DNA from: Halieaceae bacterium
GTDB taxonomy: Bacteria > Pseudomonadota > Gammaproteobacteria > Pseudomonadales > Halieaceae
Assembly: GCA_902631395.1 (NCBI GenBank)
Contig: CACOYM010000001.1
Span: 124,001 to 188,000 of the forward strand
DNA length: 64,000 nucleotides
Reading direction: 5' to 3'
Under the pieces are notes generated by a model. The model saw only the letters and a program-made list of their open reading frames with translations, was not told the origin of the DNA and did not search any database. Positions 1 to 64,000 of this stretch are shown here, one piece after another (position 1 is the first letter of the stretch; every line of letters starts with the position of its first letter). The translations under genes and the position numbers were made by a program.

Positions 1-153
1 CCCGAGTACGGATTTGATAACCATAAAGGCTACCCGACCAAAGCGCATTTGGTAGCTTTGAAGCGGTTGGGCGTTACGCCGATCCACCGCCGGAGTTTTG
101 CGCCAGTGAAACGCTTGCTGGCATACCCCGAGTGGGATAGCGTCCCCCTATGA
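1..153 (+). CDS. rnhB: Ribonuclease HII, C-terminal fragment
   Basis: The reading frame is open from base 1 and ends at TGA 151-153, giving the last 50 residues of a protein whose start lies outside the window. It contains [14 protein letters not shown] and IHRRSFAPV, the conserved C-terminal motifs of RNase HII, which nicks the RNA strand of RNA-DNA hybrids and removes misincorporated ribonucleotides. The stop overlaps the start of dnaE (ATGA), so the two are translationally coupled; rnhB-dnaE adjacency is common in Gammaproteobacteria. Identification rests on the motifs and the neighbour. Confidence 0.88.
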
Positions 154-3100
154 CCTCGTTTGTTCATCTTCGTCTTCACACAGAATATTCTTTGATTGAT
201 GGTTTGCTGCGCATTCGCCCCGCCCTGAATCGGGTGGCGGAGTGGGGTATGCCTGCCGTCGCTATCACGGATCACCACAATTTCTTCGGCCTAGTGAAGG
301 CTTACAAAGTGGCAGCGGATTTGGGTATCAAACTCATCGTCGGCGCTGACGTGCACGTGCTAGACCCTCAGGATCATGAACGGCACTCCGAATTATGCTT
401 GTTGGCGCAAAATGAGACAGGGTACCAAAACTTGATGCTTTTATTGTCCTGCTCTTATCAGCAGGGGCAGTACCTCGGTCGTCCCCGAGTGCAACAGGAA
501 TGGATCGCAGAGTATGCCGATGGCGTCATTGCGTTGTCTGGAGGAAAGCAAGGCGATATCGGGCAGGCTCTACTCAATGGCCGCGACGCTGACGCTCGAG
601 CTGCTCTTGAGCGCTGGCGGGAGAGCTTTAAAGACCGTTTCTATATTGAGTTACAGCGCACGGGCCGGGCCGACGAGGAGAATTACGTCCATGCTGCCGT
701 GGGGTTGGCGTCGGAGCGATCTTGCCCCGTCGTTGCGACCAACGATGTGCGGTTTCTGGATGCTGAGGAATTTGAGGCGCATGAGGCACGCGTGTGCATC
801 GGAGAAGGGCGGACGCTCGATGATCCTCGCAGGCTCCGATTGTATTCAGATCAGCAGTATCTGCGAAGCGTTGAGGAGATGACTCAGCTGTTCGCCGACA
901 TACCCGAGGCGTTGGAGAACACTGTCGAGATTGCCCGACGCTGCTCGGTATCAATCAATCTCGGGAAACCCTCTCTGCCAAATTATCCCGTTCCTGAAGG
1001 GGAGACGATCGAGCAGTTTCTGAGCCGCCTCTCTTTTGAGGGACTACAACAACGTTTTTCCAATTTGACAATTGAGGAGTTGGTGGACTATCGCGAGCGA
1101 CTCGACTTCGAGCTCAATACGATTAACGAGATGGGTTTCCCAGGCTATTTTTTGGTGGTAATGGATTTCATCCGATGGGCCAAGGAACAGGACATCCCCG
1201 TTGGTCCGGGACGTGGATCGGGTGCGGGCTCGCTGGTCGCGTATGCGCTAGGTATTACTGACTTGGATCCGATTGCGTATGGCCTGCTCTTTGAGCGATT
1301 TCTCAATCCCGAGCGCGTCTCGATGCCGGACTTTGATGTCGATTTCTGCATGGAGCGGCGTGATGAGGTGATCGAATACGTTGCGCAAACTTATGGTAGG
1401 CACGCCGTCTCTCAAATAATTACCTTCGGCACCATGGCCGCCAAGGCGGTCGTGCGGGACGTAGCGCGCGTTCAAGGTAAACCCTATGGACTAGCTGACC
1501 GCATGTCGAAGCTGATCCCGTTTGAGGTGGGAATGACCCTCTCGAAGGCTCTCGAGAGAGAGGAGCAGCTGGTCAGGCTGCTCGAGGAGGACAGCTCGGC
1601 GCAGGAAATCTGGGACATGGCGGTGCAGTTGGAGGGAGTAACCCGTAACGCCGGCAAACATGCGGGCGGCGTCGTTATTGCGCCCAGCGAACTGACTGAC
1701 TTTTCACCGATTTTCTGTGATGAGGACGGCTCGGGTGTTGTCACGCAGTATGACAAGAATGACGTCGAGGAAGCCGGCCTTGTTAAGTTCGACTTTCTTG
1801 GCCTGCGTACACTCACCATCATCCAGTGGGCGACACAAATGATCAACGCTCGCGCGCAGAAGTCTCTGGATATCGATCGGATTGCACTGGATGATCCTCA
1901 GGTCTTTAAGTTACTGCAGGCTGGCGATACCACCGCTGTTTTCCAGTTGGAAAGTCGTGGCATGAAAGAGCTGATAAAGAACCTGCGTCCTGACTGTTTC
2001 GAAGACATTATCGCTTTGGTGGCATTGTTCCGTCCCGGCCCGTTGCAATCTGGCATGGTCGAAAACTTTATCAACCGAAAGCATGGCCGGGAGCCCATCT
2101 CTTATCCTGATGCCCAGTACCAGCACGAGTGGTTGAAGCCGATCTTAGAGCCGACCTACGGCATCATCCTGTATCAGGAGCAGGTGATGCAGATCGCACA
2201 GGTGTTGGCAGGCTACACGCTGGGTGGTGCGGACCTTCTGCGGCGCGCGATGGGCAAAAAAAAGCCTGAGGAAATGGCCAAGCAGCGAAGTGTCTTTGAG
2301 GCGGGAGCTGCAGCGCTTGGAATCAATCCCACTTTGGCAATCAAGATATTTGATCTGGTCGAGAAGTTTGCTGGGTATGGATTCAATAAGTCTCACTCCG
2401 CCGCCTACGCGCTGGTGTCGTATCAAACAGCCTGGTTAAAAACCCACCATCCCGCCGAGTTCATGGCAGCGGTAATGAGCTCCGAGATCGACAATACAGA
2501 TAAGCTACTGACTTTTCGCGATGAAGCGAAGCGGATGGGACTGGCGGTGCAGCCGCCCTCCATCCAATCGGGCCATTATGCGTTCTCGGTCGACGACGAG
2601 GGTCAGATTCGATACGGCCTCGGTGCGATTAAAGGGTTGGGTGAAGGTCCGATCGACAGCCTGCTTGCTGCGCGAGCCGAAGGACCTTATACCAGTCTGT
2701 TCGACGTATGTGCGCGCACAGATCCACGAAAGGTTAATCGCAGAGCATTGGAAGCGTTAATCAAGAGCGGCGCCTTGGATGAGCTGGGCGTCGAGCGTTG
2801 GATTTTGTTGGCCGCTTTGGATGACGCGATCAGGGGCGCAGAACAGGTTGCCAGTAATTCCGCGGCGGGTATCGACGATCTTTTTGGAGATCTGATTACG
2901 GCCAGTGATGAGACGGACGACCTTTATCAGGAGCACCGCAGAGCGCGTCCCTGGACGCTGACGGAGCTACTAAATGCTGAAAAAGAGAGTTTGGGGAGTT
3001 TTTTGAGCGGTCACCCCATGGAGGCTTATGAGGCAGAGGTCCGCAAATTTGCACCGCGACGTATTCGCGAACTACAGCCGACAAATCAGGCGGTGGTAGC

Positions 3101-3593
3101 CGGACTGATTCTCGATATCCGCACCATCAAAACCCAAAGGGGGCCGATGGCGGTTTTGACCCTTGATGACGGTTCGGGCCAGATCGAGGCGACTGTCTAT
3201 AACGATGTGTTCACCGAACATCGCGATCTGTTAATAAGGGATCGCATCGTTCTGCTCGAGGGGCGTCTGCAGACAGACGACTTTAACGGCGGGCTGGCGA
3301 TGCGCACTAAAACAGCCCGGTCTCTTGAGCAGGCGAGGAAAGCCAAGGTATCTGAGTTGCGATTGCGTGTTGCCAGTCACCGCGTGGACGAAAGGTTCAA
3401 TAAGACGCTCGCCAATACGCTGCGAACGGCAGTTGGCGGGGAGTGTCCGGTAGTGATGGAGTATGTGCAACCGGAGGGTTCCGTATCAGTTCGCTTGGGG
3501 GGAGCGTGGCAAGTCCATCCCAGCGATGCGCTACTCGATGAGCTGCGGATTGCAGTTGGTAACGATGCGGCGGACTGGGTGTATGAGACTTAG
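150..3593 (+). CDS. dnaE: DNA polymerase III alpha subunit
   Basis: Replicative polymerase catalytic subunit, 1147 residues, close to the 1160 of E. coli DnaE. The N-terminus ([15 protein letters not shown]) is the PHP domain, about residues 5-200. The palm holds PDFDVDF at 393-399, with catalytic aspartates D396 and D398 and nearby D394, and KFDFLGL with D548 as the third acidic residue. The beta-clamp and tau-contacting C-terminal part follows, with an OB-fold at about 985-1070. The ATG at 150 overlaps the rnhB stop. The gene appears intact and ordinary. Confidence 0.98.
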
Positions 3594-4050
3594 TATTCTC
3601 ATCCTCTACGCAATGGTGATGGGGTGCGGCGATAAGCCTCCCCCCTGCTCCAGCGAGGGTGCCGGTCGTACTGCCCCGAGTGCTGGTTGTCTGGTGCTGA
3701 AGAATTATGCGGTGTTGCTTGTTCAGGGCTGGCTCGGAGATTGGGCGCTTCCGGGCGGGAGCGTTAAATCGGGTGAGAGTGCCTTATGTGGTGCCGAGCG
3801 CGAGGTTTTTGAGGAGACGGGTATCTCCGTGAGGGCTACGCAACTCGCGACCGTGTTTGATAATGGATTTCACCTTTATTGGTGTCGTGCCGGGGCAAAT
3901 GTCGCCCCACGCATTCATCGTCCGCTCGAGGTGAGAAAGGTGGCATGGCAGCAACTCGACGGGTTGGAGGACGAGCAGTGGCGATATCCTGGACAGGGCG
4001 CGCTTATTCGCGACCTCCTATCGAGTGTTAAGTATTCAATTGAAGATTGA
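3583..4050 (+). CDS. Nudix hydrolase with lipoprotein-like N-terminus
   Basis: A 155-residue protein starting at ATG 3583, 11 bases inside dnaE. A full Nudix box is present: GSVKSGE followed by REVFEETGI fits G-x5-E-x7-REUxEExGU, the metal site that hydrolyses nucleoside diphosphate derivatives. The first 22 residues form a short hydrophobic segment ending in VMGC and then a Pro/Cys-rich stretch, resembling a lipobox, so the enzyme may be exported and lipid-anchored. That is unusual, because Nudix enzymes normally act in the cytoplasm. The Met before Gly-Cys is atypical for a lipobox. An upstream in-frame start would make a longer, non-exported form but lies deep inside dnaE. Substrate unknown. 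Confidence 0.8.
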   Translation: MRLSILILYAMVMGCGDKPPPCSSEGAGRTAPSAGCLVLKNYAVLLVQGWLGDWALPGGSVKSGESALCGAEREVFEETGISVRATQLATVFDNGFHLYWCRAGANVAPRIHRPLEVRKVAWQQLDGLEDEQWRYPGQGALIRDLLSSVKYSIED

Positions 4051-4067
4051 CCGAGGATTATGCCGGT

Positions 4068-4364
4068 ATGAGTGATCAAAAAATTGAAGCGGCGGTATTT
4101 CGCCGTTTACTCTCGCATCTGGACAGCCGGAAAGATGTTCAGAATATTGATCTGATGAACTTGGCAGGTTTTTGTCGTAACTGTCTGTCAAAGTGGTATG
4201 CCGAGGCGGCGGCTGAAGAAGGGCGATCGCTTGATAAAGAGACTGCTCGTGAAATTGTTTACGGTATGCCCTATGCGGAGTGGAAGGCGAAATACCAGAC
4301 CGAAGCGACGACTGAGCAAGCCGCGCTATTTGAGGCCCAGCAGGCTCAGTCAGATGGAGAGTAG
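4068..4364 (+). CDS. DUF1244 family protein
   Basis: A 98-residue soluble protein beginning MSDQKIEAAVFRRL and containing DLMNLAGFCRNCLSKWY, the signature of the DUF1244 family, which has no established function in Proteobacteria. The family typically has about 100 residues, so the gene is full length. The ATG at 4068 is preceded by GAGGA at about 4053; a TTG at 4047 overlaps the Nudix stop but would add only seven non-conserved residues. The gene lies 17 bases after the Nudix gene, probably in the same transcript, and its 3' end overlaps the convergent isochorismatase-family gene by 15 bases. Confidence 0.88.
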   Translation: MSDQKIEAAVFRRLLSHLDSRKDVQNIDLMNLAGFCRNCLSKWYAEAAAEEGRSLDKETAREIVYGMPYAEWKAKYQTEATTEQAALFEAQQAQSDGE

Positions 4365-4952
4365 CGCCAATGTATCGTTTAGCGATAGGACGTCTGCGTA
4401 TTTCGCTTTGAGGTCATAGAGATTGGCGTCGTGAGCTTGAATATCGCGATCACCACAAGCCTCTATCGGCATCACTACGTGATAGTTGTTTTGCAAACCG
4501 TCTACTGCTGTGGCGCGCACGCATCCGCTGGTTGTCAAACCCGTGACGACGACTGAGTCAACGTCGCGGGTCCTGAGCCATGCGTCCAGCTCGGTACCGT
4601 GAAAGCTGCTCGTGTGGCGTTTCTCCAATCGCAAATCACTGCCTTCGATAGGCAGTCTTGAGTCAAAACGAATCCACTCAGAATCTGGGGTCAGTAAATT
4701 CAGGGCAGGGATGCGTGCTCTGAAGACGGAGGCCTGTTGGTCATCGCGATAAACTACCGTGGTCAGAACTACCGGTAAAGCGGCGTCATGAAAGAAATTC
4801 ATAAGCCGTACATTTGCCTCGACGACTTCATCCGCCTCCGAACCCAGTGGACATGACGGATCCGTAAACCCCTTTACGACGTCGACAACGATCAGCGCAG
4901 GTTTAATGCCAAAGCCACCATCGACCCTTTTCAGTGCTTTTCTAATCGCCAT
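4350..4952 (-). CDS. Isochorismatase-family cysteine hydrolase (carbamoylsarcosine-amidase-like)
   Basis: A 200-residue alpha/beta hydrolase of the isochorismatase/nicotinamidase superfamily. The Asp-Lys-Cys triad is visible as D24 in ALIVVDVVKGF, K111 in RLEKRHTSSF and C144 in TSGCVRATAVDG. The TTSGC-VRA form resembles N-carbamoylsarcosine amidohydrolase and related C-N hydrolases rather than true isochorismatases. It is divergent from the aceE-like gene and is one of three members in this window, the others being at 19.3 and 20.0 kb. Start ATG 4952 has AGGG upstream. Substrate unknown; an amide or carbamoyl compound is likely. Confidence 0.85.
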   Translation of the reverse strand: MAIRKALKRVDGGFGIKPALIVVDVVKGFTDPSCPLGSEADEVVEANVRLMNFFHDAALPVVLTTVVYRDDQQASVFRARIPALNLLTPDSEWIRFDSRLPIEGSDLRLEKRHTSSFHGTELDAWLRTRDVDSVVVTGLTTSGCVRATAVDGLQNNYHVVMPIEACGDRDIQAHDANLYDLKAKYADVLSLNDTLALLSI

Positions 4953-4964
4953 GGCTGGCGCCCT

Positions 4965-5000
4965 TCACTCATGTACCGTTACCATCCAAATCATGAGTGA
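4965..5000. repeat. 9-bp inverted repeat between divergent genes
   Basis: TCACTCATG at 4965-4973 is the reverse complement of CATGAGTGA at 4992-5000, separated by 18 bases. The pair lies between the divergent isochorismatase-like and aceE-like genes, where an operator would be expected. It does not match the TGTCCGGACA family seen elsewhere in this region. No regulator can be assigned. Confidence 0.45.
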
Positions 5001-5056
5001 TCGTGGAGGGAAGTGCCAGATGCCAAAGAGCCCCGGTTTCCATCACTGAGAGCGCA

Positions 5057-7660
5057 ATGAGGGATACCCCTTTAACACCCGTTGATGTGGCGGTATTGGT
5101 TGACGCTGACTGGCCTGAATGGCGGGCTGCTCTTGAGGACATAAGACGCGAATATGGTGACGAGGGCGTCCGCGCCTTACTGAGACGACTTCAGGAGTAT
5201 AGCGTCGATCAAGGCGTTACGTTATCTGACGCTTTATTGAATACGCCCTACATCAATACCCTGTCTTTAAATGAGCAGCCGCATTATCCGGGCGATCTTG
5301 ATATCGAAAAACGAATAGAAAACATTATTCGTTGGAATGCAGCAGCAATGATCTTGCGGGCGCATGACGAAGGCACGGGTTTAGGCGGACATATTGCCAC
5401 ATATGCTTCTTTTGCAACGGCGTATGAAACGGCGTTCCACCACATTTTTAGCGCACAAGGTCTAGGGGATCTGGTGTTACCGCAGCCGCATGCAGCGCCA
5501 GGTATCTACGCGCGCGCGTTTCTGGAGGGGCGCCTCAGTGAAAAGCAGTTGCGGAATTACAGACGGGAGCTGGGTGACGGAGGCGGACTGTCGTCCTACC
5601 CTCATCCCCGCTCTATGCCCCAGTTCTGGCAGGTTCCCAATGCGTCTATGGGGCTATCTGTTCCCATGTCCATCTACATTGCCAGATTTGCCAAGTACCT
5701 GCAGCATCGAGGCCTGCTGGCGTCTAATGACTCACGCATATGGTGCTTCATCGGGGACGGCGAGGCTGATGAGCCGGAAGTACTGGGCACCATCAACATT
5801 GCGGGTCGTGAACGCCTGGATAACTTAGTGCTGGTCGTGAATTGTAATCTGCAACGCTTAGACGGTCCGGTCAGAGGAAATGGAAAAATCATCCAAGAAT
5901 TGGAGCGTGCGTTCCGCGGTGCTGATTGGCAGGTGCTAAAGGTGATCTGGGGCAGCGGTTGGGACGCATTGCTAGCCTCTGATCGCGAGGGCGTGCTGCG
6001 TCATCGGATGGAAGAGTGTTTGGACGGAGATTATCAGAGGTATTCTATCTTGCCCGGCGACAAGCAGCGTGAACATTGGGTGCACGGCGACCCCCGACTT
6101 GAAAAGCTGATGAATACCTTGACCGACGCTGAGGTTGCGCAGATCAAGCGTGGCGGGCAAGACCCAAAGAAACTCTATGCCGCCTACCTTAAAGCCTGTG
6201 AGAGCGAGGATCGGCCCACGGTCATTCTGGTAAAGACGGTCAAAGGAGACGGCATGGGGTCGGCGCTGCAAGGGAGAAATACGGCACATCAAAAGAAGGA
6301 CCTCTCTCGCGAACAACGCATTGCGTGTGCGCGGGAGTGGGGTATTCCGCTTGATGACGATTCGATTGCAGCGGCCGAATTTTACCGGCCTCGAGAAGAC
6401 AGTGCGGAGCTGACGTATCTCAGACAGCGGCGCGAGGCACTGGGTGGCTATCTACCGTCTAGGGAGGTCGTTTCGTCCAACCTCAACCCGCCTGATATGA
6501 AGATCTTCGAAGCTTTCGATGCGGGTTCTGACACGCGGGCGTTGTCGACGACTACTGCAATGGTGCGATTACTGACTAAGCTGCTGAAGGATCCCGAAGT
6601 CGGGCCGTTGATTGTGCCAATTGTGCCTGATGAGGCCAGAACCTTTGGTATGGACGCGCTGTTTAAGGTTGCTGGTATCTACTCACCTGACGGGCAGCGT
6701 TATACGCCTGTCGACGGGGAGGCCCTAAATAGTTACCGCGAGGCGATTGATGGGCAGATTCTTCAGGAGGGTATCTGCGAGGCCGGCGCGATTGCCTCGT
6801 TCATCGCTGCCGGCACCGCTTACGCTACCTTCGGTGTGCGCACTATACCTTTTTATATATTTTACTCGATGTTTGGGTTTCAGCGGGTCGGCGATTTGAT
6901 CTGGGCGGCAGCTGACATGATGGCGAAAGGCTTTTTGCTAGGTGGCACCGCTGGCCGGACGACTCTCAATGGTGAGGGTTTGCAGCATCAAGATGGTCAC
7001 TCACCCTTACTCGCTAGCACTGTGCCCTCGGTGCGTACCTACGATCCCGCTTTCTCATGGGAGTTGGCCGTCCTAGTGCGCTACGGGATCCAACGCATGT
7101 TTATAGAGGAGTACGATGAACTCTTCTATTTAATGATGTACAACGAAGCGCGCCCGATGCCGGCTCGGCTGTTAGACGCTAATCTTGAGGAGGGTATCGT
7201 TAGGGGTGGGTACCTGCTGGAACCTGCTTCTGGAGAGGGTCCAAGAATTAATTTATTGGGTTCTGGCACCATATTGTTCGAGGTACTTCAGGCTGCTGAA
7301 CAGTTGCGAAGCGATGGATTCGCGGTGGCAGTGTACAGTATCACCAGTTATGTGGAGCTTGCGCGAGACGCCGAGCGCTGCGAGAAAGCATGCGCTGACG
7401 GTGATAAAAACGACGCAGCGTGGGTTATGCATCTGTTTGATGAGAGCGATGTGCCGACCATCGCTGCCACCGACTACGTGCGAGCCTTGCCCCGCATGAT
7501 CGCGACATGGATCCCGGGGCCATACACCGTATTAGGTACTGACGGTTTCGGGCTGAGTGAGCGGCGAGAGGTGTTGCGCGAGTATTTTGGTGTTGACGCG
7601 GTCACAATCGCCGACGCCGCGAGGCATTTGTGTTCTCGACTTGACACCAAGCAAGAATGA
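5057..7660 (+). CDS. Pyruvate dehydrogenase E1-type component (AceE family), solitary
   Basis: A thiamine-diphosphate 2-oxo acid dehydrogenase E1 of the homodimeric AceE type, 867 residues from ATG 5057 (E. coli AceE has 887). The ThDP motif is visible as GDGEADEPE at about 233-241, ending in NLVLVVNCN. Other family blocks are RDGQxDPKK-like GGQDPKK, the DEARTFGMDALF segment and TTLNGEGLQHQDGHS. It decarboxylates a 2-oxo acid and transfers the acyl group to a lipoyl E2. No E2 or E3 gene follows; the next gene encodes HMG-CoA lyase. It may therefore be a second copy for another 2-oxo acid (as in MdeB-like 2-oxobutanoate E1) or use an E2 encoded elsewhere. A GTG at 4997 could extend it by 20 residues that lack family similarity. 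Confidence 0.9.
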   Translation: MRDTPLTPVDVAVLVDADWPEWRAALEDIRREYGDEGVRALLRRLQEYSVDQGVTLSDALLNTPYINTLSLNEQPHYPGDLDIEKRIENIIRWNAAAMILRAHDEGTGLGGHIATYASFATAYETAFHHIFSAQGLGDLVLPQPHAAPGIYARAFLEGRLSEKQLRNYRRELGDGGGLSSYPHPRSMPQFWQVPNASMGLSVPMSIYIARFAKYLQHRGLLASNDSRIWCFIGDGEADEPEVLGTINIAGRERLDNLVLVVNCNLQRLDGPVRGNGKIIQELERAFRGADWQVLKVIWGSGWDALLASDREGVLRHRMEECLDGDYQRYSILPGDKQREHWVHGDPRLEKLMNTLTDAEVAQIKRGGQDPKKLYAAYLKACESEDRPTVILVKTVKGDGMGSALQGRNTAHQKKDLSREQRIACAREWGIPLDDDSIAAAEFYRPREDSAELTYLRQRREALGGYLPSREVVSSNLNPPDMKIFEAFDAGSDTRALSTTTAMVRLLTKLLKDPEVGPLIVPIVPDEARTFGMDALFKVAGIYSPDGQRYTPVDGEALNSYREAIDGQILQEGICEAGAIASFIAAGTAYATFGVRTIPFYIFYSMFGFQRVGDLIWAAADMMAKGFLLGGTAGRTTLNGEGLQHQDGHSPLLASTVPSVRTYDPAFSWELAVLVRYGIQRMFIEEYDELFYLMMYNEARPMPARLLDANLEEGIVRGGYLLEPASGEGPRINLLGSGTILFEVLQAAEQLRSDGFAVAVYSITSYVELARDAERCEKACADGDKNDAAWVMHLFDESDVPTIAATDYVRALPRMIATWIPGPYTVLGTDGFGLSERREVLREYFGVDAVTIADAARHLCSRLDTKQE

Positions 7661-7748
7661 TTTGATGCCGCAACCGGTGCGGCGCTAAACTTCCCACGCG
7701 ATCGCGGCTTCCAAAAACATACGAAGTCCGGTCGCAGAGGAGTGAGCT

Positions 7749-8645
7749 ATGGCAGAAACGATAATCATCAAAGAGGTTGCGGCTCGCGATGGACTACAAG
7801 CGCAGCCGAAACATCTGACTGTCGAGCAGCGCATCGCGTTGATCGCCGCGCTTGCAGACACTGGTGTTCCAGAACTTGAAATCGGTTCGTTCGTCTCGCC
7901 CAAAGCCGTGCCCCAGATGGCCGGCACTGATGAAATTGCGGCGAGTTTGCCGGCTGCGAATCTCGCTTACAGCGCTCTGGTGCCAAACATGAAGGGTTAT
8001 GAGCTTGCGGTAAGATCGGGTGTGCGTAGTCATGCGATTGCCTTGGCTGCCACAGAAGAAATGAATCGGAATAATATTCGCAAGAGTCTTGAAGAGACCT
8101 TTGTGATGGGGGAAGAAATTCTGGATCGCGCCGCTGTGGATGGTGTTGCCATCCACGCTTATCTTGCAGTGGCTTTTGAGTGTCCTTACGAAGGCCCCGT
8201 GGACGAATCTTTGGCACTCCAACTAGTTGAACGACTCATGGCGCACAAGCCCGCTCGATTGATGATTGCGGATACCATTGGCGCAGCTCACCCCGCAGCC
8301 GTGACGTCAATGATGCAGAAGCTTATTGAGCGTTACGGCCCTGACCATCTCGGGTGCCACTTTCATGATACTCGTGCCATGGGTCTTGCGAATGTGTACG
8401 CGGCGCTGCAGGCAGGTGTTCGCCGATTTGATGCTTCTGCAGGAGGACTCGGAGGCTGCCCCTTTGCCCCGGGCGCCAAGGGCAATGTGGCTACCGAGGA
8501 TGTGGTGATGATGTGCCAAGCGATGGGTTTCCACACGGGCGTGCAAATGTCTAAGTTGTTGGGCGCTGTGGATTTACTTAGCGAGATGATTGGTGCTCCA
8601 CAGGGTGGTCGGGCACACACCTGGTTGTCCAAACAGTGCGCGTGA
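7749..8645 (+). CDS. mvaB: Hydroxymethylglutaryl-CoA lyase
   Basis: A TIM-barrel HMG-CoA lyase, 298 residues, the usual bacterial size. It cleaves 3-hydroxy-3-methylglutaryl-CoA to acetyl-CoA and acetoacetate, the last step of leucine breakdown, and related lyases act on similar 3-hydroxyacyl-CoA esters. Visible sites are R13-D14 in AARDGLQ, the metal ligands H204 and H206 in CHFHDTRAMG, and the active-site loop GGCPFAPGAKGNVATED with C237. A GAGGAG-like ribosome site precedes ATG 7749. It follows the E1 gene by 88 bases and may be cotranscribed. No other leucine-pathway gene is adjacent, so a different substrate is possible. Confidence 0.93.
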   Translation: MAETIIIKEVAARDGLQAQPKHLTVEQRIALIAALADTGVPELEIGSFVSPKAVPQMAGTDEIAASLPAANLAYSALVPNMKGYELAVRSGVRSHAIALAATEEMNRNNIRKSLEETFVMGEEILDRAAVDGVAIHAYLAVAFECPYEGPVDESLALQLVERLMAHKPARLMIADTIGAAHPAAVTSMMQKLIERYGPDHLGCHFHDTRAMGLANVYAALQAGVRRFDASAGGLGGCPFAPGAKGNVATEDVVMMCQAMGFHTGVQMSKLLGAVDLLSEMIGAPQGGRAHTWLSKQCA

Positions 8646-8653
8646 TCTGAACC

Positions 8654-9322
8654 GTGCGCGTCAGCGAGGCTATTACGGGCCGTCAGAGCATACGAGCCTT
8701 TTTGTCCGACCGCCCGGTTAGTGATGAAAAAATCGAATCGCTATTGAATGTTGCGGGCAGAGCGCCGTCGGGGTCGAATATACAGCCATGGCAGGTTTAC
8801 GTTGTGCGCGGTGAACGAAAATCCCGTATCACCGAAGTCTGCTCAGACCGATTTCTCTCCGGAGACGAGGGTGCCTACGAATATCATTATTATCCGAAGG
8901 ACTGGCGCGAACCTTACATAGGGCGTCGGCGTCAGACGGGCTTTGGCCTTTACGGGCTTCTGGGCGTGGATCGTTACGATACCGCGTCAGTACAAAGCTA
9001 CAGGGTGCAGAACTATCAATTCTTCGGCGCACCCGTCGGGCTATTTTTCACGATCGACCGCGATATGGAGCAGGGAAGCTGGCTTGATTACGGCATGTTC
9101 ATGCAATCCTTCATGCTTGCGGCGCGTGAGGCGGGTCTTGAGAGTTGTGCTCAGGCGGCCTTCTGCCCCTACCATGATAGCGTGATGCCCCTCCTGGAGG
9201 CGCCCCAAGAACAGATGTTGGTGTGCGGCATGTCGCTGGGATACGCGGATCCCGATGCGCTCGTAAATACCTATCGCACCGGGCGCCTGGAAGCGAGTGA
9301 ATACATGACGGTACTGGAGTAG
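8654..9322 (+). CDS. Nitroreductase-family FMN oxidoreductase
   Basis: A 222-residue nitroreductase-fold flavoprotein starting at GTG 8654, eight bases after the HMG-CoA lyase gene. The phosphate-binding stretch GRQSIRAFLSDRPV near residue 9 and the loop APSGSNIQPWQVYVV at 37-51 are the FMN-binding blocks. The C-terminal MLVCGMSLGYAD is the usual isoalloxazine-side motif. Members reduce nitroaromatics, quinones or enoates with NAD(P)H; the real substrate here is unknown. Its tight spacing suggests an operon with the lyase. Confidence 0.88.
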   Translation: MRVSEAITGRQSIRAFLSDRPVSDEKIESLLNVAGRAPSGSNIQPWQVYVVRGERKSRITEVCSDRFLSGDEGAYEYHYYPKDWREPYIGRRRQTGFGLYGLLGVDRYDTASVQSYRVQNYQFFGAPVGLFFTIDRDMEQGSWLDYGMFMQSFMLAAREAGLESCAQAAFCPYHDSVMPLLEAPQEQMLVCGMSLGYADPDALVNTYRTGRLEASEYMTVLE

Positions 9323-9325
9323 GAA

Positions 9326-10474
9326 TTAGCTAGCTCGGGCCACCATTTGCTTGGCAATAATCGTGCGCTGAATTTCATTCGTTCCCTCGCCAATGCAAAG
9401 AAGCGGCGCGTCTCGGTAGAACCGCTCAATTTCGTACTCTGGTGAGTAGCTATAGCCACCAAATACCCGCATGGCATCCAAGCTATTCTGCACAGCCGCC
9501 TCCGACGCGAAGAATTTCGCCTGACCCGCTTCTAGGTCGCATCGTTCCTGTCGATCAAACTTGTCGGCAGCCTGATGAACTAGGAGCTCTGCTGCAGCCG
9601 CACGAGTCGACATCTCGGCGAGTTTCAGCTGGATCGCCTGGTGTTCCGCTATGGGTTTGCCAAAAGTTTTGCGATCCATCGCATAATGCAGGGCCATATT
9701 GGTGGCGCCTTTTGCCATGCCTGCACCCCGCGCAGCGATATTGATTCGGCCAAGCTCCAAGCCGCCTGCGACCTGCTGGAAGCCTTTACCCTCCTCGCCG
9801 CCCACCAGGTTGCCTTTCGAGACCCGAAAATCATCGAAAATCAATTCGGCACTGTCGATCGATCGGTACCCCAATTTCTTAAGTTTCTTCCCTACGCTGA
9901 AGCCCTCGCCTTTCTCACAGATAAATAAACTCATACCTTTATGACGGGGTGAGGCGTCCGGATCAGTTTTGGTTAGCACAGCCAGGCAGTTGCCTTTGAT
10001 GCCATTTGAAATCCAGGTCTTGGTGCCATTCAGAACGTAGTTGTCGCCCTCTTTTTTAGCCACCAATCGAATACCCTGCAGGTCTGATCCTGCGTCAGGC
10101 TCGGTGAGGCCAATACCGCCGCGGAGTTCACCCGTGGCAAATTTTGGCAGGAAATGCTCCTTTTGTGCCTGAGTGCCAGCACGCTCAACACAACTCGCCA
10201 TGATGAGATGCGAGTTGAATATGCCCGAAGGCGCCATCCAAACTTCGCAGATGCGCGACACGATTCTTGCATAGGTTGAAGCGCTAAGCCCTAGACCACC
10301 GAACTCTTCCGAAATCGTGGCACCAAAGAGCCCCAGTTCTTTCATTTGCTCGACAAGATCAGTGGGGTACTCGTCTGCCTGATCATGCTCGCGTGCAATG
10401 GGCTTGAGCTCCTGCTCGACCCATTTGTCGATTGTCGCCAACATTTGCTGCTCAACAGAACTATCGTGACTCAT
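9326..10474 (-). CDS. Acyl-CoA dehydrogenase
   Basis: An FAD-dependent acyl-CoA dehydrogenase of 382 residues, full length for the family. The N-terminal helical domain is followed by GGIGLTEPDAGSD and TKTWISNG in the beta domain. The C-terminal FGGYSYSPEYEIERFYRDA and IGEGTNEIQR contain the FAD contacts and the catalytic-base glutamate in the usual GEGT position. The gene follows the MaoC gene by 23 bases on the minus strand with an AGGAGG site, so the two form an operon. Dehydrogenation followed by MaoC hydration fits one pathway. Chain length and branching cannot be read from sequence. Confidence 0.94.
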   Translation of the reverse strand: MSHDSSVEQQMLATIDKWVEQELKPIAREHDQADEYPTDLVEQMKELGLFGATISEEFGGLGLSASTYARIVSRICEVWMAPSGIFNSHLIMASCVERAGTQAQKEHFLPKFATGELRGGIGLTEPDAGSDLQGIRLVAKKEGDNYVLNGTKTWISNGIKGNCLAVLTKTDPDASPRHKGMSLFICEKGEGFSVGKKLKKLGYRSIDSAELIFDDFRVSKGNLVGGEEGKGFQQVAGGLELGRINIAARGAGMAKGATNMALHYAMDRKTFGKPIAEHQAIQLKLAEMSTRAAAAELLVHQAADKFDRQERCDLEAGQAKFFASEAAVQNSLDAMRVFGGYSYSPEYEIERFYRDAPLLCIGEGTNEIQRTIIAKQMVARAS

Positions 10475-10497
10475 GGAATGCCTCCTGAATATAAGCT

Positions 10498-10986
10498 TTA
10501 GGACGCAGCGCGCTTGGGAATGAGAATCTGACGCTCAAAAACGCACACCTCGGTGTCGTCCTGATTAATCCCTCGCGTCAGCACGCTGACGATCCCCGCA
10601 TTAGGACGCGAGCGCGATGTGCGCTTATCGAGAACCTCTGTATTCGCATACAACGTGTCCCCCGGAAAAACGGGGGCGGGTAGTCTTATTTCTTTCCATC
10701 CAAGATTTGCAATCGCAGCCTCGCTGACATCTGAGACGCTCATACCCACGATGACTGCCACGGTGAGTGGGCTCGCCACGAGTGGCCGTCCGAACTCAGT
10801 TCCAGCGGCGTACTCCTCATCGAAATGGAGCGGATGCGTGTTCATTGTGAGAAGTGTGAACCACGCGTTATCGTGTTGGGAAATAGTTCGCCCGGGAAGG
10901 TGATGGTAAATGTCGCCGATCGTGAAGTCGTCAAAATGGCGACCCTTCTGATGCGCGTAGCGTTCGCTAGCAAGTTTTTTGGCCAT
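10498..10986 (-). CDS. MaoC-family dehydratase/hydratase
   Basis: A hot-dog fold protein of 162 residues starting at ATG 10986, with AGGGAG upstream. The MaoC hydratase motif is visible in HHLPGRTISQHDNAWFTLLTMNTHPLHFDEEYA, where D and H of the hydratase 2 site occur. It hydrates enoyl-CoA or a branched or dicarboxylic enoyl-CoA. Relatives include mesaconyl-CoA and itaconyl-CoA hydratases; the strong NTHPLHFD block and the neighbouring CitE-like lyase suggest that kind of substrate, as an inference. It is the first gene of an operon with the acyl-CoA dehydrogenase and is divergent from a GntR gene, sharing a 136-base control region with an operator-like palindrome. A longer frame upstream overlaps that region and is unlikely to be translated. 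Confidence 0.88.
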   Translation of the reverse strand: MAKKLASERYAHQKGRHFDDFTIGDIYHHLPGRTISQHDNAWFTLLTMNTHPLHFDEEYAAGTEFGRPLVASPLTVAVIVGMSVSDVSEAAIANLGWKEIRLPAPVFPGDTLYANTEVLDKRTSRSRPNAGIVSVLTRGINQDDTEVCVFERQILIPKRAAS

Positions 10987-11043
10987 GTTCGGCTCCCTTA
11001 ATGTCGGGTTGCAACGGGTTGTGGCGTACCGCGATACATCTAG

Positions 11044-11058
11044 AATGACTGGACAATT
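11044..11058. promoter_or_regulatory. Operator-like site 1 (TGTCCGGACA family, variant)
   Basis: AATGACTGGACAATT lies between the divergent MaoC and GntR genes. It matches AATGTCCGGTCAATT at 23026 in all but three positions. It is the most diverged of six related sites in this window, having GA in place of GT in the left half. Its position in front of the GntR gene suggests autoregulation. Confidence 0.6.
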
Positions 11059-11122
11059 AAAGTCTGGTGGGTTGCAGGAGCCTATGCAAGCTGAAGCAGC
11101 AAAAAAGATAAGGAAGTCGACT

Positions 11123-11887
11123 ATGGATGCAGATGCCCGGACACCGTTGTATAGAAAGATTTCCCACAGCCTGTTGGCTGGGATCAGAGAAGGAAAGTTT
11201 CCCGTAGGCAGTTTTCTACCGGGGGAGCTTGAACTCATTGATCGCTTCGATGCCAGCCGTCACACAATCCGGGAAGCGCTGCGAGTGCTCGAGGATATGG
11301 GGCTGGTGAAGCGACAGCGCGGTCGAGGCACTCTGGTGTTATCCACTGAAGCTGCGCCTGCGTTTGTACAAATGGTGCGCTCACCCTCCGAGCTTTTCAG
11401 TTACCCCGATAGCAGCCAGTTTCGGCTCCTAACTGACGGCCTTATCAAGGCTGACAAATCTTTGGCGCGTGAACTTGGCTGCCAGGTCGGCGATGAATGG
11501 GTTGAGATATCAGGACTGCGCACGCTGGGCTCAGATGGCATGCCCATTTGCTGGGCTAACGTTTATGTCATTCCTGAATATGGATCAATTTCTCAGCGCC
11601 TGGGTGGTAGTTCCCGGCCCGTTTACGAAATGATTGCCGAAACTTTTAAAGAGTCAATTGAGCACATCACTGTCCGACTTACCGCCGGTGTGCTGTCTGC
11701 TCAAAAGGCCGAGACCCTGGGCGTTGATGAGGGCACACCATCACTCAGCGTGAGTCGTTTTTATCAAGGAAGGGGCGGCAGAGTGTTTGAAGTATCGATG
11801 TCGGAACACCCTGCCAGCAATTTTAGCTATACCTTTGAATTTACCCGCGGTTGGCAGACGGCCGATCATTGGTCCTGGAGCAATTAA
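11123..11887 (+). CDS. GntR-family transcriptional regulator, HutC/UTRA type
   Basis: A 254-residue regulator. The N-terminal winged helix (about 8-75) shows TPLYRKISHSLLAGIREG, FPVGSFLPGELELIDRF and SRHTIREALRVLEDMGLV, the classic GntR pattern. The rest (about 95-245) is a UTRA ligand-binding domain. HutC-type regulators bind palindromes of the GT-N4-AC type, and the repeated TGTCCGGACA sites fit this spacing. ATG 11123 is chosen because AAGGAA stands seven bases upstream; ATG 11084 has its ribosome site too close. One base separates it from the CitE-like lyase gene, so they are cotranscribed. The effector is probably an intermediate of the surrounding pathway. Confidence 0.9.
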   Translation: MDADARTPLYRKISHSLLAGIREGKFPVGSFLPGELELIDRFDASRHTIREALRVLEDMGLVKRQRGRGTLVLSTEAAPAFVQMVRSPSELFSYPDSSQFRLLTDGLIKADKSLARELGCQVGDEWVEISGLRTLGSDGMPICWANVYVIPEYGSISQRLGGSSRPVYEMIAETFKESIEHITVRLTAGVLSAQKAETLGVDEGTPSLSVSRFYQGRGGRVFEVSMSEHPASNFSYTFEFTRGWQTADHWSWSN

Positions 11888-11888
11888 G

Positions 11889-12776
11889 ATGAACGATACG
11901 CAGAGCGCCCCTATTCGCAGCTTCCTGTTTACGCCGGCAAATCACCCTCGGAGGGTTGAGAAGGTTTTTCAGGTGGGGGCAGACGCAGTCATTCTTGATC
12001 TGGAGGACGCTGTAGCAATCAGTGAGAAGCCCGCTGCGCGTCAGGATGTCGTGAATGCCTTCGGTAATCGACCAAACAGCGGGACTAGGCATTACGTGCG
12101 GGTTAACAGCATTGATACCCCGTATTGCGAAGAGGACATCAAGGCAACGGTCGGACCCTGGCTGGATGGTGTCGTATTACCCAAGGTCGAGTCGAAGACG
12201 TGTTTGTACGAGCTAGAGCGGATGTTGGCCGCTGCTGAGGCCGCGCATGGGTTGACCGTCGGCAGTCTTGACCTGATGCCTATTATCGAGACAGCGCGGG
12301 GTGTGGAATCCGCGAAAAAAATTGCTACCGCAGATAGCCGGATAAAGAGAATGGCGTTTGGCGGTGGCGATTACACGCTTGACCTGAACTACGAATGGCA
12401 GGCTGATGAAGCTGTTTTGAGCTATGCGCGTGCCAAACTGTCCCATGCCTCACGATTGGGTGATTTGGAGCCGCCCATCGATACAGTGGTTCTTCAGATC
12501 AGGGATAATGACCGCTTCTTGCAATCGGCGCGGCAGGGTAAACAGTTCGGATTCGGCGGCAAACTGTGTATTCATCCCGATCAAATCTCTCTGACTCACG
12601 AGGTGTTTACGCCGTCTGAGGCAGAAATTGCCCACGCAAGGGCGGTTGTGGCGGCATTTGAGGCCGCTGAAGCAGAGGGATCCGCCTCGATTCAGTTGGA
12701 CGGCTATTTCATCGACTATCCGATTGTTTACAAGAGTCAACGTATTCTGGCTCTGGCCGAGAGGTTGCTTGTTTAG
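11889..12776 (+). CDS. HpcH/HpaI aldolase family CoA lyase (CitE-like)
   Basis: A 295-residue TIM-barrel lyase of the CitE/malyl-CoA lyase group. The start block SFLFTPANHPRRVEKVFQVGADAVILDLEDAV is typical. R71 in YVRVNS, E134 in PIIETARG and D161 in GGGDYTLDL are the substrate and magnesium ligands. Members cleave malyl-CoA, methylmalyl-CoA or citramalyl-CoA to acetyl-CoA (or propionyl-CoA) and glyoxylate or pyruvate; the exact substrate is not visible. The gene follows the GntR gene by one base and precedes a PrpD-fold gene. With the MaoC hydratase it would make a hydration-cleavage pair. Confidence 0.88.
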   Translation: MNDTQSAPIRSFLFTPANHPRRVEKVFQVGADAVILDLEDAVAISEKPAARQDVVNAFGNRPNSGTRHYVRVNSIDTPYCEEDIKATVGPWLDGVVLPKVESKTCLYELERMLAAAEAAHGLTVGSLDLMPIIETARGVESAKKIATADSRIKRMAFGGGDYTLDLNYEWQADEAVLSYARAKLSHASRLGDLEPPIDTVVLQIRDNDRFLQSARQGKQFGFGGKLCIHPDQISLTHEVFTPSEAEIAHARAVVAAFEAAEAEGSASIQLDGYFIDYPIVYKSQRILALAERLLV

Positions 12777-12847
12777 ACCCTGCTGATTGCGTGATCGTCA
12801 GGGGCCGCGGGCCTGGCGTAAGGAGCATCGCCACGAGAATTTTTACA

Positions 12848-12871
12848 GCCGACTGAGCAGGCTCAGTCGGC
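12848..12871. repeat. 11-bp perfect hairpin upstream of the PrpD-like gene
   Basis: GCCGACTGAGC and its exact complement GCTCAGTCGGC are separated by two bases. No run of T follows on either strand, so it is not a standard terminator. It lies after the lyase gene and 23 bases before operator-like site 2, where it could end or process the upstream transcript. Confidence 0.55.
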
Positions 12872-12893
12872 ATAAGGCGTGGCATCGTGTATT

Positions 12894-12905
12894 ATGTCCG
12901 GACAT
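12894..12905. promoter_or_regulatory. Operator-like site 2 (ATGTCCGGACAT)
   Basis: A perfect 12-base palindrome ATGTCCGGACAT, followed by TTG. It lies 15 bases before the ATG of the PrpD-like gene, so a bound protein would block transcription or translation start. It is identical to the site at 35367. Confidence 0.75.
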
Positions 12906-12919
12906 TTGCGGAGCCACCT

Positions 12920-14338
12920 ATGCAGGTATCCCACCTTACGCAACAAACCGGGCCATTGAGCCGCGCTATTGCTAAGCGGGCGATCGAATTGAATCGCAGT
13001 GCTGTGCCGGATGATGTGTGGGAATATCTCAAGCTATGCCTAGCGGATGCTGTGGGGATTGCTTTTGCATCGAGACATTACGAGTTTGCTAGAAAAGCTT
13101 TGGATTCATTAGGGCTTTTGGGCAGTGCAGGACAATCGAGCATCATTGGCCAAGAGGCGCCGGCGGCACTCCGCGATGCCGCGATGATGAATGGTCTGTT
13201 GATACACGGGTTGGACTTCGATGATACCCACTTAGCTTCCGTGGTTCACTGCACAGCCAGCGCATTCCCGGCGGCACTCGCAATTGCAGAGCAGCGAGGC
13301 ATGAGTGGTGCTGACCTTATGCTCGCAACTCTGATGGCGATTGAGGTGGATGCGATGCTGGGTACTCAGGCCGGGGGCGTATTCCAACAGGTAGGGTTCC
13401 ATCCCACTGGCGTCGTGGGTGTATTCGGAGCGACGGTGGCCGCCGCAAAGTTGCTTGGCGGGGACGGTGATGCCCTGGTGAGAGCACAGGGCGTCGCCCT
13501 CAGCTTGAGTAGCGGTAGCATGGCATTTTTGGATGATGGTAGCTGGACCAAACGCCTTCATCCGGGCTGGGCAGCATCGTCAGCGCTGCAAGCTGCGGCG
13601 CTGGGAGTTTCAGGTTTCGAGGGGCCGGGAGAGGCCTATGGTGGACGCTTCGGTTTTTATGCTCTGTATGCGCCGGGCACGTCGGTCGAGACCGAGAGGG
13701 TCTCGGCTAGTTTATTCAATGATTGGGCTTTGCGCACCGTCGCTATCAAGCCCTACCCGATTTGCCATTTTAATCACGCGCCGGTCGATTCAGCGCTCTT
13801 GCTGCGTCATAAGCATGAGCTGACCCCAGACAGGATTGATACGGTAACGATACTGCTCGACGAGCGGCAGTTTGGTGTAGTGGTTAACCCGATCGAGGGT
13901 AAAAGGGAGCCTTCGAGCGAGTATGACGCTAAGTTCAGTGTGCCGTACGCTGTTGCCACTGCGTTGTGTAAGGGCCGTTTTAGTCTCGCCGATTTAGAGG
14001 ATACTGCGCGTTCGGATACAGAAGTACTCGCGCTAGCGCAGCGTATTGAATGCATTCACGATGAGCGGTCTCGCTATCCCGCCGCTTTCTCGGGTGGGGT
14101 AAAAATCAGGTTAACTGATGGTAGTGAGGTGGAGCATTTTGAGGCGGTCAATCGGGGTGCAGAGGGGCAACTTTTGTCCCAGGATCAGGTGCGAAAAAAG
14201 TTTCTCGATAACTGCGTCCTAACGATTTCCATCGAATCGGCCGAGCTTTTGTGGAACACGATGATGTCGTTGGATGAATTGAAGGATGTGTCAGCTCTCA
14301 CCGCACTTTTGCGCGAAGAGGTCAATAGGGCAGCCTAG
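12920..14338 (+). CDS. MmgE/PrpD family protein
   Basis: A 472-residue MmgE/PrpD-fold protein. The family includes 2-methylcitrate dehydratase, cis-aconitate decarboxylase and iminodisuccinate epimerase. Typical blocks are GLLIHGLDFDDTH near 90-102, HPTGVVGVFGATVAAAKLLGG around 160-180 and KPYPICHFNHAPVDSALLL around 285-300. The start at ATG 12920 fits the family N-terminus; 11 extra upstream codons would overlap the operator palindrome. In a setting with MaoC, CitE-like lyase and CoA-transferases, a C5/C6 di- or tricarboxylate is a reasonable substrate guess, but function cannot be fixed from sequence. Confidence 0.87.
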   Translation: MQVSHLTQQTGPLSRAIAKRAIELNRSAVPDDVWEYLKLCLADAVGIAFASRHYEFARKALDSLGLLGSAGQSSIIGQEAPAALRDAAMMNGLLIHGLDFDDTHLASVVHCTASAFPAALAIAEQRGMSGADLMLATLMAIEVDAMLGTQAGGVFQQVGFHPTGVVGVFGATVAAAKLLGGDGDALVRAQGVALSLSSGSMAFLDDGSWTKRLHPGWAASSALQAAALGVSGFEGPGEAYGGRFGFYALYAPGTSVETERVSASLFNDWALRTVAIKPYPICHFNHAPVDSALLLRHKHELTPDRIDTVTILLDERQFGVVVNPIEGKREPSSEYDAKFSVPYAVATALCKGRFSLADLEDTARSDTEVLALAQRIECIHDERSRYPAAFSGGVKIRLTDGSEVEHFEAVNRGAEGQLLSQDQVRKKFLDNCVLTISIESAELLWNTMMSLDELKDVSALTALLREEVNRAA

Positions 14339-14521
14339 GCGCTGGGCGGGCTGATGACCACTATCACGACTGGTATGTGCCAGGGGCAGACGTGCGGATT
14401 TTCAAGACGTCAAGGGATCCACTAGTTAGAGATCCGTCGTCCAATCGTCATGCAACCGACCTCAGTAGCTGGCGGCGGGACAATGTATTTACCCTAAAAG
14501 CCAACCGTTTAAGGAGCAAAA

Positions 14522-15340
14522 ATGTCAGTAAGAATAGAAAAAGATGGGTCTGTTTGGACAATCATTCATTCTCGGCCTGAGGCCCGTAACGCAATGGATC
14601 CAACAAGTGCTGATGAAGTCACAGCGGCATTTCTAGAGTTTGACGATGATCCGTCTGCCTCGGTAGCAGTTTTTTGGGGTGAAGGCGGCTCTTTTTGCTC
14701 AGGCTGGGACCTCAAGTATGTCTCGACACTGGATAAGCAATATCCTCTTAAAGAGTTGGATATTCCACAGGATGGCGGTAATCGTGGTAACGGTGGAGAT
14801 ATCCCGAGAGGTCCCTTGGGACCAAGCAGGCTAGAGTTAGATAAACCTGTTATCGCAGCTGTTTCAGGTCCAGCGGTTGCGGGTGGAATGGAATTAGCGC
14901 TGTGGTGTGATTTTCGAGTCATGGAGAGCACCGCCTATCTTGGAGTGTACTGCCGCCGTTGGGGCGTGCCATTAATTGATGGCGGCACTATCAGACTTCC
15001 CCGAATAGTTGGACAAGGCCGCGCGCTGGAGATCATCCTCACTGGACGACAAGTCATGGCGGAAGAATGTGAGCGCTTAGGGCTTTGTGAATATGTTGTT
15101 GAGGAGGGCGGATCGCGCGATAAGGCAGAGGCGCTTGCGGCCGAGATTGCTAGATTCCCACAAACATGCGTGCGGGCAGACCGAAGATCTGCGATCAATC
15201 ACCGAGATATGAATATGCGTGACGCACTCATTAGTGAGTGGTACAACGGGAGAGAGGCACTGGTCAAAGATGGAGTTGATGGTGCGGGGAGATTCTCGGG
15301 TGGTTTAGGCAGGCATGGAGATTTCAAAGACATCGATTGA
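14522..15340 (+). CDS. Crotonase (enoyl-CoA hydratase/isomerase) family protein, atypical active site
   Basis: A 272-residue crotonase-fold protein with AAGGAG before its ATG. Both oxyanion-hole loops are present: GGSFCSGWDLKY at 55-66 and SGPAVAGGMELALWCDFRV at 115-133. Hand alignment to rat enoyl-CoA hydratase places Cys144 (VYCRRWGVPLIDGGT) where the first catalytic glutamate should be, while the second is retained as E170 in RALEIILTG. It may therefore catalyse a different crotonase reaction (isomerisation, hydrolysis, decarboxylation), and the label hydratase should be avoided. It stands alone on the plus strand. Confidence 0.86.
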   Translation: MSVRIEKDGSVWTIIHSRPEARNAMDPTSADEVTAAFLEFDDDPSASVAVFWGEGGSFCSGWDLKYVSTLDKQYPLKELDIPQDGGNRGNGGDIPRGPLGPSRLELDKPVIAAVSGPAVAGGMELALWCDFRVMESTAYLGVYCRRWGVPLIDGGTIRLPRIVGQGRALEIILTGRQVMAEECERLGLCEYVVEEGGSRDKAEALAAEIARFPQTCVRADRRSAINHRDMNMRDALISEWYNGREALVKDGVDGAGRFSGGLGRHGDFKDID

Positions 15341-15799
15341 GATATCAGGTGCCCCAAATTCGGTTATCCGCGAGAGGTTGGTACTCCGGCACCGGCCTCC
15401 TCCGCAGCTTGCTTTCGGTAATGCCTCAAAAATTTCCCGTTTTTATTCGATTAGGGGTGTGGCGTTCGCTTGTTGAAAAGGCCCTGTATCGGGGTGTTTT
15501 TGAGTCCAGGTACTAGTGATTTCGAGGCGGGTGAAGAAATAAGCGTCAGTTTGGTCTCATAGGTTTTCAGCCTTCATCTGAGAGTTATGCTCAGTTTTAA
15601 GGGTAAGGGCCCAATGGAAACTTTTCTGCTGAGTGCTTAATGGTCGCTATCTAGATGTGCGCTTTGCGAAGCGAGCTTTTGGCACTATGCACGACACTGG
15701 TGCCCGCACACCGCTGTTTTGTTATCTTCGGCGCGGTGATGAGGAGAACAGGGAATCTTGGGGTGCAACCCCCGAAGATAGATTCTCTCGGGGTGGTTT
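15341..15799. other. Intergenic region without a recognisable gene
   Basis: About 460 bases with no open frame that looks coding on either strand. The last 50 bases contain a hairpin and a repeat of GGGGTG in front of the HD-domain gene, listed separately. Nothing else was recognised. Confidence 0.6.
15753..15794 (+). promoter_or_regulatory. Leader hairpin that could mask the HD gene ribosome site
   Basis: GAATCT (15753-15758) pairs with AGATTC (15780-15785), and inside it GGGGT (15760-15764) pairs with ACCCC (15768-15772). A second GGGGT at 15790-15794 is the likely ribosome-binding site of the gene starting at 15800. ACCCC could pair with either GGGGT, so two exclusive folds are possible, one hiding the ribosome site. 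This is read by eye and no ligand or protein is implied. Confidence 0.4.
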
Positions 15800-16411
15800 A
15801 TGCAGAGTCTGAGTGCAGCGATAAATTCTGAGCCGCTCGTGTCTGAGACGGTGGAGGGGTTGGTTGCTGACTTAGACCCCACTCTTCATTACCACTCACC
15901 AGATCACACAAAAGACGTCCTGCGGCAGACTCTGGAGTTAGCGGAGGCAGACTCCTTGAGCAGCAGGGATCTCCTTTTGTTGGCGATAGCGGCTGCATTT
16001 CATGACGCGGGCTTTTTGGTCCAGCGCCCAAAGAATGAGCCTATTGGAGCCCAGATGGCGGTCGATGCAATGGCGAAGTCGGGTCGGTTTAGTCCTGCAG
16101 AGCAAAGTTTGGTTGAGCAGATGATTTTGGATACCCAGCTTGTACTTGAGGGTCCTGCGCAAGTTTCCAACTCTAGATTGTCACCATGGTTACTGGACGC
16201 GGATCTTGCCAATCTTGGCAGGGACGACTTTTGGGATAAGACTGGCTTATTGGCTGAGGAGCTAGACGTTGAGATGAGCGCAATGTTGCCCATGACCCAA
16301 GCTTTAATGTTGCGTCATGAATGGCAGAGCCCAGCAGGTCAGCGACTTTTTGGCGAGAAGAAGAGAGCCAATTTTTTGGCTTTGGAAGAGAAGCTAAACA
16401 AAAACGAATGA
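15800..16411 (+). CDS. HD-domain phosphohydrolase-like protein
   Basis: A 203-residue protein with metal-binding residues in HD superfamily order: LHYHSPDH at 29-36, the HD pair in AAAFHDAGF (H68-D69) and LLDADLANLG with aspartate near 133-135. HD proteins hydrolyse phosphate esters, often cyclic or signalling nucleotides. The gene lies 47 bases before one encoding tandem cyclic-nucleotide-binding domains, suggesting a signalling pair, as an inference. Its leader carries the hairpin described above. No signal peptide or membrane segment is seen. Confidence 0.8.
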   Translation: MQSLSAAINSEPLVSETVEGLVADLDPTLHYHSPDHTKDVLRQTLELAEADSLSSRDLLLLAIAAAFHDAGFLVQRPKNEPIGAQMAVDAMAKSGRFSPAEQSLVEQMILDTQLVLEGPAQVSNSRLSPWLLDADLANLGRDDFWDKTGLLAEELDVEMSAMLPMTQALMLRHEWQSPAGQRLFGEKKRANFLALEEKLNKNE

Positions 16412-16458
16412 GGGGTTCTCCCCTCCCACCAGACAAATCAACATAGGCATCGGAAACA

Positions 16459-17271
16459 ATGAGTGGTATCGAAAGACGGTCCTCACAGGCCAATCCCAAG
16501 CTCTCTGAAGTGTTAATTTCCTCGGGGACTGTCCTTTTTAAAGAGGGTGATCGGGCGGACGCGATGTATATCGTGCAGCAAGGTGAGATTGAGATTGCTA
16601 TAAACCAAGGCGAGCACGTGTTGGCTACACTCGAAAAAGGGAGCAGTTTCGGTGAGCAGGCTGTGGTGGGAACTAAGTACAGAATGGCCACCGCGACGGC
16701 GAAGACGGACGCAGTGTGTCTTGAAATACCTGCCGACTGGTTGGGGCGACAGATCAGTAGCGCGCCTCCATTGCTAACTAATGTTTTTTCGGCGCTTACC
16801 CTGCAGCTTCTGCAGAGAAATCATATTTCTGCGTTAGGGAATAATGGCGCAACAGCAGGTACCTTCACGATCGAGGCTGGTGGCGCTGCGGAACATGCGT
16901 GGTCAACGTTTGCAAAGGGGTCCACACTGAACTCGGTTTACTTCTCAGACGGGGCTGGAATTCAGAATCACATCACCCAAGGTAGGGCGATAGTCGTGAG
17001 CTCGGGTAAGCTCCAGTTGCGCCGTGGTTCGGTTCAATGCTCTCTGGGTGAGGGTGCTGTGATCGGCTTGGCCGAGGTGCTGGCGGGCGTGCCGTTAGAG
17101 GATGCCGTTGATGTGATCGCCTCGGTCAATGCATGGAGCATCGACGGAGGCGCTGCATACGCCATGGTGTCGAAGTTGAACAAAGGGCTCTACGGAGTTG
17201 TGAAGGGATTCGTTGGGAGAGTTCTAGGCGATGGCAAATCTCTGGGGAGAATGGCCCAAACCCCTCAGTAG
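16459..17271 (+). CDS. Protein with tandem cyclic-nucleotide-binding-like domains
   Basis: A 270-residue protein. Residues about 15-125 form a Crp/Fnr-type beta roll: GTVLFKEGDRADAMYIVQQG, then SFGEQAVVG and RMATATA, the phosphate-binding cassette with its Glu and Arg. Residues about 140-250 look like a second, degenerate roll (GSTLNSVYFSDG, GKLQLRRGSVQCSLGEGAVIG). No helix-turn-helix follows, so it is probably not a transcription factor but a regulatory or scaffold subunit. The HD-domain gene is immediately upstream. The ligand could be cAMP or another cyclic nucleotide. Confidence 0.78.
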   Translation: MSGIERRSSQANPKLSEVLISSGTVLFKEGDRADAMYIVQQGEIEIAINQGEHVLATLEKGSSFGEQAVVGTKYRMATATAKTDAVCLEIPADWLGRQISSAPPLLTNVFSALTLQLLQRNHISALGNNGATAGTFTIEAGGAAEHAWSTFAKGSTLNSVYFSDGAGIQNHITQGRAIVVSSGKLQLRRGSVQCSLGEGAVIGLAEVLAGVPLEDAVDVIASVNAWSIDGGAAYAMVSKLNKGLYGVVKGFVGRVLGDGKSLGRMAQTPQ

Positions 17272-17411
17272 CCGTTTTCTGTTTTTGTTGGTTGGCTCAG
17301 AGAGAACTCCCGTCGAACCGGAGACCAATTCTCTGAGGCAATGCTGACCTCTGGCATATTTTGGTTGTTACTTTTTATGCTTCGGCACGTGCGTATCTCA
17401 AGTTTAGGGCT

Positions 17412-18257
17412 CTAAAAAGGCACTGCACATTCCGCAGGGGGCAAAATAGTTGTTCTCTTCATGAGACGGTCGTGCTGTGGGTCAAAAGGATCGCGCCGGT
17501 GCATGGTGCAGGCGTTATCCCACATCAATGCGTCACCCGGCTGCCACGCGTGCGAGTAAACGAAATCGGGCTTAGTCGTCCACTCAAAGAGATAGCTCAG
17601 CATTTCTTTGCTTTCAACAGGATCCCAACCCACAATCTCAGTTGTCATGCCGGGGCAGAGGTATAGTGCCTTCCGGCCTGTCACGGGGTGTGTCCGTGCA
17701 ATAGGGTGGTGAATGTCAGGCGAACGCGCCTTCTGTTTATTATTTGTAGGAACGCTGTAGGCCTGATTAAAAGCCTCGTATGACTGATTGGCCAGTGCGC
17801 CGTCCAATCTGTTTCGGGTCTCTTCTGGCAAGGCATCCCAGGCGGCACACATATCGGCAAACTCAGTATTGCCGCCGTCTGGGGGTAAGGTGTCAGCCAT
17901 CAGCAGGGAACCAACTGCCGGTTTGGGAAGGTAGATTTGGTCATAGTGCCAGCCAACCTCACCCTCGGAGAGAATACCGATTCGCCTACCATCGCGCTCG
18001 ATATTGGAGACATAAAGAATTTCGGGATGCTCTGGCGAAAGGTACTCCTCGCGGACATGGATTTCGAGATCCCCAAAGTGGCCACTGAATCCGACCAATC
18101 CCGCTTCATCAAACGACTGGTTGCGGAATAACAGTAGCTTGTGTTCAGCCCATAGCGCTCTAATGGCGATGATATCTTCGCCGAGGGGCTTTTCGCTGAG
18201 CTGGAAATCCAGAACTTCTGCGCCAAACGTTGAGCTGAGTGAGCGAGTTGCGTACAT
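17412..18257 (-). CDS. TauD/TfdA-family Fe(II)/2-oxoglutarate dioxygenase
   Basis: A 281-residue dioxygenase. The iron triad is H104 and D106 in GWHYDQIY and H253 in CTMHRRDPF, with R268 in MKRTTI as the likely 2-oxoglutarate carboxylate anchor. Members hydroxylate taurine, phenoxyacetates, carnitine precursors and many other acids, releasing an aldehyde or alcohol. A GGAG site precedes ATG 18257, and operator-like site 3 lies about 30 bases upstream, tying it to the putative regulon. The small molecule is unknown. Confidence 0.92.
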   Translation of the reverse strand: MYATRSLSSTFGAEVLDFQLSEKPLGEDIIAIRALWAEHKLLLFRNQSFDEAGLVGFSGHFGDLEIHVREEYLSPEHPEILYVSNIERDGRRIGILSEGEVGWHYDQIYLPKPAVGSLLMADTLPPDGGNTEFADMCAAWDALPEETRNRLDGALANQSYEAFNQAYSVPTNNKQKARSPDIHHPIARTHPVTGRKALYLCPGMTTEIVGWDPVESKEMLSYLFEWTTKPDFVYSHAWQPGDALMWDNACTMHRRDPFDPQHDRLMKRTTILPPAECAVPF

Positions 18258-18286
18258 ATCAGTAGCTCCGTTAAATATCCCTCAAT

Positions 18287-18296
18287 TGTACGGACA
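18287..18296. promoter_or_regulatory. Operator-like site 3 (TGTACGGACA)
   Basis: TGTACGGACA lies within CAATTGTACGGACATTTG. Over 18 bases it equals the reverse complement of the 23025 site except for two positions. It is 30 bases upstream of the dioxygenase start codon on the minus strand. The GT-N4-AC spacing agrees with HutC-type operators. Confidence 0.72.
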
Positions 18297-18347
18297 TTTG
18301 AGGACAATACCAACAATCTACCGAACAGGTGGAGCCCGCTACCCTCG

Positions 18348-19331
18348 CTAGCGCCTAATTTCGAGTGCCAGCACACCGATAACCACCAGCCCAATTCCCG
18401 CAAGCTGACCGGCACTAAGAATCTCGCCCGTGAGTTCATATGCCATCAGCGCAGTAGCGGGCGGCCCGAGTGTGCTGATCAACGAGGCCTTGGCCGCACC
18501 CACTCTGCGTACTCCCTCAGCCATTAAGAAGAGAGGTAAAACTGTTGAAAACACGACTAATGCGATCAGCGTCCACCAGGCCGCTTCCGCCAAGTCGATA
18601 TTTTCCCATCCTTCCGCAAATTGATAGTGGATGGCCATGCCGATTGCTGCGGCAGTCATGGCGATCAGCGTGAACAGCCCGCTACCCAGTCTTTGGGTGA
18701 GCTCGCCGCTGATCAAGAAGTAAATTGCGATGCTCAGTGCGCAAAACAGTATCCATGCCATACCTGACCACTCGGAGGCGCTCAGTTCTGTCCGTAATGC
18801 ATCGGTGACCAAAATCACGCCAAAAGTTGTCAGTAGTAGTGCCAGTAACACCCGGGGCGAGGGCGGTTTGCGCGTTACGACCGTAGAAATCAGCACAACA
18901 AAAATGGGATAAGCGAAAAGCAGTGGGCGCTCTACGCTGGCGTCGATAATCGTCAGTGCGTAAAAATTGGCGAGCGCTCCAAGGTAGTAACAGATCAGCC
19001 CCGCTAAGACCGCCAGCAGCATATCGTTGCGAGCCAGACCGTGACCTGCAGGTGCTACGCTCCTAGTCTGGTACAGCCAAGCGAGGAGCGCAAATCCGGG
19101 TACTGCCATTACCGAGCGAATGGCTGCGACGTCATTGAAGCTCAGTCCCAGAACATAGAGATGCTTGGCGAAAAGTCCCTTTGCAGCCAGGAGAACAGCG
19201 CCTGCAGCAACCAATAGACCGCCAATCAATGTGGGTCTGCTATCTAATATAATTTGAGCCGTAATTAGGCGTCGTTCCTGCCAGCGCTGAGCTCCGCGAG
19301 GATCTCGTCGGTCGTGAGCACCCGCGACCAC
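18348..19331 (-). CDS. EamA/DMT-family transporter
   Basis: A 10-TMS-type drug/metabolite transporter with two EamA repeats (about residues 35-165 and 185-325). The hydrophobic segments are evident, for example LIGGLLVAAGAVLLAAKGLFAKH and the closing GQLAGIGLVVIGVLALEIRR. Such proteins move amino acids, metabolites or drugs out of or into the cell. The start is uncertain: the first ATG at 19331 overlaps the upstream isochorismatase-type gene by 67 bases, and homologous sequence begins only near residue 30. Overlap with that gene implies coupled translation. Substrate unknown. Confidence 0.85.
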   Translation of the reverse strand: MVAGAHDRRDPRGAQRWQERRLITAQIILDSRPTLIGGLLVAAGAVLLAAKGLFAKHLYVLGLSFNDVAAIRSVMAVPGFALLAWLYQTRSVAPAGHGLARNDMLLAVLAGLICYYLGALANFYALTIIDASVERPLLFAYPIFVVLISTVVTRKPPSPRVLLALLLTTFGVILVTDALRTELSASEWSGMAWILFCALSIAIYFLISGELTQRLGSGLFTLIAMTAAAIGMAIHYQFAEGWENIDLAEAAWWTLIALVVFSTVLPLFLMAEGVRRVGAAKASLISTLGPPATALMAYELTGEILSAGQLAGIGLVVIGVLALEIRR

Positions 19332-19948
19332 AGCCTTTTCAACATTGTGAGCGTGGCTTCTTGCATTTCGTCACTGTCCGTCCCGGTCGCATCACTGGTG
19401 ACAACTACGCGGTACTGCAGGTCACAGGCCTCCATGGATGTCATGGCTACACAATTATTAGTCGATACGCCAGTTGACACCACGGTATCGACGCCGAGTG
19501 CCCTCAGTGAGCTGTCCAATGCGGTAGAGCGGAATGCGCCTTGTGTTGTTTTATTCAACACCAGATCGCCGGGGCCAGGCTTGAGGGCCTCCACGACCTC
19601 GTGCTCTGGTTGTCCCGCGATGTTATTTGTCGCTTTGATAATCGGGGCAATGTGATGCGGGGCATCGCTCGCATCGGCCGCATTGGCGCCGTAGGTAATC
19701 CAGATGACATGGGCACCTGCTTGCCTGAAGCCGGCGATCAGTTTCTGTATATTGGGAATGAGCAGATTTTCAATACGATCAAATCGATATTCGGCTGATG
19801 CGCTGTTCCCTTGTTCTGCCAGTAGCTTCCCCAGACCCATTGTTCTATTGCCGGTGGCGTTCTGCATGTCGATGACAAGCAGCGCGGAGCGCTCAGGCTC
19901 CAGGGTGAATTGCTGACTGAAGTTATCGATGAAGTTAGGTTGGGCCAT
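19265..19948 (-). CDS. Isochorismatase-family cysteine hydrolase
   Basis: A 227-residue amidase-like protein from ATG 19948. The triad residues are D27 (ALLVIDMQN), K133 (VLNKTTQGAF) and C166 (STNNCVAMTSMEA). The STNNC-V-T form differs from the TTSGC-VRA form of the other two family members here and recalls ureidoacrylate or nicotinamidase-like hydrolases. A GTG at 20014 would extend it by 22 residues into the divergent gene and is less likely. Downstream it overlaps the EamA gene. It could release ammonia or a carbamate from an imported or internal compound. Confidence 0.83.
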   Translation of the reverse strand: MAQPNFIDNFSQQFTLEPERSALLVIDMQNATGNRTMGLGKLLAEQGNSASAEYRFDRIENLLIPNIQKLIAGFRQAGAHVIWITYGANAADASDAPHHIAPIIKATNNIAGQPEHEVVEALKPGPGDLVLNKTTQGAFRSTALDSSLRALGVDTVVSTGVSTNNCVAMTSMEACDLQYRVVVTSDATGTDSDEMQEATLTMLKRLWSRVLTTDEILAELSAGRNDA

Positions 19949-20034
19949 CTCGTGGTCGGCGTCCTTGAAATGTTCGTATATTCTAAGCCATATTGCGTTC
20001 CCTAAGCGAAACACACAACGGAGCGGCGCGGGCT

Positions 20035-20652
20035 ATGGACAAGTTTGCACAGGCAGGATACGGGCAGCGTGATATTGGTTTTGGTGCGCGGCCGGCGCTG
20101 ATCATTGTAGATTTTCAGAAAGGTTTTACCGACGCAAGTAATCCGCTGGGACGCAGTGATCACGTGCAGCGCGCGGTAGACAACACCGCACAGCTCTTGG
20201 CAGCCTGCAAAGAGAAGCAGATTCCAGTGGCGTCTTGTGCTGTGTCTTGGGGCGGCCCGGACGAGATGACGTATTGGAAGATAGACTCTCTCTACGACGG
20301 CAGCTTTTATCATGGACATCCTTGCACTGAATTGGACCCGCGCATTCGGGATGACGAATATATTTTCCAGTTCATTAAAACGGCCCCTTCCATATTTTAT
20401 GAAACGCCGCTGAAGCCCTGGTTGGTGACGCATTGCGTAGATACGACCATCATTACGGGCTGCACGACTTCAGGGTGCGTGCGTGCATCCGTAGTAGATA
20501 GCTTTTCCGCCGGATACCGCACAATCGTGCCCGCAGACTGCTGTGGCGATCAGGACGAGGAGGCGCATGCGAGTAATCTCCGAGACGTGGGACGGCGGTA
20601 CGCAGATGTCACTGATCTCCAGAGTGTTCTCGCGCATATCAAAAGCCTTTAA
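20035..20652 (+). CDS. Isochorismatase-family hydrolase (N-carbamoylsarcosine-amidase-like)
   Basis: A 205-residue cysteine hydrolase starting at ATG 20035, with GGAG about ten bases before. The triad is D26 (ALIIVDFQKGFTD), K115 (FQFIKTAPS) and C148 (TGCTTSGCVRASVVDS). The overall pattern, including GFGARPALIIVDFQKGFTD, is that of N-carbamoylsarcosine amidohydrolase relatives. The product of 4350-4952 is similar. It is the first gene of a pair with the alpha/beta-hydrolase 43 bases later and lies upstream of hyuA/hyuB, whose family can produce carbamoyl amino acids. The link to creatinine-type degradation is an inference. Confidence 0.84.
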   Translation: MDKFAQAGYGQRDIGFGARPALIIVDFQKGFTDASNPLGRSDHVQRAVDNTAQLLAACKEKQIPVASCAVSWGGPDEMTYWKIDSLYDGSFYHGHPCTELDPRIRDDEYIFQFIKTAPSIFYETPLKPWLVTHCVDTTIITGCTTSGCVRASVVDSFSAGYRTIVPADCCGDQDEEAHASNLRDVGRRYADVTDLQSVLAHIKSL

Positions 20653-20695
20653 ATCTTTTCGCTATTACTAAGACTGACTTGGCAGGAGAATCCCG

Positions 20696-21499
20696 ATGCC
20701 CATTGCCCATATTAACGGCCATGACATGTACTACGAGGTCCACGGAGAGGGCCCGCCTGCGGTATACATAGGGGGCTGGGATACGTTTTGCCATGGCCGT
20801 AGCCATTACCTTGCGCGAGGTATGACTGATAAATATTCGACCGTCATCATCGACTACCGTGGCTTGGGTGAATCAACTGACGATTACTCTGTCCCTGCAT
20901 CCACGCAACTTTTCGCCGATGACATCATCGGCCTCTTAGACCACTTAAACATGAAGTCGGTTTACTTCGTTGGGTTGGTGGGCATTGGGGCCTGTATTGG
21001 TCAGTGGGTCTCGGTTAAGCGGCCTGACTTGGTCCGTTGCATGGTCAACATGGGTTGCTGGACATGGGCCGATCCCATGCTGGCCGATCACCTGCAGGCT
21101 TTTGGTGATATCCATGAGCACGCAGGTTTTCACGCGTTCCAGTCGATGGTCGCCAGCCTGTCTTTCAAGCCTAATTACTACAACGCCAATCGGGAAAAGC
21201 TGCTCGGCAGCGGCGGTGTGTGGGGTGCACTCGAGGGACGTATTCAGACACACTTGCGATTCGTTCAGGCCTGCAAGGGGCATGACATTAGGCCGCACCT
21301 AAGTGACATTGAGGCCCCGACGCTGGTAATACACGCAGGGGAGGACATCATCACCGGTCCTAGAACAACCCAGCCACTAGAAGCAGGGTTACGGCATGCC
21401 GTTGGTGTAACAATGGCCGATGTGGCACACGTTGTAGCGGGTAAGGATGAGAAAATTGCTTTCTGTAAGATCTTGTTCGATTTTCTAGAAAATCACTGA
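20696..21499 (+). CDS. Alpha/beta-hydrolase fold protein lacking the nucleophile
   Basis: A 267-residue alpha/beta hydrolase with the oxyanion region at IGGWDTFCHG and the strand VIIDYRGLGES. At the nucleophile elbow, where G-x-S-x-G is expected, the sequence reads VGLVGIGACIG, placing Val95 at the serine position. The acid (HAGEDIITG) and histidine (VAHVVAGKD) seem kept. It may be a non-hydrolytic member, such as a cofactor-independent dioxygenase, a lyase or a binding protein, or it may be inactive. It lies 43 bases after an amidase-like gene and has a good ribosome site. Confidence 0.82.
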   Translation: MPIAHINGHDMYYEVHGEGPPAVYIGGWDTFCHGRSHYLARGMTDKYSTVIIDYRGLGESTDDYSVPASTQLFADDIIGLLDHLNMKSVYFVGLVGIGACIGQWVSVKRPDLVRCMVNMGCWTWADPMLADHLQAFGDIHEHAGFHAFQSMVASLSFKPNYYNANREKLLGSGGVWGALEGRIQTHLRFVQACKGHDIRPHLSDIEAPTLVIHAGEDIITGPRTTQPLEAGLRHAVGVTMADVAHVVAGKDEKIAFCKILFDFLENH

Positions 21500-21747
21500 G
21501 CTCTTGGAGCTTTAAAGATCAAAATCCTTCAGTTCGCAGAACCAATACCTTAAAGAGGCGCCCAACGGGGAAGTGCGGTGACATCTATCGAGTAGCAGAG
21601 CTCTGCAGCTAGTTGAAGTGCGGCAACAAGGTATTAAATAACTGCGTGCCGCCGCCCACCGGCCCCCAGTGGGTTTTTGAGTGTTAGCTCTGGGTGGGCA
21701 TCTATTCGGTGACCGTCGGTCTCAGCCTCGTAGGAACGCAAAAATCG

Positions 21748-22932
21748 CTAGATGATGCCTCGCGCGGCAAGATCCTCTAGATCTTCAACACCCAGTTCAG
21801 CACCGAGAACTTCGTCGTTGTTGGCACCCAAGCCGGCACCACAATGTGTGGGCAGCCGCTCGTTGCCAATCTTGATGGGGTTGCTAAGACCCCGATACTC
21901 GCCGAACTCGCGATGATTCATGGTTTGGGTCATGCCGATTGAGGCAACAAAAGGATTATCGAGAGCGTTCGGTAAATCATAGACCGGCGCGACGGGAATG
22001 TAGGTCTGCAAAACTTCAAACCAGTGATCAGTCCCAGCCGTTTGAAAAATCTCGTCGAGTACTTCCGTCAACGCGTTACGGTTTTCGGCTCGTCTTGCCA
22101 TGGAATTGAACCTTGGGTCGTCGAGGAGTTCGATATGACCAAGGCGCTCCAATAGGAGCCCCCAAAACTTATCGGTCATGCACATGATGAAGATCCAGCC
22201 ATCTCCGGTTTTATAGAGCTGAACCGGCGTGTTGTAGGGGTGCGCGGAACGCGCGACGCGCCCCGTCTCGATTCCATGGTTCATGTACCACGTTCCGGGA
22301 TAGGTTGTTTGGTGCAGCGCCACGTCAAACAGGCTGATATCCACATCCCGCCCGCCTTGGGTGGGCCGCGCAAGCAGCGCAGACACACAACCCAGTGCTC
22401 CCACCACACCCGTCATAAAGTCGATCATGGACAGGCCGAATCTCGATGGTGGTGTCCCGGGCTCACCCGTTACCGATAAGAAGCCGCATTCCGCTTGCAT
22501 GAGGTAGTCGTAGCCAGGCCAGTCGGCGCGGTCATTGTCACGGCCGTAAGCGGAAATGTGGGTGCAGACGATGTCTGGCTTCACGTGCTTTAGAGCAATG
22601 TGGTCAAGCCCCATCTTGGCAGGTTGGCTACCACGTAAGTTGTTCCATACAACGTCGCTGGTTTTGACGAGATCGTGAAAGAGGGCACGGCCCTCATCAC
22701 TTTTTAAGTTGAGTGTGACGCTCTTCTTGGCCAGGTTAAATGCTTGGAAGTAAGCGCTATCGTCGTCCGCAAGCGTCACTGATCCGGATTGTCGGGAGGG
22801 GTCACCTCCTGTTGCCCGATTTTCGATTTTGATCACCTCGGCACCCAACTCGGCGAGGTACATCGAACCATAGGGGCCTGCGCCGAATTGTTCAATGGCC
22901 AGTACGCGAATGCCGGCGAGTGGTTTTAGCAT
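21748..22932 (-). CDS. Family III CoA-transferase (CaiB/BaiF)
   Basis: A 394-residue CoA-transferase. The N-terminal GIRVLAIEQFGAGPYGSMYLAELGAEVIKIE and SVTLNLKSDEGR blocks are typical, and D171 in SMIDFMTG is the catalytic aspartate that forms the acyl-anhydride (Asp169 in formyl-CoA transferase). It moves CoA between carboxylic acids, activating an acid without ATP. ATG 22932 has GGAG upstream. The gene is divergent from hyuA across a 199-base region with operator-like site 4. Confidence 0.94.
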   Translation of the reverse strand: MLKPLAGIRVLAIEQFGAGPYGSMYLAELGAEVIKIENRATGGDPSRQSGSVTLADDDSAYFQAFNLAKKSVTLNLKSDEGRALFHDLVKTSDVVWNNLRGSQPAKMGLDHIALKHVKPDIVCTHISAYGRDNDRADWPGYDYLMQAECGFLSVTGEPGTPPSRFGLSMIDFMTGVVGALGCVSALLARPTQGGRDVDISLFDVALHQTTYPGTWYMNHGIETGRVARSAHPYNTPVQLYKTGDGWIFIMCMTDKFWGLLLERLGHIELLDDPRFNSMARRAENRNALTEVLDEIFQTAGTDHWFEVLQTYIPVAPVYDLPNALDNPFVASIGMTQTMNHREFGEYRGLSNPIKIGNERLPTHCGAGLGANNDEVLGAELGVEDLEDLAARGII

Positions 22933-23026
22933 GTGAAGCTCCGGGTGATATCAACTGTGAGACGATGAGTTGTTGCACCTCTCCGCGGATTGGTGCATCT
23001 TTGGTCTGACAACTAAAGTGTAACAA

Positions 23027-23037
23027 ATGTCCGGTCA
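23027..23037. promoter_or_regulatory. Operator-like site 4 (ATGTCCGGTCA)
   Basis: ATGTCCGGTCA lies within CAAATGTCCGGTCAATTG, an 18-base sequence that is nearly the reverse complement of the region at site 3. It is in the divergent promoter region of a CoA-transferase gene and hyuA and could control both. The right half has TC in place of AC. Confidence 0.72.
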
Positions 23038-23131
23038 ATTGTTGTTTTCTGCGAGATCGCTCGAAATCTTAAGTTGGCCCAAGCAAGTCGCGAAGAGATC
23101 ACAATAAGATTCGTAATAAGAGGAAGCCATC

Positions 23132-25192
23132 ATGCCTTATCGTCTGGGTGTCGACGTCGGCGGCACGTTTACTGACCTCATTCTCGTTGATGAGAAATCT
23201 GGTTCAATTCATACAGCCAAAGTACCGAGCACGCCTGCGGACTCGTCTATCGGTGTGATGAATGGTGTCGCGAAGGTCTGCGACAACGCCGGTATTGACC
23301 CCTCCGAAATTGCTCAGGTCATGCATGGCACAACGGTAGCCACTAATACGGTATTGACAGGCTCCGGTGCCAAGGTCGGTTTGGTCACCACCAAGGGTTA
23401 TAAGCAGGTCTTGCAAATCGCCCGCTCTTACGTGCCTGGTGGTCTGGGTGGATGGGTTATCTACAACAAGAGTCAACCGCTGGCCCCACTGTCTTGTACG
23501 ATTGAGGCGGATGAGCGCATGGGAGCCGATGGCGCGGTGGTGCGAAAGCTCAGGAAAACGGCTCTGACCAAGGAGCTGAAAAAGCTTAAGGGCGAAAATA
23601 TTGAGGCACTCACTATCTCTTTGGTGAATTCTTACGCCAATCCAGTCCACGAAAAGGCAGTGGAAAAGATCGCTAAGCAAGTGCTCCCAGGCATTCCGGT
23701 CTCGTTATCGTATGACGTGGTGCCTGAAATGCAGGAGTACGAAAGAACGATCACGACGGTCGCGAACTCTTACGTCCGTCCCAAAGTGGCCGCTTATGTG
23801 AAAAGTCTTGAACGGAAACTCAAGGCCAAAATGAAGGATGTAAAGCTCCATATACTTCGGTCTGACGGTGGCATGGCCTCGGCCAAGGTCGCACAATCTT
23901 TGCCAGTGAACCTCTTGATGTCGGGACCCGCTGGTGGCGTATCTGGTGCCGTTTGGGTCGCTAAACAGGCCGGATTTGAAAACCTACTGACCTTTGATAT
24001 GGGCGGTACTTCCACAGACGTAGCGTTGGTGCAAGATAGCAACGCACAGTTGCGGAGGGAGACAACGGTTGGCGACATTACTGTAAGAGCATCCTCTGTG
24101 GACGTGCGCACGGTAGGGGCCGGGGGCGGCTCAATTGCTCATGTTCCCGAACTCACGGGTGCACTGCGAGTAGGGCCTGAGAGTGCTGGCGCCGAGCCAG
24201 GTCCGGCTGCTTACAACCAAGGTGGTGAGCTGCCGACCGTGACGGACGCTAACGTGGTGCTAGGTTACTTACCGAGCGAGGTAAGGCTTGGCGGGGATAT
24301 GGAGATACGCAAAGATTTAGCTGAGAAGGCGATCAAGCCTGTCGCGGAAGCGCTAGGCGTCTCTGTGAAGCGCGCGGCGGCAGGCATCATTGATATCGTA
24401 AACGAGAACATGTACGGAGCGCTTCGGCTTGTATCGGTCGAGCAAGGCTTTGACCCCCGTGACTTTGCTCTGATTGGTTTCGGCGGTGCTGGGCCCCTGC
24501 ATGCCAATGCGCTTGGCAAACTAATGAACAGTTGGCCAGTGATTATTCCTCCGGGTCCGGGCGTGCTATGCGCATACGGCGATGCAACCACGCGTGTGCG
24601 CGACGAGGCGTCTAGAACCTTTATTAGGCGTTTCGCGAGTATCTCGCCGTCAGAGCTGACTAAAATTTATCAACAGCTGGCGAATAAAGCTCTCAAGACA
24701 CTTGAAAAAGAGGGTGTCCCGAAGGCGTATCGCTCGGTGACCTATCAAGCGGACATTCGTTATTCTGGACAGGGACTCCAGCTGACGGTCGATTTTGACC
24801 TAAAGAACCTAAAGTCAAAGGGCCTCTCTGTGATCGCCGACCCCTTTGATGAGATGCACCGTCAGCTATTTACCTTTGCGCTTGATGCGGATAAAGAAAT
24901 TGTGAATGTTCGGGCAGTGGCACAAGGCAAGAGCGCGGAGATTGACGCGAAAATGGTGGCCGGCTCTGGTAGCCGCTCTCCCGCGGCCGCAGCCAAGATT
25001 GGAACTTCAAAAGTCTTTATGGATGGTAAAAATATGGAAGCAAACCTTTACCGGAGGGAGAAATTGAAAGCCGGTAATAAAATTGATGGACCAGCGATTG
25101 TACTGGAAATGGATTCGACCACGGTCATCCTCTCTGGACATACCGGTAATGTCGATAAATTCGGCAACATTCTGATAGCACCGTCAGGTTGA
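23132..25192 (+). CDS. hyuA: Hydantoinase/oxoprolinase subunit A (HyuA family)
   Basis: A 686-residue ATPase subunit of the hydantoinase A/oxoprolinase/acetone carboxylase family. The N-terminal LGVDVGGTFTDLILVD is the phosphate-1 loop of the actin-like ATPase, and MHGTTVATNTVLTG and FDMGGTSTDVALV are the other family signatures. With HyuB it performs ATP-dependent opening of cyclic amides (5-oxoproline, N-methylhydantoin), or carboxylates ketones in the acetone carboxylase branch. It is full length and 16 bases before hyuB. Which branch it belongs to needs a tree. Confidence 0.93.
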   Translation: MPYRLGVDVGGTFTDLILVDEKSGSIHTAKVPSTPADSSIGVMNGVAKVCDNAGIDPSEIAQVMHGTTVATNTVLTGSGAKVGLVTTKGYKQVLQIARSYVPGGLGGWVIYNKSQPLAPLSCTIEADERMGADGAVVRKLRKTALTKELKKLKGENIEALTISLVNSYANPVHEKAVEKIAKQVLPGIPVSLSYDVVPEMQEYERTITTVANSYVRPKVAAYVKSLERKLKAKMKDVKLHILRSDGGMASAKVAQSLPVNLLMSGPAGGVSGAVWVAKQAGFENLLTFDMGGTSTDVALVQDSNAQLRRETTVGDITVRASSVDVRTVGAGGGSIAHVPELTGALRVGPESAGAEPGPAAYNQGGELPTVTDANVVLGYLPSEVRLGGDMEIRKDLAEKAIKPVAEALGVSVKRAAAGIIDIVNENMYGALRLVSVEQGFDPRDFALIGFGGAGPLHANALGKLMNSWPVIIPPGPGVLCAYGDATTRVRDEASRTFIRRFASISPSELTKIYQQLANKALKTLEKEGVPKAYRSVTYQADIRYSGQGLQLTVDFDLKNLKSKGLSVIADPFDEMHRQLFTFALDADKEIVNVRAVAQGKSAEIDAKMVAGSGSRSPAAAAKIGTSKVFMDGKNMEANLYRREKLKAGNKIDGPAIVLEMDSTTVILSGHTGNVDKFGNILIAPSG

Positions 25193-25208
25193 GCGAGGAG
25201 AGATAAAA

Positions 25209-27131
25209 ATGCCTGCAACGATCGTCGAGACCAATACTAAGAAATTCAAACGCGGTGACATTGATCCGATTACCCTTGATATTATTGAAAATGCCATGAT
25301 GAACGCCCGTTACGAGATGGACGCGGTTGTGTTCAGAACAGCAATGTCCCCGGGTATTCGGGAACAAAATGACATGTTTCCGATGATTGCCAACTTGAAC
25401 GGAAAGATGGTGGTAGGGCAATTCGGAAGCTTTATTCACGGGTTTAAGCAAGCTTACGACGGCACCATTGAGGAAGGAGACCTATTCCTTACCAACGACC
25501 CCTACGCTTGCAATGGCGCAATTAGTCATCTGAACGATTGGCTTTTGTTGCGACCAATCTTTAAGGACGGCAGGTTACTGGCTTACGCAGCCATGTTCGG
25601 CCATATGACCGATGTGAGCGGGAAGGTTCCCGGTAGTCTGCCGACTGATGCAAGAGAAATTTTTGAGGAGGGTATTCGTGTCCCCCCAACAAAAATTTTC
25701 AAGAACGACGAGCTGCAGACTGATGTCTTGAATTTGATCCTGCACAACAGTCGCATGCCAACTTGGAATGGAAGCGACTTTAATGCCTTGGTTGCGGCAA
25801 TGAGAACCGCAGAAAAGCGTGTGATTGAAATGGCAGAGCGATTTGGAGATGACGTTTATTATTCAGCTTTGGAGGAGCTGTTGGACAGGAACAGGCGTGC
25901 CTTGGGTAAATTGATTAAGGATACGGTACCCGAAAAAAAACAGTTCTTCGAGGACTATATCTGCGATGACGGACTTGGCATGGGGCCGTACCGTATCAAG
26001 TGCTCGATGTGGCGTGACAAAGACAAAGTTATCTTCGATTTCGACGGGACAGATCCTCAATCGATCAGCTCTATCAACTTTTATCTGAACGAAGAGATGT
26101 TTAAGATGTTCTGCGGTGTCTATATGATCATGGTGTTTGATCCCCAGATCATGTTCAATGATGGCTTCTACGACCTGATGGAGGTTCGAATACCTGAGGG
26201 CACCTTGCTGAAGCCACGTGAACCCGCGGCGCTGTCCTGTCGTACCCACGCGCTGGGGAGGATTTTTGACGTGCTCGGCGGCCTGTTGGGCCAGGGAGAC
26301 CCAGATTTCTTGGCGGGAGCCGGCTTCTCCGACAGCCCACATTTCATGTACTCAGGTTACGATAAGAACGGCGAGTGGTATCAGCTTTACTCCATCGGTT
26401 TTGGCGGAATCCCCGGTAAGCCCTCCGGAGATGGCCCAGACGGCCACTCTCTGTGGCCCAGCTTTACCAATGTGCCTAATGAGTTTCTTGAAAGCTACTT
26501 CCCGTTGCGTATCGAAACTTATGAAACGATTACTGATAGCGGTGGTGCCGGGTATAACCGAGGGGGTAACGGGTTACGCATGGGTTACTGCTTTCTGGAG
26601 CCTGGCACCATCTCTATTCACGACGATCGCTGGTTGACCTACCCGTGGGGTGTGAATGGCGGGCTGCCGGGACGTCGCTCGGAGAAGATTCTCAAGCGTA
26701 TTGATGGCAGTGTTGAAATGATGCCTAGTAAGTGTGACCGGATAGCAGTTAGCGCGGGGGACATCCTTTACTTCAATACTTGGGGTGGCGGTGGTTGTGG
26801 TGACCCTCTTAAGCGTGAAACCGAGCGTGTTCAATTTGATGTGCGTGCGGGTCTTGTGTCGGTCGAAGGCGCCAAGCGTTACGGCGTCGTCATGACTACT
26901 GACCTGACGGTTGACGAAAAAAAGACCAAAGCACTGCGCGCCAAGATGGCGAAGCAACGCGGCAAGGTCAAAATGTTTGACCGCGGTGCTGAAATTGCCC
27001 AGCTCAAGCAGCGTTGCAAGAAAGAGACCGGACTCGAGCCGCCACGCCAACCGGAGTTTCAGCCTTGGGCGCTCAAATTCCTCGAACAGCAACCTAAGTC
27101 CAAAGGCCGCATTAAGATAGCGCGCGGCTGA
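25209..27131 (+). CDS. hyuB: Hydantoinase/oxoprolinase subunit B (HyuB family)
   Basis: A 640-residue HyuB protein, the partner of HyuA in ATP-dependent cyclic-amide hydrolases. The start region DPITLDIIENAMMNARYEMDAVVFRTAMSPGIREQNDMF and the block LTNDPYACNGAISHLNDW are family signatures. The C-terminal region includes GGAGYNRGGNGLRMGYCFLE and WGGGGCGDPL. It follows hyuA by 16 bases with an AGGAGAG site. The gene ends before a strong terminator at 27158. No third (gamma-type) acetone carboxylase subunit is visible, which favours the hydantoinase/oxoprolinase role. Confidence 0.93.
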   Translation: MPATIVETNTKKFKRGDIDPITLDIIENAMMNARYEMDAVVFRTAMSPGIREQNDMFPMIANLNGKMVVGQFGSFIHGFKQAYDGTIEEGDLFLTNDPYACNGAISHLNDWLLLRPIFKDGRLLAYAAMFGHMTDVSGKVPGSLPTDAREIFEEGIRVPPTKIFKNDELQTDVLNLILHNSRMPTWNGSDFNALVAAMRTAEKRVIEMAERFGDDVYYSALEELLDRNRRALGKLIKDTVPEKKQFFEDYICDDGLGMGPYRIKCSMWRDKDKVIFDFDGTDPQSISSINFYLNEEMFKMFCGVYMIMVFDPQIMFNDGFYDLMEVRIPEGTLLKPREPAALSCRTHALGRIFDVLGGLLGQGDPDFLAGAGFSDSPHFMYSGYDKNGEWYQLYSIGFGGIPGKPSGDGPDGHSLWPSFTNVPNEFLESYFPLRIETYETITDSGGAGYNRGGNGLRMGYCFLEPGTISIHDDRWLTYPWGVNGGLPGRRSEKILKRIDGSVEMMPSKCDRIAVSAGDILYFNTWGGGGCGDPLKRETERVQFDVRAGLVSVEGAKRYGVVMTTDLTVDEKKTKALRAKMAKQRGKVKMFDRGAEIAQLKQRCKKETGLEPPRQPEFQPWALKFLEQQPKSKGRIKIARG

Positions 27132-27157
27132 TTTAGTCGGACGCCTTTTGCAGTTGA

Positions 27158-27183
27158 TAAGCCGGGCCCTGCCCGGCTTTTTT
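27158..27183 (+). terminator. Rho-independent terminator after hyuB
   Basis: AAGCCGGGC pairs with GCCCGGCTT across the loop CCT, followed by a T run. It ends the hyuAB transcript. An almost identical hairpin with a different loop occurs at 32620. Confidence 0.92.
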
Positions 27184-27193
27184 ATCGGTAGCC

Positions 27194-29086
27194 ATGCTCT
27201 CTGCCATGTCACAACCCCACGTTTTAAAGGCCTGCGGGGTCCTTAGCCTCGCGATGCTACCTGAGATTGTATTTGGTGAGGAATTAGGCGAAGTCATTAT
27301 TAGGGCTGATCGCGACTTACTGTCTCAAAATTTGATGCAATCATTGAGCGTGAGAGAGGTCGATTCATCCACACAGATCTCACAAAATCGCTCAATTGGC
27401 GATTGGTTGGCCTCGGAGCCCGGTATGAGCCTGAACGGGCAGGGAGGCTTGCTACAAAGCTACAGCGTCCGTGGCATGAGCCGATCCCGCATTCGCACCG
27501 AAATTGACGGTGTGCCGATTATCACTGATCGCGCCGCAGGCAACTCGACATCTTTTCTTCCACCTACGTTGATCCGCGCTGTGAGTGCTCAAATGGGTGG
27601 TTCGTCATCGCTATTTGGGTCCGACGCGATGGGCGGGGTTGTCAATGTCTGGACCCGAGATTTTGCCCAGCTGAACGTAGAGGGCGCCTTTCAGACTCTG
27701 GATAATGCCTCTGTCTTGACCATTGGCGGTGCCCCCAGAGGCGATACCTCGTTGGGACTAGCGATCCGCTATGCAGATGAAGCCTCGGCCGCCGAAGGTA
27801 CCCCGCTCAATACGGGCTACCGCAGCGGTGCCGCCGTCTTACAGCATGAGAGCGCTTGGCGGACCATCAAACTGAAGGTAAATGGACTGGTAAGTTTGGC
27901 GCAGGACGTCGGCAAGTCTTCCAGAGAATATCCCAGATCAATCAGTTACTATCCTCATGAGCGTCATGAGATACTAAAGGTTGAAATGGAGCGCGCTGGT
28001 CAATGGTTGCTCCGCTTTTATGGACACCGACAAGATTGGCAAACCAAAAGCCAGATTAGGGAATCCGGCCTCGCGCTGAACAGCTATCGTAGCGATACGC
28101 TTGGATCACTTTTCTATCTGACCCACACGAAGCTGAGCGGCCTCGGGAGACTGGGGATCGAGTGGGTGGGCCGACGAGGTGTCTCAATACGTTATCAGGA
28201 GCAAGATTCTGAAGGGCTGCTGCTCGTCGACAGCGAGCCGGTATCCGGTAAGCAGGACAACCTAGGCCTTTTTATTGATCAAGTATGGACTGTTGGCTTT
28301 TGGGATGCAGGCATTGGCTTGCGCTTTGACCACATCGCCCAAGCTGCGAGTTCAGGGGACGGGTCCCATTACGAACTCAGCGCCAATGCGCGTGTGAATT
28401 TTCATCTGAGCGAGCAGGTGACGTTATTTGCCCGTTGGGCAACGGGATTCCGGGCGCCAAACTTGAGCGAGCTGTTCTACCGCGGCGTGACGCCAAGAGG
28501 TGAGATCGTGGGCAACACCGAGCTCGATTCAGAAGAGAGTGCCTCCTCTGAGCTAGGGGTTCAGGTCACCAGTGGCCGTTTCAGTTTTTCACTCGCCGGT
28601 TACCGCACGGTCATTGACGACTATGTTGAGCGGTTTCATGAAACGGCTACGACTCAAAGCTACCGAAATATCGCTAAAGGATTGATTCAAGGCTATGAAT
28701 TTCGCATAGCCTACGAGCCTTCTGCTCGGTGGGATCATGCGCTCTCGTACGGTGATCAGTCCGGCCGAGACTCGGCTAGCGGTAATTGGTTGGCTGATCT
28801 CAATCCCAACACTTGGCGCTATTCGCTTACATGGCGTCCATCGCGGGCTGTCGTCAGCTTGGACCTCTCGCACCGAGAAGGCCGATCAGAATTCGGGGCT
28901 GGAGAGGAACCACTCAGTCCTCTTACGCTGGTAAATGTCGCGGTGTCATGGTCAATGGGCCAACACTGGGAGTTGGGGGTGGCCTGCACAAACTGCTCTC
29001 GTCAAACATTCTATGGAACTGCGGACGATCGTGCGGCATTGCAACCCGGCCGCGCTATCGCGATGAATTTTGCTTGGAAGCCTTAA
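27194..29086 (+). CDS. TonB-dependent receptor
   Basis: A 630-residue outer-membrane receptor with a signal peptide (LKACGVLSLAMLPEIVFG), a TonB-box-like segment (LGEVIIRAD) and a plug domain with YSVRGMSRSRIRTEIDGVPI and GGSSSLFGSDAMGGVVNV. A beta-barrel follows and ends in an aromatic-rich strand (AIAMNFAWKP). The receptor is rather small, closer to BtuB/haem/siderophore types than to the large sugar receptors. It follows the hyuAB terminator and precedes a large BNR-repeat gene. No Fur-like box is visible, so iron may not be the regulator. Ligand unknown. Confidence 0.9.
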   Translation: MLSAMSQPHVLKACGVLSLAMLPEIVFGEELGEVIIRADRDLLSQNLMQSLSVREVDSSTQISQNRSIGDWLASEPGMSLNGQGGLLQSYSVRGMSRSRIRTEIDGVPIITDRAAGNSTSFLPPTLIRAVSAQMGGSSSLFGSDAMGGVVNVWTRDFAQLNVEGAFQTLDNASVLTIGGAPRGDTSLGLAIRYADEASAAEGTPLNTGYRSGAAVLQHESAWRTIKLKVNGLVSLAQDVGKSSREYPRSISYYPHERHEILKVEMERAGQWLLRFYGHRQDWQTKSQIRESGLALNSYRSDTLGSLFYLTHTKLSGLGRLGIEWVGRRGVSIRYQEQDSEGLLLVDSEPVSGKQDNLGLFIDQVWTVGFWDAGIGLRFDHIAQAASSGDGSHYELSANARVNFHLSEQVTLFARWATGFRAPNLSELFYRGVTPRGEIVGNTELDSEESASSELGVQVTSGRFSFSLAGYRTVIDDYVERFHETATTQSYRNIAKGLIQGYEFRIAYEPSARWDHALSYGDQSGRDSASGNWLADLNPNTWRYSLTWRPSRAVVSLDLSHREGRSEFGAGEEPLSPLTLVNVAVSWSMGQHWELGVACTNCSRQTFYGTADDRAALQPGRAIAMNFAWKP

Positions 29087-29182
29087 TGGCATGTACCAAA
29101 ATAAAACAGCATTTTTCAGCGCACGAAGTATTTTCATGTTGGTTAATGCGCCACGGCCAACGGTAATTTTGAGGACAATCTG

Positions 29183-32100
29183 ATGACTCCTTTTCGCTCT
29201 CTATATCTGGTTTTATACACGACATTTTTTGGTCTGGGCATGGTGCCAAAAGGCGTCGCTGATGACGAGTCAGCGCTGGCTGGCCTGAAATGGCGCAATA
29301 TAGGACCTGCTTTCATGTCGGGGCGCATTGCTGATATCGCTTGGCACCCCACAGACCTAAGCGTTTGGTACGTTGGCGTTGGTTCTGGCGGCGTATGGAA
29401 AACCAGCAATTCCGGCGTGACGTGGAAACCTATCTTCGACGAGCAAAGCCGCTACTCCGTCGGTAACGTCACGGTTGACCCGTCTAACCCGCACGTGGTC
29501 TGGGTTGGCACCGGGGAGGATGTTGGCGGACGACACGTTGGCTTCGGGGATGGCATTTACCGATCTGACGACGGCGGCGAGACATGGGTAAACAAGGGAC
29601 TCAAAGACTCGCAGCATATTTCCACTATCGTCGTACATCCTGAAAATTCAGATATTGTCTGGGCGGCCGTTCATGGGCCCCTCTGGTCCCCTGGCGGTGA
29701 TAGAGGCCTCTTTATGACTACCGATGGTGGCGATACTTGGGCGAAGACGCTGGGTGGCGGTGAGTGGACGGGCGTTTCCGATGTTGTGCTAGATCCTCGC
29801 GATCCGGACGTGTTGTACGCCGCAACCTGGCAGCACCATCGGACCGTCGCAGCTTATATGGGCGGCGGTCCAGAAACTGGTATCTACCAGTCTACAGACG
29901 GTGGTTTTAGTTGGACTGAGTTAGAGACGGGGCTGCCTGAAGGCGATATGGGTAAAATTGGGTTGACGATCTCGACGCAGAACCCCGATGTGATTTACGC
30001 CGCGATAGAGCTGGAGCGTCGAAAGGGCGGCGTTTGGCGCTCGGCCGACCGCGGGGCGAGCTGGGTGAAGGGTGCAGATGCAGTGGGAGGCGGAACAGGG
30101 CCGCATTACTATCAGGAGATCTTCGCCAGCCCCCATCAGTTTGATCGCCTCTATCTAGTGGGCCCGACCGTTCAGAAATCCGAGGATGGGGGTAAGACTT
30201 TTGCGCCCATGGAACACCCGAATCAGCATGGAGATATGCACGCCATCGTATTCCACCCTACCGACCCTGAGTACATCATGATGGGGACCGACGGCGGGGT
30301 GTATGAAAGTTTCGATCTGGGTAAGACATGGCGATACATAGAAAATCTGCCCGTAACTCAGTACTACAAGCTCGCGCTCGACGATAGCCAGCCGTTTTAT
30401 AACATTTATGGCGGGACACAGGACAACAACACTCAGGGTGGTCCGTCTCGAACAGACAACGTTCATGGCGTTCGCACAGCCGATTGGAGAGTGGTTCTTG
30501 GTGGCGACGGCCATCAGCCGGCCACAGAGCCGGGCAACCCCGATTTGCTTTATGCGCAGTGGCAGCAGGGCAACATTACGCGCATCGATTTGCCGACCAG
30601 TGAGTCGGTGTACATCAAACCTCAACCCGCGCCTGGCGATCCGCCGGAGCGCTTTAATTGGGATTCGCCGATTTTGGTCAGTGAACACGAATCCAGACGC
30701 GTGTACTTCGCTTCCCAGCGCGTATGGCGCTCTGATGATCGCGGCGACACTTGGACAGCTATTTCTAAGGACTTGACCCGCAACCAGGACCGAATGCTGC
30801 TTCCGCTGATGGGGCAGACCTGGAGCTGGGACGCGTCGTGGGATATGTCGGCGATGTCCGACTACAATACCGTAACGTCATTAGCAGAGTCGCCTCTTGA
30901 TGAGAGTCTTCTCTATGTCGGCACAGATGATGGCTTGATTCAAGTCACGGATGACGGTGGGAATTCTTGGAAGCGCATTGAGGTGGGTGATCTGCCAGGC
31001 GTCCCCGACACTGCGTTTGTAAATGATATTCGCGCCGATTTACACGATGCCGACACGGTGTATGTCGCGTTGGATAATCATAAATTCGGAGACTTCAGCC
31101 CCTATCTATTAGTGAGCCGTAATCGAGGTCGAAGCTGGCAAAGTATCACTGCAGGCATACCTCAAGATCATCTCGTTTGGCGGATCGTGCAAGATCACGA
31201 GCGCCCCGACTTGCTATTCGCCGCCACGGAATTCGGCGTGTTTGTGACGTTGGATGCGGGCGCGCAATGGCAAAAGCTGGACGGCGGCATGCCGACAATT
31301 TCGATCCGCGATATTCAGATTCAGCGCAGAGAAAACGACCTCGTAGCGGCCAGTTTCGGCCGAGGATTTTTCATCTTGGATGACTATTCCATGCTGCGCA
31401 GTTTTGCACCAGAAGACAAGATGCCTGAGGCAACGCTGTTCGAAACACGGCCTGCACGTTGGTATTTTGAGCGGCCAGTTCTGGGCGCAACGCGCAAAGG
31501 TTCACAGGGCGACCAACTGTATGTTGCGGAGAATCCACCGTTTGGTGCGGTAATCTCCTATTTCCTGCGCGACGGTTATCCTACGCAAGCGGAGGCACGG
31601 CAGGAGGTTGAGTCCGATTCCTTGGAGGCAGGCGATGCGATCGCTTTCCCAGGATGGGACATTGTTGAGGCCGAACGCCGAGAGGTGGCACCCGCTTTGA
31701 GGATCGTGATTCGCGATCTAGACGGTGCGGTTATAAGACGATTGGATGCGCCCCCTACCAAAGGCCTGCACCGGGTTACATGGGACTTACGGCACCCTTA
31801 TTATGGATCAGTTGAGACGCCGCCAAACTGGCAGGGCTTGATGCCGAGCGGTTTCATGGTGAGGCCTGACGCGGATTACACAGCAGAGCTGGTTTTGATC
31901 GCCGGGGGTGAAACTCGGCTATTGAGCGGGCCGATCACTGTTCGAGTGAACCGAATGACAACCCCAGCATTAGAGGGCGCTGAGATCACTGAGGTTACTG
32001 CGTTTTGGGATGAGTTAGCGAAGACCGGTGGGAAAGCAAGTGCAGCGCAGTATGCACTCAGCGATATTTTTGAAGATATCGATACTCTCCACAAAATGCT

Positions 32101-32449
32101 GGATTCTTCGGGCACAATGCCGGGAGCATTTGAGCAAAAATTAGCAGAACTGAAATCGGAGGCTTATGAGCTTGACCGGGCGTTGACTGGAGATAAGTCT
32201 AAAGGCGAGGTCGGCGAGTACGACATACATCGAATCACCAGCTGGTTGAGGCACGCTCAAGGGGGCGTCGCTAACTCGACCTATGGACCTACGCCTGCGC
32301 ACAGGACAAGTCTGGCAAATGCGCAGCAGGCGTTAGCACCTGTGGCCACCGCAATTAATCGCATGATCAATGAAGATCTACCCGCGTTGAGGCGCGAGCT
32401 GATGGCGGAGGGGGCGCCCTGGGGCCGTGGTCAGACCGTACCCCAGTGA
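29183..32449 (+). CDS. Exported sortilin/VPS10-like BNR-repeat protein
   Basis: A 1088-residue protein with a signal peptide (LYLVLYTTFFGLGMVPKGVA). Many copies of an Asp-box-type repeat can be read, such as YRSDDGGETWVNKG, MTTDGGDTWAK, QSTDGGFSWTEL and RSDDRGDTWTAI, and these make 10-bladed-propeller-like domains known from sortilins and secreted BNR glycosidases. The last 350 residues form a separate all-beta and helical tail. Such proteins are common in marine bacteria beside TonB receptors, but their function is unproven. It is 96 bases after a receptor gene and ends before a bidirectional terminator. Confidence 0.88.
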   Translation: MTPFRSLYLVLYTTFFGLGMVPKGVADDESALAGLKWRNIGPAFMSGRIADIAWHPTDLSVWYVGVGSGGVWKTSNSGVTWKPIFDEQSRYSVGNVTVDPSNPHVVWVGTGEDVGGRHVGFGDGIYRSDDGGETWVNKGLKDSQHISTIVVHPENSDIVWAAVHGPLWSPGGDRGLFMTTDGGDTWAKTLGGGEWTGVSDVVLDPRDPDVLYAATWQHHRTVAAYMGGGPETGIYQSTDGGFSWTELETGLPEGDMGKIGLTISTQNPDVIYAAIELERRKGGVWRSADRGASWVKGADAVGGGTGPHYYQEIFASPHQFDRLYLVGPTVQKSEDGGKTFAPMEHPNQHGDMHAIVFHPTDPEYIMMGTDGGVYESFDLGKTWRYIENLPVTQYYKLALDDSQPFYNIYGGTQDNNTQGGPSRTDNVHGVRTADWRVVLGGDGHQPATEPGNPDLLYAQWQQGNITRIDLPTSESVYIKPQPAPGDPPERFNWDSPILVSEHESRRVYFASQRVWRSDDRGDTWTAISKDLTRNQDRMLLPLMGQTWSWDASWDMSAMSDYNTVTSLAESPLDESLLYVGTDDGLIQVTDDGGNSWKRIEVGDLPGVPDTAFVNDIRADLHDADTVYVALDNHKFGDFSPYLLVSRNRGRSWQSITAGIPQDHLVWRIVQDHERPDLLFAATEFGVFVTLDAGAQWQKLDGGMPTISIRDIQIQRRENDLVAASFGRGFFILDDYSMLRSFAPEDKMPEATLFETRPARWYFERPVLGATRKGSQGDQLYVAENPPFGAVISYFLRDGYPTQAEARQEVESDSLEAGDAIAFPGWDIVEAERREVAPALRIVIRDLDGAVIRRLDAPPTKGLHRVTWDLRHPYYGSVETPPNWQGLMPSGFMVRPDADYTAELVLIAGGETRLLSGPITVRVNRMTTPALEGAEITEVTAFWDELAKTGGKASAAQYALSDIFEDIDTLHKMLDSSGTMPGAFEQKLAELKSEAYELDRALTGDKSKGEVGEYDIHRITSWLRHAQGGVANSTYGPTPAHRTSLANAQQALAPVATAINRMINEDLPALRRELMAEGAPWGRGQTVPQ

Positions 32450-32614
32450 AAAGCGCTGCAGTCGTTACATCGTTGGCGAATCCACCCTAATCTATGGCTT
32501 GGCGGCGCGACAGTTTTACGCCGACAGCTTCGGTAGAGATTAAGCTGTGAGTCACACACTTTTGATTGGCCAGCACATTTACCGAAAGCGTGCTTCCGAA
32601 TAACTTACAGCAGG

Positions 32615-32645
32615 CAAAAAAAAGCCGGGCAATGCCCGGCTTTTT
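32615..32645. terminator. Bidirectional terminator between convergent genes
   Basis: AAAAAGCCGGGC pairs with GCCCGGCTTTTT around a short loop. It has A and T runs on both sides, so it can end transcription from both the BNR gene and the facing receptor gene. The stem is almost the same as that at 27158. Confidence 0.93.
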
Positions 32646-32659
32646 CGTGCAGATCCCGT

Positions 32660-35263
32660 TTAGAAGTCCCACTGGAATTCGACACCTGCGGTGCGGTATG
32701 CGCCCGGAGTGACAAACGCGCCACCAAACTCTGGCGCCATAATTACTTCGGCGACATACTCTTCATCAAAAAGGTTGCGGGCGAATGCTGTCAAACGCCA
32801 ATTATCACCGCCCAGGCTGACCCTGAGATTTGTGATGCCATAGCCATCCACCTTAGTCTTGGAATAGCTCGTTGCAAGACCACCAAATAGTGTGGCAGGT
32901 ACCTCGTTGGGTAGGCCCTCAAAGTCATACGACTTTGGCGTATCTAGGTCGCTGCCTTGAACCACGTGGTAGAAGATGTCGCCTTGATAGGCGTATTCTA
33001 GTCTAGCCAGCAGGTTGAGGCCTGCAAGCTCTTGATCCCAAGTCATCGCAACATTGAACGCGTATTCAGGAGCGTTAGGCACATCATTACCTGCTACATA
33101 GGGTCGCACGGTCATTGCATCAATCTTGCCGTCAATCGTACTCGCTCCCGCATCAAGTCTCAGACTATCCGTTAACTGCCATGAGGCACTCACTTCTAGC
33201 CCTTTAATGGTGACCTCGTCGATACCCTCCACCGTCCGCATCAGACCAAAGGGACCAACGTAGAACTCGAAGAACTGCATATCATCCACCGTTGTGTGGT
33301 ATGCAGCTGCATTAACCTGCAGGTTGCCATCCAACAATGTCGATCGGACACCCAATTCGAAAGAGCTAGAGGTTTCCTCTTCATAAATTTCTGGCGGGGC
33401 GACTGGAAGACCGTCAGGATTCACAAGAAACAAGCTGATAATCTCGGTGCCGCCTAGGTTGTTAAAGCCACCTGTTTTGAAGCCTACGCCCCAGCTACCA
33501 AACCAAGTCGTGGTATCAGACATATCATAGGTAAAGCTGATCTTGGGTTGGAGCGCGTCAAACTCCTTGCTCCGCTTGTTCACGCGCGCATTGACTGCAC
33601 CAGTGCTCAGGTCAATGAAGGCTGGGTTCCAAGGAGTTCCGCCGAGAGGTGCGCCATTCAATGTGCAGCCGCCCGCAAAGAAGGCTCCGCAGTAATCAAT
33701 GTTGGTAGAGACATAGCCGTCGGCAGGGCTGGGTACGGCGTTTTGGACCTCTCTGTCCTCGACGTCATAACGAAGAGCAACGGACAATTCTAGGCGATCG
33801 GTCATGTCATAATTAATAGAACCGAACCCAGATAGTACGGTGGTTTCGAAATCATCGAGTACTAGCGCGTCAGTCAACTCATTGACAAAAGATCGAGGCA
33901 AGTGGTCGCGGCCATCGTCTTCAAGTTGCGCGATGCCAACTCGACGCTCGATGTCTAGGAAGTACATACCTGCCTGCCAGCGCAAACGTTGATCGGCAGA
34001 TGACGTCCACTGGAGCTGGAAGCTGGTGTCTCGCTGATTACGTTCTTGGTATTGATAACCGTCGCAAGTGGTGGGGCTATACGGGGGAAGAAATCGTCCC
34101 GCTGCCGTTCCGTCTAGATTGAAAGTTGGCTGTTGCATCTGAGTCGCATCACCCAAGAAGATAGATCTGGCAGCAGCGGATTGCTGACAATGCCCGAGGT
34201 TATCGTAGAAGCCAAACGCCCCCGAGGTGCCGTCAGCCACAAAATATTGCTCTTGGTCTGAGTACAAGGCCCACGCCGTTAGTGTGCCGGTATCAAATTG
34301 TTTATCCACTTTGACCGACACTTCTACAGTATCTTGTTCGTTATCTGGATCTACATTTGGCGCATAGATAAATTCATGCTCGTTAACGTCTACAGAAGCT
34401 GCGCTCGGATCCACTCCAAAACCCTGCAAACCGTCCAACGCGCCAACAAAAAACGGCAGCTCAAATGCCGCGTTAAACGCGATGGTACCGGCTGACACTT
34501 CAGAGAACCGAATTTTGGTGTCAATAGACAGAGTGTCAGTCGGATCAAATACTATGCGGCCGCTGACCGCGTTTTCTTGAAAGTCATTTACGACGTCATC
34601 CTGTAAATAGCTATTACGAAGGAAGCCATCGGTTTTGCGAGTCGTTAGAGTTAAGCGCCCAGCAACATCATCACCCAGCGGGCCCGCGATAGTGGCGGTT
34701 CCATAGCTAGTTGCGTATTCGGCTATGCCAACCTTAATGCTCCCCTCCATCTCTTGCGTGGGGCGCTTGGTTGACATTATGACGGCCCCCGCTGCAGCGG
34801 ATCTTCCGTACAGGGCGCCTTGGGGGCCCTTCAACACCTCAATCTGTGCAAGATCGGGATATTCCCTATTAAAAGCTGACGGGTTTGTATAAAGAACGCC
34901 ATCAACAATAAATGCGAAGTTAGTCTCGGCGTCTCGTGCACCGTTGATGCCGCGGATGCTTAGTTGGCTGTCGCCAACCTCAACAGTGTTCACAAAAGTT
35001 ACGCCAGGTGTCATGAAAACGAAGTCCTCCGCACGCTGCACGCCCATATTCTCGATCTGGCTTTCGGTAAATGCTGTTACCGTTGCGGGCACGTCTTGCA
35101 GCGATTCTGCGCGCGCTCGCGCCGTTACGACGACTTCCTCCAGCTGTGCTGACACAGTCGAGGGCACGAGTAGAGTTGCCGTAGAGAGGGCTGCAGACAC
35201 TGCTGCGGTAAGTGGGATGGTAGCCAGTGCCTTGCGGCGTCTGCTGAGTGCGGTGCTCCTCAT
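32660..35263 (-). CDS. TonB-dependent receptor, large
   Basis: An 867-residue receptor with an alanine-rich signal peptide (about 1-40), a TonB-box region (LEEVVVTARARAESLQDVPATVTAF) and a plug with QLSIRGINGARDAE and VLKGPQGALYGRSAAAGAVIMSTKRP. The barrel ends in the terminal-aromatic strand TAGVEFQWDF. Start ATG 35263 has GGAGG. The sequence style is that of receptors for hydrophobic or aromatic compounds in Proteobacteria, a loose inference. Operator-like site 5 lies about 105 bases upstream, placing it with the CoA-transferase genes in the putative regulon. Confidence 0.92.
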   Translation of the reverse strand: MRSTALSRRRKALATIPLTAAVSAALSTATLLVPSTVSAQLEEVVVTARARAESLQDVPATVTAFTESQIENMGVQRAEDFVFMTPGVTFVNTVEVGDSQLSIRGINGARDAETNFAFIVDGVLYTNPSAFNREYPDLAQIEVLKGPQGALYGRSAAAGAVIMSTKRPTQEMEGSIKVGIAEYATSYGTATIAGPLGDDVAGRLTLTTRKTDGFLRNSYLQDDVVNDFQENAVSGRIVFDPTDTLSIDTKIRFSEVSAGTIAFNAAFELPFFVGALDGLQGFGVDPSAASVDVNEHEFIYAPNVDPDNEQDTVEVSVKVDKQFDTGTLTAWALYSDQEQYFVADGTSGAFGFYDNLGHCQQSAAARSIFLGDATQMQQPTFNLDGTAAGRFLPPYSPTTCDGYQYQERNQRDTSFQLQWTSSADQRLRWQAGMYFLDIERRVGIAQLEDDGRDHLPRSFVNELTDALVLDDFETTVLSGFGSINYDMTDRLELSVALRYDVEDREVQNAVPSPADGYVSTNIDYCGAFFAGGCTLNGAPLGGTPWNPAFIDLSTGAVNARVNKRSKEFDALQPKISFTYDMSDTTTWFGSWGVGFKTGGFNNLGGTEIISLFLVNPDGLPVAPPEIYEEETSSSFELGVRSTLLDGNLQVNAAAYHTTVDDMQFFEFYVGPFGLMRTVEGIDEVTIKGLEVSASWQLTDSLRLDAGASTIDGKIDAMTVRPYVAGNDVPNAPEYAFNVAMTWDQELAGLNLLARLEYAYQGDIFYHVVQGSDLDTPKSYDFEGLPNEVPATLFGGLATSYSKTKVDGYGITNLRVSLGGDNWRLTAFARNLFDEEYVAEVIMAPEFGGAFVTPGAYRTAGVEFQWDF

Positions 35264-35366
35264 GGGTAGCCTCCTTTTTTAAGGCCCGCGCGGGGCCATG
35301 ATTTTGAGTGTTTACAGCTTTTTTTGTCAGCTTGATGTCAGCTGCAGGTGCATCATGAGCACCTTG

Positions 35367-35378
35367 ATGTCCGGACAT
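35367..35378. promoter_or_regulatory. Operator-like site 5 (ATGTCCGGACAT)
   Basis: A perfect 12-base palindrome, identical to site 2. It lies between the receptor gene (start 35263) and the 3' end of a CoA-transferase gene, so it most likely controls the receptor. Confidence 0.75.
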
Positions 35379-35382
35379 TGCA

Positions 35383-36552
35383 CTATAACCCGTTCAATAT
35401 CGCTTTGCGATCCGCGTCGGTCAAGTCCAGCTCGCTAAGAATTTTGGCTGTTTGCTCCCCCATCGCGGGCAATTTTGTGTTGATCTGGGCAGGCTCCATG
35501 GTAAATTTTATCGCCGATCCGATGTGATCATTTCCTTCGGTGTCGGAGAAGCGCATTCCTCGCGCTAAAACGTGTTCAGACCGCCAAGCCTCATGCAGCG
35601 ATACGACGGGGCTCCAACAGATATCCCGACCCGCAAACCACGCCTCCCATTCGCTCCTGGAGCGGGTGCGGAACTTATCTCGCAGAAAAGCAATGGCCTC
35701 CCAGTGACCCCTGCCCGCGGGTCCGGTCACCGCGGCGATAAAATCCGGTCGACCCAAGCCCTCAAAAAGTGCCTCGACGAATTTATGCTCTCCGCCGCCT
35801 AGCGCCAGATATTGGCCATCACCGGTCTCGTAAACGTTGAGCATGGCATTCCCGCCATGCGTGCGCTCGCTGAGTCGATTCGGCGCTTGATTGCCGCCGA
35901 ATACCGGACCCATGATGTTGGGACTAGACGCGAGGACTGACTCAAACATACTGATATCGACAAAATCGCCCTCGCCAGTGAGATGACGCCGATGAAGCGC
36001 CATCAGAATACCTGACAGTGCCAGATATGAAGAGAGCATATCGGCAATGGGCACGCCAATAATTGCCGGCCCTGAGTCCCCCTCGGGTGAACGCGTCACA
36101 TCGAGAATCCCCGCTGCCGCCACAGTGGCGGTGTCATGGGCAGGGCGATCACGCCATGGGCCTGTTTGTCCGAAAGCCGAGATGGAACAATAAATGAGGC
36201 TAGGGTTTTCGGCGGACAGCGATGCGTAATCGATGCCCAAGCGTTCTGCTACGCCTGGCCTGAATGCCTCGACGACTACATCAGCGTTGCTGACTAATGC
36301 GAGCAAGGCATTCTTGCCGGCTGCTGTCTTTAAATCGAGGGCAATACTCTCTTTGCCGCGCTGTGTGTTGCGAAACATTACTGTCTCGCCGCCCTGTTGC
36401 CAAGGGAACGCTGCTGCAGATCTTGTTGGCTCTGGCGCTCGCGGGTTTTCCACTTTGATGACTCTGGCGCCATGGTCAGCCATTAATTGTGTGGCAGCCG
36501 GACCGGGAAGGAACAGCGATAAATCCAGAACGGTTAGTCCTTCGAGTTTCAT
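35383..36552 (-). CDS. Family III CoA-transferase (CaiB/BaiF)
   Basis: A 389-residue CoA-transferase from ATG 36552. The blocks LTVLDLSLFLPGPAATQLMADHGARVIKVE and ESIALDLKTAAGK are typical. The catalytic aspartate is D171 in GVPIADMLSS. It follows the other CoA-transferase gene by 12 bases and differs from it clearly in sequence, so the two are not a recent duplication. Either the pair forms a heteromeric enzyme or each acts on its own acid. Acid substrates unknown. Confidence 0.93.
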   Translation of the reverse strand: MKLEGLTVLDLSLFLPGPAATQLMADHGARVIKVENPRAPEPTRSAAAFPWQQGGETVMFRNTQRGKESIALDLKTAAGKNALLALVSNADVVVEAFRPGVAERLGIDYASLSAENPSLIYCSISAFGQTGPWRDRPAHDTATVAAAGILDVTRSPEGDSGPAIIGVPIADMLSSYLALSGILMALHRRHLTGEGDFVDISMFESVLASSPNIMGPVFGGNQAPNRLSERTHGGNAMLNVYETGDGQYLALGGGEHKFVEALFEGLGRPDFIAAVTGPAGRGHWEAIAFLRDKFRTRSRSEWEAWFAGRDICWSPVVSLHEAWRSEHVLARGMRFSDTEGNDHIGSAIKFTMEPAQINTKLPAMGEQTAKILSELDLTDADRKAILNGL

Positions 36553-36564
36553 ACGCAAAGCGGA

Positions 36565-37758
36565 TCAGCAGGTCACGCCGTCTGCGCTCAGTCCGTTGAG
36601 ATCCTCCTCAGAAAGGCCTAGCAGTTCCCCCAAAATCTCGGTGTTGTGCTGGCCGATTTTGGCTCCAGGCCACTCAGTGCGTCCCGGTGTTTCGGATAGC
36701 TTGGGCATAATTGCGGGGATTTTCAGCGGTTCACCATCGATTTCGACCATCTCAAACATCCCGCGAGCGATGTAGTGTGGGTCAGTAATCATGTCTTCGA
36801 CGCTGTAAATTGGGCCAACTGGTACTCTCGCCGCCTCTAATTTGTTAATTATTTCGGTGGAAGTGTAATTGCTGCACCATTTTGCCAGCGCCTCATCAAT
36901 CTTTTGCTCGTGAATCACCCGACCTTGATTATGCTCAAGCTCTGGATCATTAGCCATGTCTTCACGGCCTGCCTCAGTCATCAGACGTTTAAAGATCGAA
37001 TCGCCATTACCACCGATGACCACATGCTTGTCATCCGAGCAAAGATAGGTGTTGGTTGGAACGATCCCCGTTATAGTGGTGCCAGAAGGCTCGCGGACTA
37101 AACCTGCACCGTCGAATTCGGGAACGATCCCCTCGAGCAGGTTAAAGATGGACTCATACAACGCGACGTCGACCACCTGACCCTTACCACTCTTATTTCG
37201 CTCGATAATGGCAAGGGCCACACCCAGTGCCGCGTGGATTGCCGCGACGGTGTCACCTAGTGAGATATTAGGGCGCACAGGAGCCTTACCTGGCTCTCCG
37301 TTTATGTAGCGAAAGCCTCCGTAACCCTCGGTCACGGATGCATAGCCGGGCTTCTCCGAGAACGGGCCGCTTTGTCCGTATCCTGAGATTCGCGCATAAA
37401 TAATTCCGGGATTTTGAGCTTTGACCTCTTCAGGCCCTAACCCCCAACTCTCCATGGCGCCGGGTCGGAAATTCTCGATCACAACATCGGCTTGGGTCAG
37501 CAAGTCAAATGCCAGTTTGCGGCCTCGATCTGACTTGAGGTCCAGTGTCACGCTTTTCTTATTGCGCGCGAGGGAGTGGTACCAAAGTGACGTGCCATTT
37601 CGTACTTCACGCCACTGCCTAATCGGATCCCCCGTGGGCGGCTCGATTTTAATTACCTCTGCGCCGAAATAACCTAGAACGGTGCCCGCGAAAGGACCTG
37701 CCAGTAATTGTCCCAACTCTATAACGCGGAGACCCTCAAGGGGTCGTGCTTTCAACAT
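36565..37758 (-). CDS. Family III CoA-transferase (CaiB/BaiF)
   Basis: A 397-residue CoA-transferase from ATG 37758, which has GGAG a few bases upstream. Blocks include LRVIELGQLLAGPFAGTVLGYFGAEVIKIEPP and VTLDLKSDRGR, and the catalytic aspartate is D169 in NISLGDTVAA, the same position as in formyl-CoA transferase. It is the first gene of a two-gene operon, with operator-like site 6 about 40 bases upstream of its start. An upstream-extended frame would run through that operator and is rejected. Confidence 0.94.
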   Translation of the reverse strand: MLKARPLEGLRVIELGQLLAGPFAGTVLGYFGAEVIKIEPPTGDPIRQWREVRNGTSLWYHSLARNKKSVTLDLKSDRGRKLAFDLLTQADVVIENFRPGAMESWGLGPEEVKAQNPGIIYARISGYGQSGPFSEKPGYASVTEGYGGFRYINGEPGKAPVRPNISLGDTVAAIHAALGVALAIIERNKSGKGQVVDVALYESIFNLLEGIVPEFDGAGLVREPSGTTITGIVPTNTYLCSDDKHVVIGGNGDSIFKRLMTEAGREDMANDPELEHNQGRVIHEQKIDEALAKWCSNYTSTEIINKLEAARVPVGPIYSVEDMITDPHYIARGMFEMVEIDGEPLKIPAIMPKLSETPGRTEWPGAKIGQHNTEILGELLGLSEEDLNGLSADGVTC

Positions 37759-37795
37759 GGTTTTCTCCGAGGCGCGGCCGTCCGTTGAAGGGCAT

Positions 37796-37807
37796 GGTAC
37801 GGACATT
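37796..37807. promoter_or_regulatory. Operator-like site 6 (GGTACGGACATT)
   Basis: GGTACGGACATT matches the right half and centre of site 3 (TGTACGGACATT). It lies about 40 bases upstream of the start codon of the CoA-transferase operon on the minus strand. The left arm is weaker. Confidence 0.65.
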
Positions 37808-38008
37808 CTTTGGTAAAAGGAATGAAATGCTCCCGTGTTAGAGGCACCCTCTATGTTTTGGTTTGGAGCTCTCTGCGGGCTCTCTGCAGTCTGGAATCTG
37901 TTGCAGCTGCTAAGCATCTTTGAACCATGACCGAGCTCGGATTGAGGTGTGGCCCGAATAAACGTACAAGAGGTGTTGTAAATAAGAAGTATTCCGTATA
38001 AAGTTGCA

Positions 38009-38027
38009 AATGAGAATGGATATCATT
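38009..38027. promoter_or_regulatory. Fur-box-like sequence upstream of the DUF4856 gene
   Basis: AATGAGAATGGATATCATT resembles the GATAATGATAATCATTATC consensus, with GAGAAT and ATCATT arms. It is about 80 bases before the start of an iron-linked lipoprotein gene, suggesting repression by Fur when iron is plentiful. Confidence 0.65.
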
Positions 38028-38103
38028 AACGACGACCACGCTCTTAGGTGGCGGTCGGGAACTTGATGATTTTGATACCACATTTAGAAATGAGGGAAAG
38101 GAC

Positions 38104-39810
38104 GTGACACTTTTAAATCGGAAGCTTTTATCCGCAATCGCGGTGCTTTTTATGCTCACTGGTCTTGGTGCTTGCTCAAGCAGTGATGATTACACGCCGC
38201 CGCCGGCGCCAGCGGCCGACACCACTCCACCCGATGCTGATGGTGACGGGGTCGCGGACGATGATGATGCTTTCCCGGATGATCCCGACGAGTCCGCGGA
38301 TTCTGACGGCGATGGAGTGGGTGACAACGGTGACAATTGTCCAGACACTGAAAATGCGGGCCAAGAAGACAGTGACGCTAACGGTTCCGGCGATGCCTGC
38401 GACGCTATGCCATTAGTCTATTCAGCCGAAGGCAAGTTGAACGGCGGATCCCCTGACGGTGTCAGCTACACGGGCCAAACAGCCAGGTTAGTTCTTCAAC
38501 AAAAGCTGACGGACTTTATGGTCGACATTGTCGAGCAGGAGGGCGAGGCCACAGCCATATATGAAGGTATGCGGTTCTACGTTACTGGGGAAGGAGCTGA
38601 TTTTGAGCCTCATGGTTTCACAACCAAGGGCGGCGATCCCGTGACCCCCGGACCGACCTATGGAGACATCAGCTCTGGTAAAAACCTGAATGGTAAGATA
38701 GCCGGGGGCAGCAAAGCCGGCACAGGAGAAACTGGAAAGCTTATCAACGATGAATTCTTTGGATGGAAGTCTGGCCTTGGCGCCAATCCGAAGCCCATCG
38801 ATTTGGTCGACCTGTGGATGGAGCAATTTGCGGCTGAAGCTTCGGACGGAGTGGATCCAACGATTACAATTGCAGATGGATCGCAGGTCAACATCGCGAC
38901 GCCAATGATCTCCAAAGAGGGGGTTCATTATCGGCAATTGATCCAAAAGTTTCTCTCGGTAGCGGTCAACTTTTCTCAGGGCACGAATGATTATCTACTC
39001 ACTGATTTTGGTTCTGCACTAGACCCTTACAAAGACAAGACTTATTCAAGCGCCGCGCACAAATTCGATGAGGGATTTGGTTACTACGGGGCTTCTCGTG
39101 ACATCAATGATTACACGGATGACGAGGCGGCCGGGAAAGGCGGTCGTGCCGAGTACGGCAATGGCTACTATGACTCAAACGGGGATGGACTCATCGATCT
39201 CAGAAGCGAGTTCGTGTTTGGTCACGCTCAGAATTGTGCCAAACGGGATCGCTTGAAAGACGCAGAGGGGAATCCCTATACCGACTTCTCGAAGGAAGCG
39301 ATGGATGCGTTCATGATTGGTCGCAGGATTCTGCAGAATGCTGAGGAGGCCGGTGAACTTACGGAAGCGGCCAATGATGCTCTGCAAGCACAGATCAAGA
39401 TCGCTGCCGTGACCTGGGAGAAGTGCATCGCTGCGACTGCTGTGCATTACATCAATGACGTGACTATCGATATGGGAGAGTTCTCCAACGGAGCATTTGC
39501 CGATAGGGGCAATTTTGTAAACTTAACCAAGCACTGGGGCGAAATGAAAGGCTTTGCTCTAGGGCTTCAGTTTAGTGCGCTGTCTCCTTTTAGAGATGGG
39601 TCCACCGGCAAATCAGTCACTGACCTAAAAAGGGCGCTTGATCTAATGGGCGACGCTCCAATGATGCCCGACGGCTCACAAAATGGCCAACCTACTACTG
39701 CCGCGTCTGCTGACGCAGCGGTCGCTGGATATCTTAGCGATCTGCAGGAGGCTAGGACGATCTTGTCGGAAGCTTACGGCTTCAACCCTGATGCGGTCGC
39801 CATTTGGTAA
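38104..39810 (+). CDS. DUF4856-type lipoprotein with calcium-binding-type repeats
   Basis: A 568-residue exported lipoprotein starting at GTG 38104 with AAAGGA upstream. Hydrophobic residues end in the lipobox TGLGAC, giving Cys24 as the lipidated residue. Residues about 43-100 hold thrombospondin type 3-like Asp-rich repeats (DADGDGVADDDDAF, DSDGDGVGDNGDNC), probable calcium sites. The main domain from about 110 shows YSAEGKLNGGSPDGVSYTGQTARLVL and matches the DUF4856 style seen next to imelysin genes in marine bacteria, recalled from memory. It is the first gene of the iron block and likely surface-exposed. Function unknown; a role in iron uptake is inferred from the neighbours and the Fur-like box. 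Confidence 0.82.
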   Translation: MTLLNRKLLSAIAVLFMLTGLGACSSSDDYTPPPAPAADTTPPDADGDGVADDDDAFPDDPDESADSDGDGVGDNGDNCPDTENAGQEDSDANGSGDACDAMPLVYSAEGKLNGGSPDGVSYTGQTARLVLQQKLTDFMVDIVEQEGEATAIYEGMRFYVTGEGADFEPHGFTTKGGDPVTPGPTYGDISSGKNLNGKIAGGSKAGTGETGKLINDEFFGWKSGLGANPKPIDLVDLWMEQFAAEASDGVDPTITIADGSQVNIATPMISKEGVHYRQLIQKFLSVAVNFSQGTNDYLLTDFGSALDPYKDKTYSSAAHKFDEGFGYYGASRDINDYTDDEAAGKGGRAEYGNGYYDSNGDGLIDLRSEFVFGHAQNCAKRDRLKDAEGNPYTDFSKEAMDAFMIGRRILQNAEEAGELTEAANDALQAQIKIAAVTWEKCIAATAVHYINDVTIDMGEFSNGAFADRGNFVNLTKHWGEMKGFALGLQFSALSPFRDGSTGKSVTDLKRALDLMGDAPMMPDGSQNGQPTTAASADAAVAGYLSDLQEARTILSEAYGFNPDAVAIW

Positions 39811-39827
39811 TGATATTCGTTATCATT
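39809..39827. promoter_or_regulatory. Fur-box-like sequence after the DUF4856 gene
   Basis: AATGATATTCGTTATCATT is a near-perfect palindrome of the Fur type. It overlaps the stop codon of the lipoprotein gene and lies 130 bases before the imelysin gene, so the imelysin unit may have its own iron-regulated promoter. Confidence 0.72.
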
Positions 39828-39840
39828 ACGCAAGATTAAA

Positions 39841-39873
39841 TGAAGCGCCGCTCTGCGGCGTTTTCATTTTTGG
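39841..39873 (+). terminator. Hairpin with T-rich tail between the lipoprotein and imelysin genes
   Basis: CGCCGC pairs with GCGGCG around TCT. The stem extends partly through AATGAA and TTCATT, and TTTTCATTTTT follows. It looks like a terminator or attenuator that would lower read-through into the imelysin gene. Confidence 0.75.
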
Positions 39874-39957
39874 GGCTAGGAGCAGTGCCTACGCGGCGAT
39901 GCTCGTTGATTCCTCTACCCGTTCGTTACGATTACTGAGTTTAGATGGGGGACGATT

Positions 39958-41310
39958 ATGAGATTCTTGGTATTAGCTATCGCCTTGACCGGGCTTTTCT
40001 CTGGTGGGGCACACGCGAGCGTTGCGAGCCTTTTCCAGGCGCTATTGAACAGCGCCATGACTATGGACAGCGCCAAGGACGACAACGATAACTCAATCTC
40101 AGAACCGGAACCGGGTGGCAATGGATCTGGCTCTACGGGTGGCGCCGAGTCGGGTTACGAAGAGTGCATGGCGTCTGTAACAGGGTCCTATGACACCCGA
40201 TGTATGTTGACGGCATTAGTCGACGAAATCGTGATCCCAAACTACGCTGATTTGGCGAGTCAGTCAGCTACGTTTTCATCACAAGATGGTCCTCTCGGCA
40301 CCTACTGTTCGGCAATATCTGCGGGTGATGAGAGTGAGGCGTTTAGCAATGCCGAGTCTGCGTACAGAGGACTGGTCGATGCGGTTCAAAGGTCGGAGAT
40401 GCACGCGATTGGTCCAGCAGCCGACAACGCATTCTCTCTCCAATACCGACTAAATTCCTACATGGGAGGCGCCATCAGTACTTGCGGAATAGACAGCATT
40501 GCCGCTAGCAGTAATGTCGATATCAGCGCACGCCCCTCCAGCACTCGTGGAATTAGGGCGCTGGACTACCTGCTTTTCAACACTGAGCTTGATCATACCT
40601 GCGCGTCGCAAGTTACGGCGACCCAGGGTTGGAATGACCTAACACAGTCTGAACGTAAGGCTCTCCGTTGCGATGCAGCGATGCTCGTTGCCTCAGATAT
40701 TTCAGATGCAGCCTCCAGCATACACAGTGCCTGGCAAAAAACGGATGGAAACTACCGGGCTGTTTTCTTGGAGGAATCCAATACGTTCCAGAGCTTGCAG
40801 GCTACAACGGATAGCATGTTTTACCTTGAGAAAGGCACCAAGGACGCGAAGCTTGGTATGCCCTTGGGAATTATCGCCGCTTGCCCAGATTTGACGTGTC
40901 CTGAATTTGTGGAGGCGCCATACAGCGGGAATTCCCTGCAAAACGTTATAACTAATCTGGAAATTTGGTCGGAGATGTTCGCCTCTAATGCGGAAACTGG
41001 GTTTGACGCTCACATTGAGAACGAGGGGTGGCCTGAAGTTTCTCAGGAGTTCAAATCCAACCTCGCTAAGGCCTTAGAACTTGCTAACAGCATTGATGAG
41101 TCAATTGCATCGCAGGTCGGTGAAATAGAAACTGAATCTCAGGAGACTGAATGCACTAATGCCTTCAGCAATCCGGACACTACATCGGATGCATTTCCAA
41201 TGTGTACACTTTATGGGCTCGTCAAAAGAGTCGTTGATAGTTTGAAGATTGACTTTGTGACTATCGTAAACGTGGAGGTACCTGGCGGCTCCCAGTCGGA
41301 TAATGATTGA
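39958..41310 (+). CDS. Imelysin-family exported protein
   Basis: A 450-residue protein with a signal peptide (MRFLVLAIALTGLFSGGAHA) and a Ser/Gly-rich linker to about residue 65. The helical imelysin domain follows, with DEIVIPNYADLASQS near 89-103 and RGIRALDYLLFNTE at 197-210, corresponding to the conserved RGxxALEYLLF stretch of imelysin-like iron-regulated proteins. Those are outer-membrane or periplasmic proteins thought to bind iron or iron chelates; no peptidase activity is established. Its stop shares a base with the receptor start, so they are cotranslated. The Fur-like boxes upstream support iron regulation. Confidence 0.85.
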   Translation: MRFLVLAIALTGLFSGGAHASVASLFQALLNSAMTMDSAKDDNDNSISEPEPGGNGSGSTGGAESGYEECMASVTGSYDTRCMLTALVDEIVIPNYADLASQSATFSSQDGPLGTYCSAISAGDESEAFSNAESAYRGLVDAVQRSEMHAIGPAADNAFSLQYRLNSYMGGAISTCGIDSIAASSNVDISARPSSTRGIRALDYLLFNTELDHTCASQVTATQGWNDLTQSERKALRCDAAMLVASDISDAASSIHSAWQKTDGNYRAVFLEESNTFQSLQATTDSMFYLEKGTKDAKLGMPLGIIAACPDLTCPEFVEAPYSGNSLQNVITNLEIWSEMFASNAETGFDAHIENEGWPEVSQEFKSNLAKALELANSIDESIASQVGEIETESQETECTNAFSNPDTTSDAFPMCTLYGLVKRVVDSLKIDFVTIVNVEVPGGSQSDND

Positions 41311-43499
41311 TGTTTGCGTCTGCCCGTAAGTTTGCACAACTCTGGGTCGGCATTTCCATAGTGTGCTGCTCTTATGCGTCCTACGGAGAGCTTTCTGATC
41401 CTGATCAATTTCTATTAGAAGAGATACTTATCATAGGAAGCAAGTCTGCTGCCAGGGAGGTATCAGGATCGGCCAGCTTTCTGGATGAGACGGATCTTGA
41501 CCGGTTCGACCAAGTAGATCTTCGCAAAGTGCTAAATCAGGTTGCCGGTGTTTATATCCGCGAGGAAGATGGTTTTGGCTTGAGGCCAAATATCGGGATT
41601 CGGGGCGCTGCAGCGGAGCGCAGTCAGAAAGTGACTCTCATGAGAGACGGGGTGTTAATAACTCCCGCGCCGTACTCTGCGCCTGCTGCTTATTATGTTC
41701 CGAATGTCAGCCGTATAGGCAGCGTGGAGGTTTTAAAGGGACCCTCCGCCACGGCTTATGGTCCACACACTGTTGGTGGCGCAATTAATTTTGGGTCTCT
41801 GCCACTGCCGGACACAAGATCGGAAGGGTTTGTAGATCTCAGCGCTGGATCTGACGGTTTCTACAAGTTGCAAGGCTCCTATGGTGGGAATTCGGGCGAC
41901 TTTGGGTTCTTGGTTGATGCCCTAAGTTATGGAGCAGATGGGTTTAAATACATTGACGAGATTGACGGAGACACGGGCTTCGAACGGAATGACATCGGTT
42001 TGAAGATGTCTTATGTGGCCCCAGAGTCGCGTTTTGATCACCGCGTGACATTGTTGGTGGAGGCCGGAGATGAGGATGCTGATGAAACGTACTTAGGTTT
42101 AACAGACGATGATTTCAGGATCACTCCAAATCGTAGATACGCCGCGTCGCAGCTCGCTAAGTTCAGATCTCAGCATTACAATTTCGTCCTAAATTATAAC
42201 GCTTCACTCGGCGAGTTTAACTCCACCAATATAAAGGTCTATTGGAACAAATTTGATCGGTCTTGGAATAAGCTGGATCGGTTTTGGCGTGGGCCTGCCT
42301 TGCAACGCATCTTTAAGGCACCAGAGCAATACCAGACCTATTACGCAGTTCTGACGGGGGCGCGAGATTCGTCTGGATCGCCTGACCAAACTTTGGACGT
42401 GACCAATAACCACCGAAAGTACTTGAGCTACGGTTTTCAGTGGACGGTAAGTGATTCGCGGGAAGTCTGGGGTATGGGTTTGGATAGCTCCTTTGGACTT
42501 CGATATCACACTGACCAAGTGAAGAGAAATCATGAGCCCATTACCTATCTAATGGTTGACTACAGAATGGTGCCAGACAATATTCCCAGGACAGCGAAGA
42601 CACGGAATAAAGCCACAACCGATGCCTACGCGGGCTACGTTACATCCAAGTTGTCCCTGGGGCCTGCGTCTATAACACTGGGCATTAGGCACGAGGATAT
42701 TGAAGGGGAGGTGTTGAATTACCTCGACGATTCACTGAATGGACAAAGTCAGAAGCTTACTGCCGCTTCAGTGAGCGGTATTTGGCAAATGACTGACGCG
42801 TTCTCCGTCTTTTTGGGGGCGTACGAAGGATTTTCCCCTGCTGGCCCCGCCTCAGGCGCAGACCATGAGGAAAGCCTCAACTTTGAAGCTGGTCTTCGCT
42901 ATGCATCCAACCGCTTCGAGGGTTCTTTAACGGGGTTCCGTAGCGATTATGATAATTTGATAGGTAGGTGTCGCGTAAGTGACCCAAATTGCACGCCTGG
43001 GTCAGAATTCAACGGAGGAGAAGTTGAGATAGCCGGCCTTGAGGTTTCCTTGCTGCATACCTTGTCGCTCAGTGATTTCAGTAGATTGGAGTGGGCGCTC
43101 TCGTATACATATACAGAGTCAGAATTTGGACAGACCTTTTTGTCCGGATTCTCTCAATGGGGCCTGGTTAGGGAAGGTGATGAGGTACCCTACATTCCTG
43201 AGCATATTGGGAACGCTCGCGTCAGCTATTTTAGAAACAAGTGGGGTATTGAGGGCGCCTTGGACTTTCAATCAGAGATGAGAGAAGTTCCCGGCATGGG
43301 AGATATCGCGGAGGACTTACATGCTGATGATTTCACAACCCTGGATCTTACAATTTCTCATCAGACAACCGAGGCGCTCACGCTCCAAATGATGCTATTG
43401 AATGCCTTAGATAAAGCAGCGATCGTCTCGCATAGACCTTTTGGCGCAAGACCTAACCGGCCTAGGTCGCTTGTTGCCCGCATAAAATATCAGTTCTGA
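41310..43499 (+). CDS. TonB-dependent receptor, FecA-like
   Basis: A 729-residue receptor starting at ATG 41310 (TGATG overlap with the imelysin stop). The signal peptide ends near SYASYG. The TonB-box region is EEILIIGSKSAAREVSGSASFLD, and the plug holds NIGIRGAAAERSQKVTLMRDGVLITPAPYS and VEVLKGPSATAYGPHTVGGAINF, typical of FecA/ferric-siderophore receptors. The barrel ends with SLVARIKYQF. In this operon a ferric chelate or haem-like ligand is the likely cargo; the real one is unknown. Confidence 0.92.
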   Translation: MFASARKFAQLWVGISIVCCSYASYGELSDPDQFLLEEILIIGSKSAAREVSGSASFLDETDLDRFDQVDLRKVLNQVAGVYIREEDGFGLRPNIGIRGAAAERSQKVTLMRDGVLITPAPYSAPAAYYVPNVSRIGSVEVLKGPSATAYGPHTVGGAINFGSLPLPDTRSEGFVDLSAGSDGFYKLQGSYGGNSGDFGFLVDALSYGADGFKYIDEIDGDTGFERNDIGLKMSYVAPESRFDHRVTLLVEAGDEDADETYLGLTDDDFRITPNRRYAASQLAKFRSQHYNFVLNYNASLGEFNSTNIKVYWNKFDRSWNKLDRFWRGPALQRIFKAPEQYQTYYAVLTGARDSSGSPDQTLDVTNNHRKYLSYGFQWTVSDSREVWGMGLDSSFGLRYHTDQVKRNHEPITYLMVDYRMVPDNIPRTAKTRNKATTDAYAGYVTSKLSLGPASITLGIRHEDIEGEVLNYLDDSLNGQSQKLTAASVSGIWQMTDAFSVFLGAYEGFSPAGPASGADHEESLNFEAGLRYASNRFEGSLTGFRSDYDNLIGRCRVSDPNCTPGSEFNGGEVEIAGLEVSLLHTLSLSDFSRLEWALSYTYTESEFGQTFLSGFSQWGLVREGDEVPYIPEHIGNARVSYFRNKWGIEGALDFQSEMREVPGMGDIAEDLHADDFTTLDLTISHQTTEALTLQMMLLNALDKAAIVSHRPFGARPNRPRSLVARIKYQF

Positions 43500-43502
43500 T
43501 TA

Positions 43503-44429
43503 ATGTCTGGTCTCGAAGCACTAGGAGCTGGTTTTTTTGACGCGATGTTTGTCGTGGCAGACCCCGGCAAAAGGCTTTACTGGTTGCATGTGTTGAGCGC
43601 TGCACTGCTCGCTTTGATCTATTGCCAGTGTACCGCCAGAGGTTCGTCAATTCGCGATCTGGCCTCAAGTGTGTTCGACAGCGCTTACTGGTGGAATCGT
43701 TCAACGAAGCTTGATTACGGTTTGTTTGCGTTGAACAACTTTTTAAAGGTGGCGATGTTCGCACCGGTGCTAGGGGGCCAGGTAGCAGTCTCACTCGTCG
43801 TCACTAAGTTTCTGCACTTCAACGTTGCTGAAAGCCACTTAGTCGTCTGGCCGCCCATTGCGATTACTGTTGCCTTCACCGCGGTAGCGTTTTTATTTGA
43901 TGATTTTATGCGGTTTGTCGTGCACTGGTGCATGCACAGAGTCCCATTTCTATGGCACTTTCATAGCTTGCACCACACGGCGACAACCCTTACGCCGTTT
44001 ACCGTTCACCGAACCCACCCGCTGGAGAGTTTTATTAACTCCAGTCGCGCTATGCTGTCCCTCGGTATAGTGTCTGGAGTTTTTGTGTGGCTTTTTGGTC
44101 ATGGCCTTCAAGTTTGGGACATTTTGGGAGTGAACGCGCTTGGGTTCGTGATGACTTTAGCCGGTTCGAATCTCAGGCATAGTCACATACCTTTACATTT
44201 TGGCGTGGCCGAGAGCTTGTTGATTAGCCCTGCTCAACACCAACTACATCACTCAGTCGATCACGAGCATCCTAACCTCGGCTCCTTCCTTTCCTGTTGG
44301 GACCGTTTGTGTGGCAGTTGGATGGCTGGCAGAGAAGCCAGGGACTTGCGTTTCGGCCTTTCGATTAGCGGGCTGGAGACTTTAGATAATGGCTATTGCA
44401 AAGAAGCGCCACGTGCTTCTCCAATTTGA
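43503..44429 (+). CDS. Sterol desaturase/fatty acid hydroxylase family membrane protein
   Basis: A 308-residue membrane protein starting three bases after the receptor stop. The di-iron histidine boxes are H141-x3-H145, H154-x2-H157-H158 (HFHSLHH) and H246-x2-H249-H250 (HQLHH). Such enzymes hydroxylate or desaturate lipids or small hydrophobic molecules using O2. Membrane segments flank the boxes. Its place in an iron-uptake operon is unusual: it may modify a siderophore-like lipid or membrane lipid, or simply respond to iron because it needs it. The gene ends 35 bases before the convergent bacterioferritin gene. Confidence 0.9.
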   Translation: MSGLEALGAGFFDAMFVVADPGKRLYWLHVLSAALLALIYCQCTARGSSIRDLASSVFDSAYWWNRSTKLDYGLFALNNFLKVAMFAPVLGGQVAVSLVVTKFLHFNVAESHLVVWPPIAITVAFTAVAFLFDDFMRFVVHWCMHRVPFLWHFHSLHHTATTLTPFTVHRTHPLESFINSSRAMLSLGIVSGVFVWLFGHGLQVWDILGVNALGFVMTLAGSNLRHSHIPLHFGVAESLLISPAQHQLHHSVDHEHPNLGSFLSCWDRLCGSWMAGREARDLRFGLSISGLETLDNGYCKEAPRASPI

Positions 44430-44464
44430 TATACGCAGAGTAAGATCGACCGCACGCTGCGTTG

Positions 44465-44947
44465 TCACACTGGTCCTTCAGCCTTCATGGTAGCCTGCAA
44501 GTAGTTTTGTTCCCCGACGCGGCCTAAAAGAGAAAGTTGCGTTTCTAGCCAATCCACGTGCTCTTCTTCGGCCTTAAGGATGCCCTTTGCAAGATCACGT
44601 GATACAAAATCCTTTTCATTTTCACAGCACTCGATCGTAGAGATAAGGTCGGCGTGCGCGACATGCTCAAGTTGCAAGTCAGATTCCAGCATCTCCCTCG
44701 GCGATTCGCCAATGCGCAATTGACCCAAATCTTGAAGATTTGGAATGCCCTCAAGAAAGAGAATGCGCTCGACGAGGGCATCGGCGTGCCTCATTTCGTC
44801 GATCGACTCGGAGTACTCGTGCTCTGCTAGTTCAGTCAGTCCCCAGTCCTTAAACATCTTTGAGTGCAGAAAGTACTGGTTAATCGCTACGAGTTCATTG
44901 TAAAGAATTTTGTTCAGATTCTTGAGGACCTCGGGATGACCTTTCAT
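44465..44947 (-). CDS. bfr: Bacterioferritin
   Basis: A 160-residue four-helix ferritin, the usual length. All ferroxidase residues fall at E. coli numbers: E18, E51, H54, E94, E127 and H130. The haem-ligand methionine is M52 (DEMRHAD). It oxidises Fe(II) and stores iron in a 24-mer shell. A good ribosome site precedes ATG 44947, and a Fur-like palindrome lies upstream. Bfd, its iron-release partner, is the next gene upstream on the same strand. Confidence 0.98.
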   Translation of the reverse strand: MKGHPEVLKNLNKILYNELVAINQYFLHSKMFKDWGLTELAEHEYSESIDEMRHADALVERILFLEGIPNLQDLGQLRIGESPREMLESDLQLEHVAHADLISTIECCENEKDFVSRDLAKGILKAEEEHVDWLETQLSLLGRVGEQNYLQATMKAEGPV

Positions 44948-45045
44948 AGTTTCTCCTCCTCACAGAAAACTGGATGGGTGTGACTATACAAAATTCTGCA
45001 AGCAGATGGGAAATAAATTATTGATTTTGCTTGTAAAAATGGTAA

Positions 45046-45066
45046 TGAGAAGTATTCGTATTCTCA
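45046..45066. promoter_or_regulatory. Fur-box-like palindrome upstream of bfr
   Basis: TGAGAAGTATTCGTATTCTCA has TGAGAA and TTCTCA outer arms nine bases apart, the spacing of the extended Fur site. It lies about 100 bases before the bfr start and touches the end of bfd. Confidence 0.6.
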
Positions 45067-45279
45067 AGCAGAGGCGAGCAGTGCCAAGGACGCAGACGTT
45101 TGCCTCAGTAGCAGCCCATCACAGGCGTCTTGGACCACTTTTGTAGCCTGTAGCAGGCACTTGCCGCACTGAGTAGAGCAACCTGTGCTACGGATGACCT
45201 CGTCGACCGATCTTGCGCCTGCGCATACTTCGTCACGGATGACGCGCTCAGTGACCCCTTTGCAAATACAGATGTACAT
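45064..45279 (-). CDS. bfd: Bacterioferritin-associated ferredoxin
   Basis: A 71-residue [2Fe-2S] protein. The cysteines of MYICICKGV and CSTQCGKC give the Bfd pattern (C-x-C...C-x2-C). It binds bacterioferritin and reduces the stored iron for release. It is cotranscribed with or adjacent to bfr on the minus strand, and a Fur-like box lies 20 bases upstream. Confidence 0.95.
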   Translation of the reverse strand: MYICICKGVTERVIRDEVCAGARSVDEVIRSTGCSTQCGKCLLQATKVVQDACDGLLLRQTSASLALLASA

Positions 45280-45298
45280 AGCTCGACGCTATTGGTAG

Positions 45299-45313
45299 TG
45301 AGAATGATTGTCA
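45299..45313. promoter_or_regulatory. Fur-box-like sequence upstream of bfd
   Basis: TGAGAATGATTGTCA differs from the 15-base core TGATAATGATTATCA at two positions. It begins 20 bases upstream of the bfd start codon, so Fur would repress bfd under iron-rich conditions. Confidence 0.72.
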
Positions 45314-45319
45314 ATAAGC

Positions 45320-45829
45320 TTATTGAGCGGTCCGGGAATAGTCGATAGCGATTAAAATCCAGTCGGCAAGGCCTCCGGGTGTCTCAAGCTGAATTTTGCT
45401 CCCCACGGGTTTGCCAAGTAATGCGTGCCCCAGGGGAGAATCGCACGATATTTTTCTCTGGTTTATGTCGATTTCGTCTGGACCGACAATCCGCCACCGC
45501 TCCTCCTCACCAACCTTGTTCTCAAGAGTGATCCAGGCGCCGAACCATACTCTATTGCGATCACCTAACGGTTCGCTCACCACGGTCACCGCATCAAGGC
45601 GTTTTCGCAAAAATCGCACGCGTGAGTCAATTTCTCGCAGTCGTCTCTTTCCGTAAATGTAATCACCATTCTCTGAGCGATCCCCGTTGGCTGCTGCGGC
45701 CGAGACAGCTTTGGTAACCTCAGGTCTTTCGATTTTCCAAAGCGCGTGCAACTCTGCACGCAGCGCTTGCTCACCTTCGGGGGTGATATAAGGGGATCCT
45801 GCTGGGCGAGAGGGTCTATACCGGGTCAT
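45320..45829 (-). CDS. greB: Transcript cleavage factor GreB
   Basis: A 169-residue Gre factor. The N-terminal coiled coil contains LRAELHALWKIERPEVTKAV and the loop NGDRSENGDYIYGKRRLREID with the acidic tip residues; the C-terminal FKBP-like domain follows. The RPEVT and REIDSRVRFLRKRLD stretches fit GreB rather than GreA. It rescues backtracked RNA polymerase by promoting transcript cleavage. ATG 45829 is chosen over a TTG two codons upstream. Confidence 0.95.
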   Translation of the reverse strand: MTRYRPSRPAGSPYITPEGEQALRAELHALWKIERPEVTKAVSAAAANGDRSENGDYIYGKRRLREIDSRVRFLRKRLDAVTVVSEPLGDRNRVWFGAWITLENKVGEEERWRIVGPDEIDINQRKISCDSPLGHALLGKPVGSKIQLETPGGLADWILIAIDYSRTAQ

Positions 45830-45992
45830 ATTCAAAGTTTAGGTGCTGCTGAGCAAGTGTGAAATGCCCTCAGCAATCGATAGTACAATCTTGCGCGATC
45901 AGCTTGTGCTTTGCCGCAATGCTAATATCGCCAGGGCGACCCCGTAGTTTGTTTGCCGCGTTGTTAAACGCGCCAGCGTATAATCATGGCCA

Positions 45993-46892
45993 ATGATCTT
46001 TAAGCCCAAAACAATTGCGTTACCCCGCGCCACGATCACTGAACGCGCGCGTTGTATCACAGTGTCTCTCTTGACCGTTTGCTGCGGCACAGCACCCCTG
46101 GTCGTGGCGGAAAGCATGGGGAACCCCGAACCATGCCTCGCACTTCAAGGAAACCGGGTGCAGGGGGGCATGTTGTGGGGGCAAACTTCGCCGACAGCAG
46201 AAATTCGTTTTGATGATAAGCCTGTACCGGTGTTACCCGATGGCCAGTTTTTGTTAGGCCTGGGGCGCGATGCGCCTGCCAATGTTGAGTTGGTCGTGGT
46301 AGCCGAGAAAGCTTGCGCGCAAACGGTGGCGGTAGCCCGCCGCAACTACCGCGTGCAAAGGATTGAGGGGGTGCCCCAGCAAACCGTAACGCCCAGCGAT
46401 GCGCACCTTGAGCGCATCCGCGTAGAGAGGCAAAAGGTGCGCATCGCCAAAGCGCGCCGATTGTCGCGCACTGACGGTCTATTGGCAGTGCAGCAGGGTT
46501 TTGTCTGGCCGGTAACAGGTCGCATCAGCGGTGTGTATGGGAGTCAGCGCATTTACAACGGAACCCATGGGACACCGCATTACGGCGTGGACATTGCGCG
46601 ACCTGAGGGCACACCGGTTCTCGCACCCGCTGCGGGAGAGGTCACCTTGGCGGAACCTGATTTGTTCTACTCCGGTGGGACCGTTATTCTGGATCATGGT
46701 TATGGGTTTTCGTCGTCCTTTTTGCACCTTAGCGAGGTGCATGTATCCTTGGGGGATCTTTTGTCTGCTGGTGATCTAATCGGCGCTATTGGCGCGACTG
46801 GGAGGGCGACCGGGCCGCACCTCGATTGGCGGATGAGCTGGTTCAGTCAGCGCATTGATCCGCAGTTACTGGTTCCCCCAATGCCTGAATAA
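45993..46892 (+). CDS. M23-family peptidase-like protein, exported
   Basis: A 299-residue exported protein with a signal peptide to about residue 40 and a C-terminal LytM/M23 domain from about 168. H196 and D200 (HYGVD) and H276 are present. The last ligand position, normally HxH, reads HLDWR, so Asp278 stands where the second histidine usually is. Members cut peptidoglycan cross-links or activate amidases; with this change, activity is uncertain. It lies 163 bases after the divergent greB gene. Confidence 0.85.
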
Positions 46893-46978
46893 GCGGTGTG
46901 CCGCTCGGAGGTGCTGCTTGGCGGTGCTCTGAGCATCCGGAGGGCTTATACTCTGCGTTTTGGCTCGAGAGAAATTCT

Positions 46979-47164
46979 GTGCTAGACCCCAAGCTACTTA
47001 ACATTTTGGTGTGCCCGGTCAGCAAAGCACCGCTTGTTTATGACGAAGACAAGCAAGAGTTGCTATGTAAAGCGAGCGGTCTTGCCTATCCTGTGCGTGA
47101 TGGCATTCCCGTGATGTTGGAGGAAGAGGCCCGCGCTTTGACCACGGACGAGAAGCTGGACTAG
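46979..47164 (+). CDS. Trm112-family small protein (YcaR-like)
   Basis: A 61-residue protein starting at GTG 46979 with GAGAG upstream. [22 protein letters not shown] and [11 protein letters not shown] are signatures of the Trm112/YcaR family, small zinc-binding-fold proteins that assist methyltransferases. The usual second cysteine pair is not seen, as in YcaR. A longer frame from 46898 has no family similarity upstream. Confidence 0.87.
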
Positions 47165-47173
47165 GGACGCCCG

Positions 47174-47530
47174 ATGGCAGACACCATTTTTGGTAAGATC
47201 ACGCGCGGCGAGATCCCAACAGAGTTCCTATACCAGGACGAGCACTGCATCGTGATTCGCGACATCCAGCCGCAAGCCCCGACACACGTGCTAATTATTC
47301 CACGGAAGCCGATCCCACGCTTAGTGGACTCGCTGCCCGAGGACCAAACCCTACTTGGGCACTTGTTATTGGTCGCAGGCAAAGTGGCTGATCAGTTGGG
47401 AGTGGGCGATGCATTTCGACTCGTCATCAACAATGGTGAAGGCGGTGGGCAAACTGTATTCCACCTTCACCTACATATTCTTGCTGGCCGCGACATGGCC
47501 GAATGCCAACTCGTCTCGGACTTGAACTGA
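47174..47530 (+). CDS. hinT: HIT-family hydrolase (HinT-like)
   Basis: A 118-residue HIT protein. The start [21 protein letters not shown] and the triad HLHLHILAG match the HINT nucleoside phosphoramidase family. It hydrolyses AMP-lysine-like and other phosphoramidates. It lies nine bases after the Trm112-like gene, so the two are cotranscribed. Confidence 0.94.
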
Positions 47531-47568
47531 GCCTCCTGGCCAAAAGCGCGCGCCTAGAGAGACATTTC

Positions 47569-50169
47569 ATGAAGACCGCCGATATTCGCGAAGCATTTCT
47601 CGCCTATTTTGAGTCACAGGCCCATACGCGCGTGGACTCGAGTTCTCTGGTGCCCACAGACGATCCAACTTTGCTCTTCACCAATGCTGGCATGAATCAG
47701 TTCAAAGAGACCTTTTTGGGCTTGGAGCAGAGGCCTTATCAGCGGGCTGTGACGGCACAGAAATGTGTGCGTGCCGGCGGGAAGCATAATGATTTGGAGA
47801 ACGTTGGTTACACCGCTCGCCACCATACGTTTTTTGAAATGTTGGGTAACTTTAGCTTCGGTGACTACTTCAAGCGCGAGGCGATTCGATTTGCCTGGCA
47901 GTTCTTGACCGAAACATTGCGTCTGCCGCCTGAGCGGTTATGGGTAACTGTCCACATCAGTGATGACGAGGCGGCAAATATATGGATAGATGAAATTGGC
48001 TTTGATCCTGCCAGACTTTCGCGACTTGATGAGGACAACTTCTGGCAAATGGGCGATACGGGCCCCTGCGGACCCTGTTCAGAGGTCTTTTATGACCATG
48101 GGCCCGATGTGCCTGGCGGCCCGCCAGGGAGTAAAGACGATGATCTCGACCGTTACATCGAGATCTGGAATTTGGTGTTTATGCAGTTCAACCGCGATGC
48201 GCAAGGGGAGCTCCATCCTCTGCCTGCGCCATCGGTCGATACCGGCATGGGACTTGAGCGTATTGCGGCGGTGCTGCAACACGTTCATTCTAATTATGAA
48301 ATCGATTTGTTCACGGCGCTCATTGCCGCGGTAGCAAAGCAACTGGGCACCGCGAATACTGAAGACAAATCACTCCGAGTGATTGCTGATCATTTGAGAT
48401 CAACAGCTTTCCTGATTGCAGACGGGGTGCTGCCGGGTAACGAGGGCCGTGGATATGTTCTGCGGCGTATCATTCGTCGCGCCATCCGCCATGGCAACAA
48501 GCTGGGTGCGCAGGGAACGTTCTTTGCCGCACTCGTACCTGATTTGTTGGCGCAGATGGGGGAGGCATATCCGCAACTGGCGGAGCAAGCGGCTGTAATT
48601 ACCGCTGCCTTGAAAGCAGAGGAAGACCAGTTTGCTCGAACGCTCGATAACGGCATGGCCATACTCGAGGAGTCGCTGGAGGGGATAACAGATCAAACGA
48701 TTCCTGGAGAGGTCATCTTTAAGCTATACGACACGTATGGCTTTCCGGTGGATCTCACCAATGACATTGCGCGTGAGCGCGGTCTGGTCCTTGATGTTGA
48801 CGGATATGACGCGGCCATGGCTACGCAACGGCAACGCTCGCAGGATCACGGTGGATTTAAGGTTGACTACAGCCAGAGCTTGAATATCGAGGGTGAAACA
48901 GACTTTGTTGGCTATGAGGCAGATCAAGCCGTCGGTTCTGTGGTCGCGATACTCGTTGACGGTGAAGCTGCAGCCTCACTAGAGCCTAGTCAGTCTGGTG
49001 TTGTGATTCTGGATCGCACTCCTTTTTATGGGGAAAGTGGTGGGCAAGTTGGAGACTCTGGTCGGTTACATGCCGATGGCGGCAAGCTTGACGTGAAGGA
49101 TACGACGAAAGTACAGGGCCATCACCTTCATCACGTTACCGTCACGTCAGGAAGCGTCGCGGTCGGAGATAGTGTTGACGCGCGGATCGATGCGCAGGTT
49201 CGGAATCGCACACGACTGAATCATTCAGCGACGCACTTGCTACACGAGGCGCTCCGGCGAGCGCTTGGCAATCACATCCGGCAGAAAGGTTCCCTGGTGG
49301 ATTCGCAGCGTCTGCGTTTCGACTTTTCACATGGCGAGCCGGTTTCGGCGGAAGTCCTCGCTGACATAACGCGCGTTGTAAACGAGCAGATCCGTGCCAA
49401 TGATGCCGTTTCGACTGAGCTGATGAGTATGGATGCGGCCATTGAAGCCGGTGCGATCGCACTATTCGGAGAGAAGTATGGGGAGGAGGTCAGAGTGCTC
49501 ACGATGGGCGTGGACCGGTTCTCTGTTGAACTTTGTGGTGGGACTCATGTCTCGCGTACCGGTGATATTGGCTTATTCCTGATAACGGCTGAGTCGGGTG
49601 TCGCCAGTGGAGTGCGGCGAATTGAGGCTGTCACCGGGGAGGTGGCGCTCTCCCACGTGACAAGTCTATCGCAGGAGCTGCAGTCAGTTTGCGGTGCGTT
49701 AAAGGCGACACCTGATAACGCGGCCGCCAAGGTTGGCGCTCTGCGTGCTGAGGTGCGAGAGCTCGAAAAAGAGTCCACACGACTGCGCCAGAAACTGGCG
49801 TCCTCTGCTGGTGGAGACCTGACACAAGAAGCTGTAGAGGTCGAGGGCCTTAAGGTATTGGCGGCCCAGATTGACGGCGCAACGGCCTCATCCCTGCGTG
49901 ACACGTTGGATCAGTGCAAGAATAAGCTGTGCTCGGGAGTAATACTTTTAGCTGCGGTTGAAAAAGGTAAAGTCGCTCTGGTTGCAGGCGTCACATCAGA
50001 CGCCACTGATCGGATTAAGGCAGGCGACATTATTAAACATTTTTCGGGTCAGCTCAGTGGTAAAGGGGGCGGTCGACCCGATATGGCCCAGGGTGGAGGC
50101 TCAGACGTTGCAGCGCTGCCTCAGGTATTGGCCTCTTTTCCCGATTGGGTGGCCGGTCAGTTACGGTGA
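47569..50169 (+). CDS. alaS: Alanine-tRNA ligase
   Basis: An 866-residue class II tRNA synthetase, close to the 876 of E. coli AlaS. The start [19 protein letters not shown] fits the family, and ATG 47569 has AGAGAG before it. Class II motif 1 appears in [15 protein letters not shown]. The editing domain has [12 protein letters not shown] and [13 protein letters not shown], its zinc-binding histidines and cysteine. The C-terminal oligomerisation part ends in [20 protein letters not shown]. It attaches alanine to tRNA-Ala and edits mischarged serine and glycine. Confidence 0.98.
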
Positions 50170-50177
50170 GTGTGTCG

Positions 50178-51704
50178 TTAGGTGTATTGTTGTCGCAGGA
50201 CGAACTTTTGCACTTTACCGGTGCTGTTTCTAGGTAATGCGTCAGTGTGGACGACCTGCTTCGGCCATTTGAACCGCGCAAGTTTGCCTTTGCACTGTTG
50301 GTGAATCTCTTCTATCGAGAGCTGCTCCCCGCTAATCGTAGCAACGACAGCGCAACCGACTTCCCCCCATCTCACGTCAGGCAATCCTATGATCGCGATT
50401 TCTCGCATGTCTGGGTGTGCCAATAGTACTGACTCCACTTCAGCGGGATAAACGTTTTCGCCGCCGGAGATGTACATGTCTTTGATCCGATCTTCGACTG
50501 AAAGGCGCCCCGTCTCATCCAGGCGCCCGATATCGCCAGATTTCAACCAATTCCCCACAAAAGCCTCTGCCGTGGCATCGGGTCGGTTCCAGTAACCGGG
50601 GGTCACCGCAGCACCGCGCATCCAGATCTCGCCCAGCTCACCGGGCAATGCCTGTTCGGCTTCCGATTTCATGATTTTCAAATCACCGTAGGGCAGCGCA
50701 CGACCCGCGTAACCTAGGTGCTTGGGCAAGTCCGCTTTCTGCGCCATGCAGACAACACCTGAAGTTTCGGTCATGCCGTAGACCTCCTGCAACAGAATGC
50801 CGCGTTCCTGCCACTCTTTGAGCATGGGCTCTGGAACCGACTCCGCTCCAGTTGCCGCTACGCGGAGCCTAGTAAAGTCGATATCGCTGATGTTGGGCAT
50901 TAGAGACATCGCACTCCACATAGCAGGCACTCCTCCAATGTTAGTAATAGCCAGGTCGGCGTCATCAATCGCCGCAAGCATCGCGCCGGGGTCAAAACTA
51001 CGCATTATGAGTTGCGGTATCCCGAATTTAGCAGTCATCAGCACAGACTGCATGCCGCCAATGTGGAAAAGCGGCATAACGTTGAGCACGCGGCTTTGCG
51101 TGCTTGCCTCGCTTGGTTGCAATAAATTGAGAGCAGAGGCGAGCATCATCCGCCGTGTGTACATCACGCCCTTGGGTTTACCCGTAGTGCCCGATGAGTA
51201 CATGATCATTGACAGCGTGTCGGCGTTGGCCGCAGCAGGTTCTATCGTGTCTCGATCCCAAATCAGAGCTTTTTCGTAGCCGCTGGGAGATCCATCCAGC
51301 GCTGTGTCCACCAATACAGATGGCAATACCGATTCGTCGATCTCGCTGATGACTCTCTCAAAGTCATGATCAAATAAGACAGCTGAAGGTTTGCTATCAC
51401 CGAGGATAAATGACAGCTCTGGAGGGGAGAGTCTAAAGTTGAGGGGTACGTAGACAGCGCCAATGCGCACAGTAGCGTAAAATATCTCCACCACGTCTGA
51501 GCTGTTAAGGCCGAGGTAGGCGACCCGATCGCCGGCACTGATGTTTTCTGCGATTAAACAATGAGCCAACGCATCAACTCGGCCATTGAATTCTCGCCAA
51601 GTGAATTCTCGATCAGCCGTCAAATCGCGTAATGCAAGGTTATCAGGCTGTACGCGCAATTGTTGGTGAATCCAGTCGTTATATAGCGGGTCAGAGTCGG
51701 CCAC
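50178..51704 (-). CDS. AMP-dependent acyl-CoA synthetase
   Basis: An adenylate-forming enzyme of about 508 residues. The P-loop-like YSSGTTGKPKGVMYT, the motif YGMTETSGV and the C-terminal ENVYPAEVESVLLAHPDM and LPRNSTGKVQKF are clear. It activates a carboxylic acid to acyl-CoA via acyl-AMP. The start is uncertain: family similarity begins near YNDWIHQQLRVQPDNLAL and GTG 51704 fits; a TTG at 51869 would add 55 residues of unlike composition. It is convergent with alaS and sits between alaS and lysC, which are usually neighbours. Confidence 0.88.
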   Translation of the reverse strand: MADSDPLYNDWIHQQLRVQPDNLALRDLTADREFTWREFNGRVDALAHCLIAENISAGDRVAYLGLNSSDVVEIFYATVRIGAVYVPLNFRLSPPELSFILGDSKPSAVLFDHDFERVISEIDESVLPSVLVDTALDGSPSGYEKALIWDRDTIEPAAANADTLSMIMYSSGTTGKPKGVMYTRRMMLASALNLLQPSEASTQSRVLNVMPLFHIGGMQSVLMTAKFGIPQLIMRSFDPGAMLAAIDDADLAITNIGGVPAMWSAMSLMPNISDIDFTRLRVAATGAESVPEPMLKEWQERGILLQEVYGMTETSGVVCMAQKADLPKHLGYAGRALPYGDLKIMKSEAEQALPGELGEIWMRGAAVTPGYWNRPDATAEAFVGNWLKSGDIGRLDETGRLSVEDRIKDMYISGGENVYPAEVESVLLAHPDMREIAIIGLPDVRWGEVGCAVVATISGEQLSIEEIHQQCKGKLARFKWPKQVVHTDALPRNSTGKVQKFVLRQQYT

Positions 51705-52022
51705 TGCTGTGATCTCATTATTATCGGATCGTCGACAGCCTAGTAGATCAGATCTGCTCTCACTTTTGCAAAGCCCATCTCTAACCAATTCGTCATCCAG
51801 CTGAGCTGAATTTAAGATCGCCTTTATTAGACACTTCCCCAAGTAATCACCAACCTGCTTCACTCGCAAAGTATCTATTCGCGGGCAATACCCAAAATTG
51901 ATTTACTGTTTTGACTGGTCGGCTAGTTGTCGCGAGCACTGGCATCATCACTGGTTCTCACTCGGGCTCGAATCGTGTTAAATACGCGCCCTTGTACTTC
52001 GACATCGCTGGTTCCGGATTTC

Positions 52023-53249
52023 ATGGCGCTGATTGTTCAGAAATATGGTGGCACCTCCGTTGGCTCTGTAGAGCGGATCGGTGCCGTAGCTGACAGAGTG
52101 GCTCGCTTTAAAAGCGACGGCCATGACGTCCTCGTGGTTGTCTCGGCTATGTCCGGCGAAACCAATCGCCTGATGGGACTTGCGAAGGATATTCAGAGTA
52201 ATCCTGCGCCACGTGAGCTTGATGCATTGTTGAGCACTGGGGAGAAGGTTACGACCGCGTTGCTCAGTATGGCGCTCGGTGAGCGCGCTGTTCGCGCGAG
52301 ATCTTTCAGCGCCAATCAGGTCGGCATACTGACAGACAGCGCACATAATAAGGCGCGTATTCAAGACATTCACGCAGAAGCGCTGCAGTCAGAACTCGAG
52401 GCTGGCGGCGTCCCAGTGGTGGCTGGATTCCAGGGTGTGGACGTTCAGGGCAACATGACGACTCTGGGGAGAGGTGGGTCAGACACCACTGCGGTTGCGC
52501 TTGCCGCGGCGCTAAAGGCCGATGAATGCCAGATTTATACTGATGTGGACGGTGTCTACACAACAGATCCAAGAATGGTGCATGGCGCCAAACGACTTAA
52601 CCGTATCACTTTTGAGGAGATGCTTGAGATGTCGAGCATGGGGTCAAAAGTACTGCAAATACGTTCGGTAGAATTCGCGGGTAAATACAAGGTGCCACTG
52701 CGAGTGCTTAGCAGCTTTGAGGACGGGCCTGGAACATTGATTACAACTGAGGAGGATGCCTCCATGGAAGCACCTGTAATTGCAGGAATAGCCTTTAATC
52801 GTGACGAGGCCAAGTTGACCGTGGTGGGGGTGCCGGATAACCCTGGTATTGCCTATCGCATTCTCGGCCCTGTTGGTGAGGCCAATATTGAGGTAGACAT
52901 TATTCTACAGAACAGTCGAGAGGAGAATTCGACTGACTTCACCTTCACGGTAGCGCGCGACGATATGGAATCTGCAGCTGATGCGCTCTCACCGGTTGTG
53001 GCGGAGCTTGGTGCGGGGGAGGTATTAACCGATGACCACATTGCGAAGGTGTCCGTTGTCGGTGTCGGGATGCGGTCACATTCAGGGGTCGCGGCAACGA
53101 TGTTTAAGGCGCTTGCAGATGTTGGTGTGAATATCCAGATGATCAGTACCTCCGAAATTAAAATCTCGGTGATCATCGAGGAAAAATATCTTGAACTGGC
53201 TGTGCGCAGCCTGCATTCTGCGTTCGGTCTCGATACAGTCGATACCTAG
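52023..53249 (+). CDS. lysC: Aspartate kinase
   Basis: A 408-residue aspartokinase. The start [15 protein letters not shown] is the family signature, and [20 protein letters not shown]-like [16 protein letters not shown] follows. Two ACT regulatory domains occupy about 260-405. It phosphorylates aspartate, the first step to lysine, threonine and methionine, and is usually feedback-inhibited through the ACT domains. The true start is ATG 52023; an upstream extension of 32 residues has no similarity. alaS-lysC-csrA order is typical of Pseudomonas-like bacteria. Confidence 0.97.
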
Positions 53250-53267
53250 CAGGGCGGCTGTCTGTTA

Positions 53268-53302
53268 GCCATTCTCGAGGAAATCCTGTACGCGAGAATG
53301 GC
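53268..53302 (+). repeat. 10-bp stem-loop between lysC and csrA
   Basis: GCCATTCTCG pairs with CGAGAATGGC around a 15-base loop. It has no T run, so it is not a strong terminator. It lies just upstream of csrA and could affect its transcription or mRNA stability. Confidence 0.5.
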
Positions 53303-53325
53303 GTTGATTAACAAGGATGTGAGTC

Positions 53326-53541
53326 ATGCTGATTTTGACGCGAAGAGTGGGTGAATCCCTTATAATTGGCGACGAAGTAACGATCACGGTTTTAGGGGTC
53401 AAAGGCAATCAGGTGCGTATCGGCGTTAAGGCACCCAAAGAAGTAGCAGTGCACCGCGAGGAAATCCTTGATCGAATGGCGGAGATCACATCCAACTGTG
53501 AAATAGAGGATGCGCCTTATGGAGAATCAGAAAAGGTCTGA
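53326..53541 (+). CDS. csrA: Carbon storage regulator CsrA
   Basis: A 71-residue RNA-binding protein. [18 protein letters not shown] and VAVHREEI are the invariant CsrA/RsmA motifs. It binds GGA-containing hairpins in mRNA leaders and controls translation of many genes. It is 76 bases after lysC. The usual neighbour tRNA-Ser lies 4.4 kb further on, after unrelated genes. Confidence 0.98.
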
Positions 53542-53620
53542 TTGCACGGCGAGGTCTGCAACCACGGGTATCAAGACTCCTAGACTCATAATATTTCGAT
53601 CTTCGATGGCATGAAATTGC

Positions 53621-55021
53621 TCAGTTGCGCAAAGAGTCCAAGCGCATCAGGGTCAACAGTTGCATATGGAAAAGGTCTGTCGGCGCTGCTGTCGGTCTCA
53701 GTGGGCTCCGCTGCTGCGCTAAGGCCGCGTTGCTTGCCGTGTAAGACTCTAATACGTCGTTTGCCCCCGTTAGGTCATTCACCTTGGGGAAGCCCTGCGA
53801 CCTGCCGACGATGGCCCCGGAAGTGCCCTCGCCGAGCAAGATGTCGGTACTAGCTGTCGAAGCAGCAAAGTCGTTAGCTACGATGGCCCATCCCAATATG
53901 TCTCTGCCGACAAACCCCTGGGAGGCGTCGCCAGAGCTAAGATCTATCCAGTTGCCAGCTGCAGAGCGGAACTTATTACCGCTTATTAAACCGTCTTGGG
54001 TGTCAATCGCCACCAGCCCGCCGCCGGCAGTATTTACCGATACACCCTGAAAAGTATTGCCGGACACTGTCATGTTATGGGCAATGGCTTTGCCAGTTTG
54101 ACCCACTAGGATAGCTACGCCGCCTACAGAAAGCCCTCCATCGGTAAGCGTGTTGTTCTTTATGGTGGTGGTATTTGTATCCGGGGATGCAGCGGTACTG
54201 CCCACGTAGATGGCTGTGGTGCCCAAGCCAGAGGACGCCTCATAAGAATCGACATCATTAAAGGTGACTTTATTGGCCAAAATGGTGGTGCTTTGGTTCG
54301 CATTCAAGATGCTTATCGGGAGGCCGATACGGTCCATGGAGTTATAGTTGATGTCAACCTGTCCACCACCTCCAATGGAGGTCCGCACGCCAAATTCCAA
54401 ATCAAGCAGTTCCGATCGATTTACTTTCAGCGTACCTAATACTTTTTGATCAGAGCTATCACAACCTGGGGCCACATCTGCGGTTACTCCAACAATGGTG
54501 TCAGAGCCTTGGGTGCCTGTACCAGTGATTACTACCCGATCAACGTTTCCGAATACGGTTCTGGCTGAACAGTTGGCTGCATTGGAATAGAACGCTATCA
54601 CCGACGCCGCAGTTCCAGCAGAACATGGTGAATCGACCGAAATCGTCATGTTGCGAATAGACGCGTTGCCGACTTGAAACTCTATTGCAGTGCCGATGGT
54701 GTCCGAGCAATCCAGAGCCCCGTTCTCAATGCTTACAAGTGTGGATCCTTTGCTTCTTCCGCGGAGATCTCCTTGGAATCCTCTAGCGCCTACAGCACCG
54801 ATATCGTAACTACTGGAGGAGAGGAATATATCTCTAAACCCGGCCTCTACCGCAAAATCAAGTGCGCACTGGAGATTTTCGGTGTCATCACTAGAGTTAT
54901 CTGATGCCACTTCGATTGTTCCGCCGTTCAAAGTTACAGCACTGGAGCAATCAAGATCTTGCCCATTCACGGCTGTTGAAGTGAAGGCCACAAAAATCAA
55001 TAAGAAAAAAGGAACCCTCAT
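53621..55021 (-). CDS. Exported right-handed beta-helix-like protein
   Basis: A 466-residue secreted protein with a signal peptide (MRVPFFLLIFVAFTSTAVNG). Many short turns such as NASIRNMTISVD, STTILANKVTFND, TTTIKNNTLTDGG and NMTVSGNTFQGVSV give the repeated-Asn pattern of parallel beta-helices (pectate-lyase-like). Eight or more cysteines suggest disulfides. No catalytic residues of a known lyase are recognised. It is convergent with csrA, and a Fur-like box lies upstream, so iron control is possible. Function unknown. Confidence 0.75.
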   Translation of the reverse strand: MRVPFFLLIFVAFTSTAVNGQDLDCSSAVTLNGGTIEVASDNSSDDTENLQCALDFAVEAGFRDIFLSSSSYDIGAVGARGFQGDLRGRSKGSTLVSIENGALDCSDTIGTAIEFQVGNASIRNMTISVDSPCSAGTAASVIAFYSNAANCSARTVFGNVDRVVITGTGTQGSDTIVGVTADVAPGCDSSDQKVLGTLKVNRSELLDLEFGVRTSIGGGGQVDINYNSMDRIGLPISILNANQSTTILANKVTFNDVDSYEASSGLGTTAIYVGSTAASPDTNTTTIKNNTLTDGGLSVGGVAILVGQTGKAIAHNMTVSGNTFQGVSVNTAGGGLVAIDTQDGLISGNKFRSAAGNWIDLSSGDASQGFVGRDILGWAIVANDFAASTASTDILLGEGTSGAIVGRSQGFPKVNDLTGANDVLESYTASNAALAQQRSPLRPTAAPTDLFHMQLLTLMRLDSLRN

Positions 55022-55075
55022 TTTTTAGATCTCCTAGGCTGCGTGAATTGTGCGGATGAGTTCAGACGTGTTAAA

Positions 55076-55096
55076 TGATAACAAATCTCATTATCA
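55076..55096. promoter_or_regulatory. Fur-box-like sequence upstream of the beta-helix gene
   Basis: TGATAACAAATCTCATTATCA has TGATAA and TTATCA outer arms nine bases apart, as in the extended Fur site. It lies 55 bases upstream of the beta-helix gene start. Confidence 0.6.
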
Positions 55097-55199
55097 ATTG
55101 ACTACACTTAAGGCGAGTCACAGGGGATTTAGACGGGTTTCTAGTCTCGAAAAGCGAGGCCGGTTGGCGGGTCGGACCGCCTCTATACCGTATTAGCCT

Positions 55200-56213
55200 C
55201 TATCGAATAAATTGACTCGCATAGAAATCACTCAAGAGTGAGGCCGCTAACTCAACATCCTGTGTTAACTCAATTTCGGGGTATTGATCAAAGTTCTCGT
55301 CAAAGAGATGGTCCCGATCAAAATACAGGCGGGCTAGATGATCGTTGCCCTCTCTAAAATTTTCATAGAACGAAATGGCAAGAGAGCGGGAAGGTTTACC
55401 ATCAGAACCGGGTGCGACCTTTTCCAGATATTTTGCGAGTTCCCGTCTATGTTTTTTAACGTGCATCCGGGACTCTATTCCCATGGCGTGATTAAACATC
55501 ATGAGTGCAATTTGCGCGGTCAGGCTCAAAGCTACATTTGAATGTTCGACCTCACCTTGGTTCAGAAAAAGGCCCAGCTGCGTCTCGGAGAAATCCGTGA
55601 TAACACTCCCCCCTGTCAACTCTGATCGTTCGAAAATTCTCGGTCGTATGACTGCTTCACCAAACGCTGCGGACCATGTCGCAATCAGATTTTGATAATC
55701 GTAGAGCTGAGGCAATGCTCCACCAACACCGACGCTCGGAAATGATCTTTGCGGGAAGCCGGCTCTTAAGCCCTCATTGATTCGACTGGTCGCCATCAGA
55801 TCCTGACGTCTGAGGTAGCAGACCACCACGATGTCGTCGAATTCCGAACCTAAATAATTCGCCAAATCAGTAACATCTGCTTCCCCGGTTAGTCTCGATG
55901 AAAAATGTTCTGACGAGAGGATATAAGTGTGAAACTTGTCTCTGGCGGCGGTAATCTCCTTTCGTATCTCATCGAGCAAATTTTGCCGCCAGTCTGCGAA
56001 TCTTTTCGGGTCCCTCAATCCGAATTGAACTATGTAGTCATCTCGATCTCGAAATCGTGTGAACGCCGCTGCTAGACTCCTACAATTAAAATCTCCAGCG
56101 GATTTCGCGTAATATACGCCATGGCGTGACAGATACTGCCTCTGACTGCTTAACGCGGATTGCAGGGCAGTCGTGCCAGTTTTCTCAGTGCCAATGTGCA
56201 GAACGCATCGCAT
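55200..56213 (-). CDS. Sulfotransferase-like protein
   Basis: A 337-residue protein whose start, LHIGTEKTGTTALQSAL, is the 5'-phosphosulfate loop of PAPS-dependent sulfotransferases. DDIVVVCYLRRQDLMATS around 125-142 corresponds to the 3'-phosphate region with Arg. It would move a sulfo group to a carbohydrate or other acceptor. Marine bacteria often carry such genes in surface-polysaccharide clusters, but no glycosyltransferase is adjacent here. It is a single gene on the minus strand. Confidence 0.78.
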   Translation of the reverse strand: MRCVLHIGTEKTGTTALQSALSSQRQYLSRHGVYYAKSAGDFNCRSLAAAFTRFRDRDDYIVQFGLRDPKRFADWRQNLLDEIRKEITAARDKFHTYILSSEHFSSRLTGEADVTDLANYLGSEFDDIVVVCYLRRQDLMATSRINEGLRAGFPQRSFPSVGVGGALPQLYDYQNLIATWSAAFGEAVIRPRIFERSELTGGSVITDFSETQLGLFLNQGEVEHSNVALSLTAQIALMMFNHAMGIESRMHVKKHRRELAKYLEKVAPGSDGKPSRSLAISFYENFREGNDHLARLYFDRDHLFDENFDQYPEIELTQDVELAASLLSDFYASQFIR

Positions 56214-56807
56214 CAGAAGTCCATCTAAGCATGTGTCGGTAAACCCTTTTAATGGTTACGCTGGTGAGAGCCAATATGGTAGCGTTTTGAGAATTTCAGT
56301 CGGAATCGGCCACGATTATGCCCCCAGACATTATCGAATTAAAATGACCATCAAAAGCCGTTAGCGTGGTGTAAGTAGCTATCACACAGCGCAGCATGAG
56401 GGACTCACCAGGACCTTACTATAGACTCGCGCTACGGTGGCTCGCTGCGAATATTAGTTTCAGCGCGTCTTGCCGAACACCATTCGCTGGACTACTGCCT
56501 TCCTGGAAGCCCTCCATACATCTCTTTTAATTGCGCTAGATAGCCACATCCCGCGGAGTGAGGCCGCTTGGTATGATCATCGAGGTGAAAGTCTAACGAT
56601 CGTCGCCCTAGTACTGTCTGTTATTTCCTTCTTGGCGGAGCAGCTTTCGCAGAGAGCAGCAAAAGCCAATAAATGGTCCCATTCTATTGCTAACTCCTGT
56701 TAATTTTGATGCGCTCGGTTTTATCGATGCGAGCACCGACTTTGTCAGTGCTTCCTCAAAGATGACTCGCCCATTCATAGGCCGCCTGACCGCGACGGAG
56801 AACTACC
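56214..56807. other. Long region without a convincing gene
   Basis: About 590 bases between the sulfotransferase-like and methyltransferase genes. A 77-codon frame (56470-56703, TTG start) has one hydrophobic segment but no ribosome site or recognisable family, and I do not call it. Some decayed coding sequence is possible. Nothing else was recognised. Confidence 0.5.
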
Positions 56808-57464
56808 ATGACTGAAAACCATGAGCTCGAGAATACTCCAGAGCAAATGCTTGCTCGAGCCTACGCCCTGCGTGGTGATGATCCCGATGAGACACAAAAA
56901 CTCTATGCTGACTGGGCCGAAACGTACGATCAGACCATGCTTGATGGGCTTGCCTACCACTCACCCCAACGGCTCGCGGCACTGGTAGCCGAAACTGAAC
57001 CGCGCCGAGATGTGCGGGTGCTGGATGTGGGTTGCGGGACAGGTCTGCTTGCAGACAGTTTACGCGCGCAGGGTTTTAAGCGGGTTGACGGTCTGGATTA
57101 TTCGGCTCCCATGTTGGCAATAGCTCAGCGCGAGGGGCGGATCGATGATGCTTTTCTGCGCGACTTGAACGAGAGGCTTGCGATGGGTGCGGAATGTTAT
57201 GACATGCTGGTCTCGACCGGGACATTTACCCATGGGCACGTAGGGGCAGGATGCCTCCTGGAGCTGCTGGCACTGCTGGTACCCGGGGGTTGCCTGATCT
57301 GCACGGTACATCACGATGTCTGGGACGGCGGCGGCTTCGGAGCTGGTCTGCAGGCATTGACTGACGCTGGAGTAGCTGAGGTCCAGTCGCGCAAGGCCGA
57401 TAGCCTGTTCGCAGGCGACGAGCCTTCCGCGTGGTTCATAGTGGTCGAAAAACTGCCTGACTGA
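56808..57464 (+). CDS. Class I SAM-dependent methyltransferase
   Basis: A 218-residue methyltransferase. Motif I is VLDVGCGTG at 71-79, with YSAPMLAIAQREG as motif II and GGCLICTVHHDVWD as post-II. A helical N-terminal segment (about 1-60) includes YADWAETYDQTM. It transfers a methyl group to a small molecule, but the acceptor is unknown. A GGAG site precedes ATG 56808. It stands alone between the sulfotransferase-like gene and tRNA-Ser. Confidence 0.88.
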   Translation: MTENHELENTPEQMLARAYALRGDDPDETQKLYADWAETYDQTMLDGLAYHSPQRLAALVAETEPRRDVRVLDVGCGTGLLADSLRAQGFKRVDGLDYSAPMLAIAQREGRIDDAFLRDLNERLAMGAECYDMLVSTGTFTHGHVGAGCLLELLALLVPGGCLICTVHHDVWDGGGFGAGLQALTDAGVAEVQSRKADSLFAGDEPSAWFIVVEKLPD

Positions 57465-57987
57465 ATAACTAAATTTGTGGAGCGAGTTTTTATATCTCCC
57501 CGCGGGAAAATGTTATCCGAGAGAGCAAGGACAGTTGATCAAGCGCGCTGTCATGATTTGAGACTAGCCGGGAAGGGCTTGACTGGTGGAATGATATAGC
57601 GCCAAAACCCAATGTTTTCCGCGAAATCGAAGGTACTGAGGAAGCGTGTTGGCTTGGGGACCCACAAGGGGCGATGCCTAAAAAGTTTCTGCCGCGGATA
57701 GAGCGTGGGCTGAGGCGACAAGGGCCAGGAGCTTCACACACTGCGGCACTCCTGCATGCAGCGGTGATCTATGCACAAAATCCCGCCACTGGTCGTAAGC
57801 GGCCCGCAGCGCATGCGTTGATGACGACTACAAGGAACTTCTACCGTCATGTAATATCGCGGATGGCAGAAGGTGTGGTAGCCTCGCATCTCTACGAAAT
57901 ATAGCGTCCATCGGCTTAGGCGGTAGTTTGAAGGCAGCTAGGCTCGAGGCTCAGACGACGCACCGTAAGCTTTTGATCTTACATACT
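57465..57987. other. Region without a convincing gene before tRNA-Ser
   Basis: About 520 bases. Overlapping frames of 76 codons (57674-57904, plus) and 83 codons (57490-57741, minus) exist, but neither resembles a family or has a good ribosome site. It may be the remnant of a gene. Confidence 0.5.
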
Positions 57988-58078
57988 GGAGAAGTGGCCG
58001 AGTGGCTGAAGGCGCTCCCCTGCTAAGGGAGTATACGTTAATAGCGTATCGAGGGTTCGAATCCCTCCTTCTCCGCCA
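57988..58078 (+). tRNA. serX: tRNA-Ser (anticodon GCT)
   Basis: The 91-base gene begins GGAGAAG and ends CTTCTCC-G-CCA, so the acceptor stem is complete and CCA is encoded. The anticodon stem CTCCC/GGGAG flanks the loop with GCT at 58022-58024, reading AGC and AGT. The long variable arm (GTATACGTTAATAGCGTAT) and the T arm GAGGG-TTCGAAT-CCCTC are typical of class II serine tRNA. It is usually next to csrA in this group. Confidence 0.96.
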
Positions 58079-58095
58079 TTACCGCATTGCGGTAA
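58079..58095 (+). terminator. Short hairpin just after tRNA-Ser
   Basis: TTACCGC pairs with GCGGTAA around ATT, directly after the CCA end. It lacks a T run, so it is a weak terminator or processing site. No repeat of the tRNA 3' end was found in the window. Confidence 0.4.
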
Positions 58096-58157
58096 GTTCA
58101 AGAACGTTTCAAAAACCCTAAAAACACATACAGATAAAACTGGATGCTTGTCCGTAC

Positions 58158-58718
58158 CTATTTGTGAATTTCTTTGTTCTGATTATATTTTTTGTCATCT
58201 CCAATTTCCAATCCACATAAATTGGCTGTCAATGAGTTTAAAATGTAAGCCCCAATGGCAAAAGTCAGCTGCATAATTTGTTTACTGGTAAAAACATCTG
58301 CCATGGCAGTCAGCGTGTCCTCTGTGGGGCGGGAATCGACAACCATCTCTGTCGTATATTGCAAGACAAGTTTTTCAGTAGCGTCAAATAAATCTGATTG
58401 ACATTCGCCAGCAACCAACGCATCAACTTTTTCTTGCGTTCCACCTCGCCTGACAAACCCGGCTCCGTGATTACCCCACTCATAAGATGATTTGCACAGA
58501 ACACCCGTATGCACCACTGCGAGTTCTTTTAACAGTAAAGGCATGCCACCCTCTTGATCGGTCCAGACAGTGCGGTTAAAAGAGGTGTAAGTAACGAACG
58601 CATCTGGCGCATGAGCCCAACCGTGAAAAAGTGCCAGATCAAATGGATAACTCTCCCATTTTTCTTTACAAGCTTGATCTTGCACTGCATCTTTTTCCAG
58701 CAATGGTAGTTGCTTCAT
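58158..58718 (-). CDS. Carboxymuconolactone decarboxylase-family protein
   Basis: A 186-residue helical protein of the CMD/AhpD superfamily. The stretch KELAVVHTGVLCKSSYEWGNHG gives the CMD core with Glu65, Cys75, Ser78 and H84. The usual CxxC redox pair is replaced by CxxS, and YEW-x2-H is in place of the AhpD active site, so it is closer to non-redox CMD members. The coding region is clearly AT-richer than its neighbours. ATG 58718 with GGAGG is chosen; a TTG four codons upstream is possible. Function unknown. Confidence 0.82.
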   Translation of the reverse strand: MKQLPLLEKDAVQDQACKEKWESYPFDLALFHGWAHAPDAFVTYTSFNRTVWTDQEGGMPLLLKELAVVHTGVLCKSSYEWGNHGAGFVRRGGTQEKVDALVAGECQSDLFDATEKLVLQYTTEMVVDSRPTEDTLTAMADVFTSKQIMQLTFAIGAYILNSLTANLCGLEIGDDKKYNQNKEIHK

Positions 58719-58892
58719 CTTGACCTCCAAAAAAACTAATTAGGAATCTGGTAATTTCTATAATTCTAACCTGCCGTTTGTAAAGCGAGTTGATCTTCCT
58801 CAACCGCCTTTCCCTCTGAAATATGAATGGCTACCACCTCACCTGAAGAAAGCTGTTTGTTTGGTTTAATTGGGGCAGCACGGAGGAAGGCG

Positions 58893-59318
58893 ATGATCAA
58901 ATTAGGGGGTGTTGCTGTAGCCGCAGGGATCCTGTCTCGCCTCAAAGTCGACACAGTGGATGAGGTCGTCACAGATCTCAAGCAGCTCGACGAGGAACTG
59001 GCGCAACAGGTTCTGGACAAGATGTTGCCCTTTGAACGCTTGGCGCAAACAGACAGCCGCAGCCTGCAAACACTGGTGCGCGAGGCTGAGGCTCAGATGC
59101 TGATGCTTGCGCTTGCGGGCGCCGCTAAGGACACCCGCGACGCTTTTCTCGGCTGCCTGTCGTCCAGAGCCCGCGTGCACTTTATGGAGGAAATGTCCCT
59201 TATGGGGCCCGCTCGGAGAAGTGACGTCGAGGCCGCGCGGAAATTCCTCTCACGGCTAGCGAGAGAACTGGCCGATCAAGATCGATTTACGCTGCCAGTA
59301 GACGGATATATTCGGTAG
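58893..59318 (+). CDS. Stand-alone FliG C-terminal domain-like protein
   Basis: A 141-residue protein that matches only the C-terminal third of the flagellar switch protein FliG (whole FliG has about 330 residues). GGVAVAAGILSRL, KMLPFERLAQTDSRSLQTLVRE, AQMLMLALAGA and LMGPARRSDVEAARKFLSRLAREL correspond to the segment that touches the motor stator. The N and middle domains are absent and no remnant is visible upstream. A strong GGAGGAAGG ribosome site precedes ATG 58893, so it looks expressed and not merely a fragment. An in-frame ATG at 58827 would add 22 residues of unlike sequence. No other flagellar gene is nearby. It may be a paralogue with a new role. Confidence 0.75.
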   Translation: MIKLGGVAVAAGILSRLKVDTVDEVVTDLKQLDEELAQQVLDKMLPFERLAQTDSRSLQTLVREAEAQMLMLALAGAAKDTRDAFLGCLSSRARVHFMEEMSLMGPARRSDVEAARKFLSRLARELADQDRFTLPVDGYIR

Positions 59319-59446
59319 CGTCAGCTCATGCGCAGAACGGGGGAAATAGATATGTTTGATTGGTTTACGGAACTCAGCGGGTTCCCACAACGCCGGAAAG
59401 GAAACGGGCCATCCCAATCCCACCCCCTCATATATCTAGACGATGT

Positions 59447-60532
59447 TTATTTGGTTTTGCTGGCATATATGTCGTCCAGTATGGCAAAGAGATCTTCGTT
59501 CGGGTTTTTCAACCAAACCTCAAAGTTATCAAGGTATGTTCGGTAATCAACCCCGAACTGCCTTAGGAAAGTAGCCTCAAAACCCAGTTCGTCGACTGCC
59601 TCCCAAAAATCGTACAGCGCGTCCTCACCATGCACGCTTGTCAAGTACGCCACGAACCAGCTGCCAAGCCGATATCCCAAGTCTACCAAGTCTCCTTGAT
59701 CCCAAGATATGTTTCTAAGCTTCAATCCCTCGTCTAAAAACTTATCTTTTCTAGATACGGAGAAAGGCCCTGTGCATTCTAATGCGCATCGCATCTCGCT
59801 TTTGAAGCCCTCCGCGTCTCTGCTGTAAAGAGCGCCGAAAAAGTCTGCATTTCCCTCCATCCACCAAGGCACAAGTATTCTCGGATCATCTCCGGACATT
59901 CTGCCCATTTTCGAGTCAACCTCTTCGTAACTGTCCGAAAACACATTCGACATTTGATAAATATGGAACACCTCGTGATACGCCATGGCTTTATAACTAT
60001 CACTGGCCACTCCATCTCCCTTGGTAGCGATGACCATAAAATAGAATCCCTCTACCGGCCCCGAAGAATTGATGCCGGCTCCTCCATTCGCAACGTAGTC
60101 AATATATGTATCCGGGTTGCACCATTCGGCTACTGAAAAGCCCGTATTACTTAGGTGATCACAATATTTTTGATTTGCGACCTTACTCGCGTCCAAATCT
60201 TCCCCCGTGATCATCAGATAGATCGCTTTGGCTTGGTTCTTTCCGTAATAGGGAGACCCCATCCATAGCTCATATGCTTCGTTGGTGTAGTGAACTGTTG
60301 TCTCAATTTCATCTTGGGATAGGTCTGCTGCTGCAAATACTCGCATGCGTTCATCGTCGAGAAATGCTTGAGAAGCATCTGGCGAATTAACTTTTATGCT
60401 ACTTGAATCGATCGAGCCCGAACCTAGGGCTGACAACGTCCCTAGGAGGTTAAGAAAGGCCCGCGACGAGGCGCTCGCGCCCTGGCACTGAATAACAAAA
60501 ATGGCAACAACACAAAGAATTAGTGGCTTCAC
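59447..60532 (-). CDS. Exported gluzincin-like metallopeptidase
   Basis: A 361-residue exported protein from GTG 60532. This gives a normal signal peptide (KPLILCVVAIFVIQCQGASA); a TTG 18 codons upstream is less likely. The motif HEVFHIYQ at 186-193 is HExxH, and E226 in WWMEGNADFF is at the spacing of the third ligand in gluzincins. It should be a zinc peptidase acting outside the cytoplasm. Four or more cysteines suggest disulfides. Its substrate is unknown. It is convergent with the FliG-C-like gene. Confidence 0.75.
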   Translation of the reverse strand: MKPLILCVVAIFVIQCQGASASSRAFLNLLGTLSALGSGSIDSSSIKVNSPDASQAFLDDERMRVFAAADLSQDEIETTVHYTNEAYELWMGSPYYGKNQAKAIYLMITGEDLDASKVANQKYCDHLSNTGFSVAEWCNPDTYIDYVANGGAGINSSGPVEGFYFMVIATKGDGVASDSYKAMAYHEVFHIYQMSNVFSDSYEEVDSKMGRMSGDDPRILVPWWMEGNADFFGALYSRDAEGFKSEMRCALECTGPFSVSRKDKFLDEGLKLRNISWDQGDLVDLGYRLGSWFVAYLTSVHGEDALYDFWEAVDELGFEATFLRQFGVDYRTYLDNFEVWLKNPNEDLFAILDDIYASKTK

Positions 60533-60893
60533 AACAGCACTCTTTGTTGGAATTGTTCTTAAATATAGCCGGCCCCCCGCCTTCAACCAAATTAGCCAGG
60601 TATCGTCAATGCAGTGTCTAAATCGCGCTGCACAAGGGTGTTGCCGGCGATGTGTTGTGAGGTTCCTGTGTCATCTAATGCATCGGGGCGTTAACCATCA
60701 TGATCTCTGCGACAAACAGCGCTCCTGCCCAATGGTCACCATCAAGGGCACCTGATTTGAAAGACTAGTTGGACAGCGGTGAAATGGATGGCTGCTGGTT
60801 CAACTTCCTTGCTTAGACAAAGGGGCCTTAAACATTGGTTTTTCGTTGTAATATCGGGCAGCGGCGCGCAAACAGGGCAAAAGTGGGGTTCTC
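60533..60893. other. Intergenic region without a convincing gene
   Basis: About 360 bases of divergent promoter region between the metallopeptidase gene and the gene at 60894. No ORF with family similarity and no operator of the families above was seen. Confidence 0.5.
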
Positions 60894-61511
60894 ATGATTA
60901 GATTTTCGGCGCTATTTTTTGTTCTTTTCTCTACCAATGTATTTGCTCGCCCCATTACAGTTACATACGAGGGTGTCGCATCTGGGTCACTAGATGGCGC
61001 CGCATTCACCAATGTAGCCTTCACAATTATTGGCAACGCAGATACCGGGAGCCTGGAAGGTAGTGGTTGCGGCCAGCTCGTCGTTCACCAAAGCACCACA
61101 GTTGCGCTCGACGGTCTTGGCGAGTTTAGATTTCTAACTGGCGGAATGCAGGGATATGGCTCGAACCGGAACGGGACCGCACTGGAATTCATGCAGTTTG
61201 ATGGGAATGGTTTAGGAACCGGCCTAGTCACTCTCAGAAAAGCGCCCTGTGTCGGCGACGATATTTTTAACTATCAGACGGTGAGCAGTTCTATGGATAT
61301 CAGATTCTGGGGCGACAATCAGTTTGCAAGCGAAGTAATGACTGACGCGGGAAGACTTATATTCAATGATGACCTAGGCAATACGCAGGGTAGTCGGACG
61401 CTCACCTATCCCCCGCCGCAACCAATTCCAGTGATGTCCATTTATCTGATATTTTCTTTGGCTGGACTGCTCGCTCTCTTTGTGCAGTCAAGAGTCAGGT
61501 TCTTAATGTAA
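60894..61511 (+). CDS. Exported protein with IPTL-CTERM-like sorting tail
   Basis: A 205-residue protein with a signal peptide (MIRFSALFFVLFSTNVFA) and a mainly beta body with glycine and asparagine turns. The last 30 residues are a proline-rich stretch (PPPQPIPVMS), a hydrophobic helix (IYLIFSLAGLLALFV) and a basic end (QSRVRF). This tripartite tail resembles IPTL-CTERM sorting signals, which are cut by exosortase-like enzymes at the cell surface. No exosortase gene is visible. It precedes the ubiquitin-like gene by 155 bases. Confidence 0.68.
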   Translation: MIRFSALFFVLFSTNVFARPITVTYEGVASGSLDGAAFTNVAFTIIGNADTGSLEGSGCGQLVVHQSTTVALDGLGEFRFLTGGMQGYGSNRNGTALEFMQFDGNGLGTGLVTLRKAPCVGDDIFNYQTVSSSMDIRFWGDNQFASEVMTDAGRLIFNDDLGNTQGSRTLTYPPPQPIPVMSIYLIFSLAGLLALFVQSRVRFLM

Positions 61512-61601
61512 TTCCTTGCAAGCGGGATTGGCACGTCCCGTTAATTACACTATCTCGGAATCTCAGCCCCATGCGCTTTATTAAAGCCAAAGGGGATTCT
61601 T

Positions 61602-61664
61602 ATGATCGCTTATCTACAGTTCTACTTTTCGCTGCGGATTTGGCATTGCGACTTTATCCACTGA
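61602..61664 (+). CDS. Possible 20-residue leader peptide upstream of the ubiquitin-like gene
   Basis: A short frame starting at ATG 61602 with AAGGGG seven bases upstream (61590-61595), ending in TGA 61662-61664 two bases before the ATG of the ubiquitin-like gene. The spacing TGA-CC-ATG is that of translational coupling. The peptide (MIAYLQFYFSLRIW...) has no recognisable function. It may serve to bring ribosomes to the next start, which has no good ribosome site of its own. Confidence 0.4.
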   Translation: MIAYLQFYFSLRIWHCDFIH

Positions 61665-61666
61665 CC

Positions 61667-61879
61667 ATGAAGTTTTTCTTTACGACGCCCATGGGTAAGA
61701 TCATCGTCCTTGGGGTGGATTCCCTGAATAGCATCGAGAATGTGAAAGCCAAGATTCAAGATAAGGAGGGCATTCTGCCCGACCAACAGATGTTAGTATC
61801 CGACGAATCTGTCCTAGAGGATGGTCTGACGCTCTCGGAGCACCATATGGCTAAGAGGACACTCCGACTGCGCGGTTGA
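61667..61879 (+). CDS. Ubiquitin-like protein, close to eukaryotic ubiquitin
   Basis: A 70-residue protein that aligns along its length with eukaryotic ubiquitin. The stretch IENVKAKIQDKEGI (residues 23-36) is identical to ubiquitin, followed by PDQQ, LEDG and TLS; by hand alignment about 41 of 70 residues are identical. Lysines 11, 27, 29, 33 and 63 are kept; 6 and 48 are Thr and Ser. About five residues of the last strand (around ubiquitin 65-70, with V70) are missing, and the chain ends LRLRG, one glycine short of the mature GG tail. An in-frame ATG at 61571 would add 32 residues with a hydrophobic segment (LSTVLLFAADLALRLYP), possibly a signal or anchor. No conjugation genes are near. A recent transfer from a eukaryote is the simplest explanation. 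Confidence 0.85.
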   Translation: MKFFFTTPMGKIIVLGVDSLNSIENVKAKIQDKEGILPDQQMLVSDESVLEDGLTLSEHHMAKRTLRLRG

Positions 61880-61941
61880 GGTCGTCTTGGGCAACCGCAG
61901 TGATGATTATTCAGTTTTGAGACTTCAGGGGATTTCAACAG

Positions 61942-62229
61942 ATGAAATATCGACTGGCAACGATTTTATCGTGGCTGGCATTCCTCAACGCTATCATGGT
62001 CATAAATGTCCCTATCTTCATTGTGGTCTGCAGTAAGTGCGATATGTTTGAGAGTAAAAGCCTCTACTATCGAGTTACCATGGGATACTTTGATTTGCTG
62101 GCGACACTACCCGGCCAGGGATTATGGTTGTTGTTTGGGCTTTCGCCGGCAATATGGGTTTTGCTTTTCATCTGCACAGGAAGGTTCAGAATCGTACCGT
62201 GGCGGCACGCCGAAAAGGCCAAGGAGTGA
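61942..62229 (+). CDS. Small membrane protein
   Basis: A 95-residue protein with hydrophobic segments at about 5-30 and 52-80 and a basic C-terminus (RFRIVPWRHAEKAKE), so it likely crosses the inner membrane twice. A Cys pair (CSKC) lies between the segments. AGGGG stands upstream of ATG 61942. Its stop overlaps the start of the next gene (TGATGATG), so they are cotranslated. No family recognised. Confidence 0.65.
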   Translation: MKYRLATILSWLAFLNAIMVINVPIFIVVCSKCDMFESKSLYYRVTMGYFDLLATLPGQGLWLLFGLSPAIWVLLFICTGRFRIVPWRHAEKAKE

Positions 62230-62636
62230 TGATGAGATCTCTAATTGCAATTGTCACACTGATAGCTTGCGCGGGGGCTTGGGCAGAGCGACTCAACGCC
62301 AATTGCTCGTTTGAAAGGGCCATCGAATATCGAATGGCCAATGGAGAGTTATACGCTGATGAACTCAGTCAGTGGGGGCCTATTCCGATCATGACCATCG
62401 CTAATAGCATCACCTCATATGATCCAGACGGGGACGATAAGAACTTAGCAACAATAAGCTTGATGTGGACTCGGGTGGGCTTAGACAATGTCTGGAGTAT
62501 TTGGGCCGGTGATTTTGGGGACTTACTAACCATTCACAGCACCGATGAACCTATGGGGACATATACAGCCACGTTACAGTCCTCCGATGTGGGTGGCGCG
62601 CAAACCTATATCGGAACGTGCACCGGTAAGTTTTAG
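62229..62636 (+). CDS. Small exported protein
   Basis: A 135-residue protein with a signal peptide (RSLIAIVTLIACAGAWA) and two or more cysteines in the mature part (NCSFER, GTCTGKF). The start is one of two ATGs, at 62229 or 62232, directly after AAGGAG and overlapping the preceding stop. It is translationally coupled to the membrane protein before it. No family recognised. Confidence 0.65.
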   Translation: MMRSLIAIVTLIACAGAWAERLNANCSFERAIEYRMANGELYADELSQWGPIPIMTIANSITSYDPDGDDKNLATISLMWTRVGLDNVWSIWAGDFGDLLTIHSTDEPMGTYTATLQSSDVGGAQTYIGTCTGKF

Positions 62637-62723
62637 TCGCGCTCGCTGTTTACCTTACCGTTTAAAGGGAGACGGGACTCAAGGCGCATTTTGCCCCATG
62701 CGGTCTGTTAATGTCGATCAGGT

Positions 62724-62915
62724 ATGGGAATGATAAAAAAAATACGGTCGACGATATGGTGCTGTGCGGTCGCAGCGCCGATGGTCTGGGTGTTTGGGTA
62801 TATCGATGGCTGGGGATGGATCCTACAGGCCTGGGCCATCGGCTTTGCCTTGTATGTCGCGTGGCATATATGGACCGATGGCACATCTGACCCATGGCCG
62901 GGGCGCGAGGAGTAA
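62724..62915 (+). CDS. Small membrane protein
   Basis: A 63-residue protein with two hydrophobic segments (about 10-26 and 31-49), rich in tryptophan, and an acidic-basic tail. TCAGG precedes ATG 62724; ATG 62730 is an alternative. It stands alone after the exported protein. No family recognised, so this is the least sure of the small genes here. Confidence 0.5.
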   Translation: MGMIKKIRSTIWCCAVAAPMVWVFGYIDGWGWILQAWAIGFALYVAWHIWTDGTSDPWPGREE

Positions 62916-63132
62916 TTCCCTCTCGTCAGCCGGCGGGTTAGCCCCTGAGAGATACGATAGCCTTGGACTGGGCGATATCGGTTCCACCATGTATTCCCCT
63001 TGCTCAAACAACCGGTAGTCGGCGAGGGTGCCACCTTGATGGTATTTGGCGGCAGGGTGGGCCGAGCAATACTGGCCCTGCCATGGAACACCTTCTAAAG
63101 CGATGAAGTAATCAACAACACGCCATCAGATG

Positions 63133-63894
63133 CTAAAACTGTTTATGGATCTTTCTATCCAGGCCTGGCTCATTTACTAGAAAGTCTCTGGGTGCATCTT
63201 CTGCAACGCCATGGATGGACTGTAATGTGGCGAGATCAAGATCGGTGAAAAATCCAACCGGTCTATCGGACGACTTATATGCCATAACAGTGACAGAATC
63301 GTCAGCGGATTTGCTACCCCATGGCTCGTTTGAATACAAGCAGTCCCCATCACTGTCATCAAATGGATGCTCCAAACCCAAGGCATGACCGAGCTCGTGC
63401 AAGAACAGCAGTACGGGTTGTCCCTCTAATTCTAAGACTCCATTGCATCCGTTAAGGAGCAGATATGCCTGATCGCCGAACTCGTTATCGGCTACCATTC
63501 CGGTCGTGTCGCCATCTTCACAAACACCGATAATTACAATATCAGCCTCGCGTCGGCTCGAGACTTCGTTAAGCTTTAGGTCAATGTAAGTGTTAACACG
63601 AGAAACTAGTTCATTGGCCTTGTCGATTTCTTCTGGATAAAAGGGATCTGAGCGCACAACTGCAAGAAAAGCGCCCTCCTGATATATCCGATAATTACGG
63701 ACGGTTTGCTCAAACACGTATCCAATTTTCTTTCTACCATCAAGAAACGCCAAGTCTTCATCTACCCAAGAAGATCTAAGGACATCCAGACTTTTTTCAT
63801 CTTTCGTACAACTCGAATCTGCAGAGATAGATACGCTTGAGAACATCGAAACAATAATCAACACTCTCAATATGAATAATTTTTTCTTCTTCAC
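63133..63894 (-). CDS. Exported metzincin-type metallopeptidase
   Basis: A 253-residue exported protein from GTG 63894 with a strong GGAAGG site. The signal peptide is KKKKLFILRVLIIVSMFSSVSISA. The zinc motif HELGHALGLEH at 166-176 is HExxHxxGxxH, and VTVMAY around 201-206 gives the Met-turn with M204, so it is a metzincin (matrixin/serralysin-like). The end TDLDLATLQSIHG is also family-like. It should cleave proteins outside the cell. The region is AT-rich. It lies in the same stretch as the gluzincin-like gene and the ubiquitin-like gene, on the opposite strand to the latter. Confidence 0.85.
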   Translation of the reverse strand: MKKKKLFILRVLIIVSMFSSVSISADSSCTKDEKSLDVLRSSWVDEDLAFLDGRKKIGYVFEQTVRNYRIYQEGAFLAVVRSDPFYPEEIDKANELVSRVNTYIDLKLNEVSSRREADIVIIGVCEDGDTTGMVADNEFGDQAYLLLNGCNGVLELEGQPVLLFLHELGHALGLEHPFDDSDGDCLYSNEPWGSKSADDSVTVMAYKSSDRPVGFFTDLDLATLQSIHGVAEDAPRDFLVNEPGLDRKIHKQF

Positions 63895-64000
63895 CAGCTT
63901 TCCTTCCTATAGCTCGTCGGAAAAAAGTTTACGCAATTCTACTTAAACATCCTATTGTTTGATTAGATTTCTATAGCAACTGGAACAAATAAGTACTCAA

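Follow-up and report, generated by a model that had tools for sequence, protein, structure and literature searches.

An open frame for a ubiquitin-like protein in the genome of a Halieaceae bacterium is, with a probability of about 0.8, a degenerate extra copy (pseudogene) of a gene for an exported bacterial ubiquitin. The frame lies in a stretch of 64,000 nucleotides, hereafter called the window. This reading is based on the presence of an intact-looking second copy (L001) in the same genome, with leader and signal-peptide DNA in common with the window copy, on the start codon lying 65 and not 66 bases before Met1, a 3' end that matches the relatives at offset -1 and the lack of a C-terminal tail, on the damaged or weakened look of three of the five other copies in the genus (L012, L013 and L008), and on an ω of the window branch about 5–15 times the background, ω = 1 not being rejected over codons 1–41.

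The ubiquitin copy and its displaced frame

The product scored 46.8 bits against the Pfam ubiquitin family (PF00240, E 2.6e-12), above the curated cut-off of 25.4 and thereby within the family, and matched single-ubiquitin chains in PDB at about E 1e-15, a likeness to ubiquitin far exceeding chance. Compared with human ubiquitin, 35 of the first 63 residues are identical and 28 differ; the stretch IENVKAKIQDKEGI is identical to ubiquitin and most core hydrophobic positions are retained in the protein alignment. Position 48 is Ser, confirming an observation of the original prediction, and F45, Y59 and G47 are also changed, while codons 1–60 contain neither stops nor indels. The proposed likeness to ubiquitin was upheld by these matches, as was true ubiquitin ancestry, and descent from a eukaryote-type ubiquitin is supported by the sequence (Table 1).

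Table 1. Features of the window around the ubiquitin copy
Feature	Position	Strand	Remarks
tRNA-Ser (GCT)	57988..58078	+	upstream of the variable stretch
Upstream neighbour, secreted-looking protein with hydrophobic C-terminal tail	60894..61511	+	tail DNA matches the tail of a gene on contig C10
In-frame upstream extension, apparently a decayed signal peptide	61571..61666	+	A-x-A missing before Met1; hydrophobic run contains Asp and Arg
Ribosome-site-like AAGGGG before ATG 61602	61590..61595	+	inside the leader common to L001
ATG at the site of the L001 signal-peptide start	61602..61664	+	20 codons out of frame; ends two bases before ATG 61667
Residual ubiquitin open frame, 70 aa	61667..61879	+	ATG to TGA, open throughout; codons 1 to ~60 in the ancestral ubiquitin frame
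Frame end, read KRTLRLRG and stop	61853..61879	+	in alignment with relatives, its DNA is shifted by one base against the reading frame
Downstream neighbour, 95 aa	61942..62229	+	without a Pfam match at E 0.1; related DNA at other places in the genome and the genus, in two cases downstream of tRNA-Ser genes

The 130 bases before Met1, comprising leader and signal peptide, match those of L001 with a z of 11.3 against shuffles, whereas z ranged from 0.4 to 5.2 for eight other relatives, and judged by this leader DNA the window copy descends from the gene of an exported bacterial ubiquitin. The suggested link with export therefore holds for its line, which appears to have been built for export. 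With 65 bases from start codon to Met1 in place of the 66 in L001, the ATG following the AAGGGG opens into 20 foreign codons, with a stop at 61664. L001 has nothing corresponding to the other in-frame ATG (61571), and the peptide read from this ATG shows an 11-residue hydropathy mean of 2.13, compared with 2.28–2.89 in five relatives, and ends with PLT, not A-x-A (signal peptides were judged by hydropathy and small residues, without a signal-peptide program). The hydrophobic in-frame extension pointed out in the original prediction is thus real but looks like a ruined signal peptide.

At the other end of the gene, an in-frame deletion of about five residues with LRLRG retained had been proposed, but the MAFFT protein alignment, where the end is placed as T66-L67-R-L69-R-G, needs a gap of one residue. 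When the DNA of codons 63–72 was compared with seven relatives (L001, L004, L005, L008, L011, L012 and L013) at all offsets between -8 and +8, the summed identities were 103/210 at offset -1 versus 60/210 at offset 0, the 99th percentile of the maximum over offsets in 2000 shuffles being 97. Offset -1 was the sole best in five of the seven (L001, L004, L005, L008 and L012) and tied best in L011 and L013; over codons 63–79 it was best in all but L013, its lead in L011 and L012 being a single identity. Because the DNA of the relatives favours this offset, the likeness to LRLRG is probably accidental, KRTLRLRG probably lying outside the ancestral frame, and a second one-base displacement is probable near codons 60–63. 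With the frame displaced, a purposely altered C-terminus is not supported, and the argument that an intact frame speaks against decay is misleading since a shift before Met1 is probably followed by another near codons 60–63 that leaves the end outside the ancestral frame. The window copy has no in-frame LRLRGG as a conjugable end but LRLRG with one Gly, and no hydrophobic basic-ended tail follows codon 63 in either frame.

A ubiquitin fold was predicted for the product by AlphaFold2 (13 sequences) with a mean pLDDT of 83.4, and Foldseek gave the model a TM of 0.93 to a ubiquitin variant; for the ubiquitin part of L001 the block means were 91–95, and such models are no test of stability. Structure prediction, proposed earlier as a check of the shortened strand, thus still closes the fold, but the last strand of the model (residues 65–69) is made of displaced-frame residues.

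The second copy, its relatives and the genomic surroundings

In the whole genome (2.30 Mb in 60 contigs, completeness 88.8%, contamination 0.3%) Pfam ubiquitin was matched three times, the two matches above the cut-off being the window copy (45.4 bits in this search) and L001 (contig C17, 1429–1863; 111.4 bits). The precursor of L001 consists of a signal peptide ending with AVA, ubiquitin from its own Met1, the sequence LRLPEAAP, a hydrophobic stretch and arginines, and its ubiquitin is identical to the human one in 61/63 residues. With a signal peptide in frame and a cleavage motif directly before Met1, L001 has the sequence features of an exported ubiquitin.

A recent transfer into this genome alone, as originally suggested, is contradicted by the distribution of the gene, found in 11 of 140 genomes of the family, six belonging to the same genus (own genome included) and five to four other genera. 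In the samples of the order and the class the counts were 6/390 and 2/369, the own genome being counted each time. Only 2–4 of 63 residues differ from human ubiquitin in L001, L004, L005 and L008, the four undamaged-looking genes of the genus, none of which has RGG at the ubiquitin end. L008 has ATC at the expected start codon, L012 has two stops inside ubiquitin and L013, with 14/63 residues changed (49/63 identical), looks weakened. Since some members match human ubiquitin in 62/63 residues, as in L093, an ultimate origin from a eukaryote is likely. The window copy shares the ubiquitin core with L004–L014 of the family and L015 of the order, and with L001 also the leader and the signal-peptide DNA, but while these relatives are mostly intact-looking, L001 and L004–L014 being tailed, it is broken and located elsewhere. 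One family genome (G017) carries two exported ubiquitin genes, L007 and L014, one of them more diverged.

The tails of L004–L014 are hydrophobic, basic-ended and of VPxLP or IPALP type, that of L001 being hydrophobic and basic-ended without the VPxLP motif, and they resemble IPTL/PEP-CTERM signals. In L006 (1414–2184) the precursor continues into a choice-of-anchor U domain (NF041766, E 1.8e-26); its match to midcut_by_XrtH (E 0.034) is below the cut-off. Searches for exosortase with PF09721 and TIGR04177 gave no match in the 88.8%-complete own genome. A non-ubiquitin gene on its contig C10 (L058, 3514–4167) codes for a secreted-looking protein with a VPALP-type hydrophobic tail like those of the exported ubiquitins, and the tail of the upstream neighbour of the window copy (60894–61511), with IPVMS, is also of this kind; with no exosortase found, the two tails may represent an unrecognised sorting signal. 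Among nine ubiquitin loci run through Rfam the sole match at gathering score was an IMES-1 RNA (121 bits) on the minus strand at L001 3–182, on the same contig as the intact-looking gene and outside its leader.

In intact precursors of this family, a signal peptide with its likely cleavage site directly before Met1 is followed by the ubiquitin fold, a linker or domain, and finally a hydrophobic basic-ended tail, which should serve as an anchor in an envelope membrane or as a sorting mark. With RGG replaced, the product would serve as a displayed or released ubiquitin fold and not as a protein tag and, by analogy with the secreted BfUbb of Bacteroides fragilis, may target bacteria nearby. As the start of the window copy is out of frame with the signal peptide, the cleavage motif is lost, the frame slips again near codons 60–63 and the tail is gone, most likely no exported protein is made from it.

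The window copy is situated 3.6 kb downstream of the tRNA-Ser, among short genes whose relatives are differently arranged in other genomes. Just upstream, a stretch of 1.1 kb (59448–60540) is 81% identical at the DNA level to a second genome of the genus, confirming that the flank belongs to the genus and that it is bacterial, as first assumed. A search with the DNA of 59400–64000 in 57 genus genomes (own included, many incomplete, up to five candidate places scored in each) gave some match in 18, while the ubiquitin part was found only in the own contig C17 and in G091 and G106, all at other places. Ubiquitin DNA joined to the window flank was thus found in none of the other genomes of this set. 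Among the matches listed, the ubiquitin gene stands beside the same genes in five other genus genomes; vertical orthology with this locus was rejected, the own genome having a shorter gap there and no ubiquitin match. Positions 60748–60841 contain a dispersed repeat found as 48–91 bases with 79–96% identity in 11 of the 57 genomes, one being the own genome, on another contig. On the own contig C11 (L055, 4021–5231) a tRNA-Ser (GGA) is followed by a relative of the downstream neighbour (61942) and then by 25–39 bases resembling the 3' end of the window tRNA-Ser and the DNA after it, which looks like an integration site.

Prok-JAB gave no match (E up to 0.01) in the 88.8%-complete own genome and the one ThiF/E1-like match is on another contig, which rejects a conjugation operon; the prediction that no E1 or JAB gene is near was borne out by these searches and by Pfam on seven neighbouring proteins. 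A phage origin was also rejected, tblastn with L001 giving no match in 50,697 phage records; of 72,556 plasmid records three matched, the only clear case being from Ruminococcus albus (73% over 62% of the query) and the other two being weaker.

Selection and alternative explanations

Codon models were fitted to seven sequences over 63 codons, giving an ω of 0.004–0.006 for the background and of 0.02–0.06 for the window branch, rough values since the fits are multimodal, synonymous sites are saturated and the branch bounds differ slightly between fits. For the whole branch ω = 1 was rejected (p 0.0028 and 0.0225 with two topologies, 0.0032 with two others having the same fit), and so was the background ω (p 0.014, 0.003 and 0.0001). 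When the gene was split, ω = 1 was not rejected for codons 1–41 (p 0.49 and 0.80) and was rejected for codons 42–63 (p 0.0001 and 0.02), which drive the overall rejection and in which synonymous change is saturated; background ω was rejected only for codons 1–41 with one topology (p 0.0005, otherwise 0.07–0.21). Neutrality from the start is rejected over all codons and we therefore propose decay after a functional period, and because of the saturation and the multimodal fits the codon result is taken to suggest relaxed selection with a functional past and nothing further.

The window copy grouped with L013 at 95% bootstrap in a codon tree of 26 sequences, where its branch is at the upper bound; both branches are long and two replacements are common to them. 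The signals conflict, as the ubiquitin codons favour a group with L013 and L008 by roughly 9 log units, itself a rough difference, while the leader favours L001, so that a single origin from L001 is supported by the leader but not by the ubiquitin codons. This conflict speaks against the pseudogene reading, as do the two of seven relatives that do not single out offset -1, the absence of stops and indels in codons 1–60, the fold still being predicted, and the rejection of ω = 1 over 63 codons, although the gene may have been functional over a long part of the branch.

The same rejection, together with the mostly kept core hydrophobic positions and the fold predicted at a pLDDT of 83, would also suit continued expression of a retooled cytoplasmic protein with a ubiquitin fold and some binding partner in the cell, made by a start at 61602, a stop at 61664 and a re-start at the ATG two bases on to give 70 residues. 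The ribosome-site-like sequence before 61602 and the closeness of the stop to the next ATG are in its favour, but this arrangement occurs in none of the relatives examined, 28/63 residues deviate from human ubiquitin as against the 2–4 of L001, L004, L005 and L008, the changes include F45, Y59 and G47, the end is out of frame and the flank has no ubiquitin DNA in the other genus genomes (57 with own, many incomplete), and we regard it as improbable. More improbable still is the original idea that a secreted product with a purposeful change of its C-terminus inhibits host ubiquitin or acts as its decoy, a role for which there is a precedent in BfUbb, described as secreted without terminal glycines and as inhibiting ubiquitination in vitro (PMC3352274), and to which the true ubiquitin ancestry would be suited; here the start codon does not read into the signal peptide, which lacks a cleavage motif, and the LRLRG is probably accidental. 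Eukaryotic contamination or a mis-binned contig can practically be dismissed: some of the 80 scanned loci described below look eukaryotic (L068, L088, L107 and L136), but the window copy is in a contig of 271 kb with a flank 81% like the genus, neighbours and tRNA are bacterial, and the leader matches that of the bacterial paralogue L001. The pseudogene reading is thus preferred.

A wider family of probably exported ubiquitins

A scan of bacterial and archaeal genome contigs, using a query alignment that included the window copy, gave at least 592 stretches, of which at least 388 were confirmed as relatives, a number at odds with the rarity originally assumed. The best 80 of these at least 388 were inspected, four repeating already known genomes (L059, L063, L112 and L135), and ubiquitin could be placed by motif in 76. 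Among these 76, a signal-peptide-like sequence (a hydrophobic stretch with small residues at -1 and -3) directly precedes Met1 in 66, and 65 have at least 50 residues beyond residue 72; LRLRGG is present in 14 of the 80. Four (L068, L088, L107 and L136) have no signal peptide and show LRLRGG or poly-ubiquitin, and look like eukaryotic contaminants. Clostridia, Verrucomicrobia, Saccharibacillus, Cohnella, Dyella and Prochlorococcus are among the groups given in the record titles. On balance it seems probable that the window copy is what remains of a member of a large and patchy class of bacterial proteins, secreted or on the surface, with a eukaryote-type ubiquitin, the native Met1 as mature N-terminus and varied C-terminal extensions, the extension types being mostly judged by eye, with a domain scan for L006 only. 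No description of such a wider class was found in titles and starts of abstracts of open-licence PMC papers, which is weak evidence of novelty.

Bacterial ubiquitin-like conjugation systems include Bil and CBASS type II. They have a ubiquitin fold in bacteria in common with the window copy, but this is a eukaryote-type ubiquitin of an apparently exported line, in a genome with no Prok-JAB match and with its sole ThiF match on another contig. BfUbb, encoded by ubb of Bacteroides fragilis, was reportedly described in 2011 as a unique homologue. It is characterised in PMC5705921 as secreted, cleaved exactly before Met1 and without a terminal glycine, and as antagonising a subset of B. fragilis strains, and in PMC3352274 as a secreted ubiquitin without terminal glycines whose recombinant form inhibits ubiquitination in vitro. 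As described there, it resembles the exported family in its eukaryote-type ubiquitin, its signal peptide directly before Met1 and its lack of terminal Gly-Gly, but is a free secreted protein, while the intact-looking members of the genus continue into a hydrophobic C-terminal tail. The window copy differs from BfUbb in having its start out of frame and no cleavage motif before Met1, and has lost the tail of its genus relatives as well.

The window copy itself is probably dead and of little weight, a broken copy being ordinary, but through it intact-looking exported ubiquitins bearing tails of membrane type came to light in the genome and the genus, and the wider family, with at least 388 relatives under the titles of unrelated bacterial groups, is surprising. 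If the class is real, BfUbb would be just one, tail-less example of it, and the free Met1 common to the class would point to a common partner reading the ubiquitin face or the N-terminus. If ubiquitin has repeatedly gained a signal peptide before Met1 and been put on display, the role of extracellular ubiquitin would become a general and testable question.
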